NCBI GenBank assembly: GCA_012728725.1 | Contig: JAAYEM010000056.1 | Location: 1 to 40,625, forward strand | Source: Tissierellia bacterium | GTDB lineage: Bacteria; Bacillota; Clostridia; Tissierellales; Tepidimicrobiaceae | Length of the DNA stretch: 40,625 nucleotides | Direction: 5' to 3' | Shown: positions 1 through 40,625 of the stretch, in pieces | How the letters are laid out: every line of letters begins with the position of its first letter | Position numbering within the stretch: the stretch's first letter is position 1 | The notes under the pieces: model-generated | What the model was told of the DNA's origin: nothing | The model's database searches: none | What the model saw: only the letters and a program-made list of their open reading frames with translations | Program-made: the position numbers and the translations under genes

Positions 1-140
1 AGATGGTAATGCCAGGAGACAATGCTAAGTTTACAATTGAGCTAATCACTCCAATAGCCATGGAAGAAGGACTAAGATTTGCTATTCGTGAAGGTGGAAG
101 AACAGTAGGTGCTGGTGTTGTTACTAAAATTTTAGGATAA
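1..140 (+). CDS. tuf: Elongation factor Tu, C-terminal end (partial)
   Basis: Only the last 46 codons are in the window; the gene runs off the left edge in the frame starting at position 3. The visible residues ([10 protein letters not shown], then [15 protein letters not shown], ending VTKILG) are the conserved end of EF-Tu domain III. EF-Tu delivers aminoacyl-tRNA to the ribosome as a GTP complex. Its position just before the S10 operon is the usual str-S10 arrangement of bacteria. A hairpin follows 11 bases after the stop, so tuf probably ends the preceding transcript, with possible read-through. Confidence 0.97.
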
Positions 141-151
141 AATTCAAAGGC

Positions 152-182
152 AAAAGAAGGGGACTTTAGGCCTCCTTCTTTT
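152..182 (+). terminator. Hairpin terminator after tuf
   Basis: A 9-bp stem, AAAAGAAGG (152-160) with CCTTCTTTT (174-182), closes a 13-base loop. The T-rich end of the stem is the only U tract, so termination may be incomplete. Confidence 0.65.
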
Positions 183-237
183 GATATATCCATGAATAAA
201 AAAGGTAGAAAAAAATCTAAAATAGTATAAAAAAGAC

Positions 238-264
238 TTGAGTTTTTCTGCATTTTGCTATAAA
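238..264 (+). promoter_or_regulatory. Possible sigma-A promoter for the S10 operon
   Basis: TTGAGT (238-243) and TATAAA (259-264) lie 15 bases apart; TAAACT (261-266) at 17 bases is an alternative -10. Spacing and match are mediocre. The position after the tuf hairpin and before the long structured leader suits a promoter for rpsJ onward. Read-through from tuf could also drive the operon. Confidence 0.4.
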
Positions 265-304
265 CTATAGTAGTGTCCATTTAGACATTGCGATGATACA
301 AAAG

Positions 305-406
305 GTTGCCCCGCACTCAATCCAATAAATAAATATAAGCGTAAAATACTTCTCAATCCTTTGCAAGCTACATTTAACCACTTTGTTTATTGGATTGAGT
401 GCGGGG
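305..406 (+). promoter_or_regulatory. Long perfect hairpin in the S10 operon leader
   Basis: The arm at 309-329 is the exact reverse complement of 386-406 (21 bp). One G-U pair (330/385) and three more pairs (331-333/382-384) extend it to 25 bp around a loop of about 48 bases. The stem top is GC-rich (CCCCGC/GCGGGG) and is followed at 411-415 by TTTTT. It lies about 175 bases before rpsJ. It could be a transcription attenuator, an RNase III processing site or a small repeat element; the sequence does not decide. Confidence 0.75.
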
Positions 407-446
407 GGAATTTTTGTGGAGTATGTCCGGTTACAAATCGGGCGAC

Positions 447-564
447 TGGAATTGTCACATATGGCTAGTAGGGCTAAGGCCATTTATATAAAAAAACATT
501 ACAACACACCCGGAAGTGTGTATCGGCAATTCCATGTCGCATGTAAAATATAAAAGCATGCGAT
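447..564 (+). promoter_or_regulatory. Further folded leader up to the rpsJ ribosome binding site
   Basis: Three nested or successive pairings are visible. GGAATTGTC (448-456) pairs with GGCAATTCC (525-533) with one G-U. Inside it ACACAC (504-509) pairs with GTGTGT (516-521). TCGCATG (537-543) pairs with CATGCGA (557-563), ending just before the Shine-Dalgarno AGAAGGAGGG. The 141-580 gap therefore holds a structured untranslated leader rather than a gene. Confidence 0.5.
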
Positions 565-580
565 AGAAGGAGGGAATTAA

Positions 581-898
581 ATGTCAAACAAAGGTAAACA
601 AAAAATTAGGATTAGATTGAAGGCTTATGATCATGAGCTGTTAGATGCATCGGCTCAAAAGATTGTGGAAACTGCAAAGAGGACTGGGGCAGATGTATCT
701 GGGCCAGTACCATTGCCAACAGAAAGAGAAGTAATTACAATCTTAAGAGCAGTTCATAAGTACAAGGACTCCAGAGAGCAATTTGAACAAAGGACTCACA
801 AGAGATTAATTGACATACTTAATCCAAATCAAAAAACAGTAGATTCACTTATGAAATTGAATTTACCTGCTGGTGTTGATATTGAGTTAAAACTATAA
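581..898 (+). CDS. rpsJ: 30S ribosomal protein S10 (NusE)
   Basis: S10 binds 16S rRNA in the 30S head and, as NusE, also joins antitermination complexes with NusB. The 105-residue product is slightly longer than the usual 102-103. It carries the family pattern [20 protein letters not shown] at about residues 10-29 and then SGPVPLPTE. The ATG follows AGAAGGAGGG with ideal spacing. It opens the S10 operon after a long structured leader. A small hairpin (911-925, ATTACC/GGTAAT) separates it from rplC. Confidence 0.98.
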
Positions 899-954
899 TT
901 TCTTAGAATGATTACCAAAGGTAATCCGCTGTAAGATAATAGGAGGTGTAGAAG

Positions 955-1584
955 GTGAAAAATATTTTAGGCAAAAAAATTGGAATGACCCAAATATTCA
1001 ATGAAGATGGAGATATTATTCCTGTAACAGTAGTAGAAGCAGGACCAGTAAAGGTTATCCAAAAGAAAACTGTTGAAAGTGATGGATACAATGCAATCCA
1101 AGTTGGTTTTCAGGATGTAAAGGAAAGAAGAGTTAACAAGCCATTAAAAGGCCATTTTGATAAAGCAGGAGTGGAATACAAAAGACATTTAAAAGAATTC
1201 ACTGTAGACAATATAGATGAATTTGAAGTTGGCGATGAAATCAAAGTAGATATATTTGAGGCAGGAGATAAGGTTGATGTTACAGGAATATCTAAAGGTA
1301 AAGGAACTCAAGGCCCTATAAAGAGGCATAATTTTTCTAGGGGACCAGAAAGCCATGGTTCAAAATACCATAGAGGTGGAGGAGCAAGAGCTGCGGCTGC
1401 TTATCCAGGTAGGGTATTTAAGGGCAGTAAAGGCGCTGGCAGAATGGGTAATGAAAGGGTTACTGTTCAAAACCTTGAGGTAGTAAGGGTGGATGCAGAC
1501 AGAAACCTATTGCTCATTAAAGGTGCTGTTCCAGGGCCAAAAGGTGGCTTATTAATAATAAAGGAAACTGTTAAAAAGAAGTAA
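955..1584 (+). CDS. rplC: 50S ribosomal protein L3
   Basis: L3 is an early-assembling 50S protein whose long internal loop reaches the peptidyl transferase centre. The 209-residue protein starts [11 protein letters not shown] and has the glycine/histidine-rich loop [20 protein letters not shown] around residues 120-140, both diagnostic. It starts with GTG, chosen because AGGAGGTG lies six bases upstream and the family N-terminus begins exactly there. No irregularity seen. Confidence 0.98.
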
Positions 1585-1609
1585 GGAATGGTAGAAAGGA
1601 GGATATGGC

Positions 1610-2233
1610 ATGCCTAAAGTTAATGTTTACAATACATTAGGTGAACAGGTAGGAGAGATAGAGTTAAGGGAAGATGTATTCGGCGTTGAAATAAATCAAC
1701 ATGTGCTTTATGAAGCAGTAAAAAATCATCTTGCTAATAGAAGACAAGGAACTCAATCAGCTAAAACGAGAGCTGAAGTAAGAGGTGGAGGAAGAAAGCC
1801 TTGGAGACAAAAAGGTACAGGTAGAGCACGTCATGGAAGCATAAGGGCACCCCAATGGGTAGGCGGTGGAGTTGTTTTTGCACCAAAGCCAAGGGATTAT
1901 AGTTATAAGCTTCCTAAAAAGATAAAAAGACTGGCGATGAAATCAGCACTAAGCTCCAAGGTGGCCAACAATGAAATAATAGTATTAGAAGAATTAAGTT
2001 TAGATCAGCCTAAGACTAAAGAGATGGTGAATATACTATCCAATATTAAAGCTGGCAAGAAGGCCCTTATAGTAATGGATGAAAAGGATGTTAATGTAAT
2101 AAAGTCTGCTAGGAATATACCTAATGTACAGACTACACTTGTTAACACTTTAAACGTTTATGATATATTGAATCACGACTCCTTTATCATAACTAAGGAT
2201 GCGGTGAGAAAAGTGGAGGAGGTGTATGCATAA
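1610..2233 (+). CDS. rplD: 50S ribosomal protein L4
   Basis: L4 lines the peptide exit tunnel through an extended loop, visible here as [20 protein letters not shown] and the following RAPQWVGGG (about residues 59-87). Length is 207 residues, normal for the family. In Escherichia coli L4 represses its own operon through the S10 leader. Whether the unusual leader upstream here has a similar role is unknown. The stop codon TAA shares its last base with the rplW start. Confidence 0.98.
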
Positions 2234-2526
2234 TGCGTGATCCACACGATATCATCATTAAGCCCATAATTACAGAAGATACTATGGATAAGATGGCAGA
2301 AAGAAAGTACACTTTTCAGGTGGATAGAAGGGCTAATAAATCGGAAATCAAAAAAGCCATAGAGAAGATATTTGGCGTTAAGGTTAAAAAGGTTAATACC
2401 ATAAACATGCAGGGGAAAGAAAAGAGAATGGGAATACATGTAGGCAGAAGGCCAAATTGGAAGAAAGCAATAGTAACTTTAACCGAAGACTCAAAAGGAA
2501 TAGAATTCTTTGAAGGTATGCAATAA
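2233..2526 (+). CDS. rplW: 50S ribosomal protein L23
   Basis: L23 sits at the tunnel exit and docks trigger factor and signal recognition particle. The 97-residue protein has the N-terminal pattern [20 protein letters not shown] and the conserved segment [10 protein letters not shown]. The start overlaps the rplD stop (TAATG), suggesting translational coupling; the Shine-Dalgarno GGAGG lies inside the end of rplD. Confidence 0.98.
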
Positions 2527-2551
2527 GTTTGAGTAAAAGGAGGGAACGATA

Positions 2552-3379
2552 ATGAGTATTAAAAAATACAAAGCAACTTCCCCAGGAATCCGTCAAATGT
2601 CTGTTTCTACATTTGAAGAGATTACAAAAAAAGAACCAGAAAAATCATTGGTGGTTAGCTTAAAGAAAACAGGTGGAAGAAACTCTCAGGGAAGGATTAC
2701 TGCACGTCATAGAGGTGGCGGTGTAAAGAGGAAGTACAGGATAATCGATTTCAAAAGAGATAAAGACGGAATACCAGGAAAAGTTGCTGCTATAGAATAT
2801 GATCCAAATAGGACTGCAAATATTGCTCTTATTCATTATGCTGATGGTGAAAAGAGATATATATTGGCTCCAAACAAATTAAAAGTTGGGGATGTAATTG
2901 AATCTGGACCAGATGCGGATATAAAGATAGGAAATGCTTTACCCCTTAGAAATATACCTGTAGGTACTACAGTTCACAATATAGAACTTAAACCTGGCAA
3001 AGGTGGCCAACTGGTTAGATCTGCTGGTTCATCAGCTCAACTAATGGGTAAGGAAGGCAAATATGCTCAGCTTAGACTTCCATCAGGAGAATTTAGACTT
3101 GTACTATTAGATTGCCGTGCAACCATAGGTCAGGTTGGAAATATTGAACATGAAAACTTAACCTTGGGTAAGGCAGGTAAGAGTAGACATTTAGGCAGAA
3201 GACCTCATGTTAGAGGTAGTGCCATGAACCCTGTAGATCACCCACATGGTGGTGGGGAAGGAAGAGCACCTATCGGTATGCCATCTCCGATGACTCCATG
3301 GGGCAAACCAACCTTAGGATATAAGACAAGGTCTAAGAATAAGGAATCGGACAAATACATTATAAGAAGAAGAAAGTAG
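2552..3379 (+). CDS. rplB: 50S ribosomal protein L2
   Basis: L2 is a primary 23S rRNA binder needed for subunit association and peptidyl transfer. The 275-residue product contains the near-invariant loop [17 protein letters not shown] near residues 225-241, including the histidine linked to peptidyl-transferase activity. The N-terminal [10 protein letters not shown] and [15 protein letters not shown] segments are also canonical. An AAAGGAGGG site precedes the ATG. Confidence 0.99.
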
Positions 3380-3409
3380 CAATATGTTAATCTGAAAGGA
3401 GGAATAATA

Positions 3410-3694
3410 ATGGGTAGATCTCTGAAGAAGGGTCCATTTTGTGATCATCATCTTCTTAAAAAAATTGAAGAGTTGAATAAGAAGAACGAAAAAAAGGTTA
3501 TTAAGACTTGGTCACGCCGTTCTACTATATTTCCACAAATGGTAGGCCATACTATAGCAGTTCATGATGGAAGAAAGCATGTACCTGTATATATTACTGA
3601 AGACATGGTAGGCCACAAACTTGGTGAATTTGTACCTACTAGAACGTTTAGAGGCCATGGTGATAAGACTGAAAGGTCAACGGCACTGAAATAG
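3410..3694 (+). CDS. rpsS: 30S ribosomal protein S19
   Basis: S19 lies in the 30S head near the A-site finger of 23S rRNA. The 94-residue protein begins GRSLKKGPF and contains [19 protein letters not shown] and [14 protein letters not shown], all family hallmarks. A strong AAAGGAGG site precedes the ATG, and it keeps the universal rplB-rpsS-rplV order. Confidence 0.98.
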
Positions 3695-3715
3695 AGGACA
3701 AAGGAGGGAATCTGA

Positions 3716-4051
3716 ATGGAAGCTAGGGCTATAGCTAAATATATACGAATTTCGCCTTTAAAGGTAAGATTCATATGCGATGAAATAAGAGGTAAGCAAG
3801 TAGATGAAGCTTTAACAATCCTTAGGTTTACTCCTAAGAAGGGCGCAAGAATACTTGAAAAGGTTTTGAATTCGGCTATTGCTAATGCGGAAAACAATTT
3901 TAATATGGATAGGGATAAATTATACGTAGCAGATGCCTATGCCAATGATGGTCCAAGACTAAAAAGATGGAGGCCAAAGGCAAGGGGAATGGCTTATCCA
4001 ATACTAAAAAGGACTAGTCATATAGGTGTTGTAGTTAAGGAAAGAGAGTAG
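3716..4051 (+). CDS. rplV: 50S ribosomal protein L22
   Basis: L22 lines the exit tunnel; its beta-hairpin tip is where macrolide-resistance changes occur. The 111-residue product shows the family helix [19 protein letters not shown] and the hairpin region [19 protein letters not shown]. Its ATG follows AAAGGAGGG. No unusual insertion is seen in the hairpin. Confidence 0.98.
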
Positions 4052-4068
4052 AAAAGGAGGGATAGTTA

Positions 4069-4746
4069 ATGGGTCAAAAGGTTAACCCACATGGATTAAG
4101 AGTCGGGATAATTAAGGATTGGGATTCAAAATGGTATGCGGACAAGAAGAACTTCCATGAGTTTTTAATAGAAGATTATAAGATCCGTAAATATATCAAG
4201 GATAATATGTTTATAGCTGGAATTTCAAAAATTGAGATAGAAAGAGCTGCCAACAGGGTTAAGGTTTCAGTTTATACGGCTAAACCTGGCATGGTTATTG
4301 GTAGGGGCGGTTCTGGTGTAGAAAGTTTAAGGAAGGAATTAGAAAAACTTACCAAGAAAAATGTAATCATTAATGTAGAGGAAATAAAGGTGCCAGAATT
4401 GGATGCCCAATTGGTGGCAGAAAATATTGCTGCACAACTTGAAAGAAGGGTTTCCTTTAGAAGGGCAATGAAGCAAGCAATTCAAAGGACTATGAGAGCA
4501 GGCGCAGAAGGAATTAAGACTGCTGTATCTGGTAGACTTGGTGGAGCAGATATGGCAAGGACTGAAGGCTATAGTGAAGGTACAATACCTCTTCAAACTT
4601 TAAGAGCAGATATAGATTATGGATTTGCTGAAGCAGATACTACCTATGGAAAATTAGGAGTAAAGGTATGGATATATAAGGGAGAAATTCTTCCTACTAA
4701 AAAAGTAGAAGAAGATCAGAATGAAAAGGAAGAGGAAAAAAAGTAG
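4069..4746 (+). CDS. rpsC: 30S ribosomal protein S3
   Basis: S3 forms part of the mRNA entry channel and helicase site. The 225-residue protein has the start [13 protein letters not shown], a type II KH domain with the [10 protein letters not shown] loop (about residues 76-85), and the C-terminal [18 protein letters not shown] segment. The last 15 residues form a highly charged Asp/Glu/Lys tail, a variable region in this family. Confidence 0.98.
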
Positions 4747-4779
4747 ATATTAAAGATCTGTAGGAAGGAGGAAGGTAAA

Positions 4780-5223
4780 ATGTTAATGCCTAAAAGAGTA
4801 AAATATCGTAGAGTTCATAGAGGAAGAATGAAAGGGAATGCAACCAGAGGAAATAAGATTACCTATGGTGAGTATGGACTGCAAGCCCTTGAACCAGCAT
4901 GGATAACTTCTAATCAAATAGAGGCAGCTAGACGTGCTATGACCAGATCTGTTAGAAGAGGCGGTAATATTTGGATAAAGGTATTTCCAGACAAACCAAT
5001 TACCGAAAAGCCAGCTGAAACACGTATGGGTGCAGGTAAAGGATCCCCAGAATATTGGGTAGCAGTAGTAAAACCAGGAAGAATATTATTCGAAATGAGT
5101 GGGGTATCAGAAGAAGTAGCAAGAGAAGCTATGAGATTGGCAGCACACAAATTACCTATAAAAACCAAATTTGTCACTCGTGACGATGGAGATGAAAAGG
5201 GTGGTGAATCTAATGAAGGCTAA
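4780..5223 (+). CDS. rplP: 50S ribosomal protein L16
   Basis: L16 helps position tRNA in the A site and is a late 50S assembly protein. It has 147 residues with the standard N-terminus [19 protein letters not shown] and the conserved [20 protein letters not shown]. The first ATG is kept because the MLMP start is typical of Firmicutes L16 and follows GAAGGAGG. Its 3' end overlaps rpmC by 11 bases. Confidence 0.98.
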
Positions 5224-5419
5224 AGAAATCCGCCAAATGACAGACCAGCAATTGAATGAAAAATTAAAAGAGTTAAAGAGCGAATTATTCAACTTAAGAT
5301 TTCAACTGGCTACAGGTCAATTGGATAATCCTATGAGAATTAAAGCTGTTAGAAAAGATATTGCCCGTATAAAAACCATTGTTAGAGAAAGAGAATTAGG
5401 TATAGGAAAGGAGGTATAA
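5213..5419 (+). CDS. rpmC: 50S ribosomal protein L29
   Basis: L29 is a small helical protein next to L23 at the tunnel exit. I start it at 5213, giving 68 residues beginning [20 protein letters not shown], rather than at an in-frame ATG 14 codons upstream. The shorter form matches the family length and has a GGTGGTG-type site inside rplP. It overlaps rplP by 11 bases, implying coupled translation. The core [15 protein letters not shown] is diagnostic. Confidence 0.97.
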
Positions 5420-5426
5420 CCTCATT

Positions 5427-5681
5427 ATGGAAAGAGGAAATCGTAAAGTTAGAATAGGTCATGTTGTTAGCGATAAAATGGATAAGACGGTGGTAGTTGC
5501 CGTTGAAACCTTTGTAACTCACCCTATATATAAGAAGCAAATTAAAAGAACTACAAAATTCAAGGCTCACGATGAAAACAATGAATGTAGAGTTGGAGAT
5601 TTAGTAAGAATTATGGAGACTAGGCCATTAAGTAAGGAAAAACGTTGGAGAGTCGTAAATATAATTGAAAGAGCAAAATAG
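5427..5681 (+). CDS. rpsQ: 30S ribosomal protein S17
   Basis: S17 is an OB-fold primary 16S rRNA binder. The 84-residue protein contains [17 protein letters not shown] and the basic segment [19 protein letters not shown], followed by [18 protein letters not shown]. The ATG is seven bases after the rpmC stop, with AAAGGAGG overlapping the end of rpmC. Confidence 0.98.
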
Positions 5682-5710
5682 TCCTTATGCCTGGAAAGGA
5701 GGTATACTAA

Positions 5711-6076
5711 ATGATTCAAACTGAAAGCAGAATAAAAGTTGCAGATAATTCAGGTGCAAGAGAATTATTGGTTATTAGGGTATTAGGAGGTACCAATAAA
5801 AAGTATGCCAATATAGGGGATGTTGTCGTTTGTTCTGTTAAATCTGCAGTTCCTGGCGGTGTTGTTAAGAAGGGACAAATAATTAAAGCTGTAGTAGTAA
5901 GGACAAAACATGGTGTGCGTAGAAATGATGGCTCCTATATTAAGTTTGATGATAATGCAGCTGTTATTATTAAGGACGACAACAATCCTGTAGGAACTCG
6001 TATATTTGGCCCTGTAACAAGGGAGTTGAGAGGAAACTTCATGAAGATAATATCCTTAGCACCGGAAGTACTATAA
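5711..6076 (+). CDS. rplN: 50S ribosomal protein L14
   Basis: L14 sits at the subunit interface contacting helix 44 and is a target of the silencing factor RsfS. The 121-residue product begins [20 protein letters not shown] and has the conserved [20 protein letters not shown] and [13 protein letters not shown] segments. Length is one residue short of the commonest form. It opens the spc segment of the block, after AAAGGAGGT. Confidence 0.98.
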
Positions 6077-6090
6077 GGGAGGTGTAAAGC

Positions 6091-6405
6091 ATGCATGTAA
6101 AAAGAGGAGACACTGTAATAGTCATTTCTGGAAAAGATAAAGGTAAAAAGGGAAAGATACTAAAGGTGTTACCTAAAGAAAACAAAGTGATTGTTGAAGG
6201 AATAAATATGGTTACTAAGCATATGAAGGCCCGTGGCCCCAATCAACCAGGTGGAATAATCCGTACCGAAGGGGCTATATATGCATCAAAAGTTATGTAC
6301 TATTGTGAAAAGGACAAAAAAGGAGTTAGGGTAGGCCGTAAATTATTGGAAGATGGTAAAAAGGTTAGAGTATGTAAAAAATGCGGAGAAATACTAGACA
6401 AATAA
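6091..6405 (+). CDS. rplX: 50S ribosomal protein L24
   Basis: L24 initiates 50S assembly. The 104-residue protein carries an N-terminal KOW motif, KRGDTVIVISGKDKGKKGKI, and the GGIIRTEGAI turn. Near the C-terminus are a cysteine (YYC) and a CKKC pair, a pattern seen in many Firmicutes L24 proteins that may or may not bind metal. GGGAGGTG precedes the ATG. Confidence 0.97.
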   Translation: MHVKRGDTVIVISGKDKGKKGKILKVLPKENKVIVEGINMVTKHMKARGPNQPGGIIRTEGAIYASKVMYYCEKDKKGVRVGRKLLEDGKKVRVCKKCGEILDK

Positions 6406-6431
6406 GGTGTTACTGAAAGGAGGTAATAGGA

Positions 6432-6974
6432 ATGGCTTCCAGATTGAAAGAAAAATACCAAAACGAAGTTGTACCTGCTTTGATGGAAAGGTTTCAGTAT
6501 AAAAATATAATGGAGGTTCCAAGGCTTGAAAAGATAGTGTTAAATATGGGGGTAGGAGAGGCTAAAGACAACCCAAAGGCATTGGAATCTGCTGTTAATG
6601 AACTAGCACTAATATCAGGCCAAAAACCTGTTGTTACTAAGGCAAAAAAATCAATTGCAAATTTCAAATTACGTCAAGGAATGAAGGTAGGAGCAAAGGT
6701 AACTCTTAGAGGAGATAGAATGTATGACTTTTTAGATAAATTGATGAACATTTCCCTACCAAGGGTTAGGGACTTTAGAGGAGTAAGTAGTTCCTCATTT
6801 GATGGAAGAGGAAATTATGCATTAGGAATAAGGGAACAATTAATATTCCCTGAAATCGATTATGATATGGTAGACAGCATTAGAGGATTGGATATAGTAA
6901 TAGTTACAACTGCTAAGACAGACGAAGAAGCCAAAGCATTTTTGGAACTAATGGGAATGCCCTTTAGAAAATAG
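6432..6974 (+). CDS. rplE: 50S ribosomal protein L5
   Basis: L5 binds 5S rRNA with L18 and contacts P-site tRNA. The 180-residue product has the start [17 protein letters not shown], the [19 protein letters not shown] helix, and the C-terminal [20 protein letters not shown] segment. All are canonical. AAAGGAGGT lies upstream of the ATG. Confidence 0.98.
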
Positions 6975-6992
6975 ATAAGGAGGGAGAGTAAT

Positions 6993-7178
6993 TTGGCAAA
7001 AAAATCCATGATTGTAAAGCAAAAAAGAAAGCCAAAGTTTAGCACAAGACAATATAACAGGTGCAATATATGCGGAAGACCTCATGCATATTTAAGAAAG
7101 TATGGAGTATGTCGTATTTGTTTCAGAGAATTAGCTTATAAGGGCCAAATCCCTGGAGTTAGAAAAGCAAGTTGGTAG
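6993..7178 (+). CDS. rpsN: 30S ribosomal protein S14, zinc type
   Basis: S14 is in the 30S head near S3 and S10. This is the short zinc-binding form (61 residues) with C24, C27, C40 and C43 arranged as CNIC and CRIC. A TTG start is used; AAGGAGGGAG lies upstream, and the family start MAKKSMI coincides with it. Many Firmicutes carry a second, zinc-free paralogue used under zinc starvation; none is in this window. Confidence 0.97.
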
Positions 7179-7208
7179 TATTAAGGTTATGAAAGGAGGT
7201 AGCTAAAT

Positions 7209-7604
7209 ATGATGACTGACCCAATTGCTGATATGTTAACAAGAATAAGGAATGGAAACAATGCTAAACACAGCACAGTGGATATTCCTGCCTCGAATAT
7301 AAAGAAGGAAATAGCTAGAATATTACTGGAAGAAGGATTTATTAAGGGCTATGATGTAATAGATGACGGAAAACAAGGGATTATTAGAGTGGAATTAAAG
7401 TACGGTAAGTATAATGAAAAAGTAATTAGTGGAATAAAAAGAATTTCAAAACCTGGTTTAAGAGTGTATGTTAAGAGCGATGAAATACCCAGAGTACTAG
7501 GTGGACTTGGAATAGCAATCCTTTCAACATCAAAGGGAATAATGACTGATAAGGAAGCAAGAAAAGAAGGTATAGGTGGAGAAGTTGTTTGTTACGTATG
7601 GTAA
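7209..7604 (+). CDS. rpsH: 30S ribosomal protein S8
   Basis: S8 is a primary 16S rRNA binder in the platform; in Escherichia coli it represses the spc operon. The 131-residue protein begins [17 protein letters not shown] and ends GGEVVCYVW, the typical S8 end motif. Two adjacent ATG codons (7209, 7212) are possible starts; the first has the better spacing from AAAGGAGGT. Confidence 0.98.
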
Positions 7605-7638
7605 TAAGGCTTAATCTACAGGAATAGGAGGTGCACTT

Positions 7639-8178
7639 ATGTCAAGAATAGGACTGAAACCAATAGATATCCCAAGTGGAGTTGAAATTAAAATTGATGA
7701 TAAAAACTTTGTAGAAATAAAGGGACCAAAGGGTGCAATTGGACAACAATTGAGTCCAGAGATGGAAATAAAGATAGAAGAAAACCAAATACTTGTTAAT
7801 CGTCCAAGTGAAAATAAAAGACATAAATCATTACATGGATTAACAAGGACCTTGATTGCAAACATGATTGAAGGTGTAACTAAGGGTTATGAAAAAAAAT
7901 TAGAGATTCATGGCACTGGATATAGGGCTCAAAAACAAGGGAAAAAGCTGATTTTAAATCTAGGCTTTTCTCATCCAATAGAGTTGGAAGATCCAGAAGG
8001 AATTGAAGTAGAGGTACCTGCAGCAAATCAAATAATTGTCAAAGGCATAGACAAACAAAAGGTTGGCAATTATGCGGCCGTTATTAGAGATTTTAGAAAG
8101 CCAGAGCCTTACAAAGGCAAGGGAATTAGATATGCTGATGAGGTTATAAGGCGTAAAGTTGGAAAGACAGGTAATTAG
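7639..8178 (+). CDS. rplF: 50S ribosomal protein L6
   Basis: L6 lies near the sarcin-ricin loop where translation factors bind. The 179-residue product shows two repeated alpha/beta domains, the start [17 protein letters not shown], and the C-terminal signature [21 protein letters not shown] precedes the ATG. Confidence 0.98.
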
Positions 8179-8194
8179 AAAGGAGTGAACAGGA

Positions 8195-8563
8195 TTGCTA
8201 AAAAAAGAAAGTAGAAATGAATTGAGAAAAAAGAGACACATAAGGGTTAGAAAGAAAGTATTTGGAACTCCTGAAAGACCAAGAATAAATGTATACAGAA
8301 GCAACAGCCATATATATGCTCAGATTATAGACGATGTAGCCGGCCATACATTAGTATCAGCTTCAACTTTGGATAAAGAGTTAAGGGATAAGTTATCCTC
8401 AACTTGCAATAAAGAAGCAGCTAGACTGGTAGGTCAACTAGTGGGCAAAAGGGCTCTAGAAAAAGGAATTAAGAAGGCGGTATTCGATAGAAGTGGTTAT
8501 ATATACCATGGACGTATTAAGGAACTTGCTGAAGGGGCCCGTGAAGCTGGACTAGAATTTTAA
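8195..8563 (+). CDS. rplR: 50S ribosomal protein L18
   Basis: L18 binds 5S rRNA together with L5. The 122-residue protein has the N-terminal [19 protein letters not shown], then [20 protein letters not shown] and the C-terminal [20 protein letters not shown], which define the family. It begins with TTG nine bases after AAAGGAG. No ATG upstream fits. Confidence 0.97.
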
Positions 8564-8580
8564 CAGAAGGAGGGGAATAA

Positions 8581-9087
8581 ATGGAACGTTCATATGTGGA
8601 TCCCAATGAATTAGATTTAAAAGAGAGAGTTGTTAGTATAAATCGTGTAGCCAAGGTTGTAAAAGGTGGTAGAAACTTTAGATTTTCTGCCCTGGTAGTT
8701 GTTGGAGATGAAAATGGTCATGTTGGTGTAGGGATGGCTAAAGCCCTAGAAGTACCTGAGGCTATTAGGAAGGCTATCCAAGATGCTAAAAAACATATAA
8801 TTCAAGTTCCTCTTGTAGGAACAACAATACCCCATGAAATAATAGGAGAGTATGGGGCAGGTAAGGTATTGCTTAAGCCATCTAAAGAGGGTACTGGAGT
8901 TATTGCAGGTGGTCCAGTACGTGCAGTGTGTGAGTTGGCTGGTATTAGAGATATAAGGACCAAATCCTTAGGATCCAACAATCCAAGAAACGTTGTTAAT
9001 GCCACAATGGAAGCTCTAAAGAGTTTAAAGAGGGCAGAAGAGGTTGCAAGATTGAGAGGAAAAACTGTAGAAGAAATTTTAGGTTAG
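8581..9087 (+). CDS. rpsE: 30S ribosomal protein S5
   Basis: S5 contributes to decoding accuracy and to the mRNA entry channel. The 168-residue product contains the N-terminal S5 domain with [20 protein letters not shown]-like sequence ([14 protein letters not shown] at about residues 20-33) and the C-terminal [19 protein letters not shown] segments. A strong GAAGGAGGGG site precedes the ATG. Confidence 0.97.
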
Positions 9088-9099
9088 GAGGGGAGTATA

Positions 9100-9276
9100 G
9101 TGGCTAAGATAAAAATAAAGCTAGTTAGATCTGTCATTGGCAGACCGGAAAAACATAAAAGGACCATAGAGGCTCTTGGACTTAGAAAAATTGGCCAGGT
9201 AGTGGAAAAGGAAGATACTCCTCAAATTAGAGGTATGATAGCTAAGGTAGACTACATGGTTGAAGTAATAGAATAA
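9100..9276 (+). CDS. rpmD: 50S ribosomal protein L30
   Basis: A 58-residue gene read directly from the sequence between rpsE and rplO. It starts with GTG at 9100 after TTAGGAGGGGAG and gives [20 protein letters not shown], then [18 protein letters not shown], ending YMVEVIE. This is the short bacterial L30, a small 50S protein. The rpsE-rpmD-rplO order is standard. Confidence 0.97.
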
Positions 9277-9296
9277 TTATTGGAGGAGGTGTACCT

Positions 9297-9746
9297 ATGA
9301 AATTACACGAATTAAGACCACAAGCTGGAGGCGGAAGTAAAAAACCCAAAAGAGTAGGAAGAGGTATTGGCTCAGGCCACGGTAAAACTTCTGGAAGAGG
9401 GCATAAGGGTCAAAATGCAAGGTCTGGCGGCGGAGTAAGACCTGGATTTGAAGGAGGCCAAATGCCATTAATTAGAAGGCTACCTAAACGTGGTTTTACA
9501 AATATATTTGCCAAAGAATATGCCATTATTAATGTGGAAGATTTAAATAGATTTGAAGATAATACTGTTGTAACTCCAGAGCTTTTAATCGATGAAGGGT
9601 TAGTTAAAAGGGGCAAGGCAGTAGATGGCATAAAGATATTGGGCGATGGAGATATAAATAAAAAACTCACTGTAAAAGCTCACAAGTTCAGCAAAACAGC
9701 TGCTGAAAAAATTGAGGCTGCAGGAGGAAGGATAGAGGTGATATAG
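9297..9746 (+). CDS. rplO: 50S ribosomal protein L15
   Basis: L15 is a late-assembling 50S protein. The 149-residue product begins [19 protein letters not shown] and has the glycine-rich RNA-binding segment [20 protein letters not shown] (about residues 22-41), then [18 protein letters not shown]. The Shine-Dalgarno is GGAGGAGGTG. Its stop codon abuts the secY start with no gap. Confidence 0.98.
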
Positions 9747-11685
<1,939 letters not shown>

Positions 11686-11691
11686 TTTCAA

Positions 11692-11713
11692 GAGAAAGGC
11701 TAGGGCCTTTCTC
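11692..11713 (+). terminator. Hairpin between adk and the KOW gene
   Basis: A perfect 9-bp stem, GAGAAAGGC (11692-11700) with GCCTTTCTC (11705-11713), closes a TAGG loop seven bases after the adk stop. There is no clear U tract, so it is more likely a partial terminator or an mRNA-processing or stabilising hairpin than a full stop. Confidence 0.5.
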
Positions 11714-11763
11714 CGTTGTTGATTAGTATGACAGCTCATCAATAACATAAAGAGGTGAACTTT

Positions 11764-12045
11764 ATGGATTCTACTTGTGACATAAGCATTGGACAGGTGG
11801 TTAGGTCAAGAGCTGGTCGTGATAAAGGTAGGGTTTTCCTGGTACTAGATATTTTGGACGATAAACATGTGCTAATTGTAGATGGGGATTTAAGAAAGAT
11901 AGAGAAACCAAAGAAGAAAAAGGTAAAACATTTGATAGTATATAATAGGATATTGGATGAATTTAAACACAAAATTGAAAACAAAATTGAAATTAACGAC
12001 GCTTATATTAGAAAACTGTTAGAACCTTTCAATGAAGATGTGTAA
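11764..12045 (+). CDS. KOW-domain putative RNA-binding protein
   Basis: A 93-residue basic protein beginning MDSTCDISIGQVVRSRAGRD. The segment GQVVRSRAGRDKGRVFLVLD is a KOW-type motif like those of L14e/L27e and L24, followed by a lysine-rich run KPKKKKVKHL. Such small KOW proteins are found beside infA in many Clostridia and are presumed to bind rRNA; the exact role is not established. I start at the ATG at 11764, six bases after AGAGGTG. A GTG at 11755 lies inside that ribosome binding site. Confidence 0.8.
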   Translation: MDSTCDISIGQVVRSRAGRDKGRVFLVLDILDDKHVLIVDGDLRKIEKPKKKKVKHLIVYNRILDEFKHKIENKIEINDAYIRKLLEPFNEDV

Positions 12046-12075
12046 ATTTGGATTAATAGGAGGTTCGATAACTGG

Positions 12076-12294
12076 ATGTCTAAAAAAGATATTATTGAGG
12101 TTGAAGGTACAGTAGTTGATGCCTTGCCAAATGCTATATTCAAAGTGAGATTGGAAAATGGTCACGAGATATTGGCCCATATTTCAGGAAAGTTGAGAAT
12201 GAACTATATAAGGATACTTCCGGGAGATAGGGTAACAGTGGAATTATCGCCCTATGATTTAACAAGGGGGAGAATAACCTGGCGAAATAAGTAG
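12076..12294 (+). CDS. infA: Translation initiation factor IF-1
   Basis: IF-1 is a single OB-fold protein that blocks the A site during initiation. The 72-residue product ([20 protein letters not shown], then [19 protein letters not shown], ending GRITWRNK) matches the bacterial family throughout. AGGAGG is 12 bases upstream of the ATG, somewhat far. It begins the IF1-rpmJ-rpsM-rpsK-rpsD-rpoA-rplQ segment. Confidence 0.98.
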
Positions 12295-12310
12295 CATAGG
12301 AGGGATTTAA

Positions 12311-12424
12311 GTGAAAGTAAGACCATCAGTTAAAAAGATATGCGAGAAGTGTAAGGTTATTAGAAGAAAAGGAAGAGTAATGGTTATCTGTGAAAACCCA
12401 AGACATAAACAAAAACAAGGTTAA
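12311..12424 (+). CDS. rpmJ: 50S ribosomal protein L36
   Basis: A 37-residue gene read directly from the sequence. It starts with GTG at 12311 after ATAGGAGGG and encodes [20 protein letters not shown], then [17 protein letters not shown]. The zinc ligands are C11, C14, C27 and H32, so it is the zinc-binding form. L36 is the smallest 50S protein and is almost always between infA and rpsM, as here. Confidence 0.97.
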
Positions 12425-12481
12425 TCATAGTAGGACGGTGTTAGATCAAATTTATTGATACTTTAGGAGGTGTAAATAGTA

Positions 12482-12844
12482 ATGGCCAGAATTGCAGGTG
12501 TTGACTTACCAAGAGATAAAAGGGTAGAAATTGGTCTAACCTACATTTATGGAATAGGTAGGTCTAGAGCAAATGAGATTTTGAAAAAGGCTAATGTAGA
12601 TCCAAATACAAGGGTAAAGGATTTAACAGAATCTGAAATTAATGCTATAAGAAGCATTGTTGATACCTATCAAGTTGAAGGTGATTTGAGAAGAGAAATT
12701 GCAATGAATCTAAAGAGACTAAGGGAAATAGGTTGCTATAGAGGAATAAGGCATAGAAGAGGACTACCAGTAAGAGGACAAAGAACCAAGACTAATGCAA
12801 GGACTAGAAAGGGTCCTAGAAGAGCAATAGGTAAGAAAAAGTAA
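12482..12844 (+). CDS. rpsM: 30S ribosomal protein S13
   Basis: S13 is at the top of the 30S head and contacts P-site tRNA. The 120-residue protein begins [20 protein letters not shown] and contains the helix-two-turn-helix region and the basic tail [28 protein letters not shown] precedes the ATG. The 57 bases before it hold no other feature that I can support. Confidence 0.98.
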
Positions 12845-12869
12845 TAAGAGGATAAAGGAGGGAAAATAG

Positions 12870-13268
12870 GTGGCAGCTAAAAGAGCAAAGACTACTCGTG
12901 TAAGAAGAAGAGAACGTAAGAATATAGAGAGAGGCCAAGCACATATCCAATCAACATTTAATAATACTATGGTAACTCTAACAGATTTACAAGGGAATGT
13001 AATATCATGGTCAAGTGCTGGCTCATTAGGATTTAAAGGTTCAAGGAAAGCTACTCCTTTTGCAGCTCAACAAGCAGCAGAGGAGGCGGCAAAAAAGGCT
13101 ATGGAACATGGATTAAAAACTGTTGAGGTTTATGTAAAAGGTCCCGGTTCAGGGAGGGAAGCTGCAATAAGGTCTCTTCAAGCAGCTGGCTTAGAAGTAA
13201 GTTTAATAAAGGATGTTACTCCAATTCCACACAATGGATGTAGACCACCAAAACGTAGAAGAGTTTAA
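12870..13268 (+). CDS. rpsK: 30S ribosomal protein S11
   Basis: S11 forms part of the platform near the E site. The 132-residue product has [19 protein letters not shown], the core [14 protein letters not shown], and the C-terminal [17 protein letters not shown] signature. It starts with GTG after AAAGGAGGG; the family N-terminus fits this start. Confidence 0.98.
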
Positions 13269-13286
13269 TATAGGAGGTGTAAAAAG

Positions 13287-13910
13287 ATGGCTAGATATAC
13301 AGGTCCAGTTTGTAGATTATGCCGTAGGGAAGGACTTAAATTATATTTAAAAGGTGATAAATGCTATACAGACAAATGCCCTGTTTCAAGGAGAAATTAT
13401 GCTCCAGGACAACACGGCCAGTCAAGAAAGAAAGTAACAGAATATGGATTACAGTTGAGAGAAAAACAAAAAGTTCGTAGATTTTATGGAATACAAGAAT
13501 CTCAAATGAGATCTTATTTCAATATGGCTGATAAGATGCCAGGTATTACAGGGCAAAACCTTTTAAAACTATTAGAACTTAGATTAGACAATGTAATATA
13601 TAGAATGGGATTTGCTTCTTCAAGGGCTGAAGCAAGACAGCTGGTTAGACATGGGCATTTCACCGTAAATGGTAATAAGGTTGACATCCCATCCTATTTA
13701 GTACAGGTAGGGGATGTTATTGAGGTTAGAGAAAGAAGTAAAAGCAGTCCTAAGTTTAAGGAATTAATAGAAAATCATAGGGGTAATACGGTTTCATGGA
13801 TTGAAGTAAGTCCCGACCAATTCAAGGGTAGAATCGTTGCAGAACCTACTAGGGAAGATATAGAGATTCCAATAGAAGAACACTTGATAGTAGAGTTGTA
13901 TTCTAAATAA
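13287..13910 (+). CDS. rpsD: 30S ribosomal protein S4, zinc type
   Basis: S4 is a primary 16S rRNA binder that nucleates 30S assembly. The 207-residue protein carries zinc ligands C9, C12, C26 and C31 and a central S4 RNA-binding domain ([20 protein letters not shown] near residues 97-116). In Bacillus subtilis S4 represses its own gene; no leader comparable to that one was recognised here, and rpsD lies inside the alpha operon. Confidence 0.98.
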
Positions 13911-13974
13911 TATCTATGATAGAATCAGTTGCCCTCGTCCTTTGATACCATAAAAATAAGGAGGGTTAATGTTA

Positions 13975-14922
13975 ATGATAGAGATTGAAAAGCCAAGAAT
14001 AGAGATTGTTGAAGTGAGCGAAGACAATACCTATGGTAAATTTGTTGTGGAACCCCTTGAAAGAGGGTATGGCACCACCTTGGGAAATTGCCTAAGACGA
14101 GTATTGCTATCTTCCCTTCCAGGTGCAGCTGTATCCTCTGTAAAAATCCAAGGTGTACTACATGAGTTTTCAGTAGTACCAGGGGTTTTAGAAGATGTTC
14201 CAGAGATTATTTTAAATATTAAGGGTATAGCTGCGAAGATGTACTCTGATGAGCCAGTTACCCTAAGACTAGAAGTGGAAGGGCCAAGGGTAGTGACAGC
14301 TGGGGATATTATTACCGGTCCAGACGTGGAAATTTTGAACAAGGATCATTATATAGCCACCATCAATGAAGATGGGAAATTGTATATGGAAATGGAAATG
14401 ATAAAGGGTAGAGGATATAAGGTTGCTGAGAGAAACAAAAGGGAAGGCCAATCTGTTGGTGTAATACCTATAGACTCCTCATTTACTCCTGTAAAGAAGG
14501 TTAATTTTTTGGTGGAGAATACAAGGGTAGGACAAATTACCGATTATGACAAATTAACCCTTGAGGTATGGACTAATGGTACTTTAACACCAGAAGAGGC
14601 TACTTCCTTGGGAGCTAAAATACTTACAGAGCACTTGAACTTATTCATCGAATTAACAGAGCATGTAAATGATGTAGAAATAATGGTAGAAAAAGAAGAG
14701 GATAAGAAGGAGAAAGTATTGGAGATGACAGTAGAAGAACTAGATCTCTCAGTAAGATCTTATAACTGCTTAAAGAGAGCTGGCATTAATACGGTAGATG
14801 AACTCACCCAGAAAACAGAAGAGGATCTGATGAAGGTAAGAAACCTTGGCAAAAAATCCCTTGAGGAAATCCAGAAAAAGCTTGCAGAACTAGGTTTATC
14901 TCTGAAAAAAATAGATGAATAG
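13975..14922 (+). CDS. rpoA: RNA polymerase alpha subunit
   Basis: Alpha nucleates polymerase assembly through its N-terminal domain and binds UP elements and activators through its C-terminal domain. The 315-residue product has the assembly motif [20 protein letters not shown], the [20 protein letters not shown] region, and the C-terminal [19 protein letters not shown] helix-hairpin segment. I choose the ATG at 13975 over one at 13969: it gives the family start [10 protein letters not shown] and the better spacing (9 bases) from GGAGGG. The 58-base gap before it shows no strong promoter. Confidence 0.98.
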
Positions 14923-14945
14923 TAAGGTATAAAGGAGGGATAGAT

Positions 14946-15287
14946 ATGGCTAGAATGAGAAAACTTGGTCGTCCCACAGATCATAGAAAGGCTATGTTAA
15001 GAAACCAAGTAACTAGTTTATTGGAACATGGGAGAATTGAGACCACTGTTGACAGAGCCAAAGAAACGCAAAGAATGGTTGAAAAGATGATTACCCTTGG
15101 AAAAAGAGGAGATCTACACGCTAGAAGACAGGCATTAGCATATATATATAGTGAAGATGTTGTTAAAAAACTATTTGATGAAATAGCACCAAAATATTCT
15201 GATAGAAATGGCGGATACACTAGAGTATTAAAACTAGGCCCTCGTAGAGGCGATGGTGCAGAGATGGCTATTTTAGAATTAGTGTAA
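14946..15287 (+). CDS. rplQ: 50S ribosomal protein L17
   Basis: L17 lies near the tunnel exit. The 113-residue product starts [20 protein letters not shown] and ends [20 protein letters not shown]-type sequence, canonical for the family. It closes the S10-spc-alpha block and is followed at once by a strong terminator. Confidence 0.98.
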
Positions 15288-15294
15288 AGGGTGG

Positions 15295-15324
15295 GGGATT
15301 AAGTATTATACTTAGTCCCTTTTT
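15295..15324 (+). terminator. Intrinsic terminator of the alpha operon
   Basis: GGGATTAAGTA (15295-15305) pairs with TACTTAGTCCC (15309-15319) over 11 bp with one G-U pair and a three-base loop. TTTTT follows directly. This is a textbook rho-independent terminator, eight bases after the rplQ stop. Confidence 0.9.
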
Positions 15325-15352
15325 ATATAAATTGTCAGGGGCCAAATGTCCA

Positions 15353-15381
15353 TTGTCAATTATATAGCCTTGTGCTATATT
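15353..15381 (+). promoter_or_regulatory. Sigma-A promoter for the ecf-truA unit
   Basis: TTGTCA (15353-15358) and TATATT (15376-15381) are separated by exactly 17 bases, each one base from consensus. It follows the rplQ terminator and precedes ecfA1 by 35 bases, so it should start the ecfA1-ecfA2-ecfT-truA transcript. Confidence 0.75.
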
Positions 15382-15416
15382 AAATAGTGTAAATATCTTA
15401 AAGTTAGGGGATAGAA

Positions 15417-16250
15417 ATGGCAGATGAAATAATAAGGATAGAAAATGTAACCTATCAATATGGCTCTGGCGGGGAAGATAATCAGCTAACAGCTATTAAG
15501 GATATAAGTATAAGTGTAAAAAGGGGCGAATATTTAGTAATCCTAGGCCATAACGGCTCAGGTAAATCTACCCTAGCAAAACTTATGAATGGTCTACTTC
15601 TCCCTACTAAAGGAGATGTGTATGTAAATGGTATGAATACCAAGGATCAGGATAAAATATGGGATATAAGGCAAACCGCCGGTATGGTATTTCAAAATCC
15701 TGACAACCAAATAGTGGCAACCATTGTAGAAGAAGATGTGGCCTTCGGGCCAGAAAATCAAGGGATACCCCCATTAGAGATAAGAAAAAGGGTAGATGAA
15801 GCCTTAAGAATAGTGGAGATGTATGAATATAAAAAACATGCCCCCCATTTACTTTCTGGAGGGCAGAAACAAAGGGTGGCCATTGCAGGCATTTTGGCAA
15901 TGAAACCAGATTGTATCATCCTTGATGAACCTACGGCCATGCTGGATCCAATTGGCAGGATAGAGATAATAAATACCATAAAGAAACTAAATAGGGAAGA
16001 AAAGAAGACCATAGTCCATATAACCCATTATATGGATGAAGCTGTAGAAGCTGACAGGATATTGGTAATGGAAGAGGGAAGGATTGCCATGGAAGGTACT
16101 CCAAAGGAGATTTTTAGTCAGGTAGATAGGATTAAAGAACTGGGATTAGATGTACCTCAGGTTACCGAATTAGCTTATGAATTGAGGAAGGAAGGCTTTG
16201 ATATCCCAAATGATATATTAACAGTAGAGGAATTGGTGAAGGTCCTATGA
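15417..16250 (+). CDS. ecfA1: ECF transporter ATPase EcfA1
   Basis: One of the two ATPases of the energy-coupling factor module that powers uptake of vitamins and metals through interchangeable S proteins. The 277-residue product has Walker [10 protein letters not shown] (about residues 43-51), signature LSGGQKQR, Walker [13 protein letters not shown] and a conserved switch histidine (HITHYMDEA). The Q-loop [10 protein letters not shown] is typical of EcfA. No S component is encoded here, so the substrate cannot be assigned. The stop overlaps the ecfA2 start (ATGA). Confidence 0.96.
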
Positions 16251-17110
16251 TTATTAAAATAGAAAACTTAAATTATATATATAATCCCAATACCCCCTTT
16301 GAAAAGAAAGCCTTAGACAATATCAATTTGACCGTAGAAGAAGGAGACTTTATTGGGCTCATTGGTCATACTGGGTCTGGTAAATCTACCCTGGTCCAGC
16401 ATCTGAATGGCCTTTTAAAGCCCACTTCCGGAAAGGTAATAGTAGATGGAATAGATACCTCATCTAAGGATGGTAATTTGAAGGAGGTAAGGCAGAAGGT
16501 AGGCTTAGTATTTCAGTATCCAGAACACCAGCTATTTGAAGAGACGGTCTATAAGGACATAGCCTTTGGCCCTAAGAATCTAGGATTAGAAAAGGATGAG
16601 GTACACAGTAGGGTAAAAAAGGCCATGGAACTGGTGGGATTAGATTTTGAAAACTTGAAGGAAAGATCCCCCTTTGAACTGAGTGGGGGGCAAAAAAGAA
16701 GGGTGGCTATAGCTGGAGTTTTGGCCATGAAACCCAAGGTATTAGTGTTAGATGAGCCTACAGCAGGCCTAGATCCAAGGGGTAGGGATGAAATATTAGG
16801 AAGGATACAAAAATTATATGAAGAAGAGGGAATAACCATTATATTGGTTTCCCATAGCATGGAGGATATTGCTAGGCTTGTAAATAAAATAATAGTAATG
16901 CACAAGGGCAAGTTAGTCATGGAAGGGGAAACCAAGGAAATATTTAGAAAAGCTGAGAAACTAGAAGAATTAGGGTTGGGCATACCACAGATTACATGTT
17001 TTATGCGGAGATACAAGTCCAGGGGGAATCCAGTTGATGACACCGTATTGACTGTAGAAGAGGCCAAGAGGGAGTTAATAAATTATTTAAGGAGAAGAGG
17101 AAATGTTTAG
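16247..17110 (+). CDS. ecfA2: ECF transporter ATPase EcfA2
   Basis: Second ATPase of the ECF module, 287 residues, expected to pair with EcfA1 in an asymmetric dimer under EcfT. Motifs seen are Walker [11 protein letters not shown]-loop [11 protein letters not shown], signature LSGGQKRR, Walker [13 protein letters not shown] and switch histidine VSHSMED. It overlaps ecfA1 by 4 bases and ecfT by 8, so the three subunits are likely translationally coupled. Confidence 0.96.
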
Positions 17111-17900
17111 GGATATTACAATAGGTCTATACTTTCCAGGGAACACCATAATTCATAGGTTAGACCCTAGGATCAAGATAATAATAATCATGATGTTTAT
17201 AACTTCACTATTTTTTATTACTTCTTTCCCCCCCTATATACTTATACTGGCTTTTATCCTTTTTGTCATCTATTTATCCAAGGTACCTTTAAAACATGTA
17301 TTGAAGGGACTAAAACCCCTTATACTAATAATAGTGGTTACCTTCTTAATAAATGCATTTTTAACCAAAGGGGAGGAGCTATTCAGTATAGGACCCTTGA
17401 CTGTAACTAAGGAAGGTCTAAGGCAGGCAGTTTTCATGGCCCTAAGATTGATTTTTTTGATTACAGGTACATCCTTATTGACTCTTACAACTTCTCCTAT
17501 TTCACTAACGGATGGTATAGAAAAACTCCTCTCACCCTTTAAGAGAATAGGTGTACCAGCCCATGAACTGGCAATGATGATGACTATAGCTTTAAGGTTT
17601 ATTCCTACCTTATTAGAAGAGACGGATAAGATTATGAAGGCTCAAATGGCTAGAGGGGCAGATTTTGAATCTGGAAATATTTTAAATAGGGCCAAGAATT
17701 TAGTTCCCTTATTAGTGCCACTATTCATCAATGCCTTTAGAAGGGCAGATGAATTAGCCATAGCTATGGAAGCTAGGTGCTATAGGGGAGGGGAGAATAG
17801 AACCAGGCTAAATGAATTAAAGCTGGATAGAAAAGACATATTGGCTATTAGTTTATCCACCTTGTACTTTGGATTTATTATATCTACCAGATATATATAG
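17103..17900 (+). CDS. ecfT: ECF transporter transmembrane subunit EcfT
   Basis: EcfT is the membrane scaffold that links the ATPases to S components. The 265-residue protein has several hydrophobic segments (for example IIIIMMFITSLFFITSF). It also has the two coupling-helix motifs, seen as MARGADF (about residue 182) and EARCYRGG (about residue 223); the first is the canonical Ala-Arg-Gly and the second is Ala-Arg-Cys. This gene order before truA is conserved in Firmicutes. Confidence 0.95.
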   Translation: MFRDITIGLYFPGNTIIHRLDPRIKIIIIMMFITSLFFITSFPPYILILAFILFVIYLSKVPLKHVLKGLKPLILIIVVTFLINAFLTKGEELFSIGPLTVTKEGLRQAVFMALRLIFLITGTSLLTLTTSPISLTDGIEKLLSPFKRIGVPAHELAMMMTIALRFIPTLLEETDKIMKAQMARGADFESGNILNRAKNLVPLLVPLFINAFRRADELAIAMEARCYRGGENRTRLNELKLDRKDILAISLSTLYFGFIISTRYI

Positions 17901-17911
17901 AAGGTGTAAAT

Positions 17912-18646
17912 ATGCTTAATATTAAACTTACCATCCAATATGATGGAAGCAATTATAGTGGCTGGCAGAAGCAGAAAAATGCAAATAGCATCCAGGAGCA
18001 AATAGAAAAGGCTATTTATCTAGTCACAGGAGAAAAGGTAAACTTAATAGGTTCTGGAAGAACGGATAGGGGAGTCCATGCCCTTGGGCAGGTTGCAAAC
18101 TTTACAACCCTATCCTCTATACCGGCAGATAGGTTTAAATTTGCCTTAAATAGTAAGTTGCCAGGGGATATAAGCATAATAGAATCCCAGGCTGTAGATT
18201 ATGAATTTCATTCAAGATACCATGCCAAGGGAAAAAGATATAGATACTTAATATTCAATAAGCCTATTAGGAATCCTTTGTATAGAAATTATGCCTACCA
18301 TGTACCCTATCCATTAGATTTTAGGGAAATGGAAAGGGCAGCTAAATTTTTTATAGGAACCCATGATTTTGCCTCTTTTATGGCTAGTGGATCTAGTGTT
18401 AAAGACACCGTAAGAACCATATATGATATTTCCTTAGACAAAAAGGATGATCTAATTATACTTTCCGTTGAAGGAAATGGTTTTTTATACAATATGATAA
18501 GGATAATGGTTGGCACCTTGATTGATATAGCTAATAATAAATTGAAAAGCCAGGATATACCAGCCATTATTAATGCTAAAAATAGAAGGGCTGCTGGCCA
18601 TACAGCACCCCCCCAAGGCCTCTATTTAGAAAAAGTTTATTACTGA
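17912..18646 (+). CDS. truA: tRNA pseudouridine(38-40) synthase
   Basis: TruA isomerises uridines 38-40 in the tRNA anticodon arm. The 244-residue product has the catalytic aspartate D52 in GSGRTDRGVHALGQ, the N-terminal QYDGSNYSGWQKQ motif and the C-terminal GNGFLYNMIRIMVGTLIDI block. The ATG is 11 bases after the ecfT stop. It closes the ecf unit; no obvious terminator separates it from the rplM promoter. Confidence 0.97.
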   Translation: MLNIKLTIQYDGSNYSGWQKQKNANSIQEQIEKAIYLVTGEKVNLIGSGRTDRGVHALGQVANFTTLSSIPADRFKFALNSKLPGDISIIESQAVDYEFHSRYHAKGKRYRYLIFNKPIRNPLYRNYAYHVPYPLDFREMERAAKFFIGTHDFASFMASGSSVKDTVRTIYDISLDKKDDLIILSVEGNGFLYNMIRIMVGTLIDIANNKLKSQDIPAIINAKNRRAAGHTAPPQGLYLEKVYY

Positions 18647-18657
18647 AAAAATACGTA

Positions 18658-18686
18658 TTGACATTGATATTTCCTTGTATTAGAAT
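18658..18686 (+). promoter_or_regulatory. Sigma-A promoter of rplM-rpsI
   Basis: TTGACA (18658-18663, perfect -35) and TAGAAT (18681-18686) are 17 bases apart. It is the best promoter in the window and begins about 100 bases before rplM. Confidence 0.85.
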
Positions 18687-18689
18687 ATA

Positions 18690-18752
18690 TAAGAGTGTTT
18701 TAAAAGCCCCGGAAACTTTTACAACTCAAGGATTCAACGCTGGAATAAGGAG
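18690..18752 (+). promoter_or_regulatory. Candidate L13-type ribosomal leader
   Basis: About 65 untranslated bases separate the promoter from the rplM Shine-Dalgarno. They contain AAAAG and CTTTT around CCCCGGAAA, and a GGATTCAACGCTGGAAT stretch. Low-GC Gram-positives are known to carry an autoregulatory L13 leader at this position. The assignment rests on position more than on a verified structural match. Confidence 0.4.
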
Positions 18753-18760
18753 GGAAAAAG

Positions 18761-19189
18761 ATGAAGAGCTACATGGCTAAACCGAACGAAATTGAAAGAA
18801 AATGGTATGTGATAGATGCAGAGAACAAGGTTTTAGGTAGACTGGCTTCAGAAATTGCTAAAATATTGAGTGGAAAAAACAAACCAATATATACACCTCA
18901 TGTTGACACTGGGGATTTTGTAATAGTGATAAATGCAGATAAGGTTAAATTGACTGGTAAGAAATTAAACCAAAAACACTATAGATACCATACAGGATAT
19001 CCAGGTGGATTGAGATCCATACCCTATGAAAGATTAATGGAAAAAAATCCAGAAAGGGTTATAGAATTAGCCGTCAAAGGAATGCTTCCTAAAAATAGGT
19101 TGGGCAGAAAGATGTTTAAAAAGCTAAAGGTATATAGAGGACCTGAGCATAAACATGAGGCTCAAAAACCAGAATTATATGAATTCTAA
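18761..19189 (+). CDS. rplM: 50S ribosomal protein L13
   Basis: L13 is an early-assembling 50S protein. The 142-residue product has [39 protein letters not shown] and the central [21 protein letters not shown], as expected. AAGGAGGG precedes the ATG. It forms a two-gene operon with rpsI under its own promoter and may be regulated by the leader in front. Confidence 0.98.
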
Positions 19190-19216
19190 TAGGGCTATAG
19201 GAAAGGAGGACTGTAA

Positions 19217-19609
19217 GTGGCAAATGTTCAATATATGGGAACAGGAAGAAGAAAAAAGGCTGTAGCAAGAGTTAGATTACTTCCAGGTTCTGGAAAGATC
19301 GTTATAAATAAAAGAGATATAGATGATTATTTTGATTATGATACATTGAAAGTTACTGTTAGAGAGCCATTAGAATTAACTGATACCTTGGATAAATTTG
19401 ATGTATACGTAAATGTACATGGCGGAGGTTTTAGAGGCCAGGCTGGAGCTATTAGGCATGGTATATCAAGAGCTTTAGTAAATGCTAATGAAGAATGGAA
19501 ACCAATCCTAAAAAAAGCTGGCTTCTTAACAAGGGATCCAAGAATGAAGGAAAGAAAGAAATACGGTCTAAAGAAGGCAAGAAGAGCTCCACAATTCTCA
19601 AAGAGATAA
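19217..19609 (+). CDS. rpsI: 30S ribosomal protein S9
   Basis: S9 reaches the P-site tRNA through its C-terminal tail. The 130-residue protein begins [20 protein letters not shown] and ends with the conserved [17 protein letters not shown] tail (terminal SKR). It starts with GTG after GAAAGGAGG. A strong terminator follows. Confidence 0.98.
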
Positions 19610-19622
19610 TATTAATGGAATT

Positions 19623-19658
19623 AAAATCCCGCAAACATTTTTGTTTACGGGATTTTTT
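19623..19658 (+). terminator. Terminator after rpsI
   Basis: AAATCCCG (19624-19631) pairs with CGGGATTT, and AAAC with GTTT, across one C-A mismatch. A TTTTTT run closes the element at 19653-19658. Confidence 0.85.
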
Positions 19659-19720
19659 ACTCCTATCAATCCCATTCCACATCAATAAAAGTCTTACTTG
19701 TATGAAGGTAATATGATACT

Positions 19721-19765
19721 TCCAAGCAGGCAGCCTATTAATATAGGTATCTGCTTGGATTTTTT
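19721..19765 (+). terminator. Second terminator or attenuator before cwlD
   Basis: TCCAAGCAG (19721-19729) pairs with CTGCTTGGA (19751-19759). CCTAT/ATAGG pairs inside, and TTTTTT follows at 19760-19765. It lies 60 bases after the rpsI terminator with no gene between. It is either a back-up terminator or an attenuator on a short cwlD leader. Confidence 0.8.
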
Positions 19766-19808
19766 ATTCTACCAATATCATATTTGATAAATAAATTCTC
19801 AAATAGGC

Positions 19809-19827
19809 CCATATTCCAGGAATATGG
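19809..19827. promoter_or_regulatory. Perfect 9-1-9 palindrome upstream of cwlD
   Basis: CCATATTCC and GGAATATGG flank a single A. The site lies 40 bases before cwlD and could be an operator or a small hairpin. A separate 13-bp repeat (19802-19814 with 19902-19914) overlaps it. Confidence 0.55.
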
Positions 19828-19867
19828 ACTCAGCACTGGCAATATACTTCATATGAGGAGGAATGCC

Positions 19868-20581
19868 ATGAGGATAATCTATATAAGTAAAAGAAAACTA
19901 TATATGGGCCTATTCTCTTTTTTTATTATTATTTTTTTGATGCTCCTGCTAGTATTAAGGGACAGGGCAGAACCTGTTTCCTATATTCCCATAACCAATA
20001 AAATAGTTGGAATAGATCCAGGCCATGGCGGAGTTGATCCTGGTGCTATAGGGGTGAGTGGAGTACAGGAGGCTGATATAAACCTTAAGATTGGTTTAAA
20101 GCTAAAAAGGTTGATAGAGCAAAGTGGAGGTATAGCAGTTATGACCAGAGATACTGATAAGGGTTTGTATACTGAAAGGTCTAAAAGTTTAAAGGAGAAA
20201 AAGACGGAGGACCTCCATAATAGAAAGAGGATAATAGAGGATGGGAAGTGTGACATATTTATAACAATTCACCTTAACAGTTTTGAGCAATCTAAATATT
20301 ATGGGGCCCAGACTTTCTATAGAAAAGGTTCCCAGGAAGGTATGAAATTAGCAAATTGTATTCAAGAAGAACTGAGGAAGGTATTGGATGAAAATAACCA
20401 TAGGCAACCCCAGGAAAGGGAGGATGTATTTCTACTAAACGAATTGGAGATACCCTCGGTATTGGTAGAATGTGGATTCTTATCGAATCCAAGGGAAGAA
20501 GGCCTGCTTGCTACAGATGAATATCAGGAAAGGATTGCATGGGCAATATTTACTGGAATTATTAAATATTTTGAAGAATAA
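19868..20581 (+). CDS. cwlD: N-acetylmuramoyl-L-alanine amidase CwlD
   Basis: CwlD removes peptide side chains from peptidoglycan during spore cortex formation, the first step to muramic lactam. The 237-residue protein has an N-terminal membrane segment (FSFFIIIFLMLLLVL) and one Amidase_3 domain. Zinc and catalytic positions are seen in DPGHGGVDPG, QEADINLK, TIHLNSF and VECGFLSN. I start at the ATG at 19868, six bases after AGGAGG; an in-frame ATG at 19784 would include that site and the palindrome. The gene indicates a spore-forming lineage. In Bacillus it is made under sporulation sigma factors; no clear sporulation promoter could be assigned here. Confidence 0.9.
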   Translation: MRIIYISKRKLYMGLFSFFIIIFLMLLLVLRDRAEPVSYIPITNKIVGIDPGHGGVDPGAIGVSGVQEADINLKIGLKLKRLIEQSGGIAVMTRDTDKGLYTERSKSLKEKKTEDLHNRKRIIEDGKCDIFITIHLNSFEQSKYYGAQTFYRKGSQEGMKLANCIQEELRKVLDENNHRQPQEREDVFLLNELEIPSVLVECGFLSNPREEGLLATDEYQERIAWAIFTGIIKYFEE

Positions 20582-20601
20582 TTATGGAATATGGCATTTT
20601 G

Positions 20602-20753
20602 TGTGGATAAGTCCTTGTGGATAAAATTTAAGTATGTGGATATAATTAATATTATGTAAACATGCCCTTTTATAAGGGTTTATTTCATGCCATTACATAT
20701 GTTTACATAAGTTATCCACTGTTGATTGTGGATAATGTGAATAAGGTGGATAA
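20602..20753 (+). other. Cluster of seven DnaA-box-like 9-mers
   Basis: Four 9-mers fit TGTGNATAA (reverse complement of the DnaA consensus TTATNCACA): 20602-20610, 20616-20624, 20727-20735 and 20736-20744. Three more differ by one base: 20635-20643 (TGTGGATAT), 20712-20720 (opposite strand, AGTGGATAA) and 20745-20753 (GGTGGATAA). The last three plus-strand boxes are contiguous, giving a 27-base array in register. An AT-rich tract (20768-20812) follows. It resembles an origin sub-region or a DnaA-titration or regulatory site, although no dnaA gene is in the window. Confidence 0.8.
20652..20710. repeat. 12-bp inverted repeat between the DnaA-box groups
   Basis: TTATGTAAACAT (20652-20663) is exactly complementary to ATGTTTACATAA (20699-20710), with 35 bases between. 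A second small stem, CCCTT/AAGGG (20665-20678), lies inside. It separates the two groups of DnaA-like boxes. Confidence 0.8.
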
Positions 20754-20828
20754 TCTAGAGGAGTGAAAAATGTAAACTAACCAAGTAAAAAAAATTGATA
20801 AATTTTTGACAAATTTGGACTGTCTGTA

Positions 20829-20857
20829 TTGAATTATTTTTCCATATCTAGTATAAT
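20829..20857 (+). promoter_or_regulatory. Sigma-A promoter of the glycine cleavage operon
   Basis: TTGAAT (20829-20834) and a perfect TATAAT (20852-20857) are 17 bases apart. A TTGACA at 20806-20811 lies upstream but lacks a good -10. The 115-base leader has a 9-bp stem (CAAAAATCC 20875-20883 with GGATTTTTG 20913-20921). It does not show glycine-riboswitch sequence blocks. Confidence 0.75.
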
Positions 20858-20972
20858 TAACTCGATAACATTTTCAAAAATCCTTAATTATTTATATTTT
20901 GTTTTAATAAAGGGATTTTTGGGGTAATATATAGTATGTGTTGGATTATAAAAATTAGGAAGGAGTGGTTAA

Positions 20973-22070
20973 ATGGTGGTTAAGAAAACTCCGCTTTATG
21001 ATGAGCACGTAAAGCTTGGAGGAAAGATAGTGGAATATGCAGGGTGGTTCCTTCCAGTACAGTATGAAGGTTTAATACCAGAACACGAAGCCGTAAGAAA
21101 TGCAGCTGGACTATTTGATGTATCCCACATGGGAGAAATATTTGTTAAGGGTAAGGATGCACTGGCATACTTACAGTACTTACTGACCAATGATATTGCC
21201 TCAATTGAAAACAATCAAATAATATACACATTCATGTGTTATCCTGATGGTGGGGTAGTAGATGATTTTTTAGTATATAAGTATGACGATGAAGAATATC
21301 TGCTTGTAGTTAATGCGGCCAATACTGAAAAGGACTTCAAGTGGATGATTGACAACAAAAAAGACTTCAATATCATTATTGAGAACCAATCAGATCAGAT
21401 AGGGGAAGTAGCATTACAAGGGCCCAAATCAGAAGAAATATTGCAAAAGCTTACCGATACAGACTTATCCAAAATTAAACCATTTTATTTTGATAGAAAT
21501 GTAAATATTTTAGGAGTTGAGTGCTTAGTTTCCCGTACAGGCTATACTGGAGAGGATGGATTTGAAGTATATGCTCCAAAGGATGATATAGTAAAGGTCT
21601 GGAATGGGATATTAGAAGCAGGCAAAGAGTATGGCATTAAACCCTGCGGATTGGGATGTAGGGATACTTTAAGATTTGAAGCAGCAATGCCATTGTATGG
21701 AAACGAAATTTCAGAAGATATTACTCCATTAGAAGGTGGACTTAAATTCTTTGTTAAGTTTGAAAAGGAAGAAGACTTCATTGGAAAAGAAGCCTTGAAA
21801 AAGCAATGGGATGAAGGATTAACTAGGAAGCTTGTTGGATTTGAATTACTTGGAAGGGGTATACCAAGAGAAGGATATGATGTATATAAGGATGGTAAAA
21901 AAATAGGCCATGTAACTACTGGTTACATGTCACCAACCCTTAAGAAGAGTATTGGAAATGCTTTAATAGATGTAAAGGAAGCCGAATTAGGCAATGAAGT
22001 GGATATAATGATAAGGAATAAGCCGGTAAAGGCTAAAATAATTAGCAGAAAATTCTTAAAAAATAAATAA
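20973..22070 (+). CDS. gcvT: Glycine cleavage system T protein (aminomethyltransferase)
   Basis: GcvT releases ammonia from the aminomethyl-lipoyl group on GcvH and transfers the one-carbon unit to tetrahydrofolate. The 365-residue protein has the N-terminal [34 protein letters not shown], the [14 protein letters not shown] block and [20 protein letters not shown], all conserved. The ATG follows AAGGAGTGG. It opens a five-gene operon encoding the whole complex, so the strain can oxidise glycine or, in reverse, make it. Confidence 0.97.
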
Positions 22071-22093
22071 ATATAATAAGGAGGGCTAAACAA

Positions 22094-22477
22094 ATGAGAG
22101 TTATAAAAGATTTATATTACACAAATGATCATGAGTGGGTAAGAGTTGAGGGAGATGAAGCCTATATAGGCATTGCAGATTATGCACAAGATCAATTGGG
22201 AGATATAGTTTATGTGGAACTACCAGAAGTTGGTGATGAATTCAGTAAGGAAGATGCTTTTGCAGCTGTAGAATCAGTTAAGGCAGCGGCAGATATCTAT
22301 ATGCCATTGGATGGAACTGTAGTAGCTGTAAATGAAGAATTGCTTGATGATCCAGCTTTATTGAATGAAGATCCATATGAAAATTGGATTGCAAAAATAG
22401 AAATTGCTGACAAATCTCAATTAGATGAATTGATGACTGGTGAAGAGTACGAGAAGTTCTTAGATGAGGAGGTTTAA
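22094..22477 (+). CDS. gcvH: Glycine cleavage system H protein
   Basis: GcvH carries the lipoyl arm that shuttles the aminomethyl group between the P, T and L proteins. The 127-residue product has the lipoylation lysine K63 in [18 protein letters not shown] and the N-terminal [20 protein letters not shown]. The lipoate synthesis or ligation genes are not in the window. AAGGAGGG precedes the ATG. Confidence 0.97.
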
Positions 22478-22481
22478 TGAC

Positions 22482-23828
22482 ATGTATCCTTACATCCCCA
22501 ACACTAAAGAAGATGAAAAGAGGATGTTGGAAGCTATTGGGTTAGACAGTATAGAGGATCTCTTTAAGGATATACCAGAAAGTGTAAGACTAAACAGGGA
22601 ATTAAATCTTAAACCTTCAATGTCAGAAATGGAAGTAGCCAGATACCTAACGGATCTGGCTGGGAAAAATGCTTCAGTAAATGAATTAACATGCTTTTTA
22701 GGGGCAGGAGCCTATGATCATTATGTACCATCAATAATAGGCCACATTATATCAAGAAGTGAATTTTTAACATCCTACACCCCCTATCAAGCTGAAATAA
22801 GTCAAGGTACCTTACAATATATATTCGAATATCAGACCCTTATTTGCAAGTTAACGGGTATGGATGTAGCCAATGCTTCACTATACGATGGTGGAACTGC
22901 AATAGCTGAAGCAGCATTTATGGCTGTTAACCAAACTAGAAGGGATCAAGTGGTTATATCTAAGACCGTTAATCCCCAAGCCAGAGAAGTATTAAAGACC
23001 TATGCCCATCTTCAAGGGATAGAGATAATTGAGATTGAGGATGAGGGTGGAGTTACAGATCTAGAGGAATTGAAGAAAAATGTAACAGACAAGACTGCAG
23101 CAGTAATAGTTCAAAATCCAAACTTCTTTGGTATAATAGAGGATCTAGAAGCCATTGAAGAGATAGCCCATAGTCAAAAGAAGACCATGTTTATAACCAG
23201 TGTAGATCCAATATCCTTAGGAATATTAAAATCTCCTGGTTCCATAGGTGCAGATATAGTGGTAGGAGAAGGCCAACCCTTGGGCATTTCCTTGCAATTT
23301 GGTGGCCCCTATCTTGGATTTATGGCAACCAAGAAGGCCTATATGAGGAAATTACCAGGAAGGATTGTGGGGCAAACTGTTGATGAGGATGGAAACAGGG
23401 CCTTTGTACTTACCCTACAAGCCAGGGAGCAACATATAAGAAGGGAAAAAGCTACTTCTAATATCTGTTCCAATCAGGGTATAAATACATTAGCAGCTAC
23501 CATATATCTAACAGCATTAGGAAAAGAAGGTTTGAGGGAGTTAGCAGTCCAAATTACCCAAAAATCCCACTATGCCTTTAATGAAATAACAAAATCAGGC
23601 AAATATAAACCACTATTTGATAAGCCCTTCTTCAAAGAATTTGCAGTAACTAGTGACATAGATCCAGCTGTTATAAACCAAAGATTACTGGAGGAGAAGA
23701 TACTAGGAGGTTATCCACTAGGAAAAGATTATCCCCGATATAAGAATGGCATACTCTATGCTGTCACAGAAAAGAGGACAAAAGAAGAAATTGATAAATT
23801 GAGTTCTGTATTGGAGGGGATAATATGA
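22482..23828 (+). CDS. gcvPA: Glycine dehydrogenase (decarboxylating) subunit 1
   Basis: Subunit 1 of the two-chain P protein, which decarboxylates glycine and loads GcvH. I start at the ATG at 22482 (448 residues, [20 protein letters not shown]), preceded by AGGAGG. An in-frame ATG at 22464 lies upstream of that AGGAGG, inside gcvH. Conserved blocks include [38 protein letters not shown] and [20 protein letters not shown]. The PLP lysine is on the partner subunit. It overlaps gcvPB by 4 bases. Confidence 0.97.
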
Positions 23829-25282
23829 GAAAATATAATGAGTTGATATTTGAATTATCAAAGGCGGGAAGGAAGGCCTACAAGCTACCTGAAGCCGATG
23901 TGGAAACTCTTCCAGTGGAAGAATTGATTCCCGATAAATATTTAAATAAGGATGAGTTAGACCTTACAGAAGTCAGTGAAGTTGATATAGTAAGACATTA
24001 TACCAACCTTTCAAATAAGAACTTTGGTGTAGATACAGGATTTTATCCCTTAGGATCCTGTACTATGAAATACAATCCAAAGATCAATGAAAATATGACC
24101 GGATTAGATGGCTTTAAAAATATCCATCCACACCAGCCGGAGGAAACGGTACAGGGAGCCTTAAGGCTCATGTACGAGTTGGATCAGGCCTTATGTGAAA
24201 TATCTGGTATGGATAAGATGACTTTACAACCGGCAGCTGGAGCCCATGGTGAGCTTACAGGCTTAGCCCTCATAAAGGCTTACCATGAACATAGAGGGGA
24301 TACAAAGAGGACTAAGATAATTGTACCAGACTCTGCCCACGGTACCAATCCTGCATCAGCTGTAATGGCTGGATTTGATACCATAGAGATTAAATCTACT
24401 GAAGAAGGCCTGGTAGACATAGAAAGTTTAAAGGCTGCATTAAGTGATGAAGTTGCAGGATTGATGCTTACCAATCCAAATACCCTAGGCTTATTTGAAA
24501 GGGAGATAGTTGAGATTGCTAAGCTAGTCCATGATTGTGGTGGATTGGTATACTATGATGGCGCCAATGCCAATGCTATTCTAGGAAAGGTAAGGCCTGG
24601 AGATATGGGATTTGACGTAGTACACTTTAACCTTCACAAAACCTTCTCCACACCCCATGGTGGCGGAGGACCAGGTAGTGGACCAGTAGGGGTTAAAAAG
24701 AAACTAATAGACTTTTTACCAACTCCAACGGTTGAAAAGGATGGAGATAGATACTATCTAAACTATAACATACCCCATTCTGTTGGAAGGATGAAGGATT
24801 TCTATGGCCATTTTGGTGTATTGGTTAGAGCATATACCTATATATTAACCATGGGTAGGGATGGATTAAATAAAGTTAGCGATATAGCCGTTCTCAATGC
24901 AAATTATTTGGCAAGTAGGTTGAAAGACTATTACAACCTACCAGAAGAGGATACAATATACAAACATGAATTTGTTCTAGCAGGATTGAAGGGAGAGCTA
25001 TCAGAAGTAACCACCCTTGATGTGGCTAAACGCTTATTAGATTATGGATATCATCCGCCAACAGTCTATTTCCCACTGATTGTACGTGAAGCCATAATGG
25101 TTGAGCCAACAGAGACAGAAAGTAGAGAAACCTTGGATGAATTTGCAGATGCCTTAATTAAAATAGCTGAAGAAGCAAAAGAGAATCCAGATATGCTACG
25201 TGAAGCACCCCACAATACTCCAGTAAGAAGGGTAAATGAAACCCAGGCGGCAAGGAATCCTATTCTCAAATATGAAGGGTAG
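23825..25282 (+). CDS. gcvPB: Glycine dehydrogenase (decarboxylating) subunit 2
   Basis: Catalytic PLP subunit of the P protein. The 485-residue chain carries the Schiff-base lysine K272 in [18 protein letters not shown]. It also has [15 protein letters not shown] and [13 protein letters not shown], hallmarks of the C-terminal half of the single-chain enzyme. The split gcvPA/gcvPB arrangement is typical of Firmicutes. The start overlaps the gcvPA stop, so the two are translationally coupled. Confidence 0.97.
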
Positions 25283-25293
25283 GTGGAAGTTAA

Positions 25294-26709
25294 TTGACTA
25301 AAAATATTGCAGTGATAGGAGCAGGTCCAGGAGGTTATGTGGCGGCAATTAGGGGAGCCCAATTAGGTGCCAATATATATCTGATAGAGGAAAGGGAGGT
25401 AGGGGGTACATGCCTCAATAGGGGCTGTATCCCTACCAAAACCTATTTTAGGAATGCTGAGATAATGAATAACCTAAAAAGAGCCAATGAATTTGGAATT
25501 ACAGTAGATAATTTCAAATTGGATGGCAAGGCATTACAGGAGAGGAAAAAAGCTGTAGTAAACCAGCTGGTAAAAGGGATAGAGCAGCTAATTGCCTCCT
25601 ACAAAAATATTGAATTTATTCCTGGAAAGGCTTCTTTAAAGGATAAAAATAATATAATAGTTAATCTAAAGGATGGTAGTAGCCGGGAAATTACTGTAGA
25701 CCATATAGTTATAGCTACAGGCTCTAAACCAACTATGACAGAAACTAAGGGTGTAGATTTAGAAGGGGTAATTACCAGTGATGACCTTTTAGAAATGGAG
25801 GAAATCCCTGAAACCCTGATTGTAATAGGGGGAGGGGTTATAGGTCTAGAGTTTGCTAGCATATATCAAGAACTAGGCTCCCAAGTAATACTATTGGCTT
25901 CCAGGATATTAAAGAATGTAGATATGGAAATAGCAAGAAGGCTACCTATGTTCTTTAAGAAGCGGGGCATGGAAACCTATGTGGATATTAGGGCCAAGGA
26001 AATAGTCAAAGAAGGGGACAAGTTAAAGGTAGTTGCTAGATACAAGAACAAGGATAAGGAAATAGAAGTCCTGGGAGATAAGGTATTGATTGCCTCAGGA
26101 AGAGGGCCTGTAGTTGAAGGACTCAATCTGGATAATGTAGGCATAGAATACGATAAGAATGGAATAAAGGTAAATGAACACTTTGAAACAACAGCAGAAG
26201 GCATATATGCTATAGGAGATGTCAATAATCTAGGTATTCAGCTAGCCCATGTAGCTTCTGCCCAGGGAGTATATGTAATGGAGAAGATAATGGGACTTAA
26301 TCCAGATATAAATTTAGATGTATATCCTAACTGTGTATTTACATTTCCAGAGGTTGCCTTCGTAGGACTTACAGAAGAAGAGTTAAAGGAAAAGAAGATA
26401 GATTATAAGGTGAGCAAATTCTTATTTGCAGCCAATGGAAAAGCTTTATCTCTAGGAGAAGGAGAAGGCTTTGTTAAAGTATTTTCATCTAAAGATGATA
26501 ACAAGATACTAGGTGTTACTATCCTAGGCCCCCATGCCAATGATTTAATCCACGAGGGAGCTTTAGCTATAGCCAATGGGTTAGATGTGTCCAGTATTAG
26601 CAGAACCATACATGCCCATCCAACCTTAAGTGAAGCCTTTATGGAGGCGGTCCATGGTTTAGAGGATAAGGCTATCCATATGGCCCCACCTAGAAAGAGA
26701 AAAAGATAG
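25294..26709 (+). CDS. lpd: Dihydrolipoamide dehydrogenase (L protein)
   Basis: The L protein reoxidises dihydrolipoyl-GcvH and passes electrons through FAD to NAD+. The 471-residue protein has the FAD motif GAGPGGYVAAIRGAQLG, the redox disulfide C40/C45 in GGTCLNRGCIPTK, the NAD motif VIGGGVIGLEFASIYQELGS and the C-terminal catalytic HAHPTLSE. It lacks an N-terminal lipoyl domain. It starts with TTG after AGGTGGAAG. Placement at the end of the gcv operon marks it as dedicated to glycine cleavage. Confidence 0.95.
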   Translation: MTKNIAVIGAGPGGYVAAIRGAQLGANIYLIEEREVGGTCLNRGCIPTKTYFRNAEIMNNLKRANEFGITVDNFKLDGKALQERKKAVVNQLVKGIEQLIASYKNIEFIPGKASLKDKNNIIVNLKDGSSREITVDHIVIATGSKPTMTETKGVDLEGVITSDDLLEMEEIPETLIVIGGGVIGLEFASIYQELGSQVILLASRILKNVDMEIARRLPMFFKKRGMETYVDIRAKEIVKEGDKLKVVARYKNKDKEIEVLGDKVLIASGRGPVVEGLNLDNVGIEYDKNGIKVNEHFETTAEGIYAIGDVNNLGIQLAHVASAQGVYVMEKIMGLNPDINLDVYPNCVFTFPEVAFVGLTEEELKEKKIDYKVSKFLFAANGKALSLGEGEGFVKVFSSKDDNKILGVTILGPHANDLIHEGALAIANGLDVSSISRTIHAHPTLSEAFMEAVHGLEDKAIHMAPPRKRKR

Positions 26710-26732
26710 CAGTCTTGCTATCTTTTCTTTTT
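26701..26732 (+). terminator. Terminator of the gcv operon
   Basis: AAAAGATAGCA (26701-26711) pairs perfectly with TGCTATCTTTT (26716-26726) over 11 bp with a GTCT loop, then CTTTTTG. The lpd stop codon lies inside the left arm. Confidence 0.88.
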
Positions 26733-26765
26733 GCTTTAATATGATAAGAGTAATTGGAGGAAAAA

Positions 26766-27377
26766 ATGAAGGATAAGATTATAGTAATATTGAGCATATT
26801 GTCCTTAATAATATTTTTTCTAGTAGGCTTTTCAGTAAGGAAGTCAGAAGAAGGAATCCTATTTGATGAAAGGGTAATGGAGTATATACATAGGGTCCAC
26901 ACCCCAGTAGGGATAAATTTAATGAAGTTAATCACCTATTTTGGCTCAGTATATTTTCTATTACCTGTAGGAATAGCTATTTTTATTTTTATGAATAGAA
27001 GGGGCAAGCCCAGAGGAATTATTTTATTAATAGTATCTACTTTGGGAAGCTATTGTTTAAACCTTATATTAAAGAATATATTTATTAGAACTAGGCCCCT
27101 AGATTATTTTTTGATTGAACAGGGAGGCTATAGTTTCCCTAGTGGACATTCTATGGTTTCCATGACCTTCTATACCACTATGACCTATTTGATAGTAAAA
27201 AGGATAAATAGAAGGGGAATGAGGAAAGCCCTATGGATTATAAATTTTTTATTTATTTTCTTTATTGGATTTAGCAGGGTCTATTTGGGGGTCCACTGGC
27301 CTACAGATGTATTGGGGGGCTTTTTAATTGGTTTAATATTTACCTATATATCTATAAAATTAATATATTATAAATAA
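26766..27377 (+). CDS. PAP2-family membrane phosphatase
   Basis: A 203-residue membrane protein of the type 2 phosphatidic acid phosphatase superfamily. The three active-site motifs are all present: KNIFIRTRP, PSGHS and SRVYLGVHWPTD, the last two with the catalytic histidines. Hydrophobic segments flank them. Relatives dephosphorylate undecaprenyl pyrophosphate or phosphatidyl lipids; the substrate here is not determinable. I start at the ATG at 26766, five bases after TTGGAGG, rather than at a TTG that is part of that site. It is monocistronic in appearance. Confidence 0.9.
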   Translation: MKDKIIVILSILSLIIFFLVGFSVRKSEEGILFDERVMEYIHRVHTPVGINLMKLITYFGSVYFLLPVGIAIFIFMNRRGKPRGIILLIVSTLGSYCLNLILKNIFIRTRPLDYFLIEQGGYSFPSGHSMVSMTFYTTMTYLIVKRINRRGMRKALWIINFLFIFFIGFSRVYLGVHWPTDVLGGFLIGLIFTYISIKLIYYK

Positions 27378-27386
27378 TCAGAACCT

Positions 27387-27443
27387 AATACTCCCCTCCT
27401 GCATATCTAGGTAGTATAAAGAATTTTTTCAGGAGGGAGTATT
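27387..27443 (+). promoter_or_regulatory. Hairpin that sequesters the ribosome binding site of the next gene
   Basis: The left arm at 27387-27401 (AATACTCC, CC, TCCTG) is complementary to 27430-27443 (CAGGAGGGAGTATT) over 14 bp with one bulged C. The right arm contains the entire Shine-Dalgarno AGGAGGG (27431-27437) and ends on the base before the GTG start. The 28-base loop is AT-rich. There is no U tract after the stem, so it acts on translation rather than as a terminator. Confidence 0.75.
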
Positions 27444-28841
27444 GTGGCGGTACAATTAAATTTATTACATTGGACCTATCTGTTTTTCACTTTATTGATT
27501 TTAGGCTTTATGGTGGCAAAGAGGGATACCAGCCTAGTCTGCATAATAGGCATATTTTTATTGGCTGTAATAGCAACCACTTCCCTATCAAGTTCTATAA
27601 TAGCCGTCTTTAACAGTTTTATATACGCCATTGTAGAATTAATGGGGACTATACTGATCATTTCCATAATAGTGGCTATGAGTACCCTATTAACGGAAAC
27701 AGGTATTAATGAAGTGATGGTATCCCCCTTTTCCAAACTAATCAAAAGTCCCACCTTGGCCTACTGGGTAATTGGGATACTAATGATGGTAATATCCTGG
27801 TTTTTCTGGCCATCACCTGCAGTAGCCTTAATTGGTGCTGTATTGTTACCAGTAGCTGTTAATGCGGGACTGCCAGCTTTGGCAGTGGCCATGGCAATGA
27901 ATCTATTTGGTCATGGAATAGCCTTGTCTGGAGATTTTATCATTCAGGGGGCACCAAAACTGACGGCAGATGCAGCAGGCCTTCCAGTATCAGAGGTGAT
28001 TACTGCCAGCATCCCCTTAGTATTCATAATGGGGGCTGTAACTACAATTGCAGCTTTTATACTCATAAAAAGGGATCTAAGAAGTGGCAAGCTTAAAGTA
28101 GAAAAGGGTATGGAAATAGAGGCTGCTGAAGAGGAAAAGGAGTTAAGAAGCTTGTTGTCGGAAAAAACAAAAAAACTATTTGCTATATTAGTACCCCTAT
28201 TATTTGCTATTGATGTAATAATAATGGTTGTAGCAGATCTGCAAGGGGGAGATGCAACTGCGTTAATAGGAGGTACTGCCATATTTATACTGGTAGCAAT
28301 TGCCCTACTGGCCCACAAGCAGAAGGCTTTGGAGGAGATAACTAGTTATCTAGTTAAGGGTTTCAAATTTGGATTTGAAATATTTGGTCCAGTTATTCCT
28401 ATAGCTGCCTTCTTCTATCTAGGGGATGAAGGCTTTATACAGGTTATAGGAGAATTCTTGCCTCAAGGTTCCCAGGGATTAGTAAATGATTTAGGTATAG
28501 CACTAGCCAATACGGTTCCTTTAAATCAGGGAGTTGGTGCAGTGACCTTGACCACAGTAGGCGCCATTACCGGTCTTGATGGCTCAGGATTTTCTGGCAT
28601 ATCCTTGGCAGGTTCAGTAGCCAAATTATTTGGTACTGCCATAGGGAAAGGTGTAGCTACTTTAACGGCTCTAGGGCAAATAGCTGCCATTTGGGTGGGA
28701 GGAGGTACACTGATTCCTTGGGCAGTTATTCCAGCAGCAGCCATATGTAAGGTAGATCCCTTTGAATTGACCAGGAAAAACTTTAAACCTGTGGCTATTG
28801 GTTTAATAGTTACAACCATAGTAGGAATCTTTTTAATATAG
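27444..28841 (+). CDS. Ion-transporter-type membrane permease
   Basis: A 465-residue, very hydrophobic protein with about ten to twelve predicted membrane segments split by a charged cytosolic loop near residues 210-245 (EEEKELRSLLSEKTKK). Glycine/serine-rich stretches such as LDGSGFSGISLAGSVAKLFG and WFFWPSPAVALIGAVLLP resemble re-entrant loops of the ion transporter superfamily (GntP, DcuC, CitMHS and relatives). I do not recognise the exact family; a carboxylate or H+/Na+ symport substrate is only a guess. It starts with GTG inside a hairpin-masked translation start. The PRD-type regulator downstream may control it. Confidence 0.6.
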   Translation: MAVQLNLLHWTYLFFTLLILGFMVAKRDTSLVCIIGIFLLAVIATTSLSSSIIAVFNSFIYAIVELMGTILIISIIVAMSTLLTETGINEVMVSPFSKLIKSPTLAYWVIGILMMVISWFFWPSPAVALIGAVLLPVAVNAGLPALAVAMAMNLFGHGIALSGDFIIQGAPKLTADAAGLPVSEVITASIPLVFIMGAVTTIAAFILIKRDLRSGKLKVEKGMEIEAAEEEKELRSLLSEKTKKLFAILVPLLFAIDVIIMVVADLQGGDATALIGGTAIFILVAIALLAHKQKALEEITSYLVKGFKFGFEIFGPVIPIAAFFYLGDEGFIQVIGEFLPQGSQGLVNDLGIALANTVPLNQGVGAVTLTTVGAITGLDGSGFSGISLAGSVAKLFGTAIGKGVATLTALGQIAAIWVGGGTLIPWAVIPAAAICKVDPFELTRKNFKPVAIGLIVTTIVGIFLI

Positions 28842-28846
28842 ATAAG

Positions 28847-28886
28847 AAGCAGCCCTTCTTGACTTATTTAAGAAGGGCTGCTTTTC
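28847..28886 (+). terminator. Terminator after the permease
   Basis: AAGCAGCCCTTCTT (28847-28860) pairs perfectly with AAGAAGGGCTGCTT (28870-28883), 14 bp with a nine-base loop. A short T-rich end follows. Confidence 0.85.
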
Positions 28887-28953
28887 TATAAATATGGAAG
28901 GGTATTGGATTTTATTTAAATAAATAATAGGATTATATTGGAAGAATTAGCAT

Positions 28954-28983
28954 AAATAATTTCAACATAATTTGAAATTATTT
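28954..28983. promoter_or_regulatory. AT-rich dyad upstream of the PRD regulator
   Basis: AAATAATTTCAA (28954-28965) and TTGAAATTATTT (28972-28983) form a perfect 12-bp inverted repeat with a six-base centre. It lies 28 bases before a TATAAT at 29011-29016 that has no good -35, and about 135 bases before the regulator gene. It is a candidate operator for the regulator or another factor. Confidence 0.5.
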
Positions 28984-29117
28984 GGACTTTTTAAAATGCG
29001 GGAATTATCATATAATATAATTAGTAGAAAAATTAACAATCATAGATATATTTGTAAAATCAACAGTTCCATAGATTATGTTTAACAGCTGTACTTACTT
29101 GGAATAGATGTGATGTT

Positions 29118-30668
29118 TTGGTGGTAAACAAGGGGGCTGGTACTATATTTAATGAAAGAAGGCTTGGAATTGTACGATGTTTAACAAACAATAATGGTGA
29201 ATGTGCCATAAAGAATATAGCTGAAAGGTTTGGTGTAACGGAGAGGACCATAAGGTATGATTTAGATGTTATAAATTCCTTTCTTATGAAGAAGGACATT
29301 CCCATATATCTAATTATAAAGGATGGAAGCATCATTATTGAAAGCGATATCTACAATAGATTGGAATCTTTAGAAGCTATAAAGGATCTAAATTTACAAT
29401 TTGATGAATACTTGCCCTCTTCTGATGAGAGGATATCCATAATATTATTAGGACTACTTTTTGCCAAAGATTTTATTACAATTAAATATTTATCGGAAAG
29501 GATTGGAGTATCTAAAAATACTATAAAGAACGATTTGGAAAAGGTAAAAGGCCTACTAGAAGTAAATAATATAAGCCCTAAATTTATACCTGGTAGAGGA
29601 TTATATGTAGAAGGGGAAGAAAATTTTATCCGTTCAGCAGCCCTTAAAATATTCAGAGAGACCCTGCCATTAGAACAGTATATTAAATTGGCTGATGTGG
29701 ACCTGTATGATTATAGGGATGATTACTTTGGAATTATATTTAATTATGTGTTTAACAATATAGATATAAAAAAAATACAGGAATACATATTTATATTGCA
29801 GAAAAAATTAGATGTAGTATTTCCCGATTTTGAGTATGCAGATTTGGCGGTTTTTTTGGGGATTATATTGCAGCGTGTAAGGCTGGGAAGGAATATAGCA
29901 ATGGAAGAGGAGACCAGGGCTGAAATATCCAGAACCAATGTATATAAAAAGGTAAAGGCTACTGCCAGCATTATTTACAAATTATTCCATATAGATTTGA
30001 TAGATGATGAGATAATATATATTTCTCTATTTATACTTTCCAGTAATATATTTATGCCACCAAGAATTGATGACCATCCCCATGTACTAGAATATTATGT
30101 CTACATAACCGATCTAATAGCTGAAGTTGGTGAAAAATACGATAAAAGATTAATCAATAATGAAAATCTATTAAGGGGCCTATCTGCCTTTGGCTTACCC
30201 TTCTATTACAGGCAGAAATATAATATACCAGCACACAATCCTTATCTAAAAGAAGTAAAGGCAAATTATAAGGAATTGTTTAAAATTATCAAATCTAGCA
30301 TCTCCTGTATAGGATTAGGTACTAAAATGAGCATACCTGATGAGGAAATAGGATTTATAACCCTGTATTTTGCTACTGCTTTACAGGAACCACAAAAAAA
30401 ATTAAGGGCCATTATATTGACTGAAACGGGACTTCCCATAGGAAATCTGATTGCAGTCAAATTGAAATTAATGTTAAACATAGATATAGTCAGCATATCC
30501 TACTTACATGAAGGGAAAAGAATCCTAGATAAGGAAAGGGTAGATTTCATTATTACAACTTCACCATTTATATATAGGAATATACCTTATGTAGTAGTTA
30601 GCCCAATACTTACCCGGGAGGATATAATGGCTATTAGGGATTTAATGGAATCTATATCCAATAAATAA
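29118..30668 (+). CDS. BglG/LicR-type transcriptional regulator with degenerate PRDs
   Basis: A 516-residue protein with two N-terminal helix-turn-helix segments (IAERFGVTERTIRYDLD near residue 35 and LSERIGVSKNTIKNDLEK near residue 130). Two PRD-like helical regions follow (about 190-420), then an EIIB-like fold at the C-terminus. In active PRD regulators, histidines in the LALH-type positions are phosphorylated by the PTS. Here those positions read LAVFLGII, YISLFIL and FITLYFA, so the histidines appear replaced by Phe, Phe and Tyr. The EIIB-like segment (AIILTETGLPIGNL) lacks the usual cysteine, and no EIIA domain is present. The start is uncertain: TTG/GTG at 29118-29123, with no clear ribosome binding site. 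Confidence 0.75.
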   Translation: MVVNKGAGTIFNERRLGIVRCLTNNNGECAIKNIAERFGVTERTIRYDLDVINSFLMKKDIPIYLIIKDGSIIIESDIYNRLESLEAIKDLNLQFDEYLPSSDERISIILLGLLFAKDFITIKYLSERIGVSKNTIKNDLEKVKGLLEVNNISPKFIPGRGLYVEGEENFIRSAALKIFRETLPLEQYIKLADVDLYDYRDDYFGIIFNYVFNNIDIKKIQEYIFILQKKLDVVFPDFEYADLAVFLGIILQRVRLGRNIAMEEETRAEISRTNVYKKVKATASIIYKLFHIDLIDDEIIYISLFILSSNIFMPPRIDDHPHVLEYYVYITDLIAEVGEKYDKRLINNENLLRGLSAFGLPFYYRQKYNIPAHNPYLKEVKANYKELFKIIKSSISCIGLGTKMSIPDEEIGFITLYFATALQEPQKKLRAIILTETGLPIGNLIAVKLKLMLNIDIVSISYLHEGKRILDKERVDFIITTSPFIYRNIPYVVVSPILTREDIMAIRDLMESISNK

Positions 30669-30749
30669 GATTAATTTTATGCCTATAATCATTAAAAAAT
30701 TAACCATAAATTCCATTACTTTCAATTAATTAAAAGGGGGAAAGGAAAA

Positions 30750-32582
30750 ATGAGTAGGCTTAGAATGATTACCAGAGACAAGGCCCAGGCAACAGTTGAA
30801 GACTTATACAAGGATTTGGAAAGGCGCATAGTGGCTAGCCCACCAGGCTTATGTCCTGTAGATTTGGCATCATCCTTCCTTAAAATGTGCCATGCCCAAA
30901 CCTGTGGTAAATGTGTTCCTTGTAGGATTGGCCTTGGCCAGTTGGAGAATCTTATGGAAGATGTATTGAATGGAGAAGCTACTTTAAAAACCATCGATCT
31001 AATTGAAAGGACAGCAAGAAGCATCTATAATACTGCAGACTGTGCTATAGGTTATGAGGCAGCAAATATGGTTTTAAAGGGGGTAAAAGGTTTCAGGGAT
31101 GATTTTGAGGAGCATATATTGAGGGATAGGTGTACCTTTGGTCTATATCAGCCAGTACCCTGTGTATCCTTATGTCCAGCTGGGGTAGATGTTCCAGGCT
31201 ATATAGCTTTAGTATCTGAAGGTAGATATGAAGATGCCATAAGGCTAATAAGAAAAGACAATCCACTACCTGCAGTTTGTGCTTTGATATGTGAACATCC
31301 TTGTGAAACAAGATGTAGAAGGAATATGATTGACGATTCCATTAATATTAGAGGTCTAAAACGCTTTGCAGTAGAAAATGCAGGAAAGGTTCCACCAGAA
31401 AAAAGAGCTCCTTCTACAGGCAAGAAGGTAGCCATAGTGGGAGGAGGACCTAGTGGATTAAGTGCAGCATATTATCTATCCCTTATGGGCCATGATGTAG
31501 AGATATTTGAACAGAGGAAAAAATTAGGAGGCATGCTCAGGTATGGTATACCAAGTTATAGGCTTCCAAGGGAAGTTTTAGATGAAGAAATTGATGTAAT
31601 CCTTTCTACTGGAGTAAAGGTACATTTAGATACTAAGGTTGGTAAAGATATATCCTTAAGGGATATAAAGGAAAAATTTGATGCTGTTTATATAGCCATT
31701 GGTGCTCAAAGTGACAAGAAGATAGGCCTTGAAGGCCAGGATGCTGCAGGAATTATTTCAGCTGTTGAAATGTTAAGACAAATAGGAGATGATGAATATC
31801 CTGATTTTACAGGCAAATCTATTGTGGTAATAGGTGGCGGAAATGTAGCCATGGATGTGGCCCGTTCAGCTGTTAGGTTAGGAGCAGAAAAGGTTAGCAT
31901 TGTATACCGTAGGCGTAAGGCGGATATGACAGCTATGAAAGAGGAAGTGGAAGGTGCAATTGCTGAAGGCTGTGAAATATTCGACCTTTCTGTACCAGGC
32001 AAGATTGAAACCGATGAAAATGGACATGTTAAGGCCCTATGGATAAAGCCTCAAATAGTAGGACCTATTAAAGAGGATAGGCCAATACCAGTAGACTCTG
32101 GAAAGGATTCTATTAGGATTGAATGTGATCTATTGATTACAGCCATAGGCCAGGGAATAGAGTCTAAAGACTTTGAAAAGGATGGTATTCCAGTAAAAGA
32201 AGGGGTTATTGATGCCTTTGATTGGAGCGGTGTTAGAGATGTTCCAGGATTCTTTGCAGGAGGGGATTGTGTATCTGGTCCTGCAACGGTAATAAGGGCC
32301 ATAGCAGCAGGAAAGGTGGCAGCAGCTAATATAGATGAATACTTAGGCTATCACCATGTAATTAAGACGGATGTGAAGATACCAGAACCTCGCTTGGCAG
32401 ACAGATTACCCTGTGGCCGTGTAAATATGAAGGAGAGGGTTGCTTCTGAAAGGATTAAGGATTTCGAATTAGTAGAGATAGGCATGTCTTATGACGAAGC
32501 AATGCAGGAGTCAAGAAGATGTTTAAGATGTGACCACTTCGGATTTGGAGTATTTAAAGGAGGGAGGAAGGAAACATGGTAA
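30750..32582 (+). CDS. NuoF-type Fe-S domain fused to a GltD-like NAD(P)H flavoprotein
   Basis: A 610-residue soluble electron-transfer subunit. Residues 1-110 match only the C-terminal 4Fe-4S module of NuoF/HydB (C52, C55, C58 and C98 in TCGKCVPCRIG and DCAIGY); the NADH/FMN domain is missing. Residues 135-205 carry the cysteine-rich GltD N-terminus (CVSLCPAGVDVPGY, CEHPCETRC). An FAD site (GGGPSGLSAAYY) and an NAD(P) site (GGGNVAMDVARSAVRLG, then VYRRRKADM) follow, and CLRCD lies near the end. It overlaps the hydrogenase gene by 7 bases, so the two form a complex. It probably links NAD(P)H and the hydrogenase; glutamate synthesis is unlikely because no gltB is adjacent. Confidence 0.85.
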   Translation: MSRLRMITRDKAQATVEDLYKDLERRIVASPPGLCPVDLASSFLKMCHAQTCGKCVPCRIGLGQLENLMEDVLNGEATLKTIDLIERTARSIYNTADCAIGYEAANMVLKGVKGFRDDFEEHILRDRCTFGLYQPVPCVSLCPAGVDVPGYIALVSEGRYEDAIRLIRKDNPLPAVCALICEHPCETRCRRNMIDDSINIRGLKRFAVENAGKVPPEKRAPSTGKKVAIVGGGPSGLSAAYYLSLMGHDVEIFEQRKKLGGMLRYGIPSYRLPREVLDEEIDVILSTGVKVHLDTKVGKDISLRDIKEKFDAVYIAIGAQSDKKIGLEGQDAAGIISAVEMLRQIGDDEYPDFTGKSIVVIGGGNVAMDVARSAVRLGAEKVSIVYRRRKADMTAMKEEVEGAIAEGCEIFDLSVPGKIETDENGHVKALWIKPQIVGPIKEDRPIPVDSGKDSIRIECDLLITAIGQGIESKDFEKDGIPVKEGVIDAFDWSGVRDVPGFFAGGDCVSGPATVIRAIAAGKVAAANIDEYLGYHHVIKTDVKIPEPRLADRLPCGRVNMKERVASERIKDFELVEIGMSYDEAMQESRRCLRCDHFGFGVFKGGRKETW

Positions 32583-34291
32583 AATTGTACATTGACAATA
32601 AGGAAATAAATGTGCCTGAAGGTACTACAATCCTAGATGCAGCAAAGGCTAACCAGATATCCATTCCCCATCTCTGCTATTTGAAGGATCTAAATGAAAT
32701 TGGAGCCTGTAGAATTTGTGTAGTTGAGATAGAAGGTATTAATAGGCTGGTTACAGCCTGTAACAATGTGGTAGATGAAGGGATGGTTATATATACAAAC
32801 AGTCCCAAGGTAAGGGAAGCAAGGCGCATAAATGTAGAGCTAATATTATCCCAACACAATGCAAATTGTGCAACCTGTGTGAGAAGCGGAAACTGTAGCT
32901 TACAGGATATAGCCAATGATCTTGGAATATTAGATGTTCGGTACAAAAAGGAGCTACCCCACGAAAAGTGGCCCACCGATTTTCCATTGATTAGAGATTA
33001 TGAAAAGTGTATAAAATGTATGAGATGTATTCAGGTATGCGATAAAATCCAGGATCTACAGATATGGGATATAGCCAATACAGGTTCCAGGACCAATGTA
33101 AACGTATCCCGCAATAGAAAGATCGAAGAATCTGATTGTGCCCTATGCGGCCAATGTATTACCGACTGCCCAGTAGGAGCCTTACGAGAAAGGGATGATG
33201 TACAAAAAGCCTTTGATGCACTGGCCGATAAGGATAAGATTACAATTGTTCAATTGGCTCCAGCGGTAAGGGCAGCCTGGGGAGAACATTTAGGGGTTTC
33301 TAGGGAATTTGCCACAGTGAAAAGATTGGTTGCAGCTTTAAGGAAGATGGGATTTGATTATATATTTGATACCAATTTTGCTGCTGATTTGACCATTATG
33401 GAGGAAGCCTCAGAGTTCTTAGAAAAGCTTAAAAATAAGGAAAATGAAAAATTCCCCATGTTTACTTCCTGCTGTCCTGGCTGGATACGATTTGCTAAAA
33501 CCCAGTATCCAGATATGGTAGATCAGTTGTCTTCAGCCAAATCTCCTCAACAGATGTTTGGAGCTATATCTAAGAGTTATTATGCAAAACTATTAGATGT
33601 GGATCCATCTAGAATATTTAATATCTCCATCATGCCCTGTGTTGCCAAAAAATATGAAGCAGAAGTTCCAATTCTAAAAGATGCAGGGGCAGGTCAGGAT
33701 GTGGATTTGGTCCTAACCACCAGAGAGGTACAAAGAATGATCAGGGCAGAGAATATAGTACTAGAAGCTTTAGAAGAGGAAGAATTCGACATGCCCTTAG
33801 GAGTTAGTTCAGGTGCAGCAGTCATATTTGGAGTTACTGGAGGAGTTATGGAGGCAGCCCTTAGGACTGCATATTATTTCGTAACAGGAGAAAATCCAGA
33901 CCCCGATGCCTTTAAAGATGTTAGGGGTAGGGAAGGATGGAGAGAAGCAGTATTCGATTTGGCTGGTACAAAACTAAAGGTTGCCGTAGCCTCTGGATTA
34001 GGAAATGCCAGGAGATTAATAGAAGCCTTAAGGAAGGGTAAAGTAAAATACGATTTTGTTGAAATTATGGCATGTCCTGGTGGCTGTGCCGGCGGTGGAG
34101 GCCAACCAATAGAGGATGGAAAGGAATTAGCAGGTGTGAGGGGAGAGGTACTTTACGGATTGGATAGATTGAGCGATATTAGATTCTCCCATGAAAATCC
34201 ATCTATTATAAAATGCTATGAAGAATTTTTACAAAAACCCCTATCCCATAGGTCCCACAAATTACTCCATACAGATCACCATGTTTGGTAA
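32576..34291 (+). CDS. [FeFe] hydrogenase, group A type
   Basis: A 571-residue monomeric-type hydrogenase that interconverts protons and H2 at the H-cluster. The N-terminus has a 2Fe-2S domain (C34, C45, C48, C62), a His-Cys 4Fe-4S segment (HNANCATCVRSGNC) and two 4Fe-4S motifs (CIKCMRCIQVC, CALCGQCITDC). The catalytic domain has L1 TSCCPGW, L2 IMPCVAKKYE and L3 EIMACPGGCAGGGGQP. The ligands are therefore C300, C355, C500 and C504, with C299 as the proton-relay cysteine. All key residues are present, so it should be active. The start overlaps the upstream flavoprotein gene (AAAGGAGGGAGG site). Maturases HydEFG are not in this window. Confidence 0.95.
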   Translation: MVKLYIDNKEINVPEGTTILDAAKANQISIPHLCYLKDLNEIGACRICVVEIEGINRLVTACNNVVDEGMVIYTNSPKVREARRINVELILSQHNANCATCVRSGNCSLQDIANDLGILDVRYKKELPHEKWPTDFPLIRDYEKCIKCMRCIQVCDKIQDLQIWDIANTGSRTNVNVSRNRKIEESDCALCGQCITDCPVGALRERDDVQKAFDALADKDKITIVQLAPAVRAAWGEHLGVSREFATVKRLVAALRKMGFDYIFDTNFAADLTIMEEASEFLEKLKNKENEKFPMFTSCCPGWIRFAKTQYPDMVDQLSSAKSPQQMFGAISKSYYAKLLDVDPSRIFNISIMPCVAKKYEAEVPILKDAGAGQDVDLVLTTREVQRMIRAENIVLEALEEEEFDMPLGVSSGAAVIFGVTGGVMEAALRTAYYFVTGENPDPDAFKDVRGREGWREAVFDLAGTKLKVAVASGLGNARRLIEALRKGKVKYDFVEIMACPGGCAGGGGQPIEDGKELAGVRGEVLYGLDRLSDIRFSHENPSIIKCYEEFLQKPLSHRSHKLLHTDHHVW

Positions 34292-34301
34292 TTGAATAGA
34301 A

Positions 34302-34347
34302 AGCTATAAAACCTCTAAGTGAATATTCACTTAGAGGTTTTATAGCT
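34302..34347. terminator. 46-base perfect palindrome terminator
   Basis: Positions 34302-34324 are the exact reverse complement of 34325-34347. The GC-richer core is CCTCTAAGTG/CACTTAGAGG, flanked by AAAA on one side and TTTT on the other, so it should terminate transcription from either direction. It follows the hydrogenase stop by 10 bases. Confidence 0.8.
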
Positions 34348-34363
34348 GGTTTGATATTAGTAC

Positions 34364-34392
34364 TTGTTAAAAACATAATTAATAGATAAAAT
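34364..34392 (+). promoter_or_regulatory. Sigma-A promoter of the ABC importer operon
   Basis: TTGTTA (34364-34369) and TAAAAT (34387-34392) are 17 bases apart, shortly after the palindromic terminator and 54 bases before the lipoprotein gene. Confidence 0.65.
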
Positions 34393-34446
34393 AGTGTTTG
34401 TGAGAAAATAAACTATCAACATTATAAAATATAAGAGGTGAAAAAA

Positions 34447-35460
34447 ATGTATAGAAGATTAAGTCTCATACTAATTGCAGTAATAATATTAGCTCTGATG
34501 CTTGGTTGCAATAATAAGGCTCTTGTTGAAAAAGGGGAAGAAGTTGCAGAAGAAACTGAATCCCAAGAAGCCAAAACCATTAAATTTTGTTATCAAGATG
34601 GTATAACGGCCCTAACAGCTGCAAAGCTTGCCAAAGAAAATCCAACTATAGATGAGGATGTAATCATAGAATATGAAATGCAAAAATCTCCAGACCTATT
34701 GGTAAGCAAGGTATTAAAAGAGGAGGCAGATATTGCCATAGTTCCTTCCAATTTGGCGGCTCAAGCTTATAATAAAGGTATTCCTTATAAAATAGTGGGC
34801 ACTGCCACTTGGGGAAGTATGTATTTGGTCAGTACGGAAGATATACAGGATTTTGAAGACTTAAAGGGCAGGGAAATATACGCCTTTGGAAAGGGCCTTA
34901 CCCCTGATTTGGTCCTTAGGTATACCCTTGCAGGCAATGGTATAGATCCAGATGAGGATGTAACTATTACATATTTAAATTCAGCTTCAGAAATGGGACC
35001 TGCTTTTTTGGGAGGCAAAACCCATTTAGCCCTATTATCAGAACCTTTAGCAACTGCAGTTTTAATGAAAAAAGAGGAAGCTAAAATCATATTTGACTTA
35101 AATGAAGAGTGGAGCAGCATTACTGGGGCTGACAAAGGTTATCCTCAAGCTAGTCTAGTAGTCAAATGGGAATTAATAGAGAACAATACAGAATTTGTAA
35201 ATAAATTAATAGATTATTATGTAGAAAGTAGGAAATGGGCTGAAGAAAATCCAGAAAAGTTAGCTGAATATGCAGAGGAATTGGAAATTAGCGTACCTAA
35301 GGATGTAATATTGGAAGGGATTAAATGGACCAATGTAGACTCCTTCCATATAGGGGATAGCATGGAGGAATATAGGATCTATTATGAATCCATAATGGAT
35401 TTTGCTCCCGATTTTATTGGAGGGAATATTCCCGATGAAGAAATATATTTTGAAAGATAG
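34447..35460 (+). CDS. ABC transporter substrate-binding lipoprotein (NitT/TauT-like)
   Basis: A 337-residue exported lipoprotein with a signal segment ending LMLGC, so the lipid-anchored cysteine is C21. The mature part fits the SsuA/ThiY/NMT1-type periplasmic-binding fold (for example DIAIVPSNLAAQAYNKGI and PAFLGGKTHLALLSEPLAT). The ligand is unknown; relatives bind nitrate, taurine, sulfonates or pyrimidine precursors. I start at the ATG six bases after AAGAGGTG rather than at the GTG in that site. It overlaps the permease gene by 26 bases. Confidence 0.88.
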   Translation: MYRRLSLILIAVIILALMLGCNNKALVEKGEEVAEETESQEAKTIKFCYQDGITALTAAKLAKENPTIDEDVIIEYEMQKSPDLLVSKVLKEEADIAIVPSNLAAQAYNKGIPYKIVGTATWGSMYLVSTEDIQDFEDLKGREIYAFGKGLTPDLVLRYTLAGNGIDPDEDVTITYLNSASEMGPAFLGGKTHLALLSEPLATAVLMKKEEAKIIFDLNEEWSSITGADKGYPQASLVVKWELIENNTEFVNKLIDYYVESRKWAEENPEKLAEYAEELEISVPKDVILEGIKWTNVDSFHIGDSMEEYRIYYESIMDFAPDFIGGNIPDEEIYFER

Positions 35461-36193
35461 GAGTCTATCAATAATTTCAAACATATTAATAATACTTGTT
35501 TGGGTATTATTATCTAGGCTTGTAGATAATGAAGTAATATTTCCAAGCATAAGGAGCACCATAACCAGTTTAGTGGAAATAATAAAAGATCCAAAATTTT
35601 TTGATATGATAAGGTATTCTATACTTAGAAGTTTAGTGGGTTATTTGTTTTCCTTATTTCTGGCAATATTGATGGGAATCCTATCTAGTATTTCAAAATT
35701 CCTATTGAATTTAATGGCCCCCATAATAAACTTTTTAAGGTCAGTCCCAACCATGGCTATTATAATATTGGCCCTAATCTGGTTAAATAATGAATATGCA
35801 CCTATTTTTATAGGATTTATTATGGTGTTTCCAATCCTGTATGAAACGGTTTTGGAAAGCATTATAAATGTGGACAAGAACATTATAGATATGGCCAATC
35901 TATATAGGGTAGATAAAATTTATATAATTAAAGATATCTATATTCCTAATATCCTTATCAATCTTAGCCTGGTTTCAACTTCCACCTTGGGAATCAATTT
36001 GAAGATGGTAATTGCAGGAGAGGCTTTATCCCAGCCTAAATATGGTATAGGAAGCCATCTCCAATTACAAAAGATATATTTAAATACTCCTGGGGTTTTT
36101 GCTTGGATTATAATAATACTATCAATTTCTAAAATATTTGAACACATATTAAAGGGAGTAGAATGCATGTTGGATATAGATAAATGGAAGTGA
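35435..36193 (+). CDS. ABC transporter permease (NitT/TauT-like)
   Basis: A 252-residue membrane subunit with a BPD_transp_1 fold of about six helices. The ATPase-contact EAA loop reads AGEALSQPKYGIGSHL (near residue 198). I start at the ATG at 35435 (MKKYILKDRSLSIISNIL), after TTGGAGGG and inside the 3' end of the lipoprotein gene. A further in-frame ATG at 35402 would lengthen the overlap without a better site. Confidence 0.9.
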   Translation: MKKYILKDRSLSIISNILIILVWVLLSRLVDNEVIFPSIRSTITSLVEIIKDPKFFDMIRYSILRSLVGYLFSLFLAILMGILSSISKFLLNLMAPIINFLRSVPTMAIIILALIWLNNEYAPIFIGFIMVFPILYETVLESIINVDKNIIDMANLYRVDKIYIIKDIYIPNILINLSLVSTSTLGINLKMVIAGEALSQPKYGIGSHLQLQKIYLNTPGVFAWIIIILSISKIFEHILKGVECMLDIDKWK

Positions 36194-36197
36194 TAGG

Positions 36198-36902
36198 TTG
36201 AAATATAAAGTGAAAAATATAGTAAAGTATTATGGTCAATTAAAGGTATTGGATAACATCAGTATTGATTTTGCTGAAAATAAAACTACCTGTATTTTAG
36301 GCCCATCTGGATGTGGCAAGACCACCCTATTAAATATAATTGCTGGAATTATAAAGCCAGATTCAGGAAAGCTTGTTGGATTTGACGGTGAGGATATCTC
36401 TTTTGTATTTCAAGAGGATAGGCTGATTCCTTGGAAAAATGTAAGGGATAATATAAATTTTGTATTAAAGGGAAAAATGGACAGAAGAAAAATTGAATCT
36501 ACCGTAGACAAATATTTGGAATTGGTAGATCTGCAAGAATATAAGTATTATTATCCCAAGAATCTCAGTGGGGGCATGAGGCAGAGGATAAGCATTTTAA
36601 GGGCCTTTGCCTACCCTTCCAATTTCCTCATAATGGATGAGCCCTTTAAATCTTTAGACATCAATAACAAGCAGATTGTTATACAGTTTTTCAAAAAATT
36701 GAGAATAGCAGAAAAGAGAACCTGTATACTGGTAACCCATGATATAGAAGAAGCATTGGATTTGGGGGATAAGATTGTAATCTTTTCAGGAAGGCCGGCT
36801 AGGGTAAAGAAGGTCATGGAAAATACTTATAATTTGGATAGGGATGAGGATAATAAGAGGAAACTTAAAATGCTGATAGAAAAGGAATTGATAGGTGGAT
36901 AG
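36198..36902 (+). CDS. ABC transporter ATP-binding protein (NitT/TauT-like)
   Basis: A 234-residue ATPase with Walker A GPSGCGKTT, Q-loop FVFQEDRLIPW, signature LSGGMRQR, Walker B FLIMDEPFKSLD and switch histidine VTHDIEEA. The RLIPWKN segment after the Q-loop is typical of the NitT/TauT/SsuB branch. It begins with TTG four bases after the permease stop. With its two neighbours it makes a complete importer. Confidence 0.93.
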   Translation: MKYKVKNIVKYYGQLKVLDNISIDFAENKTTCILGPSGCGKTTLLNIIAGIIKPDSGKLVGFDGEDISFVFQEDRLIPWKNVRDNINFVLKGKMDRRKIESTVDKYLELVDLQEYKYYYPKNLSGGMRQRISILRAFAYPSNFLIMDEPFKSLDINNKQIVIQFFKKLRIAEKRTCILVTHDIEEALDLGDKIVIFSGRPARVKKVMENTYNLDRDEDNKRKLKMLIEKELIGG

Positions 36903-36941
36903 AAAAACACCTTCCCTTAGGTTAAGAAGGAAGGTGTTTTT
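36903..36941. terminator. Bidirectional terminator between convergent genes
   Basis: AAAAACACCTTCC (36903-36915) pairs perfectly with GGAAGGTGTTTTT (36929-36941), with A and T runs on both sides. It serves the importer operon on the plus strand and the exporter pair on the minus strand. Confidence 0.9.
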
Positions 36942-36942
36942 A

Positions 36943-38745
36943 CTATCCTAAAATCTCCCTACTTTTTTGCTCTATAAACTGGTTGGTATACAATTTATAA
37001 TAATATCCCTTTTTCCTTATTAAATCTTTATGGGAGCCTTCTTCAACTATTTTTCCATCCCTTATCACCAGTATCCTGTCTGCATTTTTAATGGTGGAAA
37101 GCCTGTGGGCTATTACAAAGCTGGTTCTACCTTCTAATACCTTATCTATTGCTTTTTGGATTATACTTTCTGTTTTAGTATCTATGGAGGAGGTGGCTTC
37201 ATCTAGTACAAAAATTTTAGGCTTTCTGACTATAGCCCGGGCAAAAGAGATCAACTGTTTTTGACCAGTAGACAAGAGGCTGCCCCCTTCTCCTACATGG
37301 GTATCATATCCTTTTTCCAATCCCATAATAAATTCATGACAGTTTACCAATTTACAAGCTTCAATTATATCTTGATCTGTAGCTTCCAAATTACCATATC
37401 TTATATTTTCCTTAATAGTGCCGCTGAATAGATGGGGAGTTTGTAGCACATAGCCTAAATTTTGTTGGATCCAGGCTTGAGGCATTTCCTTATAATCAAT
37501 TCCATCTATTAGTATTTTTCCTGAATTGGGTTCATAGAATCTACATAGCAAGTTTACAATTGTACTCTTTCCAGATCCAGTTTCTCCAACCAGGGCTATG
37601 GTTTCTCCCGCCCTAACCTTTAAATTAAAGTTTTCTAGTACCCTTTCCCCTTCCCTATAGGCAAAGCTTACATCTTTAAATTCAATTTCACCCTTTATAT
37701 CTGGCCAAGCTTCCACTTTTGGATTGAAAAAGTCACCATATTTTTCAACCACCTTTTCATCATCTGTTATGGTTAATGGTTGATTTATAAGGGAAAAGAC
37801 CCGCTCAGCTGAAGCACGGGCAGATTGCATTTCGGAAAATATGATGGCCAAATGCCTTATGGGTTCAAAAAATTGCATGGTATATGAAATAAAGGCTACT
37901 AAGGTACCATAGGAAAGGGTCCCCATAACTACCTTCCTACCACCAAAGTTTAAAGTAAGGGCAGTGCCTATACTACCTAATACCAGTGTTATAGGAATAT
38001 ATAAAGAAGAAATAATAGTTGATCTTATAGAGGCTTCTTTCATCTCTGATGTCAATAAACTAAACTCTTCTAAATTAATATCCTCCCTGACCAAGGTTTT
38101 AGTCGTTTTTGCCCCGGAGATATCTTCATTGTAGGCAGCGGTAATTCTGGAATTTATTTTCCTTACCTCCCTTTGGGAATTAAGTATCCTTTTTTGAAAA
38201 TATATGCTTACTAGGGCCAAAGGGGGAACAATGATTATAGTCAGCAGAGCCAGTTTAGAATCTAATCTAAACATGGCAATAATAATGGCCATCATCATGG
38301 CAATTCCCCAGGAAAGGTCCACCAGGCCCCAGGATATGATTTCACTAATCCTATTTATATCTGAGGTCATTCTAGCCATAAGCCAGCCTACAGCCTTGTT
38401 ATCATAATAGGATAAGGGTAGTATTTGAAGCTTTTCAAATCCCTTTTTCCTTATATCATAGGCCATGCGGGTTTCTATTTTTCCTGCCAGGACTAAAAAT
38501 AGATATACATTTATACTTTGGATGATTACAATAGAGAAGAATATAAAAGCAAACCTGTCTATACCTGTCCTGCTACCCTTTACAACAAAATTGTCTATAA
38601 CATGCTTTGTAAATAAAGGGAAAACTGAATCTATAACCCCTACCACAATCATAACCAGTGAAAGGAAAAAGAATTGCTTCTTATAGGGTTTTATAAACTG
38701 TATAAGCTCCTTCCAAATACTCAAGCTATCACCACCATTAGGCAT
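36943..38745 (-). CDS. ABC exporter half-transporter (second gene of pair)
   Basis: A 600-residue exporter half with an N-terminal six-helix membrane domain and a C-terminal ATPase. Motifs are Walker A GETGSGKST, signature LSTGQKQL (the usual second glycine is Thr), Walker B KIFVLDEATSSID with the catalytic Glu intact, and switch histidine IAHRLSTI. The annotated ATG overlaps the upstream gene by 8 bases but has no ribosome binding site. A TTG at 38724 (LSIWKELIQF) follows GGTGGTGAT and may be the real start. The substrate (drug, peptide or lipid) is unknown. Confidence 0.92.
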   Translation of the reverse strand: MPNGGDSLSIWKELIQFIKPYKKQFFFLSLVMIVVGVIDSVFPLFTKHVIDNFVVKGSRTGIDRFAFIFFSIVIIQSINVYLFLVLAGKIETRMAYDIRKKGFEKLQILPLSYYDNKAVGWLMARMTSDINRISEIISWGLVDLSWGIAMMMAIIIAMFRLDSKLALLTIIIVPPLALVSIYFQKRILNSQREVRKINSRITAAYNEDISGAKTTKTLVREDINLEEFSLLTSEMKEASIRSTIISSLYIPITLVLGSIGTALTLNFGGRKVVMGTLSYGTLVAFISYTMQFFEPIRHLAIIFSEMQSARASAERVFSLINQPLTITDDEKVVEKYGDFFNPKVEAWPDIKGEIEFKDVSFAYREGERVLENFNLKVRAGETIALVGETGSGKSTIVNLLCRFYEPNSGKILIDGIDYKEMPQAWIQQNLGYVLQTPHLFSGTIKENIRYGNLEATDQDIIEACKLVNCHEFIMGLEKGYDTHVGEGGSLLSTGQKQLISFARAIVRKPKIFVLDEATSSIDTKTESIIQKAIDKVLEGRTSFVIAHRLSTIKNADRILVIRDGKIVEEGSHKDLIRKKGYYYKLYTNQFIEQKSREILG

Positions 38746-40543
38746 TTAATTCTATATATTTATCTAGATCATCTATAGAGTTTTGTATCTCATATATACG
38801 TTTGTATAATCCCTCCTCTTCTATTAATTCATTATGGCTACCCATTTGAACTATTTTACCCTTATCCAGTACCAATATGGTATCTGCTTCTGCTACAGTG
38901 GATATCCTATGGGATATAATGATGGTAGTGGATTTATTTTTCCTATTCTTTAGAGCCTTCCTTATGGCTATATCCGTTTCCGTATCTACAGCCGATAAAG
39001 AATCATCAAATATTACAATGGGACTTTCGTTGATTATGGTTCTAGCTATAGCAATCCTTTGTTTTTGGCCTCCAGATAGGGAAACTCCCCTTTCCCCTAT
39101 TAAAGTGTCATATCCTTTGTCAAAGGATTTTATATCCTCATGTATCCTTGCTACTTTAGCCGATTCATATACCCTTCTATCCTCTATGGTTGGATCTGCC
39201 AGTTTAATATTCTCCCTTATGGTTTTAGCAAATAGGAAGGGCTCTTGTAATACTATGCCTACATTTTTTCTAATCCAGGCCTTATCTATTGCTTTTAATT
39301 CAGTTCCATCGATGAGGATGGAACCCTTCTGATAATCATATAGTCTAGTTAACAAATGTACTAAAGAACTTTTTCCAGAACCTGTAGGACCTATAATGGC
39401 TACTGTACTACCAGCCCTTATTGAAAAAGAGATATTATTTAGCACAGGCTTATTCTTCTCATACTCAAAGTATACATTTTTGAATTCTATATTTCCCTCA
39501 ATCCTGGGTTTTAAATGATTTTCCTCCAATATCTCTATAGGCTCATTTAATATCTCTTCTATACGATTTATAGAAACCAGGGCCTTGCCCATATCCGTCA
39601 ATGTCCTACCTAGCTGCCTAATAGGCCATAAAAGCATGCTTACGTAACTATTAAAGGCAACCAAGGTACCTAATGAAATGTGGCCTTGCACAGCCCACAT
39701 ACCCCCAACTATCAATACCAGGCCTATTTGGATAAAACATAAAAAGTCTGAAATCCCCCAGTACAATCCCAGGAGCTTAATCAGTTTATAGGTTTTATTC
39801 ATATAATCTTTATTCTTACTGTCAAATTTTTCAATCTCATATTTCTGCCTTGCAAAGGCTTTTACCACCCTAATCCCGGTTAAATTTTCTTGAAGGATTG
39901 TGGTAAGCCTTGCTTCAGCTTCATCGGAAGCTTCAAAGGCCTTTTTTACCTTTGTGAAAAAAATAAATGCAAAAGCAAATATTATTGGCATAGTAACCAT
40001 GGAAACCAATGCCATTTTTACATTAATGCTCAACATAACATAGGAAATAAATAAAAACATGAATAAAGAACTGGCTATCTCCATTAACTGAACGGATAAG
40101 AACCTTCTTATAGTTTCCACATCGGAAGTACACCTCTGGATAAGATCCCCTGTTTCAGATTTTACATGGTATTCATAGGGAAGCCTTTGTATATGATCAT
40201 ACAGGGAATCCCTAATCCTTTTGATGGTACTTTCAGTAGCCTTGCTAGCTAAAGCCCCTTTAAAGTATAAAAATACCCCTCTTATAATTGTTACAAGAAT
40301 TAGTAAAAGACCAATAATCCAAATATTTTCCCTTAAATAATCTTTACCCCCTAAATAGTCTATTGTTTTTGTTACTACAATTGCATTTGGTGCTTGATCC
40401 CCAATAATGGAGTCTATAGTAGTCCTGATGATAAGTGGAGTTAATATGGTACAGATTTGAGAAAGGATTACTGATATCATCCCTAATAGATATATTTTTT
40501 TAAAACCTTCCATAAATTTAAATATCTTATATAGCTCCTTCAT
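38738..40543 (-). CDS. ABC exporter half-transporter (first gene of pair)
   Basis: A 601-residue exporter half with the same layout. It has Walker A GPTGSGKSS, signature LSGGQKQR and switch histidine IISHRISTV, but Walker B reads IVIFDDSLSAVD, with Asp where the catalytic Glu is expected. This fits the degenerate partner of a heterodimeric exporter such as TM287/288, LmrCD or BmrCD. I start at the ATG at 40543, just after GGGGAGGAG; a TTG three bases further upstream crowds that site. A possible promoter (TTTACC-16-TATTAT on the minus strand) lies near 40565-40592. Confidence 0.92.
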   Translation of the reverse strand: MKELYKIFKFMEGFKKIYLLGMISVILSQICTILTPLIIRTTIDSIIGDQAPNAIVVTKTIDYLGGKDYLRENIWIIGLLLILVTIIRGVFLYFKGALASKATESTIKRIRDSLYDHIQRLPYEYHVKSETGDLIQRCTSDVETIRRFLSVQLMEIASSLFMFLFISYVMLSINVKMALVSMVTMPIIFAFAFIFFTKVKKAFEASDEAEARLTTILQENLTGIRVVKAFARQKYEIEKFDSKNKDYMNKTYKLIKLLGLYWGISDFLCFIQIGLVLIVGGMWAVQGHISLGTLVAFNSYVSMLLWPIRQLGRTLTDMGKALVSINRIEEILNEPIEILEENHLKPRIEGNIEFKNVYFEYEKNKPVLNNISFSIRAGSTVAIIGPTGSGKSSLVHLLTRLYDYQKGSILIDGTELKAIDKAWIRKNVGIVLQEPFLFAKTIRENIKLADPTIEDRRVYESAKVARIHEDIKSFDKGYDTLIGERGVSLSGGQKQRIAIARTIINESPIVIFDDSLSAVDTETDIAIRKALKNRKNKSTTIIISHRISTVAEADTILVLDKGKIVQMGSHNELIEEEGLYKRIYEIQNSIDDLDKYIELNA

Positions 40544-40625
40544 CAAACTCCTCCCCTATTATGAGTAAATAATAAACCATAGGCTTAGACGGTAAAGTCT
40601 ATAATCCTATAGTTTTTGAATATAA

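Follow-up and report, generated by a model that had tools for sequence, protein, structure and literature searches.

DnaA-box clusters located outside oriC were reportedly described in Bacillus subtilis by Okumura et al. 2012, a work known through reviews. The deletion of six such clusters in this organism leads to early initiation, and the re-insertion of one of them at various sites gives partial relief (PMC5295017, PMC13220808). DARS sites, at which DnaA is recharged, are to date known from Escherichia coli and related bacteria. In E. coli, box I of the DARS core is inverted relative to boxes II and III, the DARS1 and DARS2 cores share the same box spacing, and the head-to-head contact between boxes I and II is the hallmark of these cores (PMC5742627, PMC8682772). 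The E. coli datA site requires, as reviewed elsewhere, bending by IHF. According to a 2026 review, B. subtilis lacks both datA and DARS, and whether this organism has regulators that keep ATP-DnaA and ADP-DnaA in balance is not known (PMC13220808); likewise, we found no report of a DARS site in Bacillota in the open-access literature. Here we describe a cluster of DnaA boxes next to cwlD in the order Tissierellales, which is very probably a DnaA-control locus of some kind.

The window, that is, the whole stretch of 40,625 nucleotides that was analysed, belongs to a 2.07 Mb genome in 108 contigs (G000), a Tissierellales relative of Schnuerera ultunensis. The cluster is located at 20602–20753, 3′ of the stop codon of the anchor gene cwlD (19784–20581, plus strand; TIGR02883 above cut-off) and upstream of gcvT (20973–22070, plus strand; TIGR00528 above cut-off), and this cwlD-gcvT gap lies about 20 kb downstream of an S10 ribosomal leader. 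A box scan of the window confirmed seven DnaA boxes, as counted in the preliminary description, with starts at 20602, 20616, 20635, 20712 (opposite strand), 20727, 20736 and 20745. Four of these are exact matches to TTATNCACA (20602, 20616, 20727 and 20736) and three carry one mismatch. The three plus-strand boxes at 20727–20753, previously noted to lie end to end, indeed read TGTGGATAA, TGTGAATAA and GGTGGATAA with zero gap between them. When the window was dinucleotide-shuffled 300 times, the densest 152 bp contained at most five boxes (at most four in 299 of the 300), and the Poisson chance of a seven-box cluster at a given start is 2.5e-9. The box total of the whole window is not elevated (59 observed versus about 54 expected), and hence it is the clustering that constitutes the signal.

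The element is made up of an upstream three-box group and an inverted-plus-tandem core. Boxes 1 (20602–20610, plus strand) and 2 (20616–20624, plus strand), both exact copies of TGTGGATAA and retained in relatives, are separated by 4–5 bp and followed after about 10 bp by the co-directional box 3 (20635–20643, plus strand; TGTGGATAT, one mismatch), the TGTGGA core of which is nearly invariant. Measured start to start, box 3 and the inverted core box I are 73–77 bp apart in 37 of 38 parsed copies. This step contains a 9-bp inverted repeat that, like the fixed spacing, goes beyond the preliminary description. Its left arm, TTATGTAAA (20652–20660, plus strand), is complementary to the highly conserved right arm, TTTACATAA (20702–20710, plus strand), which ends one base before box I, and the spacer of about 40 bp between the arms (20661–20701) drifts in sequence, with little information per column, while its length is held. 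Pairing of the two arms across relatives exceeded that in all 2000 shuffles, which ignore relatedness, and one clear double change was seen (L108). The TTATGTAAA arm is possibly a weak DnaA box or a site for another protein. Core box I (TTATCCACT; 20712–20720, minus strand) is followed by 6 bp (20721–20726) of constant length and variable sequence and then by two or three abutting boxes, namely box II (20727–20735, plus strand; an exact TGTGGATAA retained in relatives), box III (20736–20744, plus strand; TGTGAATAA, an exact TTATTCACA) and a third tandem box (20745–20753, plus strand; GGTGGATAA, one mismatch) that is less conserved and absent from some families. The 6-bp (I–II) and 0-bp (II–III) spacings were found in 38 of 38 parsed copies. 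In the same copies, base 9 of box I is T in 27, C in eight and G in three, and never the consensus A; this base was unconstrained in the search patterns, although the sequence profile was trained on such copies. Across relatives, the boxes and TTTACATAAG beside the inverted box have a high information content per column and the spacers a low one, the lengths of the spacers being kept despite their variable sequence.

The preliminary description had let its reading stand or fall with conservation of the boxes in close relatives, and this expectation was strongly borne out. Clusters with the same layout are present in at least 41 genomes from 11 families of the order, directly 3′ of cwlD in most, though as the genomes are related the copies are not independent samples. 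A strict core pattern matched 27 of 249 order genomes, compared with zero matches for a reversed control pattern, and occurred once per genome with the exception of G016, which has two copies on the same contig. With a profile trained on 28 copies, the element was identified in another 14 genomes (E ≤ 3e-11), of which 12 had not contributed to the training set. In two genomes (G054 and G029), genes now separate the element from cwlD, the element being retained about 1.7 kb farther along, and several cwlD-bearing families of the order lack the element. Beyond the order, a two-mismatch core pattern, a variable-spacing pattern and the profile returned scattered weak matches and nothing comparable, with profile scores of at most 31.6 bits versus at least 45 bits for true copies; of the loci checked, seven are located at dnaA. 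A class-level match near a CwlD-like gene (L194) was rejected, having a different spacing, an A at base 9 and a position on the opposite side of the gene.

We hypothesize that DnaA binds the seven predicted boxes and, since the box spacing is fixed, assembles into one defined nucleoprotein complex, in which the upstream three-box group would probably be brought to the core by bending over the 73–77 bp step. The locus would act on DnaA and not on a neighbouring gene, and would most likely keep DnaA off oriC and thereby restrain initiation, like the B. subtilis box clusters. We consider it reasonably likely that the net effect of the element is DnaA sequestration; this is our best single guess, a DARS-like activity appearing less likely. 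In seven relatives with both loci on one contig the element is 0.38–0.95 Mb away from dnaA, which corresponds to 14.5–25.2% of the chromosome (G008, G017, G033, G055, G221, G241 and G248; genome sizes were rounded for five of the seven and one assembly consists of two contigs). Owing to this distance of 14–25% of the chromosome, the replication fork would duplicate the locus some time after initiation. The chromosome position fits a locus working on DnaA, although synteny with the ribosomal region could also fix the distance.

A second cluster, consisting of five DnaA boxes, is present in the same genome between tsaD (gcp) and a ydiF-like ABC-F gene (C61:3917–4070; L176 518–670). Of the 17 genomes of the order that were examined, 16 contain 4–10 boxes in the 320 bp after tsaD; in three Bacilli the number is 5–10, and in B. 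subtilis strong DnaA binding has been reported 'downstream of gcp; downstream of ydiF' (PMC4447404), that is, at the same address. In each of the seven genomes for which positions were measured, the tsaD and cwlD clusters are located on opposite chromosome arms, 14–26% from dnaA. The tsaD cluster also retains much of its spacing, and hence the cwlD element is distinguished not by a regular geometry as such but by its inverted core, in which one box is off-consensus. The tsaD-ydiF region offers a second, separate locus for the question of DnaA control, at an address common to B. subtilis. The genome-wide cluster count took in only clusters with an exact TGTGGATAA. On contig C47, an hpf-like gene is preceded by a further group of six to seven DnaA-like boxes, almost all of which point the same way (L010 1427–1591).

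Simple sequestration needs neither rigid spacing nor an off-consensus inverted box, and a more specific activity is therefore possible. By analogy with E. coli, the element could be a DARS-like site, at which ADP-DnaA would assemble head to head on the inverted and the adjoining box, lose ADP and be reloaded with ATP, so that initiation is promoted; we regard this as unlikely, though worth entertaining. In E. coli MG1655, the core in the bioD-uvrB intergenic region reads TTATCCACT-5-TGTGGATAA-3-TGTGTATTA and that in the rppH-mutH intergenic region TTATTCACC-5-TGTGGATAG-3-TGTGAAGAA, these cores having been picked by the published description and not by published coordinates, with one such set per region. 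The core of the element reads TTATCCACT-6-TGTGGATAA-0-TGTGAATAA and thus has the box order, the orientation and the off-consensus box I in common with the E. coli cores, in which base 9 of box I (T and C) likewise departs from the A that is missing from all 38 copies, but its spacing differs. Also, E. coli DARS2 is located 20.6% of the chromosome from oriC, compared with 14–25% for the element. The DnaA residues D269, used at DARS1, and L290, used at DARS2, are conserved, but they are conserved anyway for general DnaA function. B. subtilis DnaA is described as undergoing rapid nucleotide exchange, and none of its known regulators works through the nucleotide state (PMC4447404); a DARS would be less needed where nucleotide exchange is this quick. 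That the element represents the first DnaA-reactivating site of the DARS type in Bacillota, of independent or ancestral origin, is a slightly more doubtful proposition still. If true, Gram-positive bacteria would also steer the ATP/ADP state of DnaA via a chromosomal site. Being compact, present in single copy across the order and built around a core with the DARS box order, the element provides a 150-bp, directly assayable target for the question of ATP/ADP balance.

It had also been proposed that DnaA could link glycine/one-carbon metabolism to the cell cycle; the element would then serve as an operator of gcvT. In the family to which the window belongs, and in some other families, gcvT does follow the element, but the downstream gene is not constant in relatives; elsewhere the element persists beside a redox gene, a membrane protein gene, a BioY-like gene (all named from their translations) or a convergent gene. 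The likely gcv promoter, TTGAAT-N17-TATAAT (20829–20857, plus strand; read from the sequence), is located outside the element, with its −35 region about 75 bp past the last box, and its TATAAT is conserved among gcvT-bearing relatives. As the downstream gene varies, gcv regulation is not supported as the conserved role, and the operator reading is improbable; a local effect on gcv in this genome is conceivable. Besides this TATAAT, the gcvT leader (20838–20972) contains a conserved GGGTAACATATAATATG stretch and the imperfect repeat AAATCCTT/AAGGATTTT; it has no Rfam match and is possibly a leader RNA or attenuator.

Quite improbable, too, is a datA-like site that would speed up ATP hydrolysis by DnaA: the element does have multiple boxes and a constant step at which bending could occur, but an inverted-plus-tandem core has been described for DARS and not for datA, and IHF is reportedly absent from B. 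subtilis (PMC13220808). Boxes I and II are able to pair as RNA, which could suggest a hairpin or terminator after cwlD; however, this was rejected as very improbable, since covariation is absent (zero compensatory changes in 15 predicted pairs), no T run follows the hairpin and there is no Rfam match at its position. The other role considered in the preliminary description, that of part of an unusual origin, was not supported. The dnaA gene is located on contig C57 and has 13 boxes upstream and four downstream, corresponding to a normal bipartite oriC; since the genome has this ordinary oriC at dnaA, on a contig other than that of the element, the element is not oriC. Given the beyond-chance clustering and the separate oriC, the proposal of a DnaA-box cluster outside oriC was upheld. 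Despite its dense boxes and AT-rich flank, a remnant or secondary replication origin is extremely improbable and was rejected, in view of the complete oriC at dnaA and a GC skew that, from the start of the window to about 36 kb, is positive to either side of the cluster and does not switch at the site. Two long minus-strand open reading frames (36943–40546) lie at the sign change of the GC skew, the only strand switch of long open reading frames in the window.

Returning to DnaA sequestration and to the described systems, the element shares with the bipartite oriC of Bacillota the clustered occurrence of the same box motif, but it does not adjoin dnaA and lacks the origin neighbours rpmH and dnaN, as well as a GC-skew switch. 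With datA of E. coli, also a chromosomal DnaA-box cluster, which lowers DnaA activity, it would have the proposed role in common, but the box layout is different and IHF dependence is a feature of datA. Like E. coli DARS1 and DARS2, the element is intergenic, has fixed spacing and is located at an intermediate distance from oriC, and its box I is opposite to boxes II and III; however, it has an additional upstream three-box group, IHF and Fis sites are a feature of E. coli DARS2, and because the core spacing is 6 and 0 bp and not 5 and 3 bp, the element is not classed as a DARS. None of the eight strongest DnaA-binding regions of B. subtilis (Table 1, PMC4447404) is located at cwlD, and an order-level conserved internal geometry of the B. 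subtilis clusters was not found described in the literature consulted. Even if the element does no more than sequester DnaA, it would still show that selection can strictly maintain the geometry of Gram-positive clusters outside oriC, something not predicted by simple titration. Like these B. subtilis clusters, whose target is initiation and not a single gene, the element consists of several intergenic boxes away from dnaA in a Gram-positive genome.
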